Below, piece by piece: positions 1 to 64,000 of a stretch of DNA of 64,000 nt (positions are counted from its first letter, which is position 1; each line of letters begins with the position of its first letter). The notes under the pieces are model-generated. The model was not told where the DNA came from. It was given only the letters and a program-made list of their open reading frames with translations, and ran no database searches. Both the position numbers and the translations under genes were made by a program. Source of the DNA: Methyloligella halotolerans (GTDB lineage Bacteria > Pseudomonadota > Alphaproteobacteria > Rhizobiales > Methyloligellaceae); assembly GCF_001708935.1 (NCBI RefSeq), contig NZ_MASI01000001.1, positions 186,001-250,000 on the forward strand, read 5' to 3'.

Positions 1-491
1 CAGAGCCGTTTCAACCGGTCCAGCGCGCCTTGTAGGATGTAGGCGGCGGCCATGCGGTCGACGACCTCGCCGCGGCGCTTGCGGCTGGCGTCCGCCTCGA
101 TGAGATGGCGTTCGACCGCAGCGGTGGAGAGGCGTTCGTCCCAGAACACGATGGGAAGCGTCATGTGCTGGCTCAAATTGCGGGCAAAGGCGCGGGTCGA
201 CTGAGCGCGCGGACCTTCGGTGCCGTCCATGTTGACGGGAAGCCCCAGCACGATCGCGCCGACGCCGAGCTCCTGGATCGTCTTCAGGATCGGCTGGATG
301 TCGGCGGTGAACTTCGTACGCTTCACGGTCTCGACGGGAGTCGCGATGGATCGGCTGACGTCGGAGACCGCCACGCCGATGGTCTTGGTGCCGAGATCGA
401 GGCCGAGCAGACGCGCATCTCGGGTAAGCTTTGCCGGCAGATCCTGAATCTCCAGAACACTCGCCGCCGTGCCGGGTTGTGACCTTGTCAA
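1..491 (-). CDS. ruvX: RuvX/YqgF-family RNase H-like protein, 3' end cut by window edge
   Basis: YqgF/RuvX proteins are small RNase H-fold nucleases implicated in Holliday-junction resolution and 16S rRNA maturation. The family's first strand GLDLGTKTIGVAVSD is visible, with the first catalytic Asp at about residue 32. Further on come VLGLPVNMDG and FWDERLST, the typical second half of the fold. The frame is open to base 1, so the last residues lie outside the window. No ATG or GTG precedes the conserved core in frame. The best start is TTG at 489-491, with AGGAAAG about 8 bases upstream, giving about 163 visible codons; the family norm is 140-160. It is divergent from the hydrolase at 566, with a 74-base gap holding both promoters. 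Confidence 0.9.
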   Translation of the reverse strand, partial: MTRSQPGTAASVLEIQDLPAKLTRDARLLGLDLGTKTIGVAVSDVSRSIATPVETVKRTKFTADIQPILKTIQELGVGAIVLGLPVNMDGTEGPRAQSTRAFARNLSQHMTLPIVFWDERLSTAAVERHLIEADASRKRRGEVVDRMAAAYILQGALDRLKRL

Positions 492-565
492 CGCGTTACG
501 CTTTCCTATAGTCGCGGCGAAGCGTGACGCCCCGCAGACCGCACAAGATTTCAGAAGAGGCTTTC

Positions 566-1267
566 ATGCAGATTACCTGGTACGGCCATTCCTGCTTCCG
601 CATCGATCTCGACGAGAAGCGCATCCTGATCGATCCCTTCCTCACCGGGAACAGCGTCTTCGAGGAAGCCGGCATCCCCGTACACGAGGTGGCCAAGGAT
701 ATCACGCATCTGGTGCTGACCCACGGTCATGACGACCACACGGGCGACACGGTGTCCATCCTGAAGGAAAGCGACGCGACGCTGGTCGCAACGTTCGAGC
801 TTGCCAGCTATCTGCAGGGGCAGGGCGTCGAGAAAGCGGAATATATGAACACCGGCGGGACCCTGGATCTCGGCGAGTTCACGATCACCTATGTCCCGGC
901 CTTCCATTCGTCTTCCACCATGGTGGATGGGAAGCCGGTCTATCTGGGGCCGGCCTGCGGCGTTGTCATCAAGCCGAAGGACGGCAAGTGCGTCTACCAC
1001 ATGGGCGACACGGACATCTTCTCCGACATGGGGTTGATCAACGAGATGCATAAGCCTGCAATCGGTATGGTGCCCATCGGCGACCGGTTCACCATGGGCG
1101 CGAAATCGGCAGCGCTGGCCTGCAAGCGGTTCTTCGATTTCGAGACGGTTCTTCCGTGTCACTACAAGACCTTCCCGATCATCGATCAGTCGGCGGATCC
1201 GTTCATCGCGGAGATGGTGGGTGAAAACGTCGTGGTGCCGAAGGTGGGCGAGCCTCAGAGCTTCTAA
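566..1267 (+). CDS. UPF0173 metal-dependent hydrolase (metallo-beta-lactamase fold)
   Basis: This 233-residue protein matches the UPF0173/YtkL family of small metallo-beta-lactamase-fold hydrolases. The metal-binding HGHDDH motif is at residues 53-58, preceded by the family opening MQITWYGHSCFRI. Later ligands are in the FHSSS and HMGDTDIF segments and in the terminal CHYKTFP segment. The ATG at 566 follows AGAAGAGG at a suitable distance; the frame is also open upstream, but residues before this Met do not belong to the family. No signal peptide is present, so it is probably cytoplasmic. The substrate is unknown. It precedes gatC by about 145 bases and is divergent from ruvX. Confidence 0.9.
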   Translation: MQITWYGHSCFRIDLDEKRILIDPFLTGNSVFEEAGIPVHEVAKDITHLVLTHGHDDHTGDTVSILKESDATLVATFELASYLQGQGVEKAEYMNTGGTLDLGEFTITYVPAFHSSSTMVDGKPVYLGPACGVVIKPKDGKCVYHMGDTDIFSDMGLINEMHKPAIGMVPIGDRFTMGAKSAALACKRFFDFETVLPCHYKTFPIIDQSADPFIAEMVGENVVVPKVGEPQSF

Positions 1268-1411
1268 ACCCTGAAGCATCGACGCGGCTGCCTGCGGCTT
1301 GACCCGGGCAGCCAATTTCCCGATACCTTCTCCGAAATCTTCAGGCCGCCGCCGCGGTTTATTTTGCCCGGCCGGCCAATCATCCAAGCAGGCTGCTATC
1401 CAAGGTTTTTC

Positions 1412-1699
1412 ATGTCCGTCGACCGCGCGACCGTCCACCGTATTGCCAAGCTCGCCCGCATCGCCATCACCGAAGAGGAGGCGGCGCGGCTGGAAGGCGA
1501 GCTGTCCGGGATCCTGGACTGGGTAGCCCAGCTGGACGAGATCGACACGGCCGACGTGCCGCCCATGACCCGGGTGGCCGATATGAAGATGAAGATGCGC
1601 GAGGACGTGGTGACCGACGGCGATTGCGCCGACGATATCGTGGCCAACGCGCCGGAAGCGGACGACGACTATTTCGTCGTGCCGAAGATCGTGGAGTAG
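1412..1699 (+). CDS. gatC: Asp/Glu-tRNA(Asn/Gln) amidotransferase subunit C
   Basis: GatC is the small subunit that clamps GatA and GatB together in the transamidation complex making Gln-tRNA(Gln) or Asn-tRNA(Asn). The 95-residue product has the standard GatC pattern: [12 protein letters not shown] near the N-terminus, a central [12 protein letters not shown], then PMTRV, and the closing FFVVPKIVE-like end (here YFVVPKIVE). Length equals the family norm. The ATG at 1412 opens the conserved MSVDRATV start; longer upstream readings are not conserved in the family. It lies 9 bases upstream of gatA, so the two are co-transcribed. Confidence 0.96.
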
Positions 1700-1708
1700 G
1701 GGCGGCTT

Positions 1709-3196
1709 ATGTCGGAACTGACGAATCTCACCATCGCCGCCGCCCGCGCCGGCCTCGACAAGAAAGAGTTCTCCGCCAAGGAGCTGGCGGAGGCCCATGT
1801 CTCAGCCATCGAAGCGGCGAACGACGCGCTCAACGCCTATGTTCTGGTGACGCCGGACCGTGCGCTCGAGATGGCCGCCGAAAGTGACAAGCGCCTCGCC
1901 AAGGGTGAGGGCGGCGCACTGGAAGGTATTCCGCTGGGCATCAAGGATCTGTTCTGCACCGAAGGCGTGGTGACCACCGCCTGCTCGAAGATCCTCGAAG
2001 GCTTCACGCCTCACTACGAATCTACCGTGACCCGCAATCTGTGGGATGCGGGTGCGGTCATGCTCGGCAAGCTGAACAACGACGAGTTCGCCATGGGCTC
2101 GTCGAATGAGACGAGCGCCTTCGGGCCAGTCGCCAATCCGTGGCGGCGCGAGGGCTCCGACGACAAGCTCGTGCCCGGCGGCTCTTCCGGTGGCTCATCC
2201 GCGGCCGTGGCCGCCAATCTCTGCATGGGCGCGACGGGGACCGATACGGGCGGCTCGATCCGCCAGCCCGCGGCGCTGACCGGCACGGTTGGGCTGAAGC
2301 CGACCTACGGCCGCTGCTCCCGCTGGGGCATCGTGGCGTTCGCTTCGTCCCTCGATCAGGCGGGGCCGTTCGCCCGCACTGTCGAGGATACGGCGCTGCT
2401 TCTGAATGTGATGGCGAGCCACGATCCGAGAGATACGACCTCGGTCGATGCACCGGTGCCGGACTTCACTGCCTCCCTGAAGGACGGCGTGAAGGGGCTG
2501 ACGGTGGGCATTCCGAAGGAATACCGGATCGATGGTCTCAAGCCCGAGATCGCCAAGCTCTGGGATCAGGGGGTGGAGTGGCTGAAGGCCGCCGGCGCGA
2601 CCGTCAAAGAGGTCACGCTGCCTCACACGAAATATGCGCTGCCGTCCTATTATATTGTGGCGCCGGCCGAGGCCTCGTCGAACCTCGCCCGCTACGACGG
2701 CGTTCGCTACGGCTTGCGGGTCGACGGCGACGACGTCATCTCCATGTACGAGAATACCCGGGAGGCCGGGTTCGGCGCGGAGGTGAAGCGGCGCATCCTG
2801 ATCGGCACTTATGTTCTCTCGGCCGGGTATTACGACGCATATTATCTGAAGGCCCAGAAGGTGCGCACGCTGATCAAGCGCGATTTCGATCAGGCCTTCG
2901 AGGATTGCGACGTGATCCTGACGCCGACGACGCCGGGGCCGGCCTTCGCGCAGGGCGAGATTTCAGGCGATCCGCTGGAGATGTATCTGAACGACATCTT
3001 CACGGTGACGGTGAACATGGCCGGACTGCCGGGGATCTCGGTGCCGGCCGGACTTTCGGGCGAAGGGACGCCGCTGGGCTTGCAGCTCATCGGCAAGCCG
3101 TTCGACGAGGCGACCCTGCTGCGGGCCGCCCAGTCGATCGAAGATGCCGCCGGGCCGCTCAAGCGGCCCGAAAACTGGTGGACCAAGGCTGCGTAA
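1709..3196 (+). CDS. gatA: Asp/Glu-tRNA(Asn/Gln) amidotransferase subunit A (amidase)
   Basis: GatA is the glutaminase of the GatCAB complex; it releases ammonia from glutamine for transfer to the misacylated tRNA. The 495-residue product shows the amidase-signature catalytic Lys in [10 protein letters not shown] (near residue 79) and the Ser-rich loop [11 protein letters not shown] followed by [14 protein letters not shown], which carries the cis-Ser and Ser of the Ser-Ser-Lys triad. The C-terminal part ([22 protein letters not shown]) is also typical. The length is normal and the frame intact. GGGGCGG precedes the ATG at 1709. A complete GatCAB suggests that GlnRS and/or AsnRS is missing from the genome (inference). 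Confidence 0.97.
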
Positions 3197-3215
3197 TTTT
3201 TTGAGGAGTTCGGCG

Positions 3216-3536
3216 ATGCCGGTACCTGCTGGGCGATGTTCAAACATGGACGAGGTGCGTGAGGAGATCGACCGGATCGACCGCACCCTCGTGGATCTGA
3301 TTGCAGAACGGTTTTCCTATGTGGACCGGGCGTGGCAGCTCAAGGTCTCGCCCGACGAGGCCCGGGTGCCCTGGCGGGTGCAGCAGGTCATCGACAAGGT
3401 GAAGGCCCACGCGCAACACCGCAATTTGCCGCCGGAACTGGCCGAGGCGCTGTGGCGCCAGATGATCGGCTGGTTCATTCAATACGAAGAAGAGAAGCTG
3501 CGGGCGAGCAGCGCCCAGTACGGCCCGAAGGACTGA
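3216..3536 (+). CDS. chorismate mutase type II (AroQ-like) domain protein
   Basis: This 106-residue protein looks like a stand-alone AroQ-fold chorismate mutase or isochorismate-pyruvate-lyase-like protein. It opens with the characteristic helix DEVREEIDRIDRTLVDLIAER and continues with YVDRAWQLK, RVPWRVQQVID and LWRQMIGWFIQYEEEKL, all predicted helical. Candidate catalytic residues are the Arg of DEVREE and the Lys of WQLK. The chosen ATG at 3216 has TGAGGAG 7 bases upstream; a second ATG at 3246 starts directly at the conserved helix. It lies 19 bases after gatA and 9 before gatB, so it is transcribed inside the amidotransferase operon. The exact substrate is uncertain. Confidence 0.8.
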   Translation: MPVPAGRCSNMDEVREEIDRIDRTLVDLIAERFSYVDRAWQLKVSPDEARVPWRVQQVIDKVKAHAQHRNLPPELAEALWRQMIGWFIQYEEEKLRASSAQYGPKD

Positions 3537-3545
3537 CCGCACGCG

Positions 3546-5024
3546 ATGCAGGAGACGGTGGAAAAGAACGATCTTCTGATCGCGGGCGAGACCGGCGATT
3601 GGGAGGTGATCATCGGCATGGAGGTGCATGCCCAGGTCACGTCCAATGCGAAGCTGTTTTCCGGCGCGTCTACCGGGTTCGGTGCGGCGCCGAATTCCCA
3701 TGTCAGCCTGGTCGATGCCGCCATGCCCGGCATGCTTCCGGTGATCAATTCCGAATGCGTGGCCCAGGCCGTGCGGACGGGGCTGGGGCTGAAGGCGCAG
3801 ATCAACCTGACCAGCATTTTCGACCGGAAGAACTATTTCTATCCCGATCTGCCCCAGGGGTATCAGATCTCTCAGTACCAGCAGCCCATCGTGGGCGAGG
3901 GCGAGGTGATCGTCGATCTGCTCGATGGCACGCGGGTGGTGGTCGGCATCGAACGGCTGCATCTGGAGCAGGATGCGGGCAAGAGCCTGCATGATCAGCA
4001 TCCGAAGAAGAGCTTCGTCGATCTGAACCGCTCCGGCGTTGCGCTCATGGAGATCGTTTCCAAGCCGGATATCCGGTCTTCGGAGCAGGCCAAGGCCTAT
4101 GTCTCGAAGCTGCGCACGATCCTGCGTTATCTCGGGACCTGCGACGGCAACATGGAGGAGGGCTCACTTCGCGCCGACGTGAACGTCTCCGTGCGGCGGC
4201 CCGGCGATCCGCTGGGGACCCGGGCGGAGATTAAGAACGTGAACTCCATCCGCTTCATCGGCCAGGCCATCGAATACGAGGCGCGGCGCCAGATCGAGCT
4301 CCTGGAAGAGGGCGGCGAGGTCGTTCAGGAGACACGGCTGTTCGACGCGAAGACCGGCGAGACGCGCTCCATGCGATCCAAGGAAGAGGCGCATGACTAT
4401 CGCTACTTCCCTGATCCCGATCTGCTGCCGCTGGAATTGACCCAGGACTGGGTCGACAGCCTCAAATCCGATCTTTGCGAGCTGCCGGACGAGAAGCGGG
4501 AGCGCTTTATTCGTGACTTTGGCCTGTCGCCTTACGACGCGTCCGTCCTGGTCGCGGAAAAGGAGCGGGCCGATTATTTCGAGGCGGTCGCGGATGGACG
4601 TGACGGCAAGCTCGCCGTGAACTGGGTGAACAACGAGCTGTTCGGCCGCCTGAACAAGGAAGGGTTGGGCATCACGGACAGCCCTGTCTCCGCAGATCAG
4701 CTCGGCAAGCTGATCGATCTCATCGCCGACGACACGATCTCCGGCAAGATCGCCAAGGACGTCTTCGACATTCTCTGGACCGAAGGCGGGGATCCGGCGG
4801 AGATCGTCGAAACCCGCGGCATGAAGCAGGTCACCGACACCGGCGCCATCGAGGCAGCCGTGGATGAGGTGATCGCCGCCAATCCCGACAAGGTCGAGCA
4901 GGCGAAGGAAAAGCCTCAGATGATCGGCTGGTTCGTCGGCCAAGTGATGAAGGCGACCCAGGGTAAGGCGAGCCCGCAGGCTGTGAACGCGCTGCTGAAG
5001 GACAAGCTCGGCGTGGAGGAGTAG
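3546..5024 (+). CDS. gatB: Asp/Glu-tRNA(Asn/Gln) amidotransferase subunit B
   Basis: GatB is the kinase/transamidase subunit that binds the misacylated tRNA and activates its side-chain carboxylate. The 492-residue product has the N-terminal signature [19 protein letters not shown], the [20 protein letters not shown] segment and [12 protein letters not shown], all from the GatB catalytic cradle. It ends with a YqeY-like tail domain ([28 protein letters not shown]) that contacts tRNA. Length is normal (family about 475-500). Only a weak ribosome site precedes the ATG at 3546, consistent with translational coupling to the upstream gene. A REP-like palindrome cluster follows the stop. Confidence 0.97.
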
Positions 5025-5030
5025 GTTTGT

Positions 5031-5134
5031 CACCTCTCCCCTGCGGGGAGAGGTCGGATGCGCAGCTCCGGGTGAGGGGGGAGTAATAGCTCGATTTTCC
5101 CCTCACCCCGACCCTCTCCCCAGAGGGGAGAGGG
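5031..5134. repeat. REP-like palindrome cluster between gatB and the oxidoreductase
   Basis: Three nested inverted repeats fill this gap. CCTCTCCCC/GGGGAGAGG is at 5033-5053, a GGTGAGGGG copy faces CCCCTCACC about 30 bases later, and CCCTCTCCCC/GGGGAGAGGG is at about 5110-5132. From memory, this CTCTCCCC...GGGGAGAG with CCCTCACCC pattern is dispersed in many Rhizobiales genomes as an intergenic palindromic repeat. Here it probably acts as a transcription boundary or mRNA 3' stabiliser for gatB. Only one copy is in this window. Confidence 0.75.
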
Positions 5135-5167
5135 CGCGCTCTTTCCGTAATACAATAGGAGACACCC

Positions 5168-6142
5168 ATGACCCACGCGATGCGCGTTCACGAATACGGC
5201 GGGCCTGAGGTCATGCGCTGGGAAGAGGTCGAGATCGGCACGCCGGGCCCTGGCGAGGCGAAGATCAAGCAGAGCGCGGTGGGCCTCAACTTCATCGACG
5301 TCTATACGCGCAAAGGGCTCTATCCCCAGCCGAGCTTTCCGTTCGTGCCCGGGTTTGAAGGCGCCGGCGAGGTTCTCGCGGTCGGCGAGGGAGTCTCGGA
5401 CATTGCGGTGGGGGACCGGGTGGCCTATGCGGGCGCGGTCGGCGCCTACGCCGAGGAGCGGCTGATACCGGCCGACAAGCTGGTGAAGATCCCCGACGGC
5501 GTCACGGACGAGGTGGCTGCCGCGGCGATGCTGAAGGGCATGACGGCGGAAGCGCTCCTAAAGCAGGTCTATAGGGTCGGGCCGGAGACGGTGATGCTCT
5601 ATCACGCGGCCGCCGGCGGTGTCGGCCAGATCGCGACCAAATGGGCGGCGTCGCTGGGCGCCACGGTCATCGGCACGGTCGGCTCGGCAGAGAAAGCCGA
5701 GATCGCGAAGGCCAATGGCTGCGCCCATGTGATCAACTACCGGGAGACGGATTTCGTCGAGGCGGTGAAGGAGATCACGGACGGCAAGGGTGTCGATGTG
5801 GTCTACGACGCGGTCGGGAAGGACACGTTTCCGGCCTCTCTCGATTGCCTGAAGAAGCGCGGGCTTTTCGTGACTTTCGGCAATGCCTCTGGTCCGGTGC
5901 CCGATTTCAGCCCGCTCATTCTGAGCCAGAAGGGCTCTCTCTATATGACGCGGCCCTCGCTGTTCGACTATACCGGCACGCGTGAGCAGCTTCTGGCGAC
6001 GGCCAACGATCTCTTCGACGCCATCGAGACCGGCAAGACGAGCATCGAGATTGGCCAGCGCTACGCGCTGAAAGATGCGGGCCAGGCGCACGCGGATCTG
6101 GAGGCGCGAAAGACCACCGGATCGACGGTGCTGCTGCCCTAG
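5168..6142 (+). CDS. quinone oxidoreductase, zinc-independent MDR family (NADPH)
   Basis: A 324-residue medium-chain dehydrogenase/reductase of the QOR (zeta-crystallin) group, which reduces quinones or enones with NADPH in the cytoplasm. The N-terminal GroES-like fold starts AMRVHEYGGPEVMRWEEVE and contains GLNFIDVYTRKGLYP and PFVPGFEGAGEV. The Rossmann half has the nucleotide loop AAAGGVGQIATKWA at about residues 146-159, VIGTVGSAEKAEIAK and DVVYDAVGKDTF. The Cys/His ligands of zinc alcohol dehydrogenases are missing, as expected for QOR. TAGGAGA precedes the ATG at 5168. Length is normal. It stands alone between the palindrome cluster and a 300-base gap. Confidence 0.92.
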   Translation: MTHAMRVHEYGGPEVMRWEEVEIGTPGPGEAKIKQSAVGLNFIDVYTRKGLYPQPSFPFVPGFEGAGEVLAVGEGVSDIAVGDRVAYAGAVGAYAEERLIPADKLVKIPDGVTDEVAAAAMLKGMTAEALLKQVYRVGPETVMLYHAAAGGVGQIATKWAASLGATVIGTVGSAEKAEIAKANGCAHVINYRETDFVEAVKEITDGKGVDVVYDAVGKDTFPASLDCLKKRGLFVTFGNASGPVPDFSPLILSQKGSLYMTRPSLFDYTGTREQLLATANDLFDAIETGKTSIEIGQRYALKDAGQAHADLEARKTTGSTVLLP

Positions 6143-6193
6143 CCCGGCAGACTCCTCTCGCCAAAATATTTCTCATGGTTACGCGGAAGTGAG

Positions 6194-6220
6194 TTGGAAG
6201 AGTCAACAGACTCTTTCCAA
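6194..6220 (+). terminator. possible hairpin terminator after the oxidoreductase gene
   Basis: TTGGAAGAGTC pairs with GACTCTTTCCAA across a 4-base loop, with one unpaired base. It lies about 50 bases after the stop at 6142. No strong T-run follows, so it could also be an mRNA-stabilising hairpin. Confidence 0.4.
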
Positions 6221-6382
6221 ATCGCCGATGTTTACCTTTGAGGCCTGAAAGAGCCCGATCTGTAAACTCAGATTACCATTCGGTTTCCAAGAAGTTATTT
6301 CGCGTTAATATCTACATTTAGACGTTGTTTATCTGACAAACCCCATCATCACCCTCGTCAACGACGCAATAACAGGCTCGCT

Positions 6383-6424
6383 CTTCCGAAGTTAGACTAG
6401 AAGTAATTCGGAAGTTTCGAGCAG
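6383..6424. promoter_or_regulatory. inverted repeat upstream of the Sel1-repeat gene
   Basis: Perfect 8-base arms CTTCCGAA (6383-6390) and TTCGGAAG (6417-6424) are separated by 26 AT-rich bases and end 19 bases before the ATG at 6444. The place and spacing fit an operator or a 5'-UTR hairpin. I do not recognise the regulator. Confidence 0.35.
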
Positions 6425-6443
6425 CAGTTACGGGGGACGATCA

Positions 6444-6710
6444 ATGGCTCGCTTTGAGATCTTTACAGAACAGACCGACACGGCCGCGACGAGCGGAGGT
6501 CCTGACGTTCTTTTCGCGCTCGGTATTCAGTATTCGACCGGCCGCGACGTGGAGGCCGATCTGGTGACGGCCCATAAGTGGTTCAATCTTGCCGCGCTGC
6601 GGGGCAACGACGAGGCCAAGCAGCACCGCAAGGAACTGGCCGAGGTGATGTCGGCGGACGAGATCGCGATGGCCCAGAAGGCCGCGCGGGAGTGGCTCTC
6701 CACTCATTAA
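6444..6710 (+). CDS. short Sel1-repeat protein
   Basis: This 88-residue protein contains one Sel1-type helical repeat and the start of a second. LFALGIQYSTGRDVEADLVTA followed by HKWFNLAALRGNDEAKQHR (about residues 22-62) has the typical alternation of Ala, Leu, Trp and Gly. A final helix ends in MAQKAAREWLSTH. Sel1 repeats act as protein-interaction scaffolds. No signal peptide or membrane segment is seen. GGGGGA lies 6 bases before the ATG at 6444. I recall similar stand-alone proteins in Rhizobiales, but the function is not established. Confidence 0.8.
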   Translation: MARFEIFTEQTDTAATSGGPDVLFALGIQYSTGRDVEADLVTAHKWFNLAALRGNDEAKQHRKELAEVMSADEIAMAQKAAREWLSTH

Positions 6711-6807
6711 GCGAAACAGGGAAAGCCAGGGGGGCAGTGCCGGGGGGCGCCGATCCAGAGGACAAAAACAACAAGACGGGCAAGACCAATAAGAAATGGC
6801 GCGGCCG

Positions 6808-7485
6808 TCAGTTGGCCGCGTCCTCGCTGCCGCAATTGAAGAAAAACGATTTCAGGCAGCGATAGGACCGGTGGGCGAAGGATTCATCGCTCTCGGGGGT
6901 TTGGGCATAGGCTGTTGGGGCAGCCGGACGTTGGTCGGACACTGGGGGGCCGGCCTGCGGTGCCACGGTTGGGGCCGTGGCTTGTGGAGGCGGGGCGTCC
7001 GGTTGGGGCGTCTCGTCCGGCCCATATCCGAAGCGCGACTTCGTCCCACTCACGACGCCCTTGCCGAGATCGAACAGGGTGGCGCGGCCTTTCTCGCTCG
7101 GCGCTTCGAACTTCTCCTGCTCGCGGGACACCCGGTCCTTGTATTGCTGCACGCCGTCGCTCTGGTTGATCGCGCCGGGCAGGGGGCCGCCACCGTAATT
7201 ATAGACCTTCTGGATGCCCTGGCAGGATGGATCCCTTGTGGCGGTGCATTTGGCGTGGCCTTCGGTCTTCGTCGTGGTCAGCACGCAGAAGAGCTTCGCG
7301 GCATCGGAATATTGCGGGCCGACGCCCGTTACCTTGCAGCGATAGGTCTGGTCAGGACCCGTGCAGCGCACGCAGAACTCCGCATCTGCGGCGAATGCGG
7401 AGAGGGAGAATCCCACCAACACGCCGGCTGCGCCGGCAAGCACGGTGGTGCGAAGCGCGAGATCTCTGGCGAGGCGTTTTGGCAT
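6808..7485 (-). CDS. secreted cysteine-rich protein of unknown function
   Basis: I do not recognise a named family. The 225-residue product starts with a positively charged N-terminus and a hydrophobic core (TTVLAGAAGVLVGFSLSAFA) ending in a signal-peptidase-I-like AFA-A site. The mature part has four Cys in CVRCTGPDQTYRC and LFCVLTT, then KCTATRDPSCQG, a middle Pro/Gln-rich spacer and a C-terminal YRCLKSFFFNCGSE, eight Cys in all. This suggests periplasmic disulfides. It starts at an ATG, is convergent with the Sel1-repeat gene, and shares no operon with the frame-broken gene upstream. Confidence 0.7.
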   Translation of the reverse strand: MPKRLARDLALRTTVLAGAAGVLVGFSLSAFAADAEFCVRCTGPDQTYRCKVTGVGPQYSDAAKLFCVLTTTKTEGHAKCTATRDPSCQGIQKVYNYGGGPLPGAINQSDGVQQYKDRVSREQEKFEAPSEKGRATLFDLGKGVVSGTKSRFGYGPDETPQPDAPPPQATAPTVAPQAGPPVSDQRPAAPTAYAQTPESDESFAHRSYRCLKSFFFNCGSEDAAN

Positions 7486-7634
7486 CGGGTCTTCGCGTGG
7501 CTCGTTGGTAGCGACAGCACGTCGAATTATAGCACAGCTTGCGCCTTCAAGCTGCCACCAGAACGCCGGTATGGGTTACCGCCGAGCCGCCTGTTTGCCT
7601 ATGCCGCAGCGGTTACTGGCGACCGCTGCGGTGA

Positions 7635-7977
7635 TCACCAGGCGTAGCGGATCCGCGCGGTTCCCGCGTAGGTGTCGTCGCCACGGCCGCGCTCCAGGCC
7701 TGGGCCACTTCAGGAGTAACGCGATCGCTCGGCGTCAGCAGGGACGGCTGAGCAAATTGGCCAGTGCTGTCCCGCATGCCCGAGACCGGGGTCGTCATCA
7801 TGCCCATGAAGGAGTTCATGAGCTCGAATGCGCCTTGTCGGCTCTGGGTGTTCACCTCGCCTTCAGCTGGGCGAGGGCGTCATTCAATCCCCTTAGCGTC
7901 ATATCCGCTCGGCCCCCTGAACCTTTGAATCCAAAAGCGCTGCGAAGGCGCTGCAAAGTCTGATGAAATTCGGACAT
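7635..7977 (-). CDS. small protein with outer-membrane-type C-terminus; frame broken twice
   Basis: Reading from ATG at 7977 (AAGGAC about 9 bases upstream) gives a 41-residue segment MSEFHQTLQRLRSAF...LAQLKAR, then a stop. Restoring one G near 7855 continues into NTQSRQGAFELMNSFMGMM, and restoring one G near 7699 continues to a natural stop. The joined product is 114 residues and ends GRGDDTYAGTARIRYAW. An aromatic last residue after alternating polar and hydrophobic residues is typical of an outer-membrane beta-strand. The repaired length divides exactly by three. It could be a complete small protein or the tail of a decayed autotransporter; I cannot tell which. Confidence 0.45.
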
Positions 7978-8177
7978 GAAGAAACGTCCTTTAGCCGCCG
8001 TTGCGGAGGGGAGAGAAGCGATCGCCGGCCTGAATCCGACGAGTCGACGGCAAGCGATTGATTCCGGAACGATGATGGATATTCACGGTTCGAACGGCCG
8101 CTCACCGTGTCGGTGAAAATATGGGATGCAAGCCCCTTGCACGGGTGGGTTACCGTCGAGTAGGAAGAGGACCTTCA

Positions 8178-8270
8178 GGAGACGTGGCCGAGAGGCTTAA
8201 GGCGGCGGTTTGCTAAACCGTTATACGGTGATAAGCCGTATCGAGGGTTCGAATCCCTCCGTCTCCGCCA
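8178..8270 (+). tRNA. tRNA-Ser (anticodon GCU)
   Basis: A complete class II tRNA. Acceptor strands are GGAGACG (8178-8184) and CGTCTCC (8260-8266), with discriminator G at 8267 and encoded CCA at 8268-8270. The D-arm begins GGCCGAGAGG, the anticodon loop is TTGCTAA with GCT at 8212-8214, and a long variable arm is formed by TACGGTGATAAGCCGTA. The T-arm is GAGGGTTCGAATCCCTC. The long variable arm and GCU anticodon identify the serine tRNA for AGC/AGU codons. Confidence 0.97.
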
Positions 8271-8271
8271 T

Positions 8272-8440
8272 TTTTGCGCTCACGGCAATTCGCTACGCTC
8301 ATGCCTCCGCGAGGGCGCGCTGACCGCGCGGCGCCCAGTCGGGCTTGCGAGCGCCGGGCCGCTCGGTTTTTTCGCTCACGCCAGTTCGCTTCCCTCACAA
8401 CAGTTCGCTTCGCTCACGGCTTCGCGAGGGCGCGCTGACA
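8272..8440. repeat. imperfect direct repeats downstream of tRNA-Ser
   Basis: Two related units follow the tRNA. Unit A (about 8272-8325) runs from TTTTTGCGCTCACGGCAATT to GCGAGGGCGCGCTGAC. Unit B (about 8367-8440) runs from TTTTTTCGCTCACGCCAGTT to GCGAGGGCGCGCTGAC and contains an internal extra CAGTTCGCTTCGCTCAC copy. Between them, CGGCGC (8329-8334) and GCGCCG (8351-8356) can pair and are followed by T6 at 8367-8372, which could terminate the tRNA transcript. Confidence 0.6.
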
Positions 8441-8455
8441 GGCCGTGATGTTTGT

Positions 8456-9478
8456 TTATCGCGGCCTGCGGACGCTGGCGGCGATGGTTTGAAACATCAA
8501 TCCATTCTCCCTTCGCGCCATGGTCTTGAAGCGGCCGATGGCGGCGTGCTCCTCCTGGCTGAACGGCGCGATGCGCGACGGCGGCAGGCTGGCGGCCCGC
8601 TGAGCGAACGCCTCGGCGCTTGGCAGCATTCGGTGCGACAGACCGATTTCTTCGAGCAGAGCCTCCACCTTCCAGGAATTGGTCGGGATGGCGAAGAAGG
8701 GGATGCCCAGATCCAGGGCGATGCAGACCGCATGGAAGCGGCCGGCCAGGAGGAAGCCTGCCTGTTCCTGGAGGAGGGCGATGAGGTCCTCGAAATCCTC
8801 GACGATATTCCGATAGCGCGCCCGGTAGACCGGGTCGGGGTGCGCGCGAGCGATCGCCCGCTTCATCCGGTAGCGAAGCGTGTCGCGGTCGGTGATGCCG
8901 CGGTCGCGGGGCGGATGGCTTCGGAGCGGCAGAAAGCGGGAGCCGGGCGTTTCGGTGGAGAGGCGGAAGAGGGCGTTCGTCTCCCCGCTCATGCTGGAAT
9001 CGGTAATGAAGAGCAAATCCGCGGTGCGGCTGCGGCTCGGCGCTTCGTAGGTGAGGGTGAGATCGGGGGCATAGCCCGCCTCGATGCCGAACTCGGTGAA
9101 GCTTCGCTGGCTCTGGCGGTCCCGGGCCCAGACGCCGCGAAAGCCCTTCAGGGCCTCTCCGACGGCAGGCGGCAGCGCCTGGCAGATCGAATTGATCAAA
9201 AAGGCCGGATGGCCCGTGCGAGTCGCGGCGCGGCCGATCCCGGCAATGGCACGGCTCCCCTTGGTGTCGTGATGAAGCGTACCTTCGCCGTTCACGAGGA
9301 GCATGTCAGGACCTGTCTCAGTGAGCGCGTCCCAGGCGGCGGTCAGGGGCATGGTGCGGGAGATCTCGATCCCGGCCTCGCCCGCAAGCTGCGCGAGCTG
9401 ACGGTTCACCAGCGTGCAGCCATGATGGCCCTTGGCGGCGGTATCGTTGACAAGGACGGCGCGCAAAGTCGGGGGCAT
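8456..9478 (-). CDS. polysaccharide pyruvyl transferase family protein
   Basis: This 340-residue protein fits the polysaccharide pyruvyl transferase family (GT-B-like fold; transfers pyruvate from PEP to sugars of exopolysaccharide or cell wall). N-terminal VLVNDTAAKGHHGCTLVN corresponds to the family's first strand and glycine-rich loop. DMLLVNGEGTLHHD is in the usual second block. The C-terminal GRFHAVCIALDLGIPFFAIP with the NSWKVEALLEEIGL helix is the most conserved family motif. No signal peptide. The ATG is at 9478. No glycosyltransferase or export genes are adjacent, so its sugar target is unknown. It is 121 bases downstream of the dodecin gene on the same strand. Confidence 0.8.
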   Translation of the reverse strand: MPPTLRAVLVNDTAAKGHHGCTLVNRQLAQLAGEAGIEISRTMPLTAAWDALTETGPDMLLVNGEGTLHHDTKGSRAIAGIGRAATRTGHPAFLINSICQALPPAVGEALKGFRGVWARDRQSQRSFTEFGIEAGYAPDLTLTYEAPSRSRTADLLFITDSSMSGETNALFRLSTETPGSRFLPLRSHPPRDRGITDRDTLRYRMKRAIARAHPDPVYRARYRNIVEDFEDLIALLQEQAGFLLAGRFHAVCIALDLGIPFFAIPTNSWKVEALLEEIGLSHRMLPSAEAFAQRAASLPPSRIAPFSQEEHAAIGRFKTMARRENGLMFQTIAASVRRPR

Positions 9479-9599
9479 GGAGCGGAAGACCGGGTTGGCC
9501 CTGCGGCGTGGCGAAGGGATTTGCCTGTTTAGCCGAAGGGCTCATCTCGCACCAGAGGGCGCCAGCCGCTCCGATCCCAGCGAGCCGCGACGAGTGTTG

Positions 9600-9803
9600 T
9601 CAGTCTTCCAGGAGGAAGGAGATCTTGGCGTTGATCCGATACTTGACGATCTTCCCGCCCTCGACCGTGGCCTCGTGATTCTTGATGTAGATCGACTTCA
9701 CGTCGCGGACAGATTTCGAGGCTTGGTTCACGGCGTTCTGGGCGGCGTCCTCCCATCCCTTGTCGGATTCCGCCAGCACTTCGATGACTTTGAGCATGGA
9801 CAT
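9600..9803 (-). CDS. dodecin (flavin-binding)
   Basis: Dodecins are about 67-residue proteins that form 12-mers and store riboflavin, lumichrome or FMN. The product is exactly 67 residues: MSMLKVIEVLAESDKGWEDA, then NAVNQASKSVRDVKSIYIKN, with the aromatic Trp of KGWEDA in the flavin-stacking position, and a final strand VKYRINAKISFLLED. CGAAGGAACGAGGAGG-like sequence (AGGAGGAACG) lies just before the ATG at 9803, a strong ribosome site that excludes the longer upstream reading. It follows the first FecR gene by 69 bases on the same strand and may be co-transcribed with it. Confidence 0.93.
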   Translation of the reverse strand: MSMLKVIEVLAESDKGWEDAAQNAVNQASKSVRDVKSIYIKNHEATVEGGKIVKYRINAKISFLLED

Positions 9804-9872
9804 TCTTCGTTCCTCCTGTCGCAGCAATTGCCTATTCAGTGGAGGAGGACTCACGGAGGCCGTCGCCAACAC

Positions 9873-11810
9873 TCATGGGGTGAGTTTCCCGCCCCCGAAT
9901 ATGCCTGTGGCCTGGTATTGGTGGCCCGTCACTCCCCAGTTTCCGATGACGCCGGCGGCGGGCACGGCGCCGTTGCTCACGAAGGACCCGCGTGCCGTGC
10001 CGACGGTTCCGCTCCCGGCGAGAACGCCGCCGAAATGATTGGGACCGGGCACGGCTGCAAGCCCGTTCTGGCCGGTGCCAAAGGTCCGGCCGTCGAAATT
10101 GGAGATTGTAAGATCGCCGCGGCGGCTCGCGAAATTCCAGTTCATGTCGAGATCGCCGGATTCGCTATATCGGTCGCCCCGATTGATCACGTTGCCGAAA
10201 GCCGCGCCGTGATAGCTGGCCGAGCCGGTCACCGGCAGTTCGTCAACGGGGGTGATGTCGCCGGCGATCCACCAGCCATCGATGCGGGTGTTGGAGAGCG
10301 AACCGGCGTCGCCGATGTGGTTCGCCTGCACGCCCCACGCGCCCCATTTGATGAAATCGCACTGCGCGCAGATGGCCTCGCCGGGCAGGGGCGTATGGGT
10401 ATTGGTGACCGCGGCGCTTTCGATCGATCCAGCGAGGCTCTGGCCGTTCACATCGTGGCGGTTCTCGCGCCAATAAAGCGACGGTGGCCATATGCGCAGC
10501 CTCAATTCGTGATCCACGATGGAGAGCTCGCTCGCCCCGGCGGTAAAGGCGGTGTCGCTGACGTAGTCCGAGGAGGGCCCGAAGACGGCATTGTATTCCG
10601 TATAGGAAACATCGAGCAGATCCGCGTTGTAGACATTGATGCCGCCGGAGACCGTATTCCCGGCCGGATCCAGGATCAGATGGACGTCCTCCGGAGACAG
10701 GCTCACAACCTTGTCGATGCTGCTTGAGGTGCGGGTGCCGAACCAGGTCTGCCGGGTCGTCTCCGTTTTGGCGAAGCCCGATGCATAACCGTGGAACACG
10801 CCGCCGACCTTCACGGGGCCAGGCTCCGGATCGGGACCGGGGTCGGGCGGTGGGAACCCCTCGCCAGGCGGTCCGTCAATAGGGGGCTTGTCAACGATGG
10901 GGCGCGAGCCACCAGCCGCAGGCGGAGTCCCGCCGGGAGCCGGATTGCCGGTGTTTTGCTGGGGCGGCTTGTTTTCCTGCTTCTGGATTTCCTGATTGAT
11001 CAGCGTCGTGGTGGCGTCGGTCGTCAGGGTTTGAACCGAGACCCAGTCGGTGGAGCTGTTGCCGTTCGATTGCCGGCCGGTGGCCCCACCCACTGCGTTG
11101 TTGCCGGCGGAACTCGTCCTGTTGCCGCCTTGTCCCAGGGCATAGACCCGGCCGCGGCCTCGAAAGGCAGTGGTGAAGATGTTGGTATCGTCCGGCCCAG
11201 TTCGACGAATGCCCGGGTTGCCCGATGCGTCGATGGTGTAGCCGGGCTGGAAGGCCCGATAGGTGCGTCCGTTGCTGCCGGTCAGTATGAGCTCGTTTCC
11301 GTAGAGGAAGGAGAAGATCCGCCGTCCTTCGCCGATATAGGCCTGGAACATCCCGCCCCGAATGGCGAGCGCGCCCGACGGCGTCTTCACCGTGACGCTG
11401 TCGGGGTTCTTGGAGATCTTGCCGCCGACGAAGCGTATGGCGCCTTTGGAAAAGGTTGCGACGAGCTCGCCCTGCTTCGTGGACGGGTCGTAGACGAATT
11501 TGTCGATCACGAGGTCCGAGCCGGACCCCACCGTGAAGGTTGAGCCGTCATTGAGCAGGACCTGCACCAGCCCCTCATTGGAGGTGTTGATACGCTCATT
11601 GAAGAAGATCGACTTGCCGATGGCCAATTGCTCGCGTTTGCCACCGTTGAGCTGGCTGAACGCGTCCGGATTGACGGCGGCGGCGGTGCCGACCTGTTCC
11701 GCCAACACTGACGCCGGCAGGGCGACGGCTGAGCAGAGGGCGGATATCGCAGCAGATATGGCGAGGCGGCTAGACCGCGCAGCCCAAAAGGAAAGTCGGC
11801 AACAACCCAT
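9873..11810 (-). CDS. exported FecR-domain protein with C-terminal TbpB-like beta domain (cargo 1)
   Basis: The 645-residue product begins with a signal peptide (SPase I site near VLA-E, residue 38; no lipobox). A FecR-type domain follows at about residues 45-215, with VLLNDGSTFTVGSGSDLVID and KTPSGALAIRGGMFQ. Next come an Asn/Gly linker, TDATTTLINQEIQKQ, and a Pro-rich stretch PPPDPGPDPEPGP. About residue 480 there is CAQCDFIKWG, then a Gly-rich beta region closing FGGVLAG, ARGSFVSNG, AAGVIGNWG and ATGIFGGGK, which resembles the C-terminal 8-strand barrel of TbpB/Slam cargo. There is no transmembrane segment after the FecR domain and no fecI or fecA nearby, so it is not a classical anti-sigma factor. 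ATG at 11810 has GGGAGGGGATC upstream. Cargo role is inferred. Confidence 0.72.
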   Translation of the reverse strand: MGCCRLSFWAARSSRLAISAAISALCSAVALPASVLAEQVGTAAAVNPDAFSQLNGGKREQLAIGKSIFFNERINTSNEGLVQVLLNDGSTFTVGSGSDLVIDKFVYDPSTKQGELVATFSKGAIRFVGGKISKNPDSVTVKTPSGALAIRGGMFQAYIGEGRRIFSFLYGNELILTGSNGRTYRAFQPGYTIDASGNPGIRRTGPDDTNIFTTAFRGRGRVYALGQGGNRTSSAGNNAVGGATGRQSNGNSSTDWVSVQTLTTDATTTLINQEIQKQENKPPQQNTGNPAPGGTPPAAGGSRPIVDKPPIDGPPGEGFPPPDPGPDPEPGPVKVGGVFHGYASGFAKTETTRQTWFGTRTSSSIDKVVSLSPEDVHLILDPAGNTVSGGINVYNADLLDVSYTEYNAVFGPSSDYVSDTAFTAGASELSIVDHELRLRIWPPSLYWRENRHDVNGQSLAGSIESAAVTNTHTPLPGEAICAQCDFIKWGAWGVQANHIGDAGSLSNTRIDGWWIAGDITPVDELPVTGSASYHGAAFGNVINRGDRYSESGDLDMNWNFASRRGDLTISNFDGRTFGTGQNGLAAVPGPNHFGGVLAGSGTVGTARGSFVSNGAVPAAGVIGNWGVTGHQYQATGIFGGGKLTP

Positions 11811-11850
11811 AATGATCCCCTCCCGTTCTTGGCCCGGGCATCAAAGAGCT
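11811..11850 (-). promoter_or_regulatory. duplicated leader of cargo 1 (copy of 13713-13750)
   Basis: The bases just before the cargo 1 ATG include a TTTGATGCCC segment and CGGGAGGGGATCAT directly before ATGGG. The same blocks, with a few changes, precede the cargo 2 ATG at 13712. This shows that the tandem duplication included the ribosome-binding region. Confidence 0.6.
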
Positions 11851-11967
11851 GATGTGACCTCCGCAAGCTATAGTAGCATATTTCTCGTGGAAGATGCCGA
11901 CAAATGCAGGGGGAGCGTCGAAATTTGGGTGGTTTTGCAGGACCCGATTGGGCCGGCGCAGGCGAGG

Positions 11968-13712
11968 TTAGTTCGGTGGGATCTGGCCGCCCGCGAAGAT
12001 GCCGCCGGCTCGATATCCACTCTCCTGGAATGCCCAGTTGCCGATGACGGCTCCGGCAGGACCGTTGTGATTGACGAACGCGCCCGAAGCGACACCGGTG
12101 CCGTTGCCGCCAGTCTGGTTGAGACCGCCGCCGAAGATGTTCGTACCGGCCGGATTTGTCATGGTGCCAGTGTAGTTGCGCTGGTCGAAGGACATGTCCA
12201 TCGTGCCAACGCGCGTGCCGAAGTTCCAGCCAAGGTCGAAGGTGCCTTGCTTTATCTCCCGCGTAACATTTCCACCATTGCTGCTCAGAACGCTTCCCAG
12301 CATCGCGCCGGAGTAAACCGCATTCGCCTCTTGGGCTTGAAGGTTATCGATCTGCACGGGCGAAGTGAGCTTGTTGGAGGCGACCCAATAGGTGGGGGCC
12401 GTAGACTCCATGTAATCGCTGTAGCCGCCAGTCGCTGATTGCCGAAGCCCATGGCGCCGGTGACCGCCCCCCACTTCATGTATGTGCATGCCTGGCAGAA
12501 GCCTTCGGCGCCGCCTTGACGGAAGTTGGTGGCGGCGACGTTGTAAGGATAGGGCAGAAAATCTGAATCGTAGACCGTCAGGGACGGAACGTAGTTGGCC
12601 CCATTACTGCTCGCGAAACTGAAATCGTACTTGGTGACTGCGCCGTCGCCGTTGAGGGTGTCGTAGAGGATCATCCGCGAGCTGGCCGATCCGTCGCTGT
12701 ATTCCGTCAGCTTGAAATTGTAGCCATCCTGATAAGAGCTTGCGACCGAGTTGATGAAGCCGACGGGCGTGTCCGAGTAGATTGTGCCGCCTGCGAAACC
12801 GTAGTATTCGCCTGTTTTCGTCGGCGCCGGGGGCGGGTTCGGATTGGGATTCGGACCAGGGCCCGGATTGCCGCCTTGCTCCTGGTCCTGAATTTGCTGG
12901 TTGATGAGGGTCGTGGTCGCGTCGGTGATGATCGTCTCGATGTTCTGGAAGGGATCGAGAGGATCGTTCCGGGTCTGCTGATCTTGGGTGTTGCCGGAAT
13001 CGCCACCCGAGCCGTCTCCGCCCGCACCATTGCCGCCGCCCGTGCCACCAGCCACGGCCCGGCCGCTCCCGCGCAAGGCATTCATGATCATGTTGGTGTC
13101 GGCTGCCGTGGTCGGACGCACCCGGGGCGTGCCGCCGGTCATGTCGAGCGTGTAACCAGGCTGGAAGACCTTATAGGTCTGCCCGTTAGACGCGGTCAGG
13201 ACGAGCTGATCTCCGTAGAGAAACGAGAAGATCGCGCCTTGGCTGTTGATGGAGCCCTGGAACATGCCGCCGCGGATGGCGAGCGCGCCAGACGGTGTCT
13301 TCACGGTGACGCTGTCGGGGCTCTTGGAGATCTTGCCGCCCACGAAGCGGACCACGCCTTTGGAGAAGGAGGCGGCGATCTCGCCCTCGTCTTTGGACGG
13401 ATCGTAGACGAACTTGTCGATTACCAGATCGGAGCCGGGACCTACGGTGAAGGTCGAGCCGTCGACCAACAGCACCTGCACCAGGCCCTCGCCATTGGTG
13501 TTGATGCGCTCGTTGTAGAAGATGGATTTGCCGATCTTGATCTGCTGCCCACCGGAGAAGGCATCGGGCTTCACGGCGGCCGCCACGCCGACCTTGTTGG
13601 CGGCGGCTTCGGAGGGCAGGGCGGCTGCGGCAGCGCAAAGGGCGAATGCGGCCAGCGGCAGCGACGCGAAGGCCTTCCACGCGGTGCGTGCAGGGTTCCC
13701 GTTCCGGCCCAT
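11968..13712 (-). CDS. exported FecR-domain protein with C-terminal TbpB-like beta domain (cargo 2); one frame break
   Basis: Paralogue of cargo 1. Signal peptide (LCAAAAALPSEAAA-N), FecR domain with VLLVDGSTFTVGPGSDLVID and KTPSGALAIRGGMFQ, linker with TDATTTLINQQIQDQ, Pro/Asn stretch GPGPNPNPNPPPAP, then CQACTYMKWG near residue 407. The frame breaks at about 12435; restoring one G gives NQATGGYSDYMES and continues in phase through GTFDLGWNFGTRVGTMDM and NIFGGGLNQ to AAGG-type ends (AGAVIGNW, AGGIFAGGQ). The joined product is 581 residues. ATG at 13712 is preceded by GGGAGGGGATC; upstream in-frame codons are not conserved with cargo 1. A real pseudogene is possible, but the break matches the window-wide deletion pattern. 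Confidence 0.7.
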
Positions 13713-13750
13713 GATGATCCCCTCCCGTCTCTGGCTGGGCATCAAATAGG
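13713..13750 (-). promoter_or_regulatory. duplicated leader of cargo 2 (copy of 11811-11850)
   Basis: TTTGATGCCCAGCCAGAGAC and the following CGGGAGGGGATCATC precede the cargo 2 ATG and match the cargo 1 leader closely. It carries the strong GGGAGGGG ribosome site. Confidence 0.6.
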
Positions 13751-13851
13751 CGTTGAGCGACGTCGCTACAAGGTAGGGTAGCACCGGCCGCATCACCTTA
13801 GGTCTTCCGCTATGACCAATTGCCGTATGTCTTCCCGATGCCATAAGTGCC

Positions 13852-15236
13852 TCAGAACGTCTTCTGGATGCCGACGATGACGCTCAAATCGTCGAAAGCG
13901 CGGATTTCGTAATTGGACGCCTGATCGCGATATTCTACCTGAGGGATGACCGCCCAGGTCTCAGCCACGGGAAGGATCATGGCCGTTCGTGCCCAGAGGG
14001 TCGTGTCCTCCTCGTTCTGAGTCGGATCGATGGTCGGATCGGGCGAATCGTAGTCGCGCCGGATCACGCCGCCGCCGATCTGCCAGGTCCAGGGGTAACG
14101 GCTGGTCCAGAGCGGATTGCCGAAGGTCCATGCGACGCCGCCGGAGAGCGCGACTTCCCAGTTCGAGTAGAAATCCGCCGTCACGTCCTCGCGCTGGGCA
14201 TAACCCTGGGTGGTGAGGATGACGCCCGGCGCCATGATGTAGGAGTAGGTGAGGCCGAAGCGGGTCTGGGGGCCGTCGCGCAGGCTCGCGGTCGGCAGCT
14301 CGGCGGTGTCGTTGAAGTCCCGCACACGGGTCTCGAGGCGGGCGCGAGGAAGGACCGTTCTGCGGCGAAGCTGGTCCAGCGCAGGCCGGCGCCCGGCGCG
14401 CTGAAATAGTAGTCCTGACCGAGATAGGCGAGGTCGCCGATGGCGTAGACATAGCCGCGGCTCTTGGGCATCTCCCAGCGCTTCAGGTTGTAGCTCGGGC
14501 CGACCGTCGCCTCGAAGAAGTTCAGGTTGATGTCCTGCAGGACGCTGTCGAAATACCACGAGTTGTAGGCCAGGAAATCGAACTCGAAGGTGTCGCCCTG
14601 GCGCTCCCGGTCATGGGAATAGTGGACGTTCCCGATTGTCAGGTTGCTCCAGCCGGAGCGTCCAACGGCCTGATCGTCCAGGGTAAAGTCGATTCCGTTA
14701 AGGGTGACGCTGTTGTTCGCCGGCCCGGTGTTCGCGTTGCTCTCCCAGCGGATGCCCGAATAGATGGAGCCCGAGAAGGTCTCAGGCTCGGCGGTCACGT
14801 CGAGCTGTTCGATGTAGATCTGGACCTGCTGGGCGATCTGCGGCGGGGTGGCCGGGTTGACCTTCGCCTGCTGCAGATAGTTGCGGGACACCTCATAGGC
14901 GCCGAGCTGATAATACAGGATGCCGAGCTCGAGCTGAATCTGGGGCGTGTTGGGCTGATAGATCAGCATGCGCTCCAGGGTGGAGACGGCGCCTTCCAAA
15001 TCGCCGGCCATCTTGGAGAGCTTCACATATTCGAAGGCGAGGTCGAGATCGTTCGGCCTGGCCATCATCTCGACCAGCATGGCCTCGCGGCGGCTTTCGA
15101 TCTGCGAAGGGGTGAGGGGCTGTGCTTTGGCCACGGTCGATGTGGAGGCGAACGCCGGGGCGCAGCCGCATAACACGACGCAGAGGGCAGCCATGATGGC
15201 TGCCAGATGGCCACACCCAGCTTTCATTACTCTCAT
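13852..15236 (-). CDS. Slam-like outer-membrane protein: TPR domain plus beta-barrel; one frame break
   Basis: The N-terminus is a signal sequence (MAALCVVLCGCAPAFA) that could be cut by SPase I after AFA or be a weak lipobox at LCGC. Residues about 58-130 hold TPR-like helices (DLEGAVSTLERMLIYQPN, LELGILYYQLGAYEVSRNYL). From about 155 onward the pattern is alternating beta-strands starting FSGSIYSGIRWESNANTGP and ending SVIVGIQKTF, with the terminal Phe of outer-membrane barrels. This is the plan of Slam/DUF560 surface-protein assembly modifiers. The frame breaks near 14346; restoring one C (SFLRARLETRVRDF) joins both halves into 461 residues. It lies upstream of both cargo genes on the same strand. 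A TPR barrel of another family is the main alternative. Confidence 0.62.
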
Positions 15237-15508
15237 ACCAGCCCCGTTCGATCTCTAAAAATACCGGAGTGCCGAAACGCCAGCAAGGTGAGCCGGGCCT
15301 GCTTCCGTGCTGTTTCTGACGTTTGTGGCCGCAAAATCACGCCAAATGTGCAGATTCGGCACAGAGTCGGAAGCGGGCGATGGTTAACGGGCTTTAAGGC
15401 TTTCTCAATTGTCTGGAGGCTTTGATGGGGCCGCGCTCCGGAGAGGGACCGTTCGGTTCCCGGGGCCGCATCGATGCGTCGTCAGTTTTTGCGTAGACGG
15501 GGTCCAAA
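15237..15508. other. 272-base divergent intergenic region (Slam-like gene / rlpA)
   Basis: No coding sequence is seen. It must hold the promoter of the Slam/cargo locus (minus strand) and that of rlpA (plus strand). It is moderately AT-rich up to about 15410 and becomes GC-rich before rlpA. I see no clear operator. Confidence 0.5.
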
Positions 15509-16563
15509 TTGAATCGGGTGGCTTTGCCCAATCGCGCGCCGCGCGCGGCCGGAACCTGCGGGTTCGGGCCGGTCTCTGCGACGGTGCGGATTGTACTTGC
15601 GTGGGTGGCCGTATGCGGTCTTGCCGTAGGTCTGAATGGCTGCGGCGAAAGCGGCAACGGCGAGAAGCTGGGGCCGCGGGTCATTCCCCTCGGCCAGCCG
15701 GTGCCCAAGGGCGGCGGACGTCAGATGGTGGGCAAACCCTACAAGGTCGCCGGCCGCTGGTATAAGCCCCAGGACGTCACGCATTACACCGAGGTCGGCA
15801 CGGCGTCCTGGTACGGTGAGCTTTTCCATGGACGGCGCACGGCGAACGGCGAAATCTACGATATGAACCGGCTTTCGGCCGCGCACCGGACGCTTCCGCT
15901 GCCTGCGCTCGTCCGGGTGACCAATCTTTCGAATGGCCGCACGGTCGTCGTCCGCGTGAACGACCGGGGACCCTTCTCCAACAATCGCATCATCGATCTG
16001 TCCAGCCGGGCGGCCCATGCTCTGGGCTATCGGAAGCAGGGCACGGCCAAGGTGGAGGTCACCTATATGGGGCCGGCTCCCTTGAGCGGTGACGACAGCT
16101 TCGAGCGGCGCTTCCTGGCCCAGCAGGGCTGGGCGCACTACGCGTCGAACGAGAGCGGACCCCGGATGGCCCAACCGATGGCTCTGGGCAGCCTTCCCAA
16201 GCCGCCGACACCCAATCAGAAGCCGGCGGCGCCGCCGCAGCGGCCCCAAGCTCAGCTGGCTTCGGCGCAGCTGCAGCCGGTCGTTTCCGTTCGGTCCCCG
16301 ACTCCAGCCGCGCCGCCGCAGGCACCCGTCGCGAATGGCGGGTTCGCCATCCAGGCGGATCCTTCTCGGTAGAAGAAAACGCCATGCAGGCTCATAGCCG
16401 TCTCGGCGGCATCGGCGGGGTGGACGTCTCTCCCGTCACGGTCAACGGCGCCACCTATTACCGGGTACAGGTGGGTCCCTTCGGCGACCGCTCGAGTGCG
16501 GAATCCGCGCGGGCCAAAGTGGCTGCCGCGGGCTACTCCGGCGCGCGGGTCGTCGGGCCATAG
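15509..16563 (+). CDS. rlpA: RlpA septal-ring lytic transglycosylase with SPOR domain; one frame break
   Basis: RlpA cleaves denuded peptidoglycan strands at the septum. An N-terminal signal with lipobox-like GLNGC is followed by the double-psi beta-barrel domain: GTASWYGELFHGRRTANGE, SAAHRTLPLP, VRVNDRGPF and DLSSRAAHALG. A Pro/Ala/Gln linker follows. The frame stops at 16370-16372, but restoring one G near 16358 reads GFAIQAGSFSVEENAMQAH and continues through a full SPOR domain (YYRVQVGPFGDRSSAESARA) to TAG at 16561-16563. The joined protein is 351 residues, the normal two-domain architecture. The start is TTG at 15509 or GTG at 15518; an in-frame TAG at 15494 excludes anything further upstream. 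Confidence 0.9.
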
Positions 16564-16701
16564 CGCTGCTTCCGCCGGCGGCGCTCCCCGTCAAGTCCGA
16601 TTGATTTTCGGAATCCATGCTCCGATAGTAGGGTTAAGGGCGCGCAGCCAGTGCGCGCTGCCATTCTCCAGCACAGCTCAGCGTTGCAGTTCAGCTTCTT
16701 C

Positions 16702-17904
16702 ATGTCGCCAAACTTGGGGTTCCGTAAGCTTTTCCAGTGGGTTGCGCGCGGATGCGCGGCGCTCGCTCTAGGCTTGTTCCTCGCGATGGGCGGGCTCGCC
16801 TCGAAGGCCGTCGCCGAGGATTTTGCCACCACGGCCAAGAACGCCATCCTCGTGGAGGCCGATACGGGCATCGTGCTGTTCGAGAAGGACGCCGATGCCA
16901 AGATCGATCCGGCCAGCATGAGCAAGCTGATGACCCTTGCGGTGGTCTTCAAGCAGCTCAAGGAAGGGCGGATCAAGCTCGATCAGGAATTCGAAGTCAG
17001 CGAGCATGCGTGGCGGACAGGCGGGGCGCCTTCGGGCACCTCGGCCATGTTTGCGCCGATCCATTCGAAGGTCACCGTCGAGCAGCTCATTCAGGGAATC
17101 ACGGTGCAGTCGGGCAACGATGCCTGCCTGATCCTTGCGGAGGGGATCGCAGGCTCGGAAGAGAAGTTCGTCAAGTTGATGAACGACTATGCGAAGGAGA
17201 TCGGTCTCTCCCAATCCCATTTCGCGAACTCGACCGGACTCACGGCGGACGGCCATGTCATGAGCGTGCGGGATATCGAGACGCTGGCGGAATTTCTGCG
17301 TACCCAATATCCCGAGTATTATCATTACTTTGGACAGCCGACCTTCGAGTTCACCCGCTTCACGTTCCGCAACCGGAATCCGCTGCTCGACGAAGGGATC
17401 GGTGTTGACGGGCTGAAGACGGGATACACCAAGGACGCCGGCTATGGGCTCGTGGCGAGCGCCGAGCAGAAGGGCCGGCGCATCAATGTCGTGGTGGCCG
17501 GGCTTCCCTCGCAAAACGACCGGGAGAAGGAAGCGAAGAAGCTCATCCAATGGGCTTACAAGCACTTCAAGCGGTATCGTCTGTTCGACGAGGGCGAGAA
17601 GGTGAGCCGCGCGCTGGTCTGGGGCGGCGAGAAGCATTACGTGAAGCTGGTCGGCAAGGGCGATATCGACGTGCTGCTGCCGATCTCGGACAATCCCAAG
17701 GTGACGGCGTCGATCGCCTATCAGGGGCCGGTGAAGGCTCCGGTGAAGAAGGGCGATCATCTGGGCTATTTGCGGGTGGAGGGCGTGGAGCTGAAGACCA
17801 AGAACGAGATCCCGCTTTACGCGGGCGAGGATATCGCGCCGTCGGGCTTCGCCTGGCGAGGCCTCGATTCCCTGTTCGTGCTCGCCTTCGGCTGGGCTCT
17901 TTAG
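16702..17904 (+). CDS. D-alanyl-D-alanine carboxypeptidase (PBP5/6 type)
   Basis: A periplasmic low-molecular-weight penicillin-binding protein that trims the stem pentapeptide. The three active-site motifs are present: SMSK at about residues 72-75, SGN in VQSGNDAC, and KTG in GLKTGYT. A C-terminal PBP5-type beta domain and a terminal segment FAWRGLDSLFVLAFGWAL, which could serve as a membrane-anchoring helix, follow. The signal peptide ends near AVAED. ATG at 16702 gives a normal n-region; GTG at 16651 is an alternative. It lies between rlpA and tmk on the same strand, a grouping of septal peptidoglycan functions. Confidence 0.92.
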   Translation: MSPNLGFRKLFQWVARGCAALALGLFLAMGGLASKAVAEDFATTAKNAILVEADTGIVLFEKDADAKIDPASMSKLMTLAVVFKQLKEGRIKLDQEFEVSEHAWRTGGAPSGTSAMFAPIHSKVTVEQLIQGITVQSGNDACLILAEGIAGSEEKFVKLMNDYAKEIGLSQSHFANSTGLTADGHVMSVRDIETLAEFLRTQYPEYYHYFGQPTFEFTRFTFRNRNPLLDEGIGVDGLKTGYTKDAGYGLVASAEQKGRRINVVVAGLPSQNDREKEAKKLIQWAYKHFKRYRLFDEGEKVSRALVWGGEKHYVKLVGKGDIDVLLPISDNPKVTASIAYQGPVKAPVKKGDHLGYLRVEGVELKTKNEIPLYAGEDIAPSGFAWRGLDSLFVLAFGWAL

Positions 17905-17923
17905 GCTCCGGGAGGCTCGTCCG

Positions 17924-18567
17924 ATGCGGTTCGACAACGGCCGGCTGATCACCCTCGAAGGTGGAGAAGGATCCGGCAAATCCACCCAAGCCGACATCCT
18001 GGCGATGCGGCTGGCGAGGGCCGGTCGCCGCGTAGTGTCGACCCGGGAGCCTGGCGGCTCGCCGGGCGCCGAGGCGATCCGGGAGGCCATCCTGTCCGGT
18101 CAGGTCGCCAAATACGGGCCCTTCGCCGAGGCGCTTCTCTTCGCCGTCGCCCGAAAGGATCATATCGATTTCCAAATCGAGGCGGCCGTGACGGACGGCA
18201 AATGGGTCGTGTGCGACCGCTTCCTCGATTCGACCCGGGCCTATCAGGGGGCGATGGCCGGCGTGCCACGACGGATTCTCGATTCCTTGGAACGGCTTAC
18301 CGTGGGCGACTTCATCCCCGATCTCACGCTTATCCTGGATATCGATCCGGAGGCCGGCATGGCGCGCGCCAATGCACGCCGGGAGGAGGGCGAGGCGGCC
18401 GACCGGTTCGAGCAGGAACAGTTGCTTCTGCATGACCGGGTCCGCCAGGCTTTCTCGATATCGCCGAGGAAGAGCCGGAGCGCTGTGTGGTTATCGATGC
18501 CTCGCAGCCGGAGGCGGTGGTCGCTGAGGACATCTGGGAAGCCGTCACGGAACGGCTCGGCGCCTGA
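17924..18567 (+). CDS. tmk: thymidylate kinase; one frame break near the 3' end
   Basis: Tmk phosphorylates dTMP to dTDP and is essential for DNA synthesis. The P-loop GGEGSGKST is at residues 13-21, REPGGSPGAEAIRE follows, and the DR(Y/F) motif appears as VVCDRFLDSTRAYQG. The LID-type EEGEAADRFEQEQL is also present. Near 18454 the frame is lost; restoring one C (TTCCTCGAT) yields FLDIAEEEPERCVVIDAS and ends ERLGA with TGA at 18565-18567. The joined protein is 214 residues, the normal length. The stop overlaps the holB ATG in ATGA-type fashion (TGATGG), which supports the repaired frame. It starts 20 bases after the carboxypeptidase gene. Confidence 0.95.
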
Positions 18568-19672
18568 TGGCGGCGGCGGATACCAATGCCCGCGACGAGG
18601 AGCCGGATCGCCTCGCCGGATTTCCGGCGCCGCGCGAGACTGTGGCGCTCTACGGCCATGGGGAGGAGAAGGCGGAGTTCGAGCAGGCGCTGGCCGAAGG
18701 GCGCCTCCACCATGGCTGGCTGATTTCAGGGCCCGAGGGGATCGGCAAGGCGACGCTGGCTTATGGGCTGGCGCGCCAGGTTCTTGCCCATGACCGGCCC
18801 GGCGAAGACCCTGACGATCCGGACGGACCTCTGTTCCATCAGGTTGCGGGACGGGCCCATCCAAATCTGCTGATCCTCAATCGGACCTACAATCCGAAGA
18901 CGAAGCGCTATTCCCAATGGATCGGCGTGGATGAGGTGCGCCGGCTGCGCTCCTTCCTGGGCGGCACGGCGGCGCAGACCGGCTGGCGGGTGGTCGTGGT
19001 GGACCGGGCGGACGAATTGAACGCCCAAGCGGCGAATGCGCTCCTGAAAGGTCTGGAGGAGCCGCCTGCGAAGACCGTCTTTCTCCTGGTCGCCGCGGCG
19101 GAAGGACGGCTGCCGGTCACCATCCGCTCCCGCTGCCGCTCGTTACGGCTGCATCCGCTGGAGGATGCCGATGTGGAGCGTGCCGCGCGGCAGGCACTGG
19201 ACGCGGCGCACGCCGGCGTGGACGACGAGACTCTGGAGACGTCGATCGCCCTGGCCGAGGGCAGCGTGCGGCGGGCTCTTGTGCTGTCGGGCGGCGAGGG
19301 GATCGCGCTTTATGGCGAGATCTTCGATGCGTTCCGCAAGCTCCCCCAGCTAGACGCGGCCTGGCTGCACAAGAAGGCCGACACGCTGGGTGCGCCGGGC
19401 AACACAGAACAACTGGAGCTCTTCTTCGCGCTGCTCCTCGGACTGATGGAGCGGCTGATCCGGGCGCGGGCGACGGAGACGAGCGGCATGATTCGGAGAT
19501 CGCGCTGGCCGGCGAGCTGATGGGTGCCGGCGATCTCGGCCGCTGGGCTGATGCGTGGCAGGCCATCGGCAGAGCCCATGACGAAACACTCGGGCTCAAT
19601 CTCGACCGGGGCGTGCTGGTGCTGGACAGCTTCTCCAAGCTGCAAAGCCTGGCGATGGGCACAAACCGTTAG
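18567..19672 (+). CDS. holB: DNA polymerase III delta-prime subunit; one frame break near the 3' end
   Basis: HolB is a clamp-loader AAA+ subunit, essential for replication. Walker-A-like [10 protein letters not shown] lies at about residues 54-63, and the sensor region [18 protein letters not shown] with the SRC motif in [10 protein letters not shown] is clear. The frame leaves the correct phase at about 19469; adding one G to the GGG run there gives [20 protein letters not shown] and continues to LAMGTNR with TAG at 19670-19672. The joined protein is 368 residues, within the family range. It overlaps tmk by one base and is followed by metG 43 bases later, the usual tmk-holB-metG-tatD order. 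Confidence 0.93.
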
Positions 19673-19715
19673 CCGCACCGCTTGCGAACGCTTGCGGGGG
19701 GCCGGGCGCACGGCT

Positions 19716-21281
19716 ATGTCTGCCGCCATGTCTGGCGAAGATTTCTATTACATCACCACGGCGATCTCCTATCCGAACGGCGAGCCCCATATGGGTCACG
19801 CCTACGAGGCGATCGCCACGGATGCGTTCGCGCGTCACAAGCGGCTCCAGGGCAAGCAGGTCTATTTTCTGACCGGCACCGACGAGCACGGCATCAAGAT
19901 GGTGCAGACGGCGAAGGCGGAGGGCATAACCCCGGCCGAGCTCGCCGACCGCAACACGCCGCGCTTCCGCGAGCTGGCCGCGGCCATGAATTGCTCCCAC
20001 GACGACTTCATCACGACTCGCGAGGAGCGCCACTGGAAGTCGGTGAGCGAACTCTGGAAGCGGATGGCCGACGCTGGCGACATCTATCTCGACACCTATG
20101 CCGGCTGGTACTCGGTGCGGGACGAGGCCTATTACGACGAGGATGAGCTGACGGAGGAGGGCGGTCAGAAGCTCTCGCCGCAAGGCACGCCCGTGGAATG
20201 GGTCGAGGAGGACAGCTATTTCTTCCGGCTCTCCGCCTATCAGGACAAGCTGCTGGCCCATTACGAGGCCAATCCCGGCTTCATCGGACCCGAGACGCGC
20301 CGGAACGAGGTGGTGAACTTCGTGAAGGGCGGCTTGCGGGACCTTTCCATCTCGCGCACGAGCTTCGATTGGGGCGTGCCGGTGCCCGGCGATCCGAAGC
20401 ATGTGATGTATGTCTGGGTCGACGCGCTGACCAACTACATCACCGGCGTCGGCTTCCCGGACGAAGAGAGCGAGCAGTTCAAGCGCTACTGGCCGGCCGA
20501 TGTGCACATCATCGGCAAGGACATCGTGCGCTTCCACGCCATCTACTGGCCCGCCTTCCTCATGTCGGCGGGGATCGCGCTGCCCAAGAAGGTGTTCGGC
20601 CACGGCTTCGTGAACAATCGCGGGGTCAAGATGTCGAAGTCGTTGGGCAACGTCATCAACCCCTTCACGCTCGCGGAAGAATTCGGCGTCGATCAGCTGC
20701 GCTATTTCCTGCTCCGGGAAGTGCCGTTCGGCCAGGACGGCAATTATTCGTCGGAATCGATCACGACCCGCATCAATGCCGATCTCGCCAACGATCTGGG
20801 CAATCTCGCCCAGCGCTCGCTGTCGATGATCGCCAAGCATTGCGAGGGCAAGCTGCCGCCGGCGACCGGCTTCACGAAAGAAGACGAGGCGATCCTGCTG
20901 TCCGCCGACAGCCTCAGCTCGCTGGTGGACGAGGCCATGGAGGCCTATGCGCCGCACCGGGCTCTGGAAGCGATCTGGAGCGTCGTGGCGGATGCCAACC
21001 GCTATTTCGCGGGCGAGGAGCCGTGGGCGAAGCGTAAGACCGACTTCGAACGCATGGAGACGATCCTCTATACGACGGCCGAGGTCCTAAGGCAGGTGGC
21101 GATACTGGCCCAGCCGGTGATCCCGGTGGCGGCGGCGAAACTGCTGGATCAACTCGCCGTGCCGGAGGATAGCCGCGACTTTGCGGCGCTGGGCGAGCCC
21201 GGCCGGTTGACGCCGGGCGTCTCGCTTCCCACACCTGAAGGCATCTTTCCACGCTACGAAATGCCCGCCCAGGCCGAGTGA
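19716..21281 (+). CDS. metG: methionyl-tRNA synthetase (short form)
   Basis: MetG charges tRNA(Met). HIGH-type [11 protein letters not shown] is near the N-terminus, the class I KMSKS loop is in [15 protein letters not shown], and the [11 protein letters not shown] segment is typical. The zinc-knuckle Cys of the long form are absent and the protein ends after the anticodon-binding helices (about 517-521 residues), without the C-terminal dimerisation domain. That matches the compact alphaproteobacterial form. Start is ATG at 19716 ([10 protein letters not shown]) or ATG at 19728 (MSGEDF). The TGA at 21279-21281 overlaps a GTG at 21278, a possible tatD start. Confidence 0.96.
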
Positions 21282-21289
21282 GTTTGCCC

Positions 21290-22099
21290 ATGCATGTGAT
21301 CGACAGCCATTGCCATCTCGATTTCGAGTCTCTGTCGGAGGACCGCGGAGGCGTTCTGCAGCGCGCTGCGGATGCCGGCGTCGATTTGATGGTGACCATT
21401 TCCACCCGGGTGAAGCGCTTCGACGAGATCCTTGCGATCGCGGAGGCGCATCCGAATGTCTTCTGCTCGGTGGGCACCCATCCTCACAATGCCGACGAAG
21501 AGCTGGATGTGACGGCTGAGGACCTCGTCAAGCTTGCCGAGCATCCCAAGGTGGTGGCGATCGGCGAGGCGGGGCTTGACTACCACTATGACAACGCGCC
21601 GGTGGCCGCGCAGGCTCAAGGCTTCCGCACCCATATCGCGGCGGCGCGCGAGAGCGGCTTGCCCCTGGTGATCCATGCGCGCGAGGCGGATGACGATGTG
21701 GCGGCCATCCTCGAGGAGGAGACCGCGAAGGGGGCGTTCCCCTTCGTGCTTCACTGCTTCACGGCCGGCCCGGACCTCGCCAGGCGCGGTCTGGCGCTCG
21801 GCGGCTATCTGTCGGCCTCCGGCGTGCTGACCTTCAAGAAGTCCGATGCCTTGCGGGAGATCTTCGCCGAGGCCCCGATCGACCGGCTGCTGGTGGAGAC
21901 GGATGCGCCGTATCTGTCCCCGGAGCCCCATCGCGGCCAGACCAACGAGCCGTCCCGCGTGGTCCATACGGCAGCGAAGCTCGCCGAGGTGAAAGGCGTC
22001 AGCGAGGACGAGATCGGTCGGATCACCTCGGACAATTTCTTTCGGCTGTTCTCCAAGGTTCCGCGCGAGGCAGCCGGCGCCAAGGCCCATGCGGCCTAG
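21290..22099 (+). CDS. tatD: TatD-family metal-dependent deoxyribonuclease
   Basis: TatD-family hydrolases are TIM-barrel metal nucleases acting on DNA 3' ends or D-aminoacyl-type substrates. All metal-ligand motifs are visible: DSHCHLDF at the N-terminus, GEAGLDYHYD, VIHAREADDD, LHCFTAG and ETDAPYLSPEPHRG. Length is 269 residues from ATG at 21290, or 273 if the GTG at 21278 that overlaps the metG stop is used. The gene sits in the tmk-holB-metG-tatD-MBL run common in alphaproteobacteria. Confidence 0.93.
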   Translation: MHVIDSHCHLDFESLSEDRGGVLQRAADAGVDLMVTISTRVKRFDEILAIAEAHPNVFCSVGTHPHNADEELDVTAEDLVKLAEHPKVVAIGEAGLDYHYDNAPVAAQAQGFRTHIAAARESGLPLVIHAREADDDVAAILEEETAKGAFPFVLHCFTAGPDLARRGLALGGYLSASGVLTFKKSDALREIFAEAPIDRLLVETDAPYLSPEPHRGQTNEPSRVVHTAAKLAEVKGVSEDEIGRITSDNFFRLFSKVPREAAGAKAHAA

Positions 22100-22132
22100 G
22101 TCGCGGCGATTCCATCCAGGCAAACCCGGTTC

Positions 22133-22933
22133 ATGAGCTTGAAAGTCACCATCCTCGGCTGCGGCACGTCCGGGGGCATCCCGCGGATCGGCGAGATCTG
22201 GGGCGATTGCGATCCCGCCAACCCCAAGAACCGCCGGCTGCGCTGCTCGCTTCTCGTGGAGAAGGAAGGACCCGGCGGCAAGACGACGATTCTGGTCGAT
22301 AGCTCGCCGGATCTCCGCCAGCAGATGCTGACGGCCGGCGTCTCCTGGGTCGACGGGGTGCTCTATACCCACGATCACGCGGACCATACCCACGGGATCG
22401 ACGATCTGCGTATGATCGCCTTCAACGGCAAGAAGAGGGTGCGGGTCTATCACGACGCCGAGACGGGGGCCGTGCTAAAGCGGCGCTTCGCCTATTGCTT
22501 CGAGACGCCGCCGGGAAGCGATTATCCGCCGATCCTCGATTCCACCGATATCGCGCCGGGCGAAGGCTTCACCATCTCAGGGGCAGGGGGTGACATCGCC
22601 GTCATGCCCTACCTGCAGCAGCATGGCGCGGTCCACAGCATCGGTTATCGCTTCGGCGGCATCGCCTATTCGCCGGACGTGAACGACCTGCCCAAGGAGA
22701 GCCTTGAGCATCTGCACGATCTGGATGTCTGGATCCTCGATGCTCTGCGGCCGAAGCCGCATCCGAGCCATCTGAGCGTCGATGAGGCTCTCAGCTGGGT
22801 CGAGCGGATGAAGCCGGCGCGGACCGTCTTCACCCACATGCATATCGATCTGGATTACGAGAGCTTGATCCGCGAACTCCCGGAGGGCGTCGAGCCCGCC
22901 TATGACGGGCTCGTTCTTCATACCGAAGAGTAG
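22133..22933 (+). CDS. metallo-beta-lactamase-fold hydrolase (PhnP-like)
   Basis: This 266-residue protein has the metallo-beta-lactamase fold. It opens with the PhnP/cyclic-phosphodiesterase-like VTILGCGTSGGIPRIG, the HxHxDH metal site is YTHDHADHTHG, and later ligands are in GIAYSPDVNDL and FTHMHIDLDY. It resembles the YcbX/PhnP group that hydrolyses cyclic phosphates, but the physiological substrate here is not known. It lies 33 bases after tatD in the same direction and is convergent with the autotransporter-type gene. Confidence 0.88.
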   Translation: MSLKVTILGCGTSGGIPRIGEIWGDCDPANPKNRRLRCSLLVEKEGPGGKTTILVDSSPDLRQQMLTAGVSWVDGVLYTHDHADHTHGIDDLRMIAFNGKKRVRVYHDAETGAVLKRRFAYCFETPPGSDYPPILDSTDIAPGEGFTISGAGGDIAVMPYLQQHGAVHSIGYRFGGIAYSPDVNDLPKESLEHLHDLDVWILDALRPKPHPSHLSVDEALSWVERMKPARTVFTHMHIDLDYESLIRELPEGVEPAYDGLVLHTEE

Positions 22934-22939
22934 GGCGCC

Positions 22940-24145
22940 CTACGGCTTGTTGCCGATCGGCACATTGACCGAGACGCGGCCCGAGGCGGACGGATCGATA
23001 TCCGAGTTCATGGTCTCGGTGTAATCCATGGTCGCGCGGATGCTGTAGTCGTCCGTCTTGGTGAGCGCCACACCGCCGCCGACCCTGTTGGTGGGGGCGG
23101 CGTTGGTGAAGTCCGCGTCGTCCACGTTCAGGCTGCTCTCGAAATACGCGAAAGGCTCGATCTTCTTATCTTCGCCCGCCTGGAACGGCCGCTTGATCTC
23201 CGGGCGCACGGACACGCGGGTCTCTTCGATCCGCGCGGCATCGACGCCGGCCATCGGAATGTCCGCATCCTCGGTGATGTGGGTCACGGCGCCGGACGGC
23301 GTAAGCTGCATCTTCTTGATGCCCCAGTTACCGCTGACTCGGGCTTGGTTCAGAGACCGGTTGGTGGCATAGGCGGCGGCGTCCTCGCCGGTGCGGGCCA
23401 CGTCGTTGGACTGGCCCCACAGGGACTTCGCATCGACGATCACCTTGTCGGTCACGCGGTAGGCGGCGTAGGGGCCGGCCATGTAGGCCTTGCCGTCGAC
23501 CTGCTCGCTGGTTCCCACAGCATGCTGAGCGGCGTCGTCGGTCTGCACCATGCCGCCCACGAGAGCGTTCGAGTTCACTTTGTAGTCGGCACCGACATAG
23601 GTGGTGACGGCTTCGCCGGCCTTGCGGGTATTCCCGGAGGCGTCGAGGGATTGGGTCTGGCTGCGCACCCACACATCGACGGGCGGCGCCTTCCGGCGTA
23701 CGGCCTCGGGCAGCTTGACGTCCTCACCGCGTTCCTTCGCCTCCTGCAGACGCTTCCGCTCCGCATCGGAGATGGCGGCGCGCCACTCGTGCAGGCTCGT
23801 CTCGACCTTCGTGCCGCTGCCGGCTTCCTGCATGTTGAAGGGCGTCTTGACGTTACCGTCCGCCTGCCAATTGCTCGTGTTTAGGCGATTGGTGACGCGA
23901 TCCTGAGTGGGATTGGTCCCGGCTGTGCGGCCGAACCGGTTCCGGACCATGTCCTGGCTCATACCGGGCACGGCGACGCAGCCGCTGGTGTCGGTGGTGG
24001 TGCAGGCGCCTTGCGCATAAACCGGTGCCGGCAGTAGCGCTGCCGCGGGAAGCCCGGCGATCAGCGCCGTGCGAATACCGAAGAGAATACGCCGGTCGAA
24101 TCTTCTGGGCGCGATTGGATGATGCGCCTTCTTCGTCTCGATCAT
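22940..24145 (-). CDS. outer-membrane autotransporter-type beta-barrel protein with minimal passenger
   Basis: The 401-residue product has an N-terminal signal (LIAGLPAAALLPAPVYAQ), two Cys pairs near the mature N-terminus and a charged helical linker (AERKRLQEAKERGEDVKLP). From about residue 165 the strand pattern TYVGADYKVNSNALVGGMVQ, GPYAAYRVTDKVIVDAKSLWGQS, ARVSGNWGIKKMQLTPSGAV and SVRPEIKRPF follows autotransporter barrel domains closely. The C-terminus is RVSVNVPIGNKP, without the usual terminal aromatic. The pre-barrel region is only about 140 residues, so any passenger is small. ATG at 24145 follows CGAGGCCACC. It faces the MBL gene tail to tail. Confidence 0.75.
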   Translation of the reverse strand: MIETKKAHHPIAPRRFDRRILFGIRTALIAGLPAAALLPAPVYAQGACTTTDTSGCVAVPGMSQDMVRNRFGRTAGTNPTQDRVTNRLNTSNWQADGNVKTPFNMQEAGSGTKVETSLHEWRAAISDAERKRLQEAKERGEDVKLPEAVRRKAPPVDVWVRSQTQSLDASGNTRKAGEAVTTYVGADYKVNSNALVGGMVQTDDAAQHAVGTSEQVDGKAYMAGPYAAYRVTDKVIVDAKSLWGQSNDVARTGEDAAAYATNRSLNQARVSGNWGIKKMQLTPSGAVTHITEDADIPMAGVDAARIEETRVSVRPEIKRPFQAGEDKKIEPFAYFESSLNVDDADFTNAAPTNRVGGGVALTKTDDYSIRATMDYTETMNSDIDPSASGRVSVNVPIGNKP

Positions 24146-24309
24146 GGTGGCCTCGTTCCCTCAAGAGAGCGAAAATCGTCTCGCCTTCCGTCTTGAGACA
24201 GGCTGCTTAACAGAGTCTGAATCTAATCAGTTTGGAGGGGATGAAATAGCAGGCCGCGACAAAATGCGCTGCCCAAATTGTCGGCAAAAGCAGCTTCTAA
24301 ATCAGGCGC

Positions 24310-25035
24310 TTAGAGAGGCGCCCGGAGGCGCTCGCCGGTGCCGGTCCAAGCCGGTTCGGCGAGCTTGACGAAGCTTTCCGCTACGGATTCCGGGGTCTTC
24401 AGGGTGGCCGGATCCTCGCCCGGATAGGCCTCCGCCCGCATATCCGTCGCAACGGTGCCGGGATCGAGGATATTCACCTTGATGGGGGTTTCCGCCGTCT
24501 CGTTGGCGTAGGTGACGGCAAGCGCCTCCACCGCCACCTTGGAGACGGAGTAGGGCGCCCAGTAGGCGCGGGCGCTTTGGGCGAGACCCGAGGTGACGAA
24601 GATGCACCGGCCCGCGTCGGACCGCTTCAGTAGCGGATCGAGGGTGCGTATGAGCCGCCAATTGGCATTGAGATTGATGGCGATCGTCCGCTCCCAGTCG
24701 GGATCGGTGGTGTGGGCCAAGGGGGACAGACCGCCCAGCACCCCGGCATTGGCGACCAGTATGTCGAGACGACCGAAACGCTCATACAGCGCCGGGCCCA
24801 GCCCATCGACGCGCTTGTTGCTGCCGAGATCGAGGGGAATGATGCTCGCCGTGCCGCCTTGGGCGCGGATCGTATCGTCCACGGGCTCCAGGCTTTCCTG
24901 TTTGCGGGCGAGCAGCAGCACATGGGCGCCTTCCGCCCCATAGGCCTCGGCCACGGCACGGCCGATGCCCCGGGAGGCGCCGGTGACGAGTGCGATCCGA
25001 TCCTTCAGACGCTGATGGTTTTGGATGTCGGCCAA
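24310..25035 (-). CDS. short-chain dehydrogenase/reductase
   Basis: A 241-residue classical SDR. The cofactor loop TGASRGIGRAVAEAYG is near residues 19-34, VANAG is the NNAG-equivalent and YSVSK the catalytic Tyr/Lys with the preceding Ser in FVTSGLAQ. It carries the 'DPGTVATDMRAEAYPG' C-terminal segment seen in the SDR that regularly follows purF in Rhizobiales. The only in-frame start is TTG at 25035; an in-frame TAG lies just upstream. The gap to purF is 21 bases, so it is probably the last gene of the dnaB-purF run. Confidence 0.88.
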   Translation of the reverse strand: MADIQNHQRLKDRIALVTGASRGIGRAVAEAYGAEGAHVLLLARKQESLEPVDDTIRAQGGTASIIPLDLGSNKRVDGLGPALYERFGRLDILVANAGVLGGLSPLAHTTDPDWERTIAINLNANWRLIRTLDPLLKRSDAGRCIFVTSGLAQSARAYWAPYSVSKVAVEALAVTYANETAETPIKVNILDPGTVATDMRAEAYPGEDPATLKTPESVAESFVKLAEPAWTGTGERLRAPL

Positions 25036-25056
25036 ACGATTGCAGGTGCCGGCGCT

Positions 25057-26609
25057 CTAACCGACCTCGGCGAGGAAGGAGAGCTGCTTCTGGAGGGGCG
25101 GGCCCTCGCGGTCCTGCAGCCGGGTCGGATATTCCCCGGTAAAGTGGTGATCGGTGAACTGAGGATGCTCGTTGTCGCGGCCTTCATAGCCCAGCGCGCG
25201 ATACATGCCGTCGACGGACAGGAAGGCCAGGCTGTCGGCGCCGATGAAGTCGCGCATCTGCTCGACCGTATGGGTGGCGGCGAGGAGCTTCTCCTGCTCG
25301 GGAGTGTCGATGCCGTAGAAATCGGGGTGGCGGATCGGCGGACAGGAGACCCGCATATGAACCTCCGCGGCGCCGGCATCGCGCATCATCTGCACGATCT
25401 TCACCGAGGTGGTGCCACGCACCAGGCTGTCGTCCAGAAGGATGATCCGCTTGCCCTTGATGCGGGCCTGATTGGCGCTGTGCTTCAGCTTCACGCCGAG
25501 CTGCCGGATCTGCTGCTCCGGCTCGATGAAGGTGCGGCCGACATAGTGGTTGCGGATGATGCCGAACTCGAAGGGAATGTCGGATTCCTGGCTGTAGCCG
25601 ATGGCTGCGGGCACGCCGGAATCGGGGATCGGCACGATGACGTCGGCGGGCACGGTGGATTCCAGGGCGAGCTGGCGGCCCATTTCCTTGCGGACGTCGT
25701 AGACCGACTGGCCGCCCACGATGGAGTCGGGCCGGGAGAAATAGACATATTCGAAAAGGCAGAGACGCGGCGGATATTTCGGCACGAAGCGATGGCTTTC
25801 CAGCCGGCTCTTGCCGTTTTCATCGCGGGTGATGACGACGATCTCGCCGTTCTCGACATCCCGGACAAACTCCGCGCCGATAATGTCGAGGGCGCAGGTT
25901 TCCGACGCGAGCACCCAGCATCGCCGAGCTTGCCCAGGACGAGCGGCCGGATACCGTAAGGATCGCGGGCGCCGACCATTTTCTTGTTGGTGAGGCCGAC
26001 GAGGCCGTAGGCGCCTTCCACCTGGAGCAGGGCTTCCACGAAGCGCTCGATGAACTCGCCCTTCTGGCTGCGGGCGACGAGGTGGAGGATGACTTCGGTG
26101 TCGGAGGTGGACTGGCAGATCGCGCCTTGGCGGATGAGCTGCTCGCGCATGGTGAGCGCGTTGGTGAGATTGCCGTTATGGGCGAGGGCGAAGCCGCCTG
26201 AATCGAGATCGACGAAGAGGGGTTGGACATTGCGGAGAACGTGGTCGCCGCAGGTGGAGTAGCGTACGTGGCCGATGGCGGAATCGCCTTGCAGTCGATC
26301 GATCACCGAGCTGGATGTGAAATGGTCGCCGACCAGACCAAGGCGCCGCTCGGGGTGGAAACGCTCGCCATCGCAGGTGACGATGCCGGCGCCCTCCTGG
26401 CCGCGATGCTGTAGGGCGTGGAGGCCGAGGGCCGTCAGCGCGGCGGCGTCCGGGTGATTGAAGATGCCGAAGACGCCGCATTCCTCGCGCAGCCGGTCCG
26501 CGGCGAACCAATCCGCAGAGGCCTGGGGATCGTCCGCTTCGAAATCGACTGCATGAGAGGCGCCATTCGTGGAAGCGCCGGTGAGTTTGTCGTCTCGGAT
26601 CTGGGTCAC
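25057..26609 (-). CDS. purF: amidophosphoribosyltransferase; one frame break in the middle
   Basis: PurF converts PRPP and glutamine to phosphoribosylamine, the first committed step of purine synthesis. The Ntn-type glutaminase has its nucleophile in REECGVFGIF, then LHALQHRGQEGAGI and HVRYSTCGDH. The phosphoribosyltransferase half has the PRPP loop IILLDDSLVRGTTS. The frame breaks near 25918; restoring one base gives LGDAWVLASETCALDIIGAEF and a 517-residue product. GTG at 26609 with AAGGA 5 bases upstream is preferred over TTG at 26660. About 43 residues precede the catalytic Cys, a long propeptide. It lies after cvpA. Confidence 0.94.
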
Positions 26610-26804
26610 GGCTGTCCTTGTCTCACCCTGTGTAAATAAGAGCCGTGGCTGATGCGTCAATGACCCCTGCGCGAATCTGCCGGTTCGTTTCCTGACGTTT
26701 TCGCCTCAGAGTTTAAATGTGGCGCGGCGTCGCGCCGGTTGTCATCGAGCTCTCCGTGCGGCTTCAGGTTTCGCGACGCTACGCAACTAAGGTTTTGACT
26801 TCCT

Positions 26805-27452
26805 TTATTGAACGTCCGGCGTGGCATCTGGCTCCGGTGTGGTCTCGGGCGCCGGTTCCGGTGCGGGCTCGGGGGGCGTTCCGCCCTCGGCCGGGACATC
26901 GGCGTCGGGGGCTGCGGCATCTGGCGCGCCTGTGGACGAACCCGCCTCATCGTCGCCCTGGCCGGGCAGATGGGCTTCCGGATTTTGCGGGATCAGCGAT
27001 TCGATGGCGATCTGGGTCTGCTGGAGCAGGGGATAGGACTTTGCGTTCTCCACCCAGTCCGGCTGCTCCTTGGCCAGCGCGGTGAAGATCACGAAGACGA
27101 TGGCGACCAGCAGGAAGCCGCGCGCGAGGCCGAAGATGAAGCCCAGGGTGCGGTCGAAGGCGCCGACGCGGCTGTCCAACACATGGTCGGAGAGGCGCAG
27201 GGTGATCAGGCTCACGACGATCAGCACGACGATGAAGACGGCGATGCCGAAGACGATCTGCGCGGCGGTGTCGGACGGGAAGTAGGGCTCGATGACCGTC
27301 CAGTATTTCGGGGTCAGGTACAGCGCGGCGACGGCGGCGACGGCCCAGGAGAAGATCGAGAGAACCTCTCGGGTAAACCCGCGCACCATGGCGAGGAAGC
27401 CCGAGATCAACATGATCACGATGAGAATGATGTCGAGCCAAGAGATTGGCAT
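26805..27452 (-). CDS. cvpA: CvpA-family inner-membrane protein
   Basis: CvpA proteins are small inner-membrane proteins linked to purF operons, colicin V production and envelope homeostasis. The 215-residue product starts MPISWLDIILIVIMLISGF and has four hydrophobic segments (about residues 5-25, 30-45, 62-85 and 102-125). RGFTREVLSIFSWAVA is the conserved cytoplasmic turn. After about residue 150 it has a Pro/Ala/Glu-rich acidic tail (EPAPEPAPETTPEP) of about 60 residues that is probably disordered. It lies upstream of purF, as in many proteobacteria. Confidence 0.9.
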   Translation of the reverse strand: MPISWLDIILIVIMLISGFLAMVRGFTREVLSIFSWAVAAVAALYLTPKYWTVIEPYFPSDTAAQIVFGIAVFIVVLIVVSLITLRLSDHVLDSRVGAFDRTLGFIFGLARGFLLVAIVFVIFTALAKEQPDWVENAKSYPLLQQTQIAIESLIPQNPEAHLPGQGDDEAGSSTGAPDAAAPDADVPAEGGTPPEPAPEPAPETTPEPDATPDVQ

Positions 27453-27587
27453 GAACGGGGCTCCCTCCGACCGCTTTTTACGTTAACACGATTCCCGCGC
27501 ATCAAGCATACTTGGGATGGCTGAGCAACGCTCCTAAGCGCGCAGTACGGCAGTTTTTGGCCAGCGGGGCCGTCCGTAGACGGAAGA

Positions 27588-29021
27588 TCAGTCGTCCGTC
27601 GCGTTGTCGAGCGGACCGAAGCGGGCGACCAGCTCCCGCAGCTCGGTCAGCTCGACCTGCTCGATTCCCCCGTTTTTCTGGCCGTCGTCCGCGCTGGCTT
27701 TGTTTCGATCCTTGCTCTGCACGTCGTTGCCTGCTGGCAGGATGGCGCGGGAAAAGCCGAGCTTAGCGGCCTCCTTCAGGCGCTGTTCGGCATGGCCAAC
27801 CCTGCGGATGGCCCCCGTCAGGCTGACCTCACCGAACAAGGTGGTGTGCTCGGGCACGGGCGTATCGGTGAGGGAGGAGAGCAGGGCGGCCGCCGCGGCG
27901 AGATCTGCGGCCGGCTCGGTCAGGCGCAGGCCGCCGGCGACGTTGAGATAGACGTCATGGCCGGAGAGGCGCACCCCGCAGCGGGCTTCCAGCACGGCGA
28001 TGATCATGGCGAGACGGTTGGTGTCCCAGCCCACCACGGCGCGCCGCGGCGTGCCGAGGGAGGAGGGGGCCACGAGGGCCTGGATCTCCACCAGGATCGG
28101 CCTTGTGCCTTCCATGCCGGCGAAGACGGCGGTGCCGGGGCTGTTCTCCTCGTGGTCGGAGAGGAAGAGCGCGGACGGGTTGGCGACCTCGGCGAGACCT
28201 TCGTAGCCCATCTCGAACACGCCGATCTCGTCGGTCGGCCCGAAGCGGTTCTTCACGCTGCGCAGGATGCGGAATTGATGGCCGCTCTGGCCTTCGAAAT
28301 AGAGCACCGTGTCCACCATGTGCTCGATCACCTTCGGGCCGGCGATCTGGCCTTCCTTGGTGACGTGGCCGACCAGCACCAAGCAGTAGCCCTTACGTTT
28401 GGCGTGGCTGATGAGGGCCGATGAGCAGCCGCGGAGCTGGGAGATGGTGCCGGGTGCGGCCTCGAGGTTCTCCGCCCAGAGGGTCTGCACCGAATCGACG
28501 ATAACGAGGGCCGGCGTCTCTCCGTCGGAGAGGCTCGAGACGATATTCGCGACATTGGTCTCGGTGCCCAGCGCGACCGGGGCCTCGCTCAGGCCGAGCC
28601 GCGCGGCGCGCATGCGGACCTGGGCGGTCGCCTCCTCCCCGGACAGGTAGATGACCGGCGCGCCGTTCTGGGCCAAGGCTGCGGCGGCCTGGAGAAGGAG
28701 GGTGGACTTGCCGATACCCGGCTCGCCGCCGACGAGAATAGCGGAGCCCGGCACGAGCCCGCCGCCGGTGACCCGGTCGAATTCGCTTAAGTTGGTCTCG
28801 ATACGCGGCGCGTCGCGGGTCTCGGTCTTCAGGGTCTCGAAATTGGCCTTACGGCCCTTGCCGCCTTTTATGGAGACGAGGTTCGCGGTAGCGGGCGGGG
28901 TCTGTTCCTCCTGCTCCTCGACGATGCAATTCCATGCGCCGCAGGTGGCGCATTTGCCCGCCCATTGGGCGGTGACGGCGCCGCACTCCTGGCAGACGAA
29001 ATTGCGTGAGCGCTTGGCCAT
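27588..29021 (-). CDS. radA: DNA repair protein RadA
   Basis: RadA is a hexameric DnaB-type branch-migration helicase acting in recombination. The N-terminal zinc finger CQECG...CATCG (about residues 10-28), Walker A GGEPGIGKSTLLLQ, Walker B LVIVDSVQTLWAE and the RadA-specific KNRFG motif in SVKNRFGPTDE are all present. The C-terminal Lon-protease-like domain (VYLNVAGGLRLTEPAADLA) follows. Length 477 is slightly longer than average (about 455-460), with an extra acidic and Lys-rich piece near the C-terminus. ATG at 29021 lies 3 bases after the alr stop. Confidence 0.96.
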   Translation of the reverse strand: MAKRSRNFVCQECGAVTAQWAGKCATCGAWNCIVEEQEEQTPPATANLVSIKGGKGRKANFETLKTETRDAPRIETNLSEFDRVTGGGLVPGSAILVGGEPGIGKSTLLLQAAAALAQNGAPVIYLSGEEATAQVRMRAARLGLSEAPVALGTETNVANIVSSLSDGETPALVIVDSVQTLWAENLEAAPGTISQLRGCSSALISHAKRKGYCLVLVGHVTKEGQIAGPKVIEHMVDTVLYFEGQSGHQFRILRSVKNRFGPTDEIGVFEMGYEGLAEVANPSALFLSDHEENSPGTAVFAGMEGTRPILVEIQALVAPSSLGTPRRAVVGWDTNRLAMIIAVLEARCGVRLSGHDVYLNVAGGLRLTEPAADLAAAAALLSSLTDTPVPEHTTLFGEVSLTGAIRRVGHAEQRLKEAAKLGFSRAILPAGNDVQSKDRNKASADDGQKNGGIEQVELTELRELVARFGPLDNATDD

Positions 29022-29023
29022 AG

Positions 29024-30187
29024 TCAGGCGTCGCCTCCGACATAGCGCCTTGCGGCGCGGCGGCAGAGATTGGTGAGGATCTCGTAGTTCACGGTCTGGG
29101 CCTGCTCGGCGATCGCTTCGATGGGCTGACGGGGGCCGATGATCTGCACCATGGCGCCGCGGCTCGCGTATTCGTCGGGGATGTCCGTAACGTCCACGGT
29201 AATGAGGTCCATGGAGATGCGGCCCATGACCGGGGCCGGGTGGGGCCCGAGATAGACGCTCAAGGGCGGCTTGCCGTCGCCCGCGGACAGGAGCCAGGAG
29301 ATGCCGTCCGCGTAGCCGGCGGCGATCGTGGCGATGCGTCTCGGGGCGTCGATGTGGCGGGTGGCACCGTAGCCGATCGTGTCGCCGGCGGGCGACGTGC
29401 GGAGCTGGAGGATCCGGCTCTCGAGGGTCACGACGTTCTCGAAGCGGTGGTCGTTCCCGGCCGCCGGCTGACCGCCGTAGAGCGCGATGCCGGGGCGCAC
29501 CTGGTTGAAATGATAGCTTTCGCCCAGCATCACGCCGCCCGAATTGGCGAGGCTCGCGGGCACATCGGGGAGGCGGCGGCGAAGCGCATCGAACCGGTCC
29601 CGCTGGGCCTGGTTCTTCGGGTGCTCCGGCGTATCGGAGCAGGCGAGGTGGCTCATCACAAGGCTGAGCTCGAAAGACTCGAGCAGTGCGCGATCGCTTG
29701 CCACAGCGTCGAGCTCCGCTTCCGGCAGGCCGAGGCGGTTCATGCCACTATCGAGATGGAGACCTGCGGGCAGTCGCTTGCCCGCCATCCTGCAATGGGC
29801 CGCCCATTCGCGAATCTCATCGATGCTGTTCAGCACAGGGCGGACCTCGAGGTCCGCGAAAAGGTCAGCAGTGCGCGGCATCAGCCCGTCGAAGGCATAG
29901 ATCGTCGCCTCTGGAAGGAGGGCCCGCAAGCTACGACCTTCCGCGAGGGTCGCGACATAGAAGGTGCGGCAGCCTTCGCGCCAGAGCACCGGCGCCACTT
30001 TGGCTGCGCCGAGGCCATAAGCGTCCGCCTTCACGACGGCGGCGCATTCGGCCGGCGCGGCCCGCTCCCGGAGGTGGCGGTAGTTGGAGGCCAGGGCGTC
30101 CAGATCGATGGTGACGAGGCCGGGGGCGCCGGCGGGAGCATCTGAACTTGAAGTCTTCGGCGAAGCGGCCTCGGCCTCTTCGCTCAC
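29024..30187 (-). CDS. alr: alanine racemase
   Basis: Alr is a PLP enzyme making D-alanine for peptidoglycan. The PLP-lysine motif is VVKADAYGLGAAKV. HLDSGMNRLGLPEAE, SLANSGGVML and VRPGIALYGG define the barrel, and the C-terminal domain has IGYGATRHIDAPRRIATIAAGYADG and PVMGRISMDLITVDVTD. The GTG at 30187 overlaps the dnaB stop as GTGA and gives 387 residues, close to family size; longer in-frame extensions upstream are out of family. Translational coupling with dnaB is likely. Confidence 0.95.
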   Translation of the reverse strand: MSEEAEAASPKTSSSDAPAGAPGLVTIDLDALASNYRHLRERAAPAECAAVVKADAYGLGAAKVAPVLWREGCRTFYVATLAEGRSLRALLPEATIYAFDGLMPRTADLFADLEVRPVLNSIDEIREWAAHCRMAGKRLPAGLHLDSGMNRLGLPEAELDAVASDRALLESFELSLVMSHLACSDTPEHPKNQAQRDRFDALRRRLPDVPASLANSGGVMLGESYHFNQVRPGIALYGGQPAAGNDHRFENVVTLESRILQLRTSPAGDTIGYGATRHIDAPRRIATIAAGYADGISWLLSAGDGKPPLSVYLGPHPAPVMGRISMDLITVDVTDIPDEYASRGAMVQIIGPRQPIEAIAEQAQTVNYEILTNLCRRAARRYVGGDA

Positions 30188-31671
30188 TCGAAGCGCTCCG
30201 GCAGCCGCTCGTCGCCCGCCAGGTTGCTGAACTTCGTGAACTCCGGATTGAACTGGAGGGTCACCGTGCCCGTCGGGCCATGGCGCTGCTTGCCGATGAT
30301 CAGATCGGCCTTGCCCATCACCATTTCCATCTCGTCTTGCCACTGGCGGTGCTCTTCGGTTCCCTCACGCGGTTGGCGCCGTTCCAGATAGTATTCCTCA
30401 CGGAACACGAACAACACCACGTCGGCATCCTGCTCGATGGAGCCGGATTCTCGAAGATCAGCCAATTGCGGCCGTTTGTCGTCACGCTGCTCGACCTGAC
30501 GCGAAAGCTGGGACAGGGCAAGGACAGGAACCTCGAGCTCCTTGGCCAGAGCCTTCAGGCCCGTCGTGATCTCGGTGATCTCCTGGACGCGGCCTTCGGA
30601 AGCGCGGCGGGACGAGCCGGCAAGAAGCTGAAGGTAGTCGACCACCAGGAAGCCGAGACCCCGCTGGCGCTTCAGACGGCGGGCGCGGGCGGCGAGCTGG
30701 GCCACGGTGATGCCGCCGGTCTGGTCGATATAAAGCGGCAGGTTCTGGAGCTCCTGGGCGACCTCGACGATCCGGTCGAACTCGTCGGGATCGATGCGGC
30801 CGCGGCGGATGCGCTCCGAAGAGAGCGACGCCTGCTCGGAGATGATACGGGTGGCGAGCTGCTCCGACGACATTTCGAGAGAGAAGAAGCCGACAACGGC
30901 GCCGTCCAGATCCTTGCCGGTATTGGGGTCCGTTCGATGGCTCTTGGCCACGTGATAGGCGATGTTGGTCGCCAGCGCCGTCTTCCCCATGGAGGGACGG
31001 CCGGCGAGGATGATCAGATCGGAGGCCTGGAGACCGCCCATCTTCCGGTCCACGTCGGCCAAGCCGGTCGCGATCCCCGAAAGCCCGCCGTCGCGGGAAT
31101 AGGCGTTGGCCGCCATGTCGATGGCGTCGGTCAGCGCGGCGGAGAAGGGCGAGAAGCCCTGACCGTATTTGCCGGTCTCGGCCAGTTCGTAGAGCTGCTG
31201 CTCGGCGAACTCGATCTGGGTCGAAGGCGGCGCATCGATAGGCGAATCGTAGGCCGTGTTGACCAGGATCTCGCCCACCTGGATCAGCTCCCGGCGGATG
31301 GCGAGATCGTAGATGGTGCGGCCGTAATCTTCGGCGTTGATGATGGTGGTCGCGTTGGCGGCGAGCCGGCCCAGATATTGCGGGACGGTCATGTCGCCGG
31401 CCGGTTCTTCGTTCTGGAAGAAGGTCTTGAGGGTGATCGGCGTGGCGCGCTTGCCGCCAAAGATCAGCTTGGCGGCGGCGCTGTAGATGCGGCCGTGCAG
31501 CGGCTCGAAGAAATGCGTCTCCTTCAGGAAGCTCGATACGCGGTCGCACGCTTCGTTGTTGACCAGGATGGCTCCGAGAAGCGCTTGTTCGGCCTCGATA
31601 TTATGCGGCAGCTCGCGGAATTCAGGCGAATCGTCGGCCGGCTGCCGGGGCAGAATCAGTGCGTTGCTCAT
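30184..31671 (-). CDS. dnaB: replicative DNA helicase DnaB
   Basis: DnaB is the hexameric replicative helicase. The N-terminal primase-interacting domain starts ELPHNIEAEQALLGAILVNN, followed by the linker and RecA-like motor with Walker A ILAGRPSMGKTALATNIA and Walker B GFLVVDYLQLLAG. The loop LSQLSRQVEQRDDKRPQLADL and the ESGSIEQDADVV motif are typical. Length 495 is normal. No intein is present. It is the first gene of a tight dnaB-alr-radA set on the minus strand. Confidence 0.98.
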   Translation of the reverse strand: MSNALILPRQPADDSPEFRELPHNIEAEQALLGAILVNNEACDRVSSFLKETHFFEPLHGRIYSAAAKLIFGGKRATPITLKTFFQNEEPAGDMTVPQYLGRLAANATTIINAEDYGRTIYDLAIRRELIQVGEILVNTAYDSPIDAPPSTQIEFAEQQLYELAETGKYGQGFSPFSAALTDAIDMAANAYSRDGGLSGIATGLADVDRKMGGLQASDLIILAGRPSMGKTALATNIAYHVAKSHRTDPNTGKDLDGAVVGFFSLEMSSEQLATRIISEQASLSSERIRRGRIDPDEFDRIVEVAQELQNLPLYIDQTGGITVAQLAARARRLKRQRGLGFLVVDYLQLLAGSSRRASEGRVQEITEITTGLKALAKELEVPVLALSQLSRQVEQRDDKRPQLADLRESGSIEQDADVVLFVFREEYYLERRQPREGTEEHRQWQDEMEMVMGKADLIIGKQRHGPTGTVTLQFNPEFTKFSNLAGDERLPERFE

Positions 31672-31762
31672 GCTGCGGACACTAGTCGAAAACCCCGCCT
31701 TGGCTAGGCCAAGATCGGTCGCGGAGAGGGCTGAAGGAGTGTCATCAACGCTTTACACAGGG

Positions 31763-31785
31763 CGGTGGAAAACTCGCTTCCACCG
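31763..31785 (-). terminator. hairpin between cfa and dnaB
   Basis: CGGTGGAA and TTCCACCG form a perfect 8-base stem with a 7-base loop. It lies just after the cfa stop codon (31801-31803) on the minus strand. It has no T-run, so it may be a weak terminator or part of the dnaB promoter region. Confidence 0.4.
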
Positions 31786-31800
31786 ATTTGACACCGCGCG

Positions 31801-33057
31801 CTATTTCGCGGTTCCCGCCGGCTGCTTCATGTCCCCGGCGTTGTCGCGCCGCAGATCCCGCTCGGTCTCGAAGATGTAGTCGCGGGTGAGGGGCAGGGCG
31901 TCCTGGTTCTTGCTCAGCTGGATCTGGAACACCATCAGCCCCTGATACCGGAAGGCGGTCTCGGAGCCGGCCAGATAGAACTCCCAGACCCGGCAGAATT
32001 TCTCGCCGAAGCGTTCCGACAGGGTATGCCAGGAGGCACGGAAGCGCTGGCGCCAGTGACGCAGGGTCATGGCGTAATGGAGACGGAGGATCTCCACGTC
32101 GGTGGAGATCAGGCGTTCATGCTCGATGGGCGGGAACACCTCCGAGAGAGCCGGGATATATCCGCCGGGAAAGATGTATTTGGCGATGAACTGGTTGGTC
32201 GTGCCGGGGCCGTCGAACCGGCCGATGGAGTGGATCATGGCCACGCCATCGTCGGCGAGCAGCTCGTAGACCTTCCGGAAGAACGTCCGGTAATGGTTCA
32301 CGCCAACATGCTCGAACATGCCGACCGAAACGATGCGGTCGAACGTGCCTTTGAGCGCGCGGTAGTCGATCAGCTGGAAATCCACCGACCTGGCGAGGCC
32401 GCTCTTCTCGGCGCGTTCGCGGGAGACCTTCAGCTGCTCCTCGCTCAAGGTGATTCCGGTGACGTCCACATGGGCGCTTTGGGCCAGGTAGAGGGCGAGG
32501 CCGCCCCAGCCGGATCCGATGTCGAGAACCTTCTGCCCCTGCTGGAGATCGAGCTTCGCCGCGATGTGGCGCTTCTTGGCGAGTTGCGCGTCTTCCAGAC
32601 TTTGATCGGGCCGCTCGAAATAGGCGCAGGAATATTGCCGGTCGGGATCGAGGAAGAGATCGTAGATCGAGCCGTCGATATCGTAGTGATGGGCGATATT
32701 CCGCTTGGCCCGCGGGGCCGGATTATATTGCTGAATCCAGCGGGTGATGTAGCGGAAGCTGTCGATGAAGCGGGTCCAGCGAGGCCACTCGTAGGGATCG
32801 AGATCCTGAAGGATGGCCTCGAGGAAATCGTAGATCGTGCCCTGTTCCAAGGTGAGGCGGCCGTCGGCGAAGGCTTCACCGATATTGAGACCGGGATTGA
32901 GGGCGATGCGCCTTTCCGTGGCGCGGTCGGCAATACGGGCGATCACGGTCTTGGCGGACGGATCGCCGTATTCATGGGACTTGCCGTCGGGGTCGATGAG
33001 TTTCAGGTGACCCCGAACGACAATATTTCTCAGAGCGTAATCGAGCGGACGAAGCAT
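31801..33057 (-). CDS. cfa: cyclopropane-fatty-acyl-phospholipid synthase
   Basis: Cfa transfers a methylene group from S-adenosylmethionine to unsaturated acyl chains of membrane phospholipids. The N-terminal lipid-binding part is followed by the characteristic NIAHHYDIDGSIYDLFLDPDRQYSCAYF. The SAM site is VLDIGSGWGGLALYLA (about residues 175-190), then VSVGMFEHVGVNHYRTFFRK. ATG at 33057 with AAGGAACG upstream gives 418 residues, the usual length; the longer frame to 33102 lacks a ribosome site. It sits between rplI and dnaB as its own unit. Confidence 0.94.
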   Translation of the reverse strand: MLRPLDYALRNIVVRGHLKLIDPDGKSHEYGDPSAKTVIARIADRATERRIALNPGLNIGEAFADGRLTLEQGTIYDFLEAILQDLDPYEWPRWTRFIDSFRYITRWIQQYNPAPRAKRNIAHHYDIDGSIYDLFLDPDRQYSCAYFERPDQSLEDAQLAKKRHIAAKLDLQQGQKVLDIGSGWGGLALYLAQSAHVDVTGITLSEEQLKVSRERAEKSGLARSVDFQLIDYRALKGTFDRIVSVGMFEHVGVNHYRTFFRKVYELLADDGVAMIHSIGRFDGPGTTNQFIAKYIFPGGYIPALSEVFPPIEHERLISTDVEILRLHYAMTLRHWRQRFRASWHTLSERFGEKFCRVWEFYLAGSETAFRYQGLMVFQIQLSKNQDALPLTRDYIFETERDLRRDNAGDMKQPAGTAK

Positions 33058-33176
33058 CGTTCCTTCGTTTCGGCATCGGGATGTGCCAAGCGCGATTCGC
33101 ACCCGGCGACCCGGGAAATAATAGAAACTATCTCACAGGTGCCGGGTAATTTTACAGTCCGAAATTGTCGCTAGGG

Positions 33177-33869
33177 TTAGGACTTCTCTTCTTCGTCGGA
33201 TGCTTCGGCAGAATCGTCCTCATCGGACTCGTTATCTGCTTGATCTTCCGTCACATCCGCGGTTTCGGCTGCGAGTTCCTCTTCGGTCGTATCGACGTCT
33301 TCAGGAAGCTCGGTGCCTTCTTCGAAGAACTCCTCGGCAGCTTCCAGAGCCTCGCGGCGCTCCTCTTCCTGCTCATCCAGCGGACGATTCACGTCCTCGC
33401 CGCGGGCCTGACGCTCGGCTTCGTCCTCGGAGCGGGCAACGTTGATCGTGATGGTCGGCTCGACCTCCGGGTGAAGCTGGATGGGGACGTCCTTCAGGCC
33501 CAGCATCTTGATGGGACGGTCGAGTAGCACCTGACGCTTGTCGAGGGAAAAGCCGCCCTCGGTGACCACCTCGGCGATGTCGCGGGTCGCGACGGAGCCG
33601 TAGAGGTGACCGGTCTCGCCGGCCTGGCGGATGATGATGAAGGTCTGGCCTTCGATCCGCTCGGCGAGCTTTTCGGCTTCCTGCTTGGCTTCGAGATTGC
33701 GGGCCTCAAGCTGGGCGCGCTCGTTCTCGAAGCGCTTCTTGTTGGCGGTAGTGGCCCGAAGGGCTTTGCCCTGGGGCAGGAGAAAGTTGCGAGCGAAGCC
33801 GTCTTTGACGTTGACGGTGTCGCCCATCTGGCCGAGACGGCCGACGCGCTCAAGCAGAATGACTTCCAT
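33177..33869 (-). CDS. rplI: 50S ribosomal protein L9 with acidic C-terminal extension
   Basis: L9 binds 23S rRNA near the L1 stalk. The N-terminal signature [28 protein letters not shown] and the long connecting helix ([20 protein letters not shown]) are standard, and the C-terminal lobe ends near residue 150. Beyond that lie about 80 residues very rich in Glu and Asp ([20 protein letters not shown], ending [16 protein letters not shown]), predicted disordered. Extensions of this sort occur in several alphaproteobacteria. The ATG at 33869 lies 28 bases after the DUF2232 gene stop. Confidence 0.96.
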
Positions 33870-33897
33870 GTTACGCTCCTATTGCAAACTTGCTTGT

Positions 33898-34857
33898 TCA
33901 GTCTGGGGTGTTCCGGTTCGCCGCCCGGCCACGCAGGTTGAGCATGGGTTCGGCGATCCCGAGAATTGCGACGACGATGGCCGGCCATCCGAAGATGAAG
34001 ATGCCGACATAGACAGCGGCGAGGATCAGGCCGCGGGTAGACATGCCGCGGGTGGCGGCGTGGATGACGGCCAGCCCCTGCAGCACGAAGGCGAGAAGGA
34101 ATGCGCCGGCGAAGGCGGTTCCGATCAGCCCCATCTGTCCCGGCAGGAAGGATGCGGCCAGGCTGCCGACGAGGGCGAAGAAGACGGCGTTCGGCAGCTC
34201 CAGCGCATCGAGCTGCGGCCAGGGCCGCAAGGCGCGCCCCGATGCCTCGACGATCATTCCGCCGATCCACAGATTGAGCAGGGCGGTGGTGAGCCAGCCG
34301 ACGGAGAAGATGGCCGGCATCATCTTGGCCAGGGTCCTGCTCAGGGTCTCGATATTTTCAGGCGTGAGAAGGGTGCCTTCGGGATCGAGGGCAGCACCCG
34401 TGGCGCCCTGGAGCTCGCTCTGGATGGTCTCGCGCAACGCCGTATCGTCGAAGCCGAGAGCGACGATCGCGAAGGTGGCCAGCACGCCTGCGATTACCGC
34501 CGCCCATCCGACCAGGCGGCTTGCCGGGTACCATTCGACGGCGATGGCGCCGACACCCTCCTGATTCTCCGGTGCCCGCGACAGGAGCATGAGACGGCAG
34601 AAGAAGGCGAATGGCGCGCCGAGGAAGATCAGGAAGACGATCCCGGCGACAGGCCCGAAGCTGAGCGCCATCACCAAACCGCCCGCGAGGGCGGCGACGA
34701 GGGCCGCGCGGCTCCCCCAGCCGAAGCCGGCCAGGCAGAGGGGCAGGGGTGCCAAATAAAGGAGAATTCCGGCTAGCGCTTTCGAGACGGCGGCCGCACC
34801 CACGAGGGTTGCGGAGATGACGCCGGCGCCGAAGCCGATGAGGTATTGCCGTGGCAT
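33898..34857 (-). CDS. DUF2232 integral membrane protein
   Basis: A 319-residue polytopic membrane protein of the DUF2232 group found between rpsR and rplI in Rhizobiales. Hydrophobic segments are visible at about residues 5-25, 28-45, 50-85 (AALVAALAGGLVMALSFGPV), 110-135, 185-205, 225-245, 250-270 and 280-300. No enzymatic motif is recognised. By place it is co-transcribed with the ribosomal protein genes. Its function is unknown; a distant resemblance to YybS-type proteins is possible. Confidence 0.82.
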   Translation of the reverse strand: MPRQYLIGFGAGVISATLVGAAAVSKALAGILLYLAPLPLCLAGFGWGSRAALVAALAGGLVMALSFGPVAGIVFLIFLGAPFAFFCRLMLLSRAPENQEGVGAIAVEWYPASRLVGWAAVIAGVLATFAIVALGFDDTALRETIQSELQGATGAALDPEGTLLTPENIETLSRTLAKMMPAIFSVGWLTTALLNLWIGGMIVEASGRALRPWPQLDALELPNAVFFALVGSLAASFLPGQMGLIGTAFAGAFLLAFVLQGLAVIHAATRGMSTRGLILAAVYVGIFIFGWPAIVVAILGIAEPMLNLRGRAANRNTPD

Positions 34858-34953
34858 TGTCTAAGCTGTCCCGCCTTCGTCGGAAGGGGTTAGGGGCGGT
34901 CCCTTTGAGGACCGGCCCAACCGCGATGGATTTCGTCGTTCGTCTAAGCTGGC

Positions 34954-35196
34954 TTACTGCACCAGATAAGGCAGCAGGCCGAGGAAGCGGGCACGCTTGA
35001 TGGCGCGGGCCAGCTCGCGCTGCTTCTTGGCCGAGACAGCCGTGATCCGGCTCGGCACGATCTTGCCGCGCTCGGAAACGTAGCGCTGCAGCAGCTTGAC
35101 GTCCTTGTAGTCGATCTTCGGTGCCTTATCGCTGGAAAACGGGCAGGTCTTCCGGCGGCGATAGAAGGGGCGCCGAGGGGCTTGGGCCGCGTTCAT
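34954..35196 (-). CDS. rpsR: 30S ribosomal protein S18
   Basis: An 80-residue S18 with the core [40 protein letters not shown] and [19 protein letters not shown]18 forms a dimer with S6 on the 30S platform. Its ATG at 35196 overlaps the rpsF stop, so translation is coupled. Confidence 0.98.
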
Positions 35197-35657
35197 GCGT
35201 CCTCCTTAGAAGTCTCTCTGTCGTCTCTGCGGTGTTCGCTGCGCTCACGATCGCGGGGCGGTCCCCGGCGGTCGCCACGATCCCCACGGTCACCGCGATC
35301 TCCACGATCGCCGCGTCCGCGGCCTTCGCGCTCATCGGAGCGACGCATCTGTGCGGAGGGACCTTCCTCCAGCTCATCGACGCGGATCGTCAGGGTCCGC
35401 AGGATGTCCTGGTGGAGGCGCTCCTGGCGCTCCAGCTCGGTCATGGCCTCGGTGGGCGCATCGATGTTCATCAGGGCGTAATGCGCCTTCCGGTTCTTCT
35501 TGATCCGGTAGGCGATGGATTTGAGGCCCCAGTTCTCGGTCTTGCCGACGGAGCCGCCATTGTCCTCGACGATCTTCTTCAGATCTTCGAGGAGAGAGTC
35601 GGCCTGCTGGCTGGAAATATCCTGGCGCGCAAGCACGACATGCTCATAAAGAGGCAT
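35193..35657 (-). CDS. rpsF: 30S ribosomal protein S6 with RGD-repeat tail
   Basis: S6 starts [20 protein letters not shown] and contains the usual core [20 protein letters not shown] and [22 protein letters not shown]. After about residue 100 it carries a charged tail with five successive RGD units ([20 protein letters not shown]) and ends in SKEDA. Tails of E/R/D residues are common in S6, but this repeat is striking. Length is 154, compared with about 110-150 in the family. ATG at 35657. Confidence 0.97.
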
Positions 35658-35954
35658 GGAGTACCATTCCTTCTTCGTTTGCTTCGGCGCGAAGCCTCTC
35701 TCGAGCGCTCAAGAAGGAAGGCTCAAGAAAAGTTCTCAAGGAGCGGAGACACGGGAAGCCGGCAAATCCGCTGATTTAGCGATCAGCCTATCGCGCTGTT
35801 TAGCGCGACCTTCCTTTCAGCCCCCGACCGAAGCGGTTTCGGGTGGCCGCTTTATAGCGGTGTTTTCATCATTTGCAAGCGGCCGGGGCGGCTAAAGAGA
35901 CCGTCGGGGGACAGCCTGCCAAGCCGCGCCCGCGGGGCCGCGCGTCGGCGGCGT
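35658..35954 (-). promoter_or_regulatory. rpsF-rpsR leader and intergenic region
   Basis: No gene is seen in this 297-base gap. On the plus strand it holds three near-tandem CTCAAG repeats (about 35708-35742), an ATCAGC/GCTGAT stem near 35770-35787 and a perfect hairpin TCGCGCT/AGCGCGA at 35791-35808. The rpsF promoter and a possible S6:S18 autoregulatory leader must lie here; I could not identify the CCG bulge motif of known leaders. Confidence 0.45.
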
Positions 35955-36434
35955 CTATAGCGTCTCGTCCTGCGGTACGCGCGTGGTGCACTCCACGGTC
36001 TTCTTTTCCGCCAGAGAATAGGCGACGCAGTTTTGTTCGGCATAGATCTCGATGACCTCGATCTCGCCGACCGGAGCGTCCTTATAGGTGCCGCCAGCGG
36101 TCATCTCGGTCGGCTCGACGTCCTTGGCGGGCTGCTGAGGCGGACGGCCGCGCAGCTCGAAGGCGAAGATGCGGTCGTTCAGCTTGCCGGGGCGATTGAC
36201 CAAGGTCACATCCGTGTAGCCGGGACGCGGCGCGGTGGCCTTCACATCGATGGTCACGAGCTTGGGATCGATGTCGGTGACCGAAACCTCAAGGCTGTCG
36301 ACCTTCTGGAGCAGGCCGAGGGCCGGATCGCGCGGCGCCTTCTCGGCGAACGGCCATACCTTGGGCTCGGCGGCTAAGGCGGTGGCGCTGCTGCCGATGA
36401 GCACTGCCAAGAAAAGGGCCGAAAGCTTTGTCAT
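35955..36434 (-). CDS. small secreted/periplasmic protein of unknown function
   Basis: This 159-residue protein has a clear signal peptide (LSALFLAVLIGSSATALA-AE) and no membrane anchor. The mature part is predicted mostly beta (SLEVSVTDIDPKLVTIDVKA, GYTDVTLVNRPG, DRIFAFELRGRPP) and has two Cys near the C-terminus (QNCVAY, VECTTR) that may form a disulfide. I do not recognise a family. GGAGGAG lies just before the ATG at 36434, a strong ribosome site. It is divergent from fabD, with a 211-base gap holding both promoters. Confidence 0.75.
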   Translation of the reverse strand: MTKLSALFLAVLIGSSATALAAEPKVWPFAEKAPRDPALGLLQKVDSLEVSVTDIDPKLVTIDVKATAPRPGYTDVTLVNRPGKLNDRIFAFELRGRPPQQPAKDVEPTEMTAGGTYKDAPVGEIEVIEIYAEQNCVAYSLAEKKTVECTTRVPQDETL

Positions 36435-36645
36435 AGAGTCTCCTCCAGAAAATTATTGATTGGCAGACATGTGACATAACCCGGTGGGCAAGACACGGGT
36501 TGCACGATGCCGGCCGAATATAAATACGGTATGTGCGTCCGCTTGGCACCGCAGCCCACCTTGACAGGGCAGGGGCAAACGGTGTCTCTGGCGCGCTTCT
36601 TAGACGACAATCCCCTCGATATCAGGTTTTACGCGCAGGATCGTT

Positions 36646-37586
36646 ATGAGCAACGCATTCCTTTTTCCCGGCCAGGGTAGCCAGCAGGTTGGCATGGGCA
36701 AGGCGCTTGCCGAAAGCTTTGCGCCGTCGAAAGCCGTGTTCGACGAGGTGAACGAGGCGCTGTCGCAGGACCTGTCGAAGCTGATGTTCGAAGGGCCTGC
36801 AGACGAGCTGACGCTGACGGAAAATGCCCAGCCGGCGCTGATGGCGGTGTCGCTGGCGGCTATGCGCGCGCTCGAGGAGAAGGGTGTGTCGCTTCCGAAG
36901 GTCGCCACCTATGTCGCCGGCCACTCCCTGGGAGAATATTCCGCGCTCGCCGCCTCCGGAGCTCTGAGCGTCGCCGACGCCGCGCGGCTTCTGAAGACGC
37001 GCGGACGGGCCATGCAGGAGGCCGTGCCGGTGGGAGAGGGCGCCATGGCGGCGCTGCTCGGCGCCGAGCTGCCCCAGGCGAAGGAATTGGCCGCGGCGGC
37101 AGCGGAAGGGGATGTCTGCGAGGTCGCGAACGACAATGCGCCTGGCCAGGTGGTGATTTCGGGCGCCAAGGCGGCCATCGACCGCGCCATCAAGCTCGCG
37201 CCGGAATACGGTGCCCGCCGTGCGGTGCCGCTACCGGTCAGCGCGCCGTTCCACTGCTCCTTGATGGGGCCTGCCGCCGATGCCATGCAGGAGGCGCTGG
37301 CCGGAATCGAGATCAAGGCGCCGTGCGTTCCGCTGGTCGCGAATGTGCTGGCGGAGCCGATCACCGATCCGGAAGAGATTCGCAAGCGGCTGGTTGAACA
37401 GGTCACAGGCAGTGTCCGCTGGCGCGAATCCATGCTGTTTCTGCAGGCCAAGGCGTTAAAGCAGTTTATGAGGTTGGCGCCGGACGGGTCTTGACTGGCA
37501 TCGCCCGTCGTTTTGAAGGTATTGACGCGAAGAGCGTGGGCACCGCCGAAGAGGTGGATGCCGCGGCTGGCGAGCTTGCTGGCTGA
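36646..37586 (+). CDS. fabD: malonyl-CoA:ACP transacylase; one frame break near the 3' end
   Basis: FabD loads malonyl groups onto ACP for fatty-acid synthesis and is essential. FLFPGQGSQ opens the protein, the catalytic Ser94 lies in the GHSLGEYSA elbow, and the active-site His is in the APFHCSLM segment. Near 37452 the frame breaks; restoring one G gives QAKGVKAVYEVGAGRVLTGI and continues to AGELAG with TGA at 37584-37586. The joined protein is 313 residues, the normal length. It is 31 bases upstream of fabG. Confidence 0.95.
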
Positions 37587-37617
37587 GCGCGGCGAAGGAT
37601 CAGGAGGAGACCGGTAG

Positions 37618-38355
37618 ATGTTCGACTTGAGCGGTAAGAACGCGCTCGTCACGGGTGCCACGGGCGGTATCGGCGGCGCCATCGCCGCCGCGCTGCACGG
37701 GCAGGGCGCCACGGTGGCCATCTCCGGCACGCGCGCGGAGAAGCTCGAAGAGGTCGCCAAGGAACTCGGCGACCGGGTCCATGTGCTGCCGTGCGATCTT
37801 CGCGACCGTGCCGCGGTGACGAAGCTCGGCGAGGATGCCGAAGAGAAGCTCGGCCAGGTCGACATCCTGGTGAACAACGCCGGCATCACCCGGGACAATC
37901 TCTTCATGCGGATGAAGGACGAGGAGTGGGACGACGTGATCGCCGTCAATCTCACCTCGGTCTTTACCCTGACCCGGACGATCCTGCGCAACATGATGCG
38001 CCGCCGGGCCGGCCGTATCGTAAACATCGCCTCGATCAGCGGGGTGATCGGAAATCCCGGTCAGCCGAACTATGCCGCCTCCAAGGCGGGGCTGGTCGGC
38101 ATGACGAAATCGCTCGCCCGCGAGGTTTCGGCCCGCGGAATCACGGCGAACTGCATCGCTCCGGGCTTCATCCAGACGCCCATGACCGATGCATTGACAG
38201 AGAAGCAGGTGGAGACTATTGCGGCTGCGATTCCGGCCGCGAAATTCGGTACGCCGGAGGATATCGCGGCCGCCGTTGTGTATCTCGCCAGCGAGGAGGC
38301 CGGGTATATCACCGGCGAAACCATGCATATCAACGGCGGGATGGTAATGGCGTAA
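37618..38355 (+). CDS. fabG: 3-oxoacyl-ACP reductase
   Basis: FabG reduces beta-ketoacyl-ACP with NADPH in the elongation cycle. Cofactor loop TGATGGIGGAIAAAL, NNAG in LVNNAGITRDNL, the catalytic Ser in NIASISGVIGNPG and Tyr-Lys in YAASKAG, and the C-terminal YITGETMHINGGMVMA are all standard. It is 245 residues with a strong AGGAGGAG site before ATG at 37618. Confidence 0.97.
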   Translation: MFDLSGKNALVTGATGGIGGAIAAALHGQGATVAISGTRAEKLEEVAKELGDRVHVLPCDLRDRAAVTKLGEDAEEKLGQVDILVNNAGITRDNLFMRMKDEEWDDVIAVNLTSVFTLTRTILRNMMRRRAGRIVNIASISGVIGNPGQPNYAASKAGLVGMTKSLAREVSARGITANCIAPGFIQTPMTDALTEKQVETIAAAIPAAKFGTPEDIAAAVVYLASEEAGYITGETMHINGGMVMA

Positions 38356-38605
38356 GCGTTGATTTAGGAGACGAAAACCGGAAGTATCGGCCTCAATTCG
38401 AAGGGCCTTTCTTTGGCTCGAGGCTGCTGGCAATGTCCCGGAAAGTGTGTTACCCAAACGCCGCTTTGTGGGGCTAATCAAGGAAAAATCCCACTCGCTA
38501 TCGACCCTACGATTATCACCGCTCGGAGGTTTGTTAGGCCGTGAGCCGGGGCTCCAGGGGGGACGTGCGAGGCCTAAGGACTGACAGAAGGACTGTGAGG
38601 CGGAC

Positions 38606-38842
38606 ATGAGCGACATCGCAGAGCGTGTTAAGAAGATCGTGGTCGAGCATCTCGGTGTAGAAGCCGACAAGGTGACCGAGAATGCTAGCTTTATCGACGA
38701 CCTGGGGGCCGACAGCCTCGATACGGTTGAGCTGGTCATGGCGTTTGAAGAAGAGTTCGGTTGCGAGATTCCGGACGACGCGGCAGAGACGATTCTGACC
38801 GTCGGCGACGCCATCAAGTTCCTCGAAAAGAACAGCTCCTAG
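38606..38842 (+). CDS. acpP: acyl carrier protein
   Basis: AcpP is the 78-residue carrier of fatty-acid synthesis. The 4'-phosphopantetheine attachment Ser37 lies in the DSL motif ([18 protein letters not shown]). Helices I to IV and acidic surface are as expected. A 250-base gap separates it from fabG, so it probably has its own strong promoter. ATG at 38606 has GTGAGGCGG upstream. Confidence 0.98.
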
Positions 38843-38852
38843 GCGGATTTTC

Positions 38853-38872
38853 GCCTGTCGGGCCCGATAGGC
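38853..38872 (+). terminator. hairpin after acpP
   Basis: GCCTGTCGGGCCCGATAGGC forms a long GC-rich stem directly after the acpP stop. Together with the next hairpin it may attenuate read-through from acpP into fabF. Confidence 0.45.
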
Positions 38873-38892
38873 GTCCGACTTGTCTCCATGAC

Positions 38893-38912
38893 CGGCCGCC
38901 CCTTGGCGGCCG
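38893..38912 (+). terminator. second GC-rich hairpin upstream of fabF
   Basis: CGGCCGCC and GGCGGCCG pair perfectly around a CCTT loop, ending 25 bases before the fabF ATG. No T-run follows. It could be a stem that limits transcription or translation of fabF relative to acpP. Confidence 0.45.
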
Positions 38913-38937
38913 CTAACCGGATTCCATAAAGCGCCCG

Positions 38938-40203
38938 ATGCGACGTGTCGTCATCACAGGATTGGGTCTCGTCTCGCCGCTTGCGTGCGGCGTCGAGGCC
39001 TCATGGAAAAAGCTGACTGCAGGTCAGAGCGCTGCGCGTCGTATCGATCAGTTCGACGTGTCGGATCTCTCCTGTCAGATCGCCTGCCAGATCCCGCGCG
39101 GAGACGGCAGCGACGGCACATTCAATCCAGATGACTGGATGGAGCCGAAGGAGCAGCGGAAGGTCGATGATTTCATCATCTACGCCATGGCCGCTGCGAC
39201 CCAGGCGCTGGAGAATGCCGGCTGGAAGCCCACCGATTATGAAGACCAGATCCGCACGGGCGTGATGATCGGGTCGGGCATCGGTGGTCTTCAGGGCATC
39301 GAGAAAGCCTCGCTTCTCTTCAACGAGAAGGGACCGCGGCGGCTCAGCCCGTTCTTCATTCCCGGCAGGCTGATCAATCTGGCCTCCGGCTATATTTCGA
39401 TCCACCACGGTCTGAAGGGCCCCAACCACGCGGTGGTCACGGCCTGCTCCACGGGCGCGCATGCCATCGGCGATGCCTCCCGTCTGGTCGGCCTTGGGGA
39501 CGCGGACGTCATGCTGGCGGGCGGCACGGAATCGCCGATCTGCCGTCTGGCGCTGGCGGGGTTCGCCGCGTGCAAGGCGCTTTCCACCCATTTCAACGAC
39601 GATCCGACCAAGGCCTCCCGGCCGTATGACCGGGATCGCGACGGCTTCGTCATGGGCGAGGGCTCCGGCGTCGTCGTGCTCGAAGAGCTCGAGCACGCCA
39701 AGGCGCGCGGCGCGACCATCTATGCCGAAGTCATCGGCTACGGTCTTTCCGGCGATGCGTATCACATCACCGCTCCTGCGGAAGACGGCGACGGCGCCTA
39801 TCGCTGCATGATGGCGGCGGTCAACCGGGCGGGCATCGAACCGGTGGATATCGACTACATCAATGCTCACGGCACCTCGACCCCCATGGGCGACGAGATC
39901 GAGCTCGGCGCGGTCGAGCGGCTGTTCGGCAACGCGGCCGGCAAGACGGCCATGTCATCGACGAAGTCGGCCACCGGGCACCTGCTGGGCGCCGCGGGCG
40001 CGGTGGAGGCGATCTTCTCCACCCTGGCGATTCGCGACAACATCGTGCCGCCGACCCTGAATCTCGACCATCCTTCAATCGACACGGCGATCGACCTCGT
40101 GCCCCACAATGCGCAGCAGCGCACGGTGGATACGGTTCTGTCGAATTCCTTCGGTTTTGGTGGCACCAACGCATCGCTCGTCTTGCGGCGCTACGACGCT
40201 TGA
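38938..40203 (+). CDS. fabF: 3-oxoacyl-ACP synthase II
   Basis: FabF elongates acyl-ACP by decarboxylative condensation with malonyl-ACP. The catalytic triad is Cys170 in VVTACSTGAHAIG, His in NAHGTSTPMGDE and His in KSATGHLLGAAGAVE. The C-terminal SNSFGFGGTNASLVLRRY is typical. It is 421 residues from ATG at 38938, a normal length. It completes the fabD-fabG-acpP-fabF set. Confidence 0.98.
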   Translation: MRRVVITGLGLVSPLACGVEASWKKLTAGQSAARRIDQFDVSDLSCQIACQIPRGDGSDGTFNPDDWMEPKEQRKVDDFIIYAMAAATQALENAGWKPTDYEDQIRTGVMIGSGIGGLQGIEKASLLFNEKGPRRLSPFFIPGRLINLASGYISIHHGLKGPNHAVVTACSTGAHAIGDASRLVGLGDADVMLAGGTESPICRLALAGFAACKALSTHFNDDPTKASRPYDRDRDGFVMGEGSGVVVLEELEHAKARGATIYAEVIGYGLSGDAYHITAPAEDGDGAYRCMMAAVNRAGIEPVDIDYINAHGTSTPMGDEIELGAVERLFGNAAGKTAMSSTKSATGHLLGAAGAVEAIFSTLAIRDNIVPPTLNLDHPSIDTAIDLVPHNAQQRTVDTVLSNSFGFGGTNASLVLRRYDA

Positions 40204-40301
40204 GGACGGCGGACCTTTCTCTTGTCAGCGTGTCCCGGCTTTAGCCATATTTTGTCCCCAGGGGATAGACGGTGTTGCCACCACATTAAGGCTTTCGCCT
40301 C

Positions 40302-41636
40302 ATGTCCATGACCGGCGGGGAGCAATCGGGATCCGATAGGGACGATACGCTCTCACCAACCGATCAAGGGGAACGCAGCTTTGCACCGAGACCGCGCAGT
40401 CCTGCAGAGGCGCTTCAGCCGCGGCCTGCGCCTGCACGGCCGGAACGCGAGCCGCGGAATGTGCAGATGCATCCGTTCTTGAGAATCATCAATCGTTTCC
40501 TGACCCTCATCCTGGTTGCCGCAGGCATTGGGGTAGGGTCGCTCTATTTCCTGAAGGTCCAGTTCGACAAGCCGGGCCCGCTCGAGACGGCGAAGGTCGT
40601 CGTCATTCCGCAAGGGCGCGGTGTGAGCGCCATCGGCGAGCAGCTGGAAAACGAAGGCGTGATCGCTGATCGGCGGATCTTCGTCACCACCTCTCTCTAT
40701 TTCAACTACCTGAAGGACAACTCCACCTTGAAGGCGGGCGAGTACGAGTTCGAGCCCGGGACCAGCATGCGGGATGTGCTGGACAAGCTGGTGGAAGGCA
40801 AGAGCATCCGTCACAAGGTGACCGTCGCCGAGGGGCTGACGAGCCAGCAGGTGGTCCGCAAGCTGCTCGATCATCCGGAGCTGACGGGGGAAATCACCGA
40901 GATCCCGCCGGAAGGCTCCCTGCTGCCCGACACCTATCTCTTCCGCAGGGGGGAGAGCCGGGAAGATATCCTGAAGCGGATGGCGCAGGCGCAGCAGGTC
41001 TTCATGGCCGAGCACTGGAAGAACCGCGCTTCGGATCTCCCCATCGATACGCCCCAGGAGGCGCTCATCCTCGCCTCGATCGTGGAGAAGGAGACGGGGG
41101 TAGACGAGGAGCGGCCGCAGATCGCAGCGGTGTTCGAGAACCGGCTGAAGAAGGGTATGCGGCTGCAATCCGACCCGACGATCATCTATGGGCTGGTCGG
41201 CGGCGAAGGGAAGCTCGGCCGGCGGATCCTGCAGAGCGAGCTCGACAAGAAGACCGTCTACAACACCTATCAGATCGACGGTTTGCCGCCGACGCCCATT
41301 GCCAATCCGGGACGGTCGGCCATTCTCGCCACCCTGAACCCCGCCGAGACGGACGCGCTCTACTTCGTTGCGAATGGGACGGGCGGCCATGCCTTTGCTG
41401 CATCGCTCACCGACCATAACGAGAATGTCGCCGCATGGCGCCGCATTCAGCGTCAGCGCGAGAAGGAAGAAGAAGAGCGTGAGGCGCAGGAAGGTGCCGC
41501 CAGCACGGACGAGCCGGGGGTCGACGGCGATGCCGAGGCCGGGCTCGCGGCCTCGGCCGGGATTCCGGCAGAGGGGGGCGGTGACGGTCAGCCGCCCTTG
41601 CCGAAGCGCAACCCGAAGCTCGACGCCGCACCGTAG
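40302..41636 (+). CDS. mltG: endolytic murein transglycosylase MltG
   Basis: MltG is an inner-membrane lytic transglycosylase thought to end nascent glycan chains. A cytoplasmic N-terminal region of about 60 polar residues is followed by one transmembrane helix (FLTLILVAAGIGVGSLYFL, about residues 65-85). The LysM-like and catalytic domain has the active-site Glu in ILASIVEKETGVDEERPQIA and AVFENRLKKGMRLQSDPTII. The 60-residue C-terminal Glu/Gln/Pro-rich tail is extra. Length is 444. It starts 98 bases after fabF. Confidence 0.95.
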   Translation: MSMTGGEQSGSDRDDTLSPTDQGERSFAPRPRSPAEALQPRPAPARPEREPRNVQMHPFLRIINRFLTLILVAAGIGVGSLYFLKVQFDKPGPLETAKVVVIPQGRGVSAIGEQLENEGVIADRRIFVTTSLYFNYLKDNSTLKAGEYEFEPGTSMRDVLDKLVEGKSIRHKVTVAEGLTSQQVVRKLLDHPELTGEITEIPPEGSLLPDTYLFRRGESREDILKRMAQAQQVFMAEHWKNRASDLPIDTPQEALILASIVEKETGVDEERPQIAAVFENRLKKGMRLQSDPTIIYGLVGGEGKLGRRILQSELDKKTVYNTYQIDGLPPTPIANPGRSAILATLNPAETDALYFVANGTGGHAFAASLTDHNENVAAWRRIQRQREKEEEEREAQEGAASTDEPGVDGDAEAGLAASAGIPAEGGGDGQPPLPKRNPKLDAAP

Positions 41637-41802
41637 CGCGGCTCGCTGTCTAAAGGGTGCCCCTCGGCGCAAACGGTAGGATTCTCGTCTTAACCGTCGA
41701 ACGGTCTTGCGGCTGGATGAGGGCGTGCGGTTTGCGTAAAACCGAGCGACTCGGCCTATAAGCCGGGCGGAGCAGATCAATCCGAGAAGCAGGGCGTCAC
41801 CC

Positions 41803-42690
41803 ATGACCGTAATGAGCATGACGGGTTTTTCGGCCAGCGACGGCGTCCATGAGGACACCCGCTGGCAATGGGAAGGGCGGAGCGTCAACGGCCGCAATCT
41901 CGAGCTTCGCTTCCGTATGCCACCCGGGTTTGACGGGCTGGAGCGGGACGCCCGGCAGCGCTGCCAGAATGCACTCGCCCGCGGAAACTGCTCGATCTCC
42001 TTGCGTATCCAGCGCGATATCGTGGCGGGCGAGATCCGCCTGAACGAGGCGGGCCTGCGCCAGGCGCTTGCGGTCGCGAAGGCGGCGGCGGAGATCGCCG
42101 ACATGCCGGCGCCGAGCCTGGAAAGCCTGCTTGCCATGCGCGGTGTGGTGGAGACCGTCGATAGCGACGAAAGCGAAGAGGCGCGCAAGGCGCTCGAGAC
42201 GTCTCTTCTGACAGGTCTCGACCGGATGCTCGAAGGGCTGACGGCGTCCCGTGCCGCGGAAGGCGAGCGGCTCGGGGCGATCGTCGAGGCGCAGCTTGCT
42301 GAGATCGACGGGCTGGTCGGGAAGATTTCCGGCGCCGCCTCGCGGCAACCCCAGGCGATTGCCGAACGGCTGTCGGAACAGATCGCCCGGCTCACGGAGG
42401 GGGACTCCTCTCTCGATCCCGACCGGCTGCATCAGGAGGCGGTGCTGTTGGCCTCCAAGGCAGATGTGCAGGAAGAGCTCGACCGTCTTACGGCCCATGT
42501 CTCGGCCGCGCGGGCGCTATTGGCCGAGGCGGGACCGATAGGGCGGAAGCTGGAATTCCTGGCGCAGGAGTTCAATCGTGAGGCCAACACCATCTGCTCG
42601 AAGGCGAACGGCATCGAGGTCAGCCATGCCGGGCTCGCGCTCAAAAGCGTGATCGATCAGTTCCGGGAGCAGGTGGCGAATATCGAATGA
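41803..42690 (+). CDS. YicC-family endoribonuclease-like protein
   Basis: YicC proteins are stress-related proteins implicated in RNA turnover. The N-terminal family motif MTVMSMTGFSASDG, the conserved SVNGRNLELRFRMPP and the C-terminal DUF1732 end (GRKLEFLAQEFNREANTICS, ISHAGLALKSVIDQFREQVANIE-like) are all present. The product has 295 residues, normal size. It is 61 bases upstream of gmk in the usual yicC-gmk pair. Confidence 0.94.
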   Translation: MTVMSMTGFSASDGVHEDTRWQWEGRSVNGRNLELRFRMPPGFDGLERDARQRCQNALARGNCSISLRIQRDIVAGEIRLNEAGLRQALAVAKAAAEIADMPAPSLESLLAMRGVVETVDSDESEEARKALETSLLTGLDRMLEGLTASRAAEGERLGAIVEAQLAEIDGLVGKISGAASRQPQAIAERLSEQIARLTEGDSSLDPDRLHQEAVLLASKADVQEELDRLTAHVSAARALLAEAGPIGRKLEFLAQEFNREANTICSKANGIEVSHAGLALKSVIDQFREQVANIE

Positions 42691-42750
42691 GGCGCGCAAG
42701 AGAAGCGCGAAGGCGATGCGTATGAGGAGAGGCGGGGAAGTGAGGCTGGG

Positions 42751-43386
42751 ATGAGCGAAGAGATCGCGCGCAGGGGGATGATGCTGGTTCTGTCGTCGCC
42801 GTCGGGCGCCGGCAAGACCACATTGGCGCGCCGGCTGCTCGAGGACGACGATGGGCTCGAAATGTCGATCTCCTGCACCACCCGGCCGCCGCGGCCCGGG
42901 GAGCAGGAGGGACGCGACTATTTCTTCGTCGATCACGACCGCTTCATCGAGATGCAGAGCCAGGACGCCTTCCTGGAATGGGCGGTGGTCTTCGACAATC
43001 GCTACGGCACGCCGCGGAAGCCTGTCGAAGACGCGCTGTCCATGGGCCGCGACGTGCTTTTCGATGTGGACTGGCAGGGGGCCCAGAAGCTGCGGGGGAA
43101 TGCGGCAAGGGATGTCGTCTCGGTGTTCGTGCTCCCGCCCTCGGCACGCGCACTGGAAGAGAGACTCAGGCAGCGCGCCCAGGACCACGAGGACGTGGTG
43201 AAAAAGCGCATGCAGGGCGCCAGCAACGAGATCCAGCATTGGGAAGAGTACGATTACGTGATCGTGAATTCCGACGTGGAGCGATCTCTCGCCTTTCTGA
43301 AGGCGGTGCTTGCGGCTGAGCGCGTGCGCCGCGATCGCCAAACCGGGATCGATCCCTTCGTAAAGTCGCTGCTGGCCGATCTCTGA
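42751..43386 (+). CDS. gmk: guanylate kinase
   Basis: Gmk phosphorylates GMP to GDP. The P-loop is SSPSGAGKTTLARRLL near the N-terminus, followed by the GMP-binding region SISCTTRPPRPGE and GRDYFFVD, then EWAVVFDNRYGTPRKPVE and FDVDWQGAQKL. It is 211 residues. It ends 10 bases from the convergent rsmA. Confidence 0.97.
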   Translation: MSEEIARRGMMLVLSSPSGAGKTTLARRLLEDDDGLEMSISCTTRPPRPGEQEGRDYFFVDHDRFIEMQSQDAFLEWAVVFDNRYGTPRKPVEDALSMGRDVLFDVDWQGAQKLRGNAARDVVSVFVLPPSARALEERLRQRAQDHEDVVKKRMQGASNEIQHWEEYDYVIVNSDVERSLAFLKAVLAAERVRRDRQTGIDPFVKSLLADL

Positions 43387-43396
43387 GGCCGCTGCG

Positions 43397-44248
43397 CTAG
43401 GACGCTCTTTCCAGGGCGTTCGCCAGATTGCAGAAATCGGCGATCGGCAGTTCCTCCGCGCGAGCGGTCGGAGGAATGTTGAGGCTCTCCAAAACGGTCT
43501 CGATCTCAGGCGACAGCCTCTTGAGAGCCCCGCGCAGCATCTTGCGACGCTGACCGAAAGCGGCGGCGGTCACCTTTTCCAGCATTGCCGGGTTGCAGGA
43601 CGGGGCCGGATTGGTCTTGGGCACCAGCTCGACCACCGCGGAATCCACCTTCGGCTGGGGCGTGAAGGCGCGGGCCGGCACCCCGAACAGGAGGCGGCAG
43701 TCGCAGCGCCAGCCGGCGAAGACGGCGAGGCGGCCATAGTCCTTGCCGCCGGGTTTGGCGACGATGCGTTCGGCCACCTCGCGCTGGAACATGAGCACGA
43801 GGCGGTCGAACCAAGGCGGCCATGGATCGCTCTTCAGCCAGCCCAGGAGAAGCGGTGTGCCGACGCTGTAGGGGAGGTTCGAGACGATTCGCGCGGGCTC
43901 GGGGAGATTGAGGCCTGCATAGTCGAAGCCGAGCGCATCCGCTTCCACCACATCCAGACGGTCCGGATAGGCAGCCTGGATTTCCGCCAGGGCCGGAAGG
44001 CAGCGGGCATCGCGCTCGATGGCGACGACCTTTCGGGCGCCTTCCATGAGGAGCGCGCGGGTGAGGCCGCCGGGACCGGGGCCGACCTCCACTATCGCCG
44101 CTTCGTCGAGCGGATCGGCCGCGCGAGCGATGCGCCGGGTGAGATTCAGGTCGAGCAGGAAGTTCTGGCCCAAGCTGCGCTTGGCGCGAAGGTCGTGGGC
44201 CGCGATCACCTCGCGCAAGGGTGGGAGTCCGTCTTCGGGAACGCTCAC
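43397..44248 (-). CDS. rsmA: 16S rRNA dimethyltransferase
   Basis: RsmA (KsgA) dimethylates two adjacent adenosines in the 3' hairpin of 16S r[21 protein letters not shown], the SAM loop [15 protein letters not shown] and the catalytic [15 protein letters not shown] (NLPY) are visible. It is 283 residues. The start is GTG at 44248, overlapping the pdxA stop as GTGA, which points to coupled translation. Confidence 0.97.
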
Positions 44249-45267
44249 GCGGCGCTGCTCGCGGCGGCCTGCTTGGCCATGGCATCGGCGAGGCGGAGTG
44301 CTTCGATCAGGCTCTCCGGCTTGGCCTTGCCGCTGCCGGCGAGTGGGAAGGCTGTGCCGTGGTCGGGCGAAGTCCGCACGAAGGGGAGGCCGAGCGTCGC
44401 GTTCACGCCGGTCTCGAACGCCAGCGTCTTGATGGGGATGAGCGCTTGGTCGTGATACATGCCGAGCGCCACATCGTAGTTCTCGCGTGCCGCCGCATGG
44501 AACATGGTGTCGGCCGGGTAGGGACCTATGACGTGGATCCCTTCCGCCCTGGCCGTATCGATCGCGGGAAGGATGATCCGCTCTTCCTCGTCTCCCAAGG
44601 TGCCGTCTTCGCCGGCATGGGGGTTGAGGCCGGTCAGCGCCAGGCGCGGGGTTTCGATCCCGAAATAGCGGCGGAAGTCCTCATGCACGATGCGGATGGT
44701 GCGGAGGATGAGCTCCGTGGTCAGCACATCGTGGACGGATCTCAGCGGCATATGAATGGTGACCGGCACGACTTTCAATGCATCGGACGACAGCAGCATC
44801 ACCGGGTGAAGCGTCTCGCCGGGCTCCGCACCGAGGCTGGCGAGATATTCCGTATGGCCGGGATGGGCGAAGCCGGCGCGGGTCAACACTGCCTTGCTGA
44901 TCGGGTTGGTGACGACCGCGCTCGCCAGGCCGCCGCGGACCAGATCGACCGCCTGCTCGATCGCGCCCAAGATGGCCGGGGCGGCGGCGCCGTCCGGTTT
45001 GCCGGGTTCTACGGCGCTGGCGACGGCGATAGGCATGACGGGGAGCGAGTCGGAGAAAGCCTCGAGAGCTTCGTCCGGCTCGTCGATGATACACAGCGGA
45101 ACATCGAGGCCGAGCAGCGCGGCGCGGGACGTCAGGACGTCCGGATCGCCGAGAAGGAAGAAGACGGGCAACCGCTCGTCCTTCCGCCGTATCCAGGCGG
45201 CGAGGGTGATATCGGGGCCGATTCCGGCCGGATCACCCATGGTCAACGCGATGGGATGCTCAGTCAT
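44245..45267 (-). CDS. pdxA: 4-hydroxythreonine-4-phosphate dehydrogenase
   Basis: PdxA oxidises 4-phosphohydroxy-L-threonine in pyridoxal-phosphate synthesis. The opening [18 protein letters not shown], metal-ligand motifs [13 protein letters not shown] and [19 protein letters not shown], and [19 protein letters not shown] are all typical. It is 340 residues from ATG at 45267. It lies between surA and rsmA on the same strand. Confidence 0.96.
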
Positions 45268-45369
45268 CGGATGCTTAATCTTGGGCCCTTCATCTTGGGC
45301 CCTTCGGTCAGGGCGTTCGACGATGGATACGCTCGATGATGGCTCGGTGGGAGCCCTGGTGGCGCGACG

Positions 45370-46362
45370 TCAGCGGCGCTCGATATAGGCGTCGTTCTTG
45401 AGGTCGCGCAGGAGCTTCTCGGCGCTTACCTTCATCTCCTTGGTCATCAACTCGCGCTTGGCCGTGTCGCGTTCCAGCGGCACGTCGGAAGTGCTTTCCT
45501 TGCCGCAGAGAACGTAGACATCCACGCTTCCCGAGGAGATCGTCGGGGCGATCATGGTGTTCACATCCGCATGCATCAGCATGGTGCGGGCCGGCTGGGG
45601 GACGTTGGTCGCCCGGGTCTGATTGATGGTCTGCATGCTCGCGCCCGGAAAATCCTTCACGAGCGCCTCGGTGCGCTCGCAGGTCCGGAACCGGGTGCGC
45701 AGCGTATCCGCCTGGGCAAGCTGCCGGGCGATCGCCGCATCGCCCCGGGCCGAGAAACGGATCTTCAGGAGGGCCAAATTCGTGTTCTGGGCCACGCTTC
45801 CGGTGTCGGCCTGGGACAGGGCCTCGTCGATATCGCTTTCGCCAACATTCACGGTGTGGCGGAACTTCTGCACGATGACGTCCTGCCAGACGAGCTGAGC
45901 GCGGATGCGATCCTTGAGGGTCTTGATGTTGATTCCGGCCTTGCCCAGCGCGGCGGCCAGACCATCGGCCGTAAGCTTGTTCTTTGAGGCCATGTTCGAC
46001 ACGACCTTGTTCACGTCGGCCTCGTCTGGGAAGACCTTCAGCTCCTTGCCTTGCTGAATCTGGAGGCGCTCCTCGATCAGCATATCCTCCGCCTTCTTCT
46101 TGAGTTCGGCGTTGGGCTGCTGTTGGGAGGTGATGGCGAGGAAGCGCGTGCGCTGCTCGATATCGTAGGCGGAGATCGGATCGTCGTTGACGAGCATCAC
46201 GATGGACTGCTCGCTCTGGGCCGCGGCAGGTGCCGGGGCGGCCATGGAGCAGGCGAGGGCGATGGTCATCAGCGCGAGTGCGCCGAACAACCGGCGCAGT
46301 ACCGCCGTACCAGACGGTGGCGGGGTGCTTGCGCCAGTAAAGATGTGGCGATGTCCGATCAT
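45370..46362 (-). CDS. SurA-type periplasmic chaperone (N-terminal domain protein)
   Basis: The 330-residue product has a signal peptide (ALALMTIALACSMAAPAPAAAQ) and a SurA N-terminal chaperone domain starting SIVMLVNDDPISAYDIEQRTR and EDMLIEERLQIQQGKEL. I see no clear parvulin motif in the second half, so it may chaperone without isomerase activity. Its place directly downstream of lptD (3 bases) and upstream of pdxA is the standard surA position, so it probably helps fold LptD and other outer-membrane proteins. Confidence 0.88.
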   Translation of the reverse strand: MIGHRHIFTGASTPPPSGTAVLRRLFGALALMTIALACSMAAPAPAAAQSEQSIVMLVNDDPISAYDIEQRTRFLAITSQQQPNAELKKKAEDMLIEERLQIQQGKELKVFPDEADVNKVVSNMASKNKLTADGLAAALGKAGINIKTLKDRIRAQLVWQDVIVQKFRHTVNVGESDIDEALSQADTGSVAQNTNLALLKIRFSARGDAAIARQLAQADTLRTRFRTCERTEALVKDFPGASMQTINQTRATNVPQPARTMLMHADVNTMIAPTISSGSVDVYVLCGKESTSDVPLERDTAKRELMTKEMKVSAEKLLRDLKNDAYIERR

Positions 46363-46364
46363 GG

Positions 46365-48674
46365 CTAGTTTTCAGAATCGAAGGTCGAGGCGTCGGTTTT
46401 CAGCTCGTAGTCGCCAAGATACTTAAACGAGAACTGGGCCATAATGCGTTTGTCGGGGTCGATATCCCGGTCTTCGAAGTTAGAGCGCAGATAGGTCAGG
46501 GCGAAGGTGAAGCAGTCGTCCTGATAGCGCAGGCCGATGCCGTCCTGCAGGGTCAGATCGTCGACCAGGTCGTAGCGCAGCTGACCGAGCAGGGCCCAGT
46601 TGTCGGTCACGGCCAGGGCGCCGCGGGTCCGGACCTCTTCGCGGTCCTCGACGTAGAAGTCGTTGTCATGCGGGACGTCCGCATAGTTCACCGAGACGGA
46701 GATCGGGCCGTAATCCGCATTGGCGCCGAGATCGGTCCGGCGGATGTCCAAATCGTCCTCGGCGAAGCGGCTCTGGGCCGAGAAGCCGAGATAGTCGTTG
46801 GCCTGGATGTAGGCACCCGCCACGTAATCGGACGTGTCGTTGTAGAGGCCGGTGCCTTCCGCGAACGGGCTGTCGCCCGCGAGCTGATAGCTCTGGCCGA
46901 AGACCGTGCGCATATACGCGCCCGAGAACAGCTGGGCGGTGTAGCGCACGCCGACATTGGCGCGGGTGCCGGTCTCGATCCGGTCGTAGCCGGAGAACTT
47001 GTCGATCTCGAACAGGATCGTGTCGTCGAACACCAGGCTGTTGGCGTCTTCGTTCGGGACGTTTTCCTGGTCGCCGACGGAGTTGGGCCGCGCGATGAGC
47101 TGGGCCACGGGCTCCATAATGTGGGTCACGCTGCCCGTGTTGGCGACGAACGGATATTTGTATTCCGCACCCGCGACCGCATTGCCGCGGACGAGGGAGC
47201 TTTCGTCGCCTTGCGGGTAATCGGAGATGCCGTAGGCGTCGCCGCGCAGGCGGGCGAAGGGCGTGTAGACCTGGCCCATGCCGTCGATCATCTCGCGGCG
47301 CCAGTCGGCCTCCATGATCACGCGGTTGCTGTCCTCCGCGTCGACCCGGGAGAGGCTCATGACGTTGGAGTTGAAGCTCAGCTCGCCGCCGAGGATCGGC
47401 TGATCGACGATGTAGTCGTAGTCGATGATCGGGTGGACGCGCGACTTGGACTCGTCGTCATCGTAATAGATCAGGCCGTCGGTGTAGTACGCCCGCATGC
47501 TCATGTAGTTGCGGTCGTGCAAGCCCTCCAAATAGACCTGGGAGACCCGGTCCGTCTTCAGATAGCTGTCGAGCTGATAGAAGCGCCGGAACGTATCGTC
47601 GGATTCCGCCAGGATATCCCAGCCCCATGACCAGTAGGGGTTCAGGGCGAAGCGGCCGGCGGTCTTGATGCTGCCGCGGAAATCGGTGTTGGCGGGGCTG
47701 TCGGGGTCGCCGTTGTCGTAAACGCCGGCGAGCTCCACGTGATACGAGCCGTTGGCCAGACGGTGACGCCAGTCGCCGCGCAACAGCACGTTCTGCTTGG
47801 TGGTGAACATCGGCGAGAACGTGAAGTCGTAATGGTCGGACAGCGCGAAGTAGTAGGGCGTCGTCAGCGTGTTGCCGAGGTCGTTGGAGTGCGTATAGAC
47901 GGGCATCAGGAAGCCGGTCTTGCGCTTCACCGTCGGGTCGGCGGTCTGCAGATAGGGCGTATAGGCGATCGGCACGCCGAACAGGTCGAAGGCGGCGTCA
48001 CGGAAGGTGATCGTCGCATCTTCCTTGTTGTGGGTGATCTCCTTCGCCCGGATACGCCAGGTCGGTGCTTTGTCCGGGTTGTCCTTGCACGGCTTACAGG
48101 GCGTGAACCAACCCTGCTGGAACTCGGTCACGTTGCCGGCCTGACGCTGGGCGGTATTGGCGACGATGCGCGTGTCGTCCTGGGTCACGACCTTCAAGGC
48201 ATCGATGAAGCCGTCGCGGAAATCGTCGGTCAGCGTCATCTGGTTCGAGCTGATGACGGCGCCGTCGGGATCCTTGATGCGGACATTGCCCTCGGCGGAC
48301 AGGGTGTTCGCGCTGCGGTCGTAGACGACCCGGTCGGCCAGCAAGGTGTAGTTGCCGTAATAGATCTCGACGCTGCCCTTGGCCGTGACCTTGTTGGAGT
48401 CGTTGTCGTAGACCATCTCGTCGGCCTGCAAGAGCATCGGCGCGTTTTCGTCGATCTTCGGCGGGCTGACGATATTGTTCAGATTGTCCTCGTTCTGGGC
48501 CATTGCCGCGCGGGGGAAGGCGAAGCAAGAGCCGACGAGAATGCCGAGGACGAGGGCAGACAGCAGACGTGCAGAACCGCGCTGCGCACGGGAGAAAATC
48601 TCGCCCTTAGACGCAGCAAGGCCGGGCAGAGCCCGGCGCGCAAATCGCGGCATACTCGTTACAAACGCCATCAT
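46365..48674 (-). CDS. lptD: LPS-assembly outer-membrane protein LptD
   Basis: LptD is the barrel that inserts lipopolysaccharide into the outer leaflet. A signal peptide (VLGILVGSCFAFPRAAMAQ) is followed by the OstA/LptA-like jelly roll (LLQADEMVYDNDSNKVTAKG, YTLLADRVVYDRSANTLSAEG). A long strand-rich barrel follows with characteristic PVYTHSNDLGNTLTTPYYFA. Two Cys (TPCKPCKDN) near residue 190 could form the disulfide-related site. Length is 769. ATG at 48674 overlaps the lptG stop. Confidence 0.96.
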   Translation of the reverse strand: MMAFVTSMPRFARRALPGLAASKGEIFSRAQRGSARLLSALVLGILVGSCFAFPRAAMAQNEDNLNNIVSPPKIDENAPMLLQADEMVYDNDSNKVTAKGSVEIYYGNYTLLADRVVYDRSANTLSAEGNVRIKDPDGAVISSNQMTLTDDFRDGFIDALKVVTQDDTRIVANTAQRQAGNVTEFQQGWFTPCKPCKDNPDKAPTWRIRAKEITHNKEDATITFRDAAFDLFGVPIAYTPYLQTADPTVKRKTGFLMPVYTHSNDLGNTLTTPYYFALSDHYDFTFSPMFTTKQNVLLRGDWRHRLANGSYHVELAGVYDNGDPDSPANTDFRGSIKTAGRFALNPYWSWGWDILAESDDTFRRFYQLDSYLKTDRVSQVYLEGLHDRNYMSMRAYYTDGLIYYDDDESKSRVHPIIDYDYIVDQPILGGELSFNSNVMSLSRVDAEDSNRVIMEADWRREMIDGMGQVYTPFARLRGDAYGISDYPQGDESSLVRGNAVAGAEYKYPFVANTGSVTHIMEPVAQLIARPNSVGDQENVPNEDANSLVFDDTILFEIDKFSGYDRIETGTRANVGVRYTAQLFSGAYMRTVFGQSYQLAGDSPFAEGTGLYNDTSDYVAGAYIQANDYLGFSAQSRFAEDDLDIRRTDLGANADYGPISVSVNYADVPHDNDFYVEDREEVRTRGALAVTDNWALLGQLRYDLVDDLTLQDGIGLRYQDDCFTFALTYLRSNFEDRDIDPDKRIMAQFSFKYLGDYELKTDASTFDSEN

Positions 48675-49789
48675 CCATCCTCCTTATACAGGAGAACAGT
48701 TACCGCAAGACTTGCAGCGATAATGACCGGCACCCAGGCCGCCGCGATGGCCGAGGTGAGCCCGGCAAGGGCGAAATTCCGGGATACTTCCGAGAACAGG
48801 AAAAACCCGAACCCCGCGACCAGGCCGACCACGGCCTGCATCTGGGCGTTGCCCTGGCGGAAAGCGCGCAAGGAGCAGGTCGCCGCTACCAGAACCATGG
48901 TCACGAGCAGGAAGGGCCGCGACAGCAGCAAATGGTACTGCACGCGGTACTGGGTCGCCGGCAGGCCGGCTTTCTCAGCGATTTCGATGAAGTTGGGCAG
49001 GTCCCAGAACGAGATCGAGAACACGGTGCCCAAGCTGTCGCGCACCTGGGTGGGGGAGAGATAGGTGCTCAGAAGATACTGGTCGTGATGCTGGGATTCG
49101 GCGCCGACCGGGGTCACCGTCGCATTCTCCAGCTCCCAGCGGCCGTTCTTCAGCATGGCTCTTTCGGCAGCCACGCGTTCCGTCAGGTTGTTGTCCTTGT
49201 CGTACTGGAAGACCGTGACGCCGCGCAGCTCAAGCCCTTGATTCAGAACGTGGGTTGCCTGGAGAACGGAGGGGCCGTCGATGCCGTCCTCGCGCAGCCA
49301 CGCACCGCCCTTGCTGCTGCTCAGCACGGATTCGTCCTTGCCGAACGCCGCCGTATACATCTCCTCGGCCTGGGCACGCGCCATGGCGGCCAGCGGGTTG
49401 TAGAGCAGCACGAAGGTCACCCCGAGCGTGAAGGCGACGACGATGGCCGGAATGGTGAATTGCCACACCGAAATACCGGCGGCGCGCACGACGACCAGCT
49501 CGGACGAGCGGCTGAACATCACGAAAACGATGATGGTGCCGATCAGCACGGCGAAGGGCAGGGTGAGCTCGGAAAAGGAGGGCACCCGCAACAGGGTGAT
49601 GCCGATAAGCATCGCCGGCGAAATATCGCCGTCGTAATTGCCGGCGCGCCGCAGCATCTCGATGAAATCGACAAAAAAGATGAGCAGGCAGCACAGGGCG
49701 AACACGGCGACCATAGCCACCAGGAAACGCACTGAAAAATAGCGCGCAAGTGTCCCTGCTGCACTGATGCCTGGCATCTGCGCTCTCAC
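48671..49789 (-). CDS. lptG: LPS export permease LptG
   Basis: LptG is one of two paired transmembrane subunits of the LptB2FG exporter. The N-terminal TM region (FLVAMVAVFALCCLLIFFVD) and PSFSELTLPFAVLIGTII are typical of the YjgP/YjgQ family, followed by the periplasmic beta-jelly-roll and three C-terminal TM helices (RPFLLVTMVLVAATCSLRAF, VGLVAGFGFFLFSEV). It is 372 residues. The GTG at 49789 overlaps the lptF stop as GTGA. Confidence 0.95.
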   Translation of the reverse strand: MRAQMPGISAAGTLARYFSVRFLVAMVAVFALCCLLIFFVDFIEMLRRAGNYDGDISPAMLIGITLLRVPSFSELTLPFAVLIGTIIVFVMFSRSSELVVVRAAGISVWQFTIPAIVVAFTLGVTFVLLYNPLAAMARAQAEEMYTAAFGKDESVLSSSKGGAWLREDGIDGPSVLQATHVLNQGLELRGVTVFQYDKDNNLTERVAAERAMLKNGRWELENATVTPVGAESQHHDQYLLSTYLSPTQVRDSLGTVFSISFWDLPNFIEIAEKAGLPATQYRVQYHLLLSRPFLLVTMVLVAATCSLRAFRQGNAQMQAVVGLVAGFGFFLFSEVSRNFALAGLTSAIAAAWVPVIIAASLAVTVLLYKEDG

Positions 49790-50976
49790 TTCGCCTTAAT
49801 CCCCCGTGCGATCCCGAATTTTATGTTTGGGAGCTTGGACTTAAGGTCCACGCTCAGTTTGGATCGCAATTCTGGCGCCATTCTAACGTGCGCGGCCCAC
49901 GCCGCAACGAGAATCGCAATGACTGGAATAGCATAAAGCGGCACGACCGCCCATGGATTCAGGGCAACAAGGTTCGTCATTGTGATGCCTGCAATTCTCA
50001 CGGCGATGGCCAGTCCGACGACGAACATGACGGGTCCCCAGCGGCTCTGACGGGTTGTGCGCGCATGGCCCAGCACGCTCACCGCGAGGAAGGTGAACAG
50101 CATGGGGTAGAGGGGGGAGGAAATACGCTCGTGCAGCTCTGAGCGGATCTTGCCCATGCCGCCTTTGACGTTCTCCGGATCGGGGTTGAGCAGCTCCCAG
50201 AGCGAGAGCTCCTTGGGCTTCAGGGTGCGGTCGCTGTCGCCGGTGGGGGAGAAGGTCGAGATGTTCAGCATGTACTGGTCGAAATCGACGATCTGCACGC
50301 CTTTGTCGGTCTCCGCGTTGTTGGAGCGGTGAACCTGGCCGTCGAACATCACCAGATACGCGTCGCCGTCGTGCTTCAGGATGCGGCCGCGCTTGGCGAG
50401 ATAGCTCATGGTGGTTTCGGGATCGCGCTCGTCATGGACGAGCAGACCCAGCATGTCGCCGGAATCGTCGCGATCCCGAATATGGAAGGTCAGCCCGGTC
50501 ATGGGGCTGGAAAAGCGGCCCGGCTGAAGGACTTGGGAGATCAGGTCCGTGCGAACCTCGAGGATCAGATCGCGCAGGGCGCGGGAGCTCGCCGGAGTGA
50601 CGAACACGTTGATCATCAAGATCAGGCTCGAAACGATGGCGGCGAGGGCGAGGAGGGCGGAGCCGATGCGCCAGATGGTGCCGCCGGAGGCGGCGGTCAC
50701 GATGACCTCGCTGTCGCTGTTCATGCGGTCGAGGGTGTAGAGCACCGACATCAGCACCGCATTCGGCGCGATGAGGCCGATCAGGCTGGGCAGGGTCAGC
50801 ATCGTCATGTGCAGGAACAGGAGGATTCCCTGTCCCTTGGAGGTGAGCAGGTCGAGCTGCTTCAGCGCCGTCGCCATCCAGACGATGCCGGTCAGCGTCA
50901 GCAAGATGAGCAAAAACGCGCTCGCCACCTGCCGGAACACATACCGGCTGAACAGTGTTGGGCGGAAGGACATCAT
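49786..50976 (-). CDS. lptF: LPS export permease LptF
   Basis: LptF pairs with LptG in the LPS exporter. It starts MMSFRPTLFSRYVFRQVASAF and has the family motif GLIAPNAVLMSVLYTLDRMN with ATs for cytoplasmic coupling (DSEVIVTAASG). The periplasmic jelly roll lies in the middle and C-terminal TM helices follow (YPMLFTFLAVSVLGHARTTR, VALNPWAVVPLYAIPVIAIL). ATG at 50976 is chosen because the longer GTG reading to 51021 begins with non-conserved residues. The product is 396 residues. Confidence 0.94.
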   Translation of the reverse strand: MMSFRPTLFSRYVFRQVASAFLLILLTLTGIVWMATALKQLDLLTSKGQGILLFLHMTMLTLPSLIGLIAPNAVLMSVLYTLDRMNSDSEVIVTAASGGTIWRIGSALLALAAIVSSLILMINVFVTPASSRALRDLILEVRTDLISQVLQPGRFSSPMTGLTFHIRDRDDSGDMLGLLVHDERDPETTMSYLAKRGRILKHDGDAYLVMFDGQVHRSNNAETDKGVQIVDFDQYMLNISTFSPTGDSDRTLKPKELSLWELLNPDPENVKGGMGKIRSELHERISSPLYPMLFTFLAVSVLGHARTTRQSRWGPVMFVVGLAIAVRIAGITMTNLVALNPWAVVPLYAIPVIAILVAAWAAHVRMAPELRSKLSVDLKSKLPNIKFGIARGIKAK

Positions 50977-51278
50977 GGCGATGTACAGTATCCCCCGGTC
51001 ATGCGCCCCCCCAATCGGCACCGCGCGGGTTTCCCCCGAGCCCCGCGAAAATTAGCGCCTGAAGGGATAAACACAGGGTAAAATGGCGGAAATTCGGCCA
51101 GGCACGCCGCTTGCTTTCCGCCGCGGCAGCCGGTAGTTACGCCGAAGCATTATCTTGATCGCTGTTGCGCGATTGCACCATCCGCAGGGCCTCTTTTCTC
51201 GTGATTTTCCGGCAAAAGCTACCCTGCGCGGCAATCGGGCGCGGCATGTGCATAGAGCGATCCTAACGGAGCAATCCT
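50977..51278. other. 302-base divergent intergenic region (lptF / pepA)
   Basis: No coding sequence is seen. It must contain the promoters of the lptF-lptG-lptD-surA-pdxA-rsmA run (minus) and pepA (plus). I see no strong inverted repeat. Confidence 0.5.
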
Positions 51279-52799
51279 TTGACAGATCAGACATCGATTT
51301 CCTTCGCCAACCTGACCGCCAAAAGCGACGGTGTCGTCGTGGTTTTTGCGGAGGAAGGACCTAAGCTTACGGAGTCCGCCAAGGCTTTCGACAAGGAGTC
51401 CAAGGGACTTCTGACCAAAGCCATGCAGATGACGGACTTCAAGGGCAAGGCTGAAAGCTCCGTGGATCTCCTGGCACCGGCGTCCCTGAATTGCTCTCGC
51501 ATCGTGCTCGCCGGTCTCGGCAAGCCGGACGAGATTACCGGCGAGGACTGGCTCAATCTTGGAGGGAAGGTGAGGGCGGCCGTCACCGGCAAAGAAGCGC
51601 CCGAGGCCCACGTCTTCCTCGATGGGGTGAAGGCCGAGATCTCGGCTGAGGATATCGCGAACTTCGCGCTCGGCACGATCCTGCGCTCCTACAGTTTCAA
51701 GAAATACAAATCGAAGAAGAACGCGAGCGACGACGGCAAGAAGACGCCCGAGAAGACCCTGAAGAAGATCGTCATCCATTGCGCCGATCCGCGGGCGGCC
51801 CAGCGCGCCTTCGCCAAGGAGAAGGCGGTGGGGAAGGGGGTCAACTTCGCGCGCGACCTGGTCAACGAGCCGGCCAATGTGCTCACCCCTCAGGAATTCG
51901 CCAAGCGCGCCCGGACACTCGCCAAGCTCGGCGTCGAGGTCGAGGTTCTGACCGAGCAGCGGCTGAAGCGCCTCGGCATGAACGCGCTCCTGGCCGTCGG
52001 CCAGGGCAGCACCCAGCCGAGCCACGTGGTGGTGATGCAGTGGAACGGCGCCGGCGAGAAGGGCGGGGCGCCCGTCGCTTTCGTCGGCAAGGGCGTCGTG
52101 TTCGATGCGGGCGGCATCTCGCTCAAGCCCGCCAGCGGCATGGAAGACATGAAGGGCGACATGGCCGGCGCGGCCTGCGTGGTCGGTCTCATGCATGAGC
52201 TCGCCGAGCGCAAGGCCAAGGTGAATGCGGTCGGTGTGATCGGCGTGGTGGAGAACATGCCTGACGGGAATGCCACGCGGCCCGGCGACGTGGTGAAAGC
52301 CATGTCGGGCACGACCATCGAGGTGCTCAACACCGACGCGGAAGGTCGGATGGTTCTGGCCGACTGCCTCTGGTACACCCAGGATCGCTTCAAGCCGAAG
52401 GCGATGATCAACCTCGCAACGCTGACCGGCGCCGTCATGGTGGCGCTCGGCAAGGAGCATGCCGGTCTCTTCTCCAATAATGACGACCTGTCGAACGAGC
52501 TGATCAAGGCAGGGGAGGAGAGTGGCGAGAAGCTGTGGCGTCTGCCCCTCGGTCCCAAATACGACAAGCTCATCGACTCCAAGGTCGCCGACATCAAGAA
52601 CACCGGCGGACGGTGGGGCGGCTCGATTTCCGCCGCACAGTTCCTGCAGCGCTTCGTGAAGCCGGAGACGCCTTGGGCGCATCTCGACATCGCCGGCATG
52701 GGGATGGGGAGCCCTGAGACCGACGTTAACCGCAGCTGGGGGTCGGGCTTCGGCGTGCGGCTGCTGGATCGTCTGGTGCGCGACCAGTACGAGAAATAG
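51279..52799 (+). CDS. pepA: leucyl aminopeptidase (M17)
   Basis: PepA is a dizinc hexameric exopeptidase; in some bacteria it also binds DNA. The signature [16 protein letters not shown] is present, as are [33 protein letters not shown] and the C-terminal [16 protein letters not shown]. The 506-residue size is normal. The start is TTG at 51279 with ACGGAG upstream; no ATG or GTG offers a better start near the conserved SISFANL. A terminator at 52811-52845 follows. Confidence 0.96.
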
Positions 52800-52810
52800 G
52801 GCACGCGCTT

Positions 52811-52845
52811 CGATCGGGCGGACGGTTTTGACGCTCGCCCGATCG
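52811..52845 (+). terminator. Rho-independent terminator after pepA
   Basis: Perfect 10-base arms CGATCGGGCG (52811-52820) and CGCCCGATCG (52836-52845) follow the pepA stop by 11 bases. TTGCAATTTT follows the stem. It may act in both directions because the next gene is convergent. Confidence 0.7.
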
Positions 52846-52874
52846 TTGCAATTTTAGCGGATCTCGCGCCGAGG

Positions 52875-52926
52875 CCCATATCCGTATATTTTCCATAATA
52901 TACCTTATGCGAATTTCGGATATGGG
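52875..52926. repeat. nested AT-rich inverted repeat between convergent genes
   Basis: Outer perfect arms CCCATATCCG (52875-52884) and CGGATATGGG (52917-52926) enclose an inner stem GTATATT (52884-52890)/AATATAC (52897-52903). It lies in the 229-base gap between pepA and the DnaB-like gene. The AT-rich composition stands out. Possible roles are a bidirectional terminator, a cruciform protein site or a small RNA; none is shown. Confidence 0.55.
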
Positions 52927-53028
52927 CGGATTTGCAGGGGCCGGCGCGGAAATCGCTTGCAGTTATCCTCTTCCCCTGCAGCGCTAACCTCTTCCTCCGA
53001 AACGATAAATCAGTGCCGTGCCACCACT

Positions 53029-53742
53029 CTATGGTGACGGGCTGAGCTGCACCTTCCCGTTCTGCAGGAAGCACGACTTGTCGAACAGCGCGACGTCGAG
53101 TGCGTTGGGCAGACGCACATCCCTGATGTCAGGACATGGTTTGCGTTCGGCGTCGTAGCGCCTGTCGATCTGCGACAGGCAGATCACGACGTGCCCTCGC
53201 TCCTCTGCGTAGACCTTCAGCGTTCGCACCTGTTCTGCCAGTGGCGGCGTCTCGCGGCGCTGATCGAGGAGCTGGAGATAGTCGACCAAGACCAGCGTGC
53301 CTCTGGGCGCATCCTCGAGCCTTCCGACGATGTGAGCGGCCGTTATGGCGTCGGAGCAATCGAGGTTCAGAAGGCCGTCGAAGCGGCCGGTATCGAGGCC
53401 CAGATCGCGGAAGCGGGCGGCGAGGGTCTCCTCCGTCTCCTCGAGGCTGAAGACCCAACTCGGCGTGCCTTGTCTTATCGCCTCCGCGACAATCTCCAAG
53501 CCGAGCAGCGTCTTGCCCTGGCCCGGCCGTGCGCCGAGCAGCATCAGCTCGCCGGGCCGCAGTTTTGGAAAGAGACGCGTCGCCGGGCCGGCGTCCGCAT
53601 GCTTGGCGGCGAGCAGGCTCCATCGGCTGTAGCCTTCCTGCCGGGCGACGCGATCGAGGGCTGTGTGGAGCGGGATGTTCGCCTGGCGGGCGAGCTGCTT
53701 TGCCTGGTGCTTGAGACGGTAAATGGGCGCGGAAAGCTTCAT
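53029..53742 (-). CDS. stand-alone DnaB/RecA-fold ATPase
   Basis: The 237-residue product has the DnaB motor core: Walker A GARPGQGKTLLGLEIVAE (about residues 70-87), the SLEETEE segment, Walker B TLVLVDYLQLLDQR and the LSQIDRRYD loop. It lacks the DnaB N-terminal primase-binding domain. Instead the first 48 residues form an Arg/Lys/Leu-rich helical part containing IPLHTALDRVARQEGYSRWS. From memory, this resembles the 'sHseALelVAr..Gf..W' helical module found in some small alphaproteobacterial proteins. AGGAGG lies close before the ATG at 53742. It is divergent from mazG and convergent with pepA. The role is unknown; a helicase accessory or regulatory ATPase is possible. Confidence 0.78.
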   Translation of the reverse strand: MKLSAPIYRLKHQAKQLARQANIPLHTALDRVARQEGYSRWSLLAAKHADAGPATRLFPKLRPGELMLLGARPGQGKTLLGLEIVAEAIRQGTPSWVFSLEETEETLAARFRDLGLDTGRFDGLLNLDCSDAITAAHIVGRLEDAPRGTLVLVDYLQLLDQRRETPPLAEQVRTLKVYAEERGHVVICLSQIDRRYDAERKPCPDIRDVRLPNALDVALFDKSCFLQNGKVQLSPSP

Positions 53743-53959
53743 CGATAACCTCCTGAGGCGAGCAGGATTTCGCAGCCCCTCCTTATGCGCATGCTCGAAC
53801 AGTCGGTTCGGATGATCGGTCGCCCTGTATGGCAGATACTTTCCCGAGTGGAGGGGGGAGGCTTGGGCCGCGCCTGACCGCTATGATAGGCCGAGTCGCG
53901 CAAGCTTGAGAATTGCGGAGCGCCCTTCCCGACCACCTCATCACGGACCGGTATCCTGA

Positions 53960-54799
53960 ATGGCCAACGAGACAGAGTTCGGAAAAGACGCCGACGGCCG
54001 CTACACGCTGGACGCGCTGCTCGCCATCATGCGGCGCTTGCGGGATCCGGAGACCGGCTGCCCGTGGGACGCCAAGCAGGATTTTTCCTCCATCGCGCCC
54101 TACACCGTCGAGGAAGCCTACGAGGTGGCAGACGCCATCGCGCGGGACGATCGTGCGGCTCTAAAGGACGAGCTTGGCGACCTGCTCTTTCAGGTCGTCT
54201 ACCACGCGCAGATGGCTGACGAGGAAGGCGCCTTCGCGTTCGACGATGTGGTGGACGCCATTGCCGCGAAAATGGTTCGTCGGCATCCTCACGTGTTCGA
54301 CGATCCCAGCCTACGCGACAGCTTCTTGGGCTCCGGGCGCTGGGACGAGATCAAGGCGCAGGAGAAAGAGGCGCGTGGAGAGCAGGGCGCCCCCTCCTCT
54401 CTTCTGGACGATGTGCCCCTCCCCCTCCCCGCCCTCTCCCGTGCGGTGAAGCTGCAGAAGCGGGCGGCCCGGGTGGGTTTCGATTGGCCCGAGATGGCGC
54501 CCGTGTTCGACAAGGCGGAGGAGGAGTTCGGCGAGCTGAAGGAAGCGATCCAGTCCGGCGACCAGGCGCATGTCGAGGAGGAGTTCGGTGATCTGCTCTT
54601 CGTGATGGCGAACCTGTCGCGCCATCTCAAGATCGATCCGGAGGCGGCACTGCGGGGCGCCAACGAGAAGTTCCGCCGGCGCTTCCAAGCCATCGAACAG
54701 GCGCTGATGGCGGACGGCAAGCCCATGGAAGACGCTACGCTGAAAGAAATGGACGCGCTCTGGGACGCGGCGAAGCGTAAGGAGAAAGCGGGCGGCTGA
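53960..54799 (+). CDS. mazG: nucleoside triphosphate pyrophosphohydrolase MazG
   Basis: MazG hydrolyses non-canonical or excess NTPs to NMP and pyrophosphate. Two MazG domains are visible. The first has CPWDAKQDFSSIAPYTVEEA followed by DELGDLLFQVVYHAQMADEE; the second has EEEFGDLLFVMANLSRHLKI and GANEKFRRRF, each with the ExxD-type metal site. Length is 279, within the family range. The ATG at 53960 follows GGACCGG; a longer in-frame option was not supported. Confidence 0.95.
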   Translation: MANETEFGKDADGRYTLDALLAIMRRLRDPETGCPWDAKQDFSSIAPYTVEEAYEVADAIARDDRAALKDELGDLLFQVVYHAQMADEEGAFAFDDVVDAIAAKMVRRHPHVFDDPSLRDSFLGSGRWDEIKAQEKEARGEQGAPSSLLDDVPLPLPALSRAVKLQKRAARVGFDWPEMAPVFDKAEEEFGELKEAIQSGDQAHVEEEFGDLLFVMANLSRHLKIDPEAALRGANEKFRRRFQAIEQALMADGKPMEDATLKEMDALWDAAKRKEKAGG

Positions 54800-54840
54800 G
54801 CCGCCCTGCTCTCGTTTCGTCTCGTTGCGCCGTATGAGGC

Positions 54841-56805
54841 CTACGCGACGGGCTCTTCAGCCTCGGTCTCTGCCTCCGGCTCCAGGGCTGCGTGGGCCTC
54901 TTCCTTCCTCTCGAAGATATGAGGCGGCAGGCCGCGGCGGCTCAGGGCTTCCTGCATCTTCATGCGCATGAAGGCAGAGGTCGTGTAGCGGGTGGTGGAG
55001 GAGTAGTAGTGGTCCATCATGTGCTCGATCATGCCCGCATAGCGATCGTAGAGATCGTCGGCGATGCGGCAGCCGTCGTGGTTGACCACGGCATTGACGC
55101 GCTTGCCGGCCTTCTCGCAGGCCTCCACGAGAACCTTCTGGAGATCGTCCACATCCGCTTTCTTGCGCACGCTCCAGCCTTCCAGGTTGAGGAAGAGGAT
55201 GTTGCGGTCCGGATCGTAGGACACGCGTTCCGCAAGGTTCAGGTTCAGCAGATCGTCCATGAGGTTCATGGCGCCGTCGACGAAGATCTTCGAGTTCATC
55301 TTCACCGGCTTGTTGATGATCGGGTCGAAATCCATGTGAGGCAGGATATCGCGCTCGATATCGATGCCGGGGGCGACCTCTATCAGCTCAAGCCCCTCCG
55401 GCGTCAGCAGGAAGACGCAGCGCTCCGTGACGTAGATCACGGGTTGGGATTTCGACGCCGCATATTTGCCGGAGAAGGTGATCTGATTGACCGCCTTCAC
55501 GAATTTGCGGTGCTTGCCCTCCTGCAGGATGCGCAGCTCGCCATCCTCGACCGCGATGTCCAGGCCGCCCGCAGTGAAGGTGCCGGCGAAGACGACCGCC
55601 CGTGAATTCTGCGAGATGTCGATGAAGCCGCCACAGCCGTTGAGCTTGCCGCCGAAGCGGGAGGTATTGACGTTGCCAACTGCGTCGCATTCGGCCATGC
55701 CGAGGCAGGTCAGGTCGAGACCGCCGCCATGGTAGAAATCGAACATCTGGTTCTGGTCGATGATGGTGTCGGCATTGACCGACGAGCCGAAGCTCGATCC
55801 GCCCGCCAGAACGCCGCCGATGGCGCCGGCTTCTGTCGTCATGGTGAGGAAGGGTGTCACCTTCTCCTCCGCCGCGACCGAAGCCACGCCGTCCGGCGCG
55901 CCGACGCCGAGATTGATCACGCCGTTCATGGGCAGCTCGAAGGATGCGCGCCGGGCGATGATCTTGCGCTCGTCCAGGGGAAGCCGTGGGATCGCATCGA
56001 CCGGCACCCGGATCTCACCGGCGAGCGCGGGGTCGTACATCACGCCGTAATTCATCCGGTGCAGCTCGGCTTCCTCGGGGACCACTACGCAGTCGACGAT
56101 GATGCCGGGGATCTTCACGTCCTTGGGCATGATGGAGCCCTGCTCCACGATGCGCTCGACCTGGGCGATGACGATGCCGCCATTGTTGTAGGCGGCCATG
56201 GCCTGGGCCAGGCAGTCGAGGGTCAGGGATTCCTTCTCCATGCTGAGATTGCCGGAGGGATCGGCCGAGGTGGCCCGGATGAAGGCCACATCGATGGGTG
56301 TGGCCTTGTAGAACAGCCACTCCTCGCCATCGAGTTCGACCACCGAGACGATGTCGTCCTCGGTCATCTTGTTGACCTTGCCGCCGTCCAGGCGCGGATC
56401 GACATAGGTGTGGAGGCCGACCTTCGAGAAAAGGCCCGGCTGGCCGGCGGCGCAGGAGCGGTAGAGCTTCGAGATCACGCCCTGAGGCAGGTTGTAGCCC
56501 TGGATCTGGTTGTTGGCGGCCGCCTCGGCGACTTTCGGCATGCGGCCGAAATTTGCGGCAATCACGCGCTTCAATAGACCTTCGTGATGCAGGCGGCCCG
56601 TGCCCAGGCCCTTACTGTCGCCGGCGCCGGCGCACATGATGAGGGTCAGACCCCTGGGTCCGCCGCTCTCCACGAAGCGCTTCTCCAGGGCGGCATGAAG
56701 CGCCTCCGGAATACAGCTCTGGACGAAACCGGTCGTGCAGATCACGTCATCGTCTTGGATCAGGGCGATGGCTTGGTCAGCCGTGATGACCTTGTCTTTT
56801 TTCAT
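54841..56805 (-). CDS. acyl-CoA:acetate/3-ketoacid CoA-transferase, fused alpha-beta, with C-terminal extension
   Basis: A type I CoA transferase with both subunit halves fused, as in YdiF. The N-terminal half starts VITADQAIALIQDDDVICTT and has MCAGAGDSKGLG. The second half carries the catalytic Glu in MTTEAGAIGGVLAGGSSFG and the NLGVGAPDGVAS and CGGFIDISQNS segments. Beyond the usual end (about residue 530) lies an additional 120-residue domain (MNLMDDLLNLNLAERVSYD, HMMDHYYSSTTRYTTSAFMR) and an acidic Glu/Ala tail. ATG at 56805 is preferred over the TTG at 56835. The 654-residue length is therefore longer than YdiF. The substrate is unknown. It stands between mazG and hflX as a single unit. 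Confidence 0.85.
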   Translation of the reverse strand: MKKDKVITADQAIALIQDDDVICTTGFVQSCIPEALHAALEKRFVESGGPRGLTLIMCAGAGDSKGLGTGRLHHEGLLKRVIAANFGRMPKVAEAAANNQIQGYNLPQGVISKLYRSCAAGQPGLFSKVGLHTYVDPRLDGGKVNKMTEDDIVSVVELDGEEWLFYKATPIDVAFIRATSADPSGNLSMEKESLTLDCLAQAMAAYNNGGIVIAQVERIVEQGSIMPKDVKIPGIIVDCVVVPEEAELHRMNYGVMYDPALAGEIRVPVDAIPRLPLDERKIIARRASFELPMNGVINLGVGAPDGVASVAAEEKVTPFLTMTTEAGAIGGVLAGGSSFGSSVNADTIIDQNQMFDFYHGGGLDLTCLGMAECDAVGNVNTSRFGGKLNGCGGFIDISQNSRAVVFAGTFTAGGLDIAVEDGELRILQEGKHRKFVKAVNQITFSGKYAASKSQPVIYVTERCVFLLTPEGLELIEVAPGIDIERDILPHMDFDPIINKPVKMNSKIFVDGAMNLMDDLLNLNLAERVSYDPDRNILFLNLEGWSVRKKADVDDLQKVLVEACEKAGKRVNAVVNHDGCRIADDLYDRYAGMIEHMMDHYYSSTTRYTTSAFMRMKMQEALSRRGLPPHIFERKEEAHAALEPEAETEAEEPVA

Positions 56806-57017
56806 CTCGAAGGTGTTTTCCCAACGTATCCGCAAAGAGAGCAGCGCGCCGGAACCTGAGGTCCAGGGCGACGTCCTGCGGCTCTATCTCATACCCCCTC
56901 CGCCGCACGCGGAGGATTCTGTCATACTCGGAATTTGCCTTCTGACTCAAGCATCTGTGGCGTTGCGGTCTGTTGCAGCGCAAGACAAAACCGATGCTGC
57001 AGCGCGGTAGCGCCGAA

Positions 57018-58427
57018 TTATTCGGCAGCTGGTGGGAGCCTTTCGGGGCCGGCGAGCTTGGCCAGCCGGGCGCGCTTTTCCGGGGCGATGCGAACCCCAA
57101 GCTCGACGACGCCCTCGCCGCGTTCGTTGCGCTCGACAACCTCGCAATTCTCGTAAATCCAATTGGTCAGGGCCCCTTCCTCCGGGCCCAGGGAGATCTG
57201 CAGCCGCTCGCGCGAGCTGTTGAGCCGGCGCTCGATTTCGGACAGAAGACGCTCGATGCCCTCCCCCGTGATGGCGGAGATCATGACCGGATTGCCGCTA
57301 TCCCGCGGTGCGGCATTGGTCGCCGCGACGAGTGCCTCTTTTTCGAGCAGATCGATCTTATTCCAGACCTCGAGGATACGTTCGGGGGCCGCTTCGGCAT
57401 CGATGCCGAGTTCCGCGAGCACATTGAGCACGTCGCTGCGCTGACCTTCGGAATCGGGATCGGCGATGTCGCGAACATGGAGAATGAGGTCGGCTTCCTC
57501 GACCTCTTCCAGGGTGGCGCGGAAGGCCTCCACCAGCATGGTGGGGAGCTCGGAGATGAAGCCCACCGTGTCGGAGAGCACGGCCTTGGAGCCGCCGGGC
57601 AGCCGGATCGCGCGGATGGTCGGATCGAGGGTCGCGAAGAGCTTGTCCTCGACCAGCACCTCGGCGCCGGTCAGCCGATTGAAGAGGGTCGATTTGCCGG
57701 CGTTGGTGTAACCGACAAGCGCGACGGTCGGATACGGCACCCGCTCACGGGATTTGCGATGGAGGGCGCGGGTCCGACGCACCTGCGTCAGGTCCTGGCG
57801 GATCGAGGTGATGCGCTCTTGAATCATGCGCCGGTCGGCCTCGATCTGGGTTTCGCCCGGACCGCCGAGAAACCCGACGCCGCCGCGCTGGCGCTCCAGA
57901 TGGGTCCAGGAGCGGACCAGCCTGCCCTTCTGATAGGTGAGATGGGCCAGCTCGACCTGGAGGCGACCTTCCTTGGTCAGCGCCCGTTCGCCGAAGATCT
58001 CCAGGATGAGCCCGGTGCGGTCGAGCACCTTGACGTTCCAGGCGCGCTCCAGATTACGCTGCTGCACCGGCGTCAGGGGATGGTCGACGATGGCGAGCTC
58101 GGCCTCTTCGGCCCGGATGATGCCCTTCAGCTCCTCCACCTTCCCGGAGCCGAACAAGGTCGAGGGACGCGGATTGGGCACGGGCACGACACCTTCGGCC
58201 ACTACGTCGAGCTCGATGGCGCGGGTGAGGCCGACGGCCTCTTCCAGCCTTGCCTCGGGCGAGCGCGTGGCTACGGCGTCGCCGCCCGGCATACCCCGGC
58301 TGCCGCTTTTTCCTTCCAGATGCGGAGAGAACACGACCGCGCGCGACGGGTCGAAAGCCGGCGCAGATTCCTCCCCGCTACCGTCCTTGCCCTTGTCGGT
58401 TTGTCGTCTCGGATCGTTTTGCCGCAA
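57018..58427 (-). CDS. hflX: ribosome-associated GTPase HflX
   Basis: HflX is a GTPase that binds the 50S subunit and rescues or splits ribosomes under stress. The N-terminal HflX domain has TLFGSGKVEELKGIIRAEEA and VKVDRTGLILEIF-like segments. The G domain has G1 VGYTNAGKSTLFNRL, G3 LSDTVGFISELP and G4 NKID in VWNKIDLLEKE. It is 469 residues. The start is TTG at 58427, directly after the hfq stop, with GGAAGGCG about 12 bases upstream; a downstream ATG would remove part of the N-terminus. Coupled to hfq. Confidence 0.95.
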   Translation of the reverse strand: MRQNDPRRQTDKGKDGSGEESAPAFDPSRAVVFSPHLEGKSGSRGMPGGDAVATRSPEARLEEAVGLTRAIELDVVAEGVVPVPNPRPSTLFGSGKVEELKGIIRAEEAELAIVDHPLTPVQQRNLERAWNVKVLDRTGLILEIFGERALTKEGRLQVELAHLTYQKGRLVRSWTHLERQRGGVGFLGGPGETQIEADRRMIQERITSIRQDLTQVRRTRALHRKSRERVPYPTVALVGYTNAGKSTLFNRLTGAEVLVEDKLFATLDPTIRAIRLPGGSKAVLSDTVGFISELPTMLVEAFRATLEEVEEADLILHVRDIADPDSEGQRSDVLNVLAELGIDAEAAPERILEVWNKIDLLEKEALVAATNAAPRDSGNPVMISAITGEGIERLLSEIERRLNSSRERLQISLGPEEGALTNWIYENCEVVERNERGEGVVELGVRIAPEKRARLAKLAGPERLPPAAE

Positions 58428-58682
58428 TTACTCGCTTGCGCCTTCCGCCTCGCCCATGTCGGTCAGCTGAATCGGCTGCCCCGGCATTATGGTCGATATG
58501 GCGTGCTTGTAGACCAGCTGCGAATGCCCGTCCCGCCGCAGCAGGACGCAAAAGCTATCGAACCAGGTCACCACGCCTTGGAGCTTCACACCGTTCACCA
58601 GAAATATGGTGAGAGGCGTCTTAGTTTTCCTTACGTGGTTTAGAAAAGTATCCTGTAGACTCTGAGCGCGCTCTGATGCCAT
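58428..58682 (-). CDS. hfq: RNA chaperone Hfq
   Basis: An 84-residue Hfq with the Sm1 motif [20 protein letters not shown] and Sm2 [10 protein letters not shown]. The conserved [14 protein letters not shown] and [20 protein letters not shown] residues for proximal and lateral RNA binding are present. ATG at 58682. It lies directly upstream of hflX, as in most proteobacteria. Confidence 0.98.
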
Positions 58683-58818
58683 GGGCTTCCCCGTCCCCTT
58701 CGTGGCTTATGGCCCCCAATTTTAGAGGGGGCTTTGTCTTCCTTCTCCCTAGACCGGCCATTAGACGCGATGGAAGCCCGAATCTGCAAGCAAAGACTAG
58801 CGTATGCCGACGGCGCGT

Positions 58819-60210
58819 TTAGCGGGCCGTAGCGGTTCTTTCGGCCGCGTTCACACCGAGTGCGCGCAGCTTGCGATGGAGCGCGGACCGCTCCATGCCG
58901 ATAAATTCGGCGGTTCTGGAGATATTTCCGCCGAACCGGTTCACTTGAGCGAGCAGGTATTCCCGTTCGAAAATCTCCCGCGCATCGCGCAGCGGAAGCG
59001 ACATGAGGTGCTCCCCGCCGCCGCCATTTATCGAGAGCGGCACGGGTGAAACGATCTCGTCGGGCAGCATGTCGGCGGTGATCGTGCTGTCCGGATCGCC
59101 GCCAACCAGAATCATCAGCCGCTCAACATTGTTGCGAAGCTGGCGGATATTGCCGGGCCAATCGTGGGATTGAAGGACGGCGATGGCATCCTCGCCGATG
59201 GTCCGCGGCGGCAGGCCGGTGGTGGCTGAGATTTGCTGGATGAAGTAGCGGATCAGGTCCGGGATGTCCTCGCGGCGCTCCGACAGTCCGGGCACCTTGA
59301 TCGGGACCACGTTGAGACGGTGATAGAGATCCTCGCGCAGGTTGCCGGCGGCCATCTCCTTCTGCAGGTCGCGGCCGGTCGACGAAATGATGCGGACGTC
59401 CACATGCACCTTCGAGCCGCCGCCGAGGCGCTGGAAGCGCTGCTCCACGAGCACACGCAGGATCTTGCCCTGGGTTTCCAGGGGCATGTCGGCGATCTCG
59501 TCGATATAGAGGGTACCTTTGTGGGCCTCCTCCAGAGCACCGACCTTGCGGGGACCCGTCCCCTCCTCGGTGCCGAACAGTTCGAGCTCCACACGATCGG
59601 GAACCATGGCGGCGGCGTTCATCACGACGAAGGGGCCGTCGACGCGGGCGGATTTGTCGTGGAGGACGCGGGCGGCCAGCTCCTTGCCGGAGCCCGAGGG
59701 ACCGGTGATGAGCACGCGGCTGTTGGTCGGGGCGACCTTGTCGATGGCGTGGCGGAGCTGAGAGATGGCGGCGGAATGGCCGATCATCTCCGTGGAGTGC
59801 GGGCTCCGCTCTCGCAGCTCCCGGTTCTCCCGGCGCAAGCGTGAGGCTTCCAGGGCGCGAGCGGTGATCAGCACCAGACGGTCGGCCTTGAACGGCTTCT
59901 CGATATAATCGTAGGCGCCGCGCTGAATAGCGGCGACGGCGGTTTCGATATTGCCGTGGCCGGAGATGATGATCACCGGAAGATCCGGATGAACCTGCTT
60001 GATGGCATCGAGCAGCTCCAGGCCGTCGAGCTTGCTGCCCTGCAGCCAAATATCCAGGATCACCAGGGTCGGCCGGCGTTCCTCAATGGCGGCAAGGGCG
60101 TCGTCGCTGTCCTTGGCGAGACGGGTCTCGTGGCCCTCGTCTTCCAGGAGTCCGGAGATGAGATCGCGAATGTCGGCCTCGTCGTCGACCACTAGAATGT
60201 CAGATGCCAT
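58819..60210 (-). CDS. ntrX: nitrogen-regulation response regulator NtrX
   Basis: NtrX is the response regulator of the NtrYX system (nitrogen, redox and envelope control in alphaproteobacteria). Residues about 1-120 form a receiver domain with ILVVDDEADIRDL, phospho-Asp in LVILDIWLQGSKLDG and the Lys in YIEKPFKADRL. The AAA+ domain has Walker A GPSGSGKELAARVLH and the Walker B region TLYIDEIADMPLETQGKIL. The sigma54-contact GAFTGA loop is replaced by TEEGTGPRKVGALEE. A Fis-type helix-turn-helix closes the protein (TAEFIGMERSALHRKLRAL). It is 463 residues and overlaps ntrY by 11 bases. Confidence 0.96.
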   Translation of the reverse strand: MASDILVVDDEADIRDLISGLLEDEGHETRLAKDSDDALAAIEERRPTLVILDIWLQGSKLDGLELLDAIKQVHPDLPVIIISGHGNIETAVAAIQRGAYDYIEKPFKADRLVLITARALEASRLRRENRELRERSPHSTEMIGHSAAISQLRHAIDKVAPTNSRVLITGPSGSGKELAARVLHDKSARVDGPFVVMNAAAMVPDRVELELFGTEEGTGPRKVGALEEAHKGTLYIDEIADMPLETQGKILRVLVEQRFQRLGGGSKVHVDVRIISSTGRDLQKEMAAGNLREDLYHRLNVVPIKVPGLSERREDIPDLIRYFIQQISATTGLPPRTIGEDAIAVLQSHDWPGNIRQLRNNVERLMILVGGDPDSTITADMLPDEIVSPVPLSINGGGGEHLMSLPLRDAREIFEREYLLAQVNRFGGNISRTAEFIGMERSALHRKLRALGVNAAERTATAR

Positions 60211-62727
60211 CGCTCACTCCCTCTTTTTGCTTCTCGCCCGCGTCTTCGGCGGCCTCGGCCGTCGCGGGGCTTGAGACTTCGTCGTCCGTTTCGTCATTCT
60301 CGAAATCGGTATCGTCTTCCTTCTCCACCAGGGGCAGCTCGACGCGAATGGCTGCACCGCCGGTCGCGCCGTCCCGCTTGGGGGCATCGGAGAGATGAAG
60401 AACGCCGCCATGCTGCTCAACGATCCGCTGCACGATCGCGAGGCCCAGGCCGGTGCCTTTCGTGCGGGTCGTCATATAGGGCTCGACCAGGCGTTGGCGG
60501 TTCTCCTGGGGAAGGCCGCAACCGTTATCGATCACGCTGAGCTCGATATGGTCGCCGGTGACTTCGAGCTTGCCGACGACCTTCCCCTTCTCGGTACGGT
60601 CGGGGTCGGCCTCGAAGGCGCTGTCGATGGCTTCGCTGGCGTTCTTGACCAGATTGGTGACCGCCTGGGACAGCAGGCGGCGGTCGCACATTGTGATGAC
60701 CGGCTCTGACGGCACCTCGATCTCGAAGTCGATCTCGTTGCGGCTCACCTGGAACAGGAAGATCGCCTCGCGGAGGATGTCGCGCAGATCGTGCAGCTCC
60801 ATGACCGGCTTCGGCATCCGCGCGAAGTCTGAGAACTCGTCCACCATGCGGCCGATATCGCCGACCTGGCGGATGATCGTGTCGGTGCATTGGTCGAAGA
60901 TCTCGCGGTCCTTGGTGATGCTGTCACCCCATTTGCGGCGGATGCGCTCGGCGGAAAGCTGGATCGGCGTAAGAGGATTCTTGATCTCGTGGGCGATGCG
61001 CCGGGCGATATCCGCCCAGGCGGTGGAGCGCTGGGCGCTCACCAATTCGGTGATGTCGTCGAAGGTCACCACGTAGCCTTCCAGGTTCCGCCCCGTGCCC
61101 TTGGCCGTGACGCGGACGGCGAAATAGCGTTCCTGATCGCCGACCCGCAGAGTGATCTGATCGTTTAGCAGCCGTTTGCTGTGCTGCTTCTGAGCCCGGT
61201 CCAGGATCGGGCCGAACTGGGGCACGATCTTCTCCAGCGGCTTGCCGGTCATGGCCTTGTTCTTGACGTCCAGCAGGTTCTCCGCCGAGCGGTTCACCAG
61301 AGTGATGACGCCTTCCGTGTCGACGCCGATCACGCCGGCGGTGACGCCGGAGAGCACGGCTTCCATGAAGCGGCGCCGCTCCTCGGCCTTGGCATTGGCG
61401 CCGACCAGCTCGTCATGCTGGCTCTTCAGGTCGGCCGCCATGGTGTTGAAGGTGGTGCCGAGCATGGCGAGATCGCCATCGGCGCGGTTCACCGGGACTT
61501 CGACATTCAGATTGCCTTCGGAGATCTGCTTCGCCGCGCTCATGAGCTTGCCGATCGGGGCGACCAGGCGGTTGGCGAACCACATGCCGATCCAGATGGC
61601 GGAGAGCAGCAGGGTCAGCGCGATGGCGATATACATCAAACCGAAGGCGACCTGGACGCCGGCGCGGCGCTGCTCGAGAAGCTGATACTCGGCGACGGAT
61701 GCGCGGGTCTGGCGCAGCTGGGTCAGCACCTTCGCGTTCACCGGACGGATGACATAGAGATAGGTGTCGTTGAAATTCTCCAGCGCCTTGATGGCGCCGA
61801 CCATGTTGGTCTTGCCCGGTGCGATCACGATGGCTTGGCCGCTTTTGGCCAGCTCCATGGCCTTCTCCGGCGGTGGCCGGTAGGTGAAGTCGGGCAAGGT
61901 CGCGGCGGTGGCGAGGATCTCCCCCTTCTCATCGATCAGATAGGCGATCGGCAGGGCGCGGATGGCGGCTTGAGCCGTGAGGAAGTTGCCGAAGCCTTGC
62001 GGGCGCGAGCGCACCAGCGCGACCGCTTCGTCGATGTCCTTGGCCATGCCGAGCGTGTCGGCGCGGATAACCTGGCCATGCTCCTGCAGATAGGCCGTCG
62101 CCACATCGATGGAATTCTGGATGATGGATTTGGTGCGGTCCGAGAACCAATGGTCCAGGCCGCGATCCAGAGAGATGGTGGCGAAGATTGCCAGCAGGAT
62201 GGCCGGGACCACGGCAATGACGCTGAACAGGCTCGCGATGCGGACGTGGAGCTGAGCGCCGGCCGTCTGGCGTCGCCTTGCCAGGAACAGCCCGGTCACC
62301 TGCCAGGCCAGCACGGCAACCATGGCGAGCACCAGGCGCCGTTGATCATCAGCACGCCGATCACGACCTCGTGGCTCGGCACGATCGGAGTCAGCCCGGT
62401 CAGGATGAGATAGGTGGCGAGGCCCGAGATGAGCGACAGCACCATGGTGATGAGGCCGAGGGTGAAGGCGATGCGGCGCGAGACGCGCCGTCTATGGCGC
62501 CTGCCGGCGATCTTGCCTGTGACCTTGCCGGCGGTGCCGGCCGTGTCCTCTGTCGAGTTTTCCGGTGATGGTTGCGAGGCGGCGCTTTCAGAGCCGGTTT
62601 CGTCCAAGGCAGGATCCTCAGACGTTTCGGCAGCGGCATCGTCGCGGGCCTGGTCGGCGTCGGCGTCCCCTCGGGCGTCTCGCTTGGTGACGGCGTTGCG
62701 TAGTCTCTGAAAAACGCTACTCACCAC
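60200..62727 (-). CDS. ntrY: nitrogen-regulation sensor histidine kinase NtrY; one frame break near the 5' end
   Basis: NtrY is the membrane sensor of NtrYX. An unusual acidic, Ala/Glu-rich N-terminus of about 85 residues precedes the first TM helices (FTLGLITMVLSLISGLATYL). A frame break near 62336 is repaired by one C (MINGALVLAMVAVLAWQVTG). The rest holds further TM helices around a periplasmic loop, HAMP (ANRLVAPIGKLMSAAKQISE), PAS (AVLSGVTAGVIGVDTEGVIT), HisKA with phospho-His in RRIAHEIKNPLTPIQLSAER, and HATPase (TTRTKGTGLGLAIVQRIVEQ). The joined length is 842. Start is GTG at 62727 (or 62724) after GGGGGA. Confidence 0.95.
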
Positions 62728-62920
62728 TCCCCCAACCTGCCTCTGCTAGCAAACGGCCAAAACGCATATGGGGCGCGAAAAAGGTCCGTCAGGAAATGCG
62801 ATTCGGACAGCGGTAACCATCCGCTGACGCAGCCCTGATGCAATAAGATCACATTGTGGCGCTTTGGCGACTGGCGAGCAGATTTTCCCAGTCTTTCGCT
62901 TCATCCACAGCTTATTCGCT

Positions 62921-64000
<1,080 letters not shown>

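Follow-up and report, generated by a model that had tools for sequence, protein, structure and literature searches.

The DNA analysed here, a stretch of 64,000 nucleotides from Methyloligella halotolerans (the window), carries at 53742-53029 on the reverse strand an intact open reading frame that starts with ATG, has GGAGG just upstream and encodes 237 amino acids. It is preceded by a structured leader RNA, the main feature of the locus, which falls outside 53029-53742 and went unnoticed in the first-pass annotation. The gene mazG lies divergently at 53960-54799 on the forward strand. The features are listed below, with the evidence for each.

53029..53742, reverse strand: coding sequence of 237 amino acids, NF004629/PRK05973 family ('DNA helicase'); open reading frame and profile match.
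53593..53742, reverse strand: N-terminal module (N-module), residues 1-50, three helices with a basic helix 1; AlphaFold2 and alignment.
53032..53583, reverse strand: RecA-type ATPase core of DnaB_C fold, residues 54-237; Pfam, alignment and structure comparison.
53509..53535, reverse strand: Walker A GARPGQGKT, residues 70-78; sequence and conservation.
53266..53295, reverse strand: Walker B LVLVDYLQLL, residues 150-159; sequence and conservation.
53743..53876, reverse strand: structured leader RNA of about 134 nt immediately before the ATG, its 5' end placed by inference; match to the leader model R1 and covariation.
53821..53876, reverse strand: 5' domain of the leader, with pseudoknot P0 and helices P1, P1b and P2; alignment and covariation.
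53850..53855, reverse strand: CCCUCC loop that may form a kissing contact with GGAGGG at 53777-53782; alignment.
53777..53782, reverse strand: GGAGGG in the P5 loop, a second Shine-Dalgarno-like motif away from the start codon; alignment.
53749..53754, reverse strand: Shine-Dalgarno AGGAGG in the 3' strand of helix P3; alignment.
52889..52913, forward strand: dif-like Xer site between pepA and mazG, with the sequence TTTTCCATAATATACCTTATGCGAA, 115 nt beyond the end of the coding sequence.

The window protein is a full-length member of NF004629 (PRK05973.1), scoring 343.7 bits against a cut-off of 156 over positions 1-234 of 237. The fusion of the N-module with the core is not new: it defines an already known, full-length but uncharacterised NCBIfam family, whose model does not include the leader and whose 'helicase' label is annotation by likeness only. 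The term PRK05973 was absent from the literature searched, where we found no described function for the family. A defence system was considered and rejected, the PADLOC matches being weak (E 0.003 and 0.006). A Pfam search detected DnaB_C (PF03796, 66.6 bits) and no DnaB N-domain (PF00772), in agreement with the first-pass description of a DnaB-like ATPase devoid of the helicase N-domain. The replicative DnaB of the window (30184-31671, reverse strand) has both domains. The description of the present protein as a second, specialised one beside DnaB is also supported; its N-module is distinct and its family is conserved elsewhere.

Both Walker motifs are kept, as first annotated, and K77, T78 and D154 are invariant across an alignment of 48 members, which leaves out the truncated L115. 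AlphaFold2 modelled the whole protein with a pLDDT of 85.4 and a pTM of 0.76, and the core (residues 54-237) superposes on the ATPase domain of G40P DnaB (3bh0; Z 20.4, rmsd 2.6, 183 residues aligned). With DnaB proteins (TIGR00665; Bst, E. coli, G40P) it shares the RecA core, Walker A and B and the SQ motif; unlike the replicative helicase, it has neither the N-domain nor the KQRxGP motif, and it scores only 62.7 bits against the DnaB equivalog cut-off of 385.25. It also stays below the cut-offs for KaiC (NF006799, 20.6 against 408) and RadA (TIGR00416, 14.3 against 403.05), while reaching the cut-off of the broad Pfam domain PF06745 (29.6 against 26.6). The sequence alignment of the core with the DnaB of the window covers residues 205-412 of the latter and ends before H4 and IGKQRHGP. 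There is no invariant Arg past R210 in the 48 members, K222 being nearly invariant, and the structural alignment of the core extends to residue 442 of E. coli DnaB. With the motif absent and no such Arg, the Arg finger, which we assume to be the role of KQRxGP, has likely been lost.

Predicting the structure of residues 1-50, as the first-pass annotation had proposed, confirmed a different N-terminal helical module: AlphaFold2 places helices at 5-21, 25-36 and 41-50 (pLDDT 80.6 when modelled alone), and IPLHTALDRVARQEGYSRWS sits within this three-helix unit. The first helix is basic, K11 and R19 being invariant in 34 rows and R12 nearly so. Residues 7-51 weakly resemble positions 8-57 of PF20066 (16.8 bits; gathering cut-off 23.7), and a PF20066-like N-module was found in 31 of the 48 members at E<=0.1. 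The resemblance concerns the N-terminal part of this domain, Glyoxalase_8, the rest of which is absent from the window protein. A structural search with the N-module fold gave no confident match (best E 0.71). A PF20066 protein of the same genome (L035, 1477-2022, forward strand; contig C2) has a related N-terminal module (51.8 bits). Elsewhere, an N-module-like start (L039; G126:C8:60970-61122) matches NF004629 positions 1-51 at 34.8 bits within a 408-aa open frame, with no leader match beside it.

A survey of the fusion, also proposed in the first-pass annotation, retrieved NF004629 above its cut-off in 11 genomes out of an alphaproteobacterial sample of 385. The family also occurs on plasmids, and a scan of genome contigs yielded at least 500 relatives. 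The best 80 of these are nearly all Rhizobiales by title, 46 being Bradyrhizobium or Bradyrhizobiaceae. Among 24 plasmid records matching the window protein, 15 cover 80% or more of the query, including one betaproteobacterial record (Polaromonas pPNAP06), and nine hold the C-terminal 19%. Viral loci gave 78 matches, three almost full length at 44-45% and the others at 25-31%, mostly to the core only; no phage record matches at E<=1e-5. Clustering of neighbours at 92 loci did not reveal an operon partner. The largest cluster (56 loci), presumably LysR-like, consists of regulators of different kinds at scattered places, and the five clusters that follow in size (40 to 27 loci) come almost wholly from Bradyrhizobium, with 26 to 38 loci of this genus plus one or two others each.

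At the window locus, the gene and its leader appear to have been gained. Both are absent from 40 out of 40 sampled relatives (one from the genus, 23 from the family and 16 from the order); with the window's own genome added, 31 out of 41 genomes are at least 90% complete. In six of these 40 that were checked, the neighbour that we call pepA, the dif-like site and mazG stand together without the gene in all six, and the site, which we take to be dif, is identical at 25 out of 25 nt in five and differs by one base in the sixth (L265). Two relatives (L260 and L264) have other ORFs between the dif-like site and mazG, one of them presumably GFA-like; the dif-mazG interval may therefore be an insertion hot spot. 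A gain beside dif is the best reading of the locus, in preference to a loss of gene and leader in all relatives. Relevance of mazG, the divergent neighbour named in the first-pass annotation, is not supported: it is nearby at only one (L047) of 97 other family loci, and its presence here is incidental. In L047, around 9036, a dif-like site lies 85 nt past the stop codon in the window orientation, with mazG further on. A loose dif scan of 98 loci (control: 9 hits in 1,540,595 bases) gave five matches. Three are weak and fall within the leader or across the start codon, which leaves convincing sites at 2 of the 98, the window and L047.

The sequences before the ATG are strikingly similar throughout the family. 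Among 14 selected distant members (the window, nine of the ten other members from the class sample and four of five plasmid loci), mean pairwise identity is 62.3% in the leader and 55.4% in the CDS, versus 22.6% upstream and 21.5% downstream. At the window, R1 matches 53740-53885 with 131.6 bits, the model having been built partly from the window sequence itself. An alignment of 47 leaders (A2) supports P1, P1b, P2, P3, P4 and P5 together with the pseudoknot P0. The leader is conserved and covarying, with the Shine-Dalgarno held in a helix and a fixed place before the start codon. In its commonest form, P3 consists of AACCGACUG paired with YAGGAGGUU, with GA opposite GA in 30 out of 47 rows; P3, P4 and P5 make up the 3' arm. 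L014 retains P4 in a different sequence and register (TTCCGG with CCGGAA), which was counted as broken. Reading the leader as coding sequence was rejected, each of the six frames being stopped in 21 to 37 of the 47 rows.

Covariation was counted over 20 pairs and over all 37, in a structure that was partly selected on the same alignment. The 20 pairs contain 26 doubly changed cells versus 7.1±2.1 in shuffles (0/500), with two-sided changes at eight pairs; the number of pair types shows no excess over shuffles (60/500). Among all 37 pairs, 12 account for 34 doubly changed cells, versus 9.4±2.6 in shuffles (0/500), and shifting the partners lowers pairing from 95.8% to 39-49%. On the protein tree of the 47 members, compensatory changes on the same branch number 16, versus a mean of 1.18 and a maximum of 8 (0/2000) when the same columns are re-paired at random. 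They are spread over P2 (6), P1 (4), P4 (3) and P0, P1b and P3 (one each), with none in P5 or in the kiss between CCCUCC and GGAGGG; the latter is paired in 99.6% of cells but is nearly invariant and so lies outside the reach of covariation. RNAalifold, unaided, recovers P1, P1b, three pairs of P2, P4, P5 and part of P3. The window leader is not more stable than its shuffles (z 0.43). A CGAAC/GTTCG hairpin, considered as a further element, proved weak.

We searched for R1 matches across genomes. The genome of the window contains a single strong copy, at the gene; the next match scores 18.7 bits (E 0.096). In the class sample, 12 out of 385 genomes match at E<=0.01, namely the 11 that bear the gene, all of which helped to build R1, and G194 (32.2 bits). 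In the phylum sample, 28 out of 398 match, 27 of them strongly, four of these 27 being also in the class sample; the remaining match (G572, 24.6 bits) lies inside a long frame of the opposite strand and was taken as chance. Together, 34 distinct genomes have a strong leader, and an ORF with an N-module follows it in all 34; in 33 this ORF is a member of the ATPase family, the exception being G565. The leader is also present at each of the best 80 database loci among the at least 500 relatives (46 not used for R1 and 34 used), where it always ends at or within 3 nt of the last base of the start codon; at one of these loci, L115, the frame behind the leader is just 154 aa long. It occurs in 8 out of 8 plasmid or viral loci tested, six of them outside model building, the plasmid test having taken 5 of the 15 well-covered records.

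In G194, which lacks the family gene, the 5' domain (L283, 3384-3467, reverse strand; contig C60) stands without the 3' arm, and with the CCCUCC loop changed, before a different gene, which we take to be phytanoyl-CoA dioxygenase-like. Beyond G194, a model of the 5' domain gave six weak matches (E 0.2-0.96) in 385 genomes and, in 349 genomes, one at E 0.03, which we read as chance.

The G565 locus rules out that the leader is exclusive to the ATPase gene. There, leader and N-module gene together occupy 223-824, forward strand, of L299 (contig C12). The leader (83.9 bits) precedes a 153-aa protein that shares 43% identity with the window protein over its first 60 residues (E 2e-12); beyond these, neither a Walker A nor any Pfam domain was detected. 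At E<=0.001, the genome encodes no other protein related to that of the window. A Tblastn search with this second protein retrieved 28 plasmid records at E<=1e-3 and no viral relatives. Among the 20 matches listed of the 28, eight cover at least 80%, all from Phaeobacter. The second C-terminal domain, of about 90 residues and unrelated to the ATPase core, is found in G565 (L299) and on Phaeobacter plasmids (L301, L303). One record was checked for each of three Phaeobacter species: the leader scores 97.9 bits in P. inhibens and 127.2 in P. gallaeciensis, and the N-module protein of P. piscinae has no leader match and an IS110 transposase gene upstream. In G565 and P. inhibens, P3 is made of other letters, GAGCUUUUUCUG opposite AGGAGAAACUC, with 11 out of 12 standard pairs, including G-U. 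The same C-terminal domain also occurs as a lone short protein, without N-module, on Rhizobium and Mesorhizobium plasmids (L304 and L305, both at 2483-2776), and the leader is absent from both of these records. Since the leader is kept with the N-module when another domain takes the place of the ATPase, it tracks the N-module and neither the ATPase nor the other domain. This domain swap is the strongest hint that the N-module reads the leader.

We consider it probable that this is an accessory gene with a leader under translational control, and that the control is autogenous, exerted through the N-module. The gene, which joins a basic N-module to a solitary RecA core of DnaB type, would move between alphaproteobacterial replicons with its own leader. 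We infer that the leader is transcribed, in which case the RNA would fold into a 5' domain (P0, P1, P1b, P2) and a 3' arm (P3, P4, P5), with P3 pairing the Shine-Dalgarno and the CCCUCC and GGAGGG loops able to dock. Closure of P3 would turn translation off and its opening would turn it on. The likeliest input to such a switch would be the encoded protein, which would bind the leader through its N-module, because leader and N-module stay together in the domain-swap loci. For this autogenous step alone we regard the chances as even, an estimate raised from somewhat below even when the domain-swap loci were found. On a more speculative extension, which we think unlikely, leader and N-module would form a portable self-regulating cassette that travels between replicons and gains different effector domains, and ATP use by the core would remodel the RNA and set the switch.

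The alternative that survives best is a riboswitch for a small molecule or an ion, in which the 5' domain would bind a metabolite and free or hide the Shine-Dalgarno, both N-module proteins answering to that metabolite. The compact pseudoknot-plus-helices architecture of this domain, with its invariant loops, would suit such a sensor, as would its occurrence alone before another gene in G194 and the use of one leader by two protein architectures. However, what these two architectures have in common is the N-module, with no enzyme or transporter pathway that we could recognise, and the matches of the 5' domain model outside G194 were all weak. Because of the domain swap, we lowered our estimate for a riboswitch very slightly, and we hold it to be an unlikely explanation.

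Control of the Shine-Dalgarno by temperature, by a small RNA of anti-Shine-Dalgarno type or by ribosomes standing by at GGAGGG, the second such motif, draws on the two CCUCC and two GGAGG motifs of the leader, with GGAGGG intact in 46 out of 47 rows. The predicted minimum fold of the window leader in fact differs from the alignment-based structure and places CCUCC on GGAGG. When this alternative was examined, pairing both CCUCC with both GGAGG, together with TTGCGA/TCGCAA, 94.2% of cells were paired, yet there was neither covariation above shuffles nor any compensatory event. We rejected it as the main structure and retain it as a possible second state. Such control would also leave the link with the N-module unexplained, and we judge it improbable.

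The conserved stretch might instead act as DNA, as a promoter, an operator or a recombination site. A -10-like TATGAT stands just ahead of it and the window copy adjoins the dif-like site, but base pairs that covary with branch-wise compensation, the retention of pairs around a loop of variable length (2 to 7 nt), placement at the start codon in all 80 best loci and the scarcity of convincing dif-like sites (2 of 98 loci) make this very improbable. A degraded, drifted phage dnaB without conservation, named in the first-pass annotation as what would overturn its reading, is refuted by the alignment of 48 members over their full length with invariant catalytic residues, by the NF004629 match and by the lack of a phage record at E<=1e-5. 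The DnaB-like core and the decayed copies in Sinorhizobium speak for it, but we give it next to no credibility.

Translational control by the N-module, the reading we prefer, has a parallel in the ribosomal protein S15 leaders (PMC4137082), in which, as at this locus, a single gene has its ribosome binding site within a structured leader. The present case differs from autogenous leaders of the S15 type in that the product is a RecA-type ATPase, whose binding to the leader is a proposal. Conserved structured RNAs have been described from the same bacterial group, namely the alphaproteobacterial motifs serC, speF, suhB, ybhL and metA/SAM-II (PMC1273637, in whose main text the words 'helicase' and 'dnaB' do not occur). 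Of these, at least suhB and ybhL are in Rfam, which has no match to the window leader: a scan of 53000-54200 with Rfam 15 (4227 families, E<=10) gave three matches, none on the leader. A further motif, Rhizobiales-1, is listed in PMC2864571 without an Rfam number. We propose that the leader may represent a class of pseudoknotted leader RNAs for which Rfam 15 gave no match, the scan covering the window stretch only. Its interest lies in the tie between a candidate leader and a protein module found on two different proteins. If leader and module bind each other, they would constitute a ready-made portable translation switch, and the pair would offer a first handle on a family for which no described function was found.

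The leader can also outlast its gene. In the two S. medicae plasmids examined (L284 and L285, 2870-3135), the leader is kept (100.8 bits), whereas a deletion has taken the start codon and most of the coding sequence, leaving the C-terminal 45 residues.
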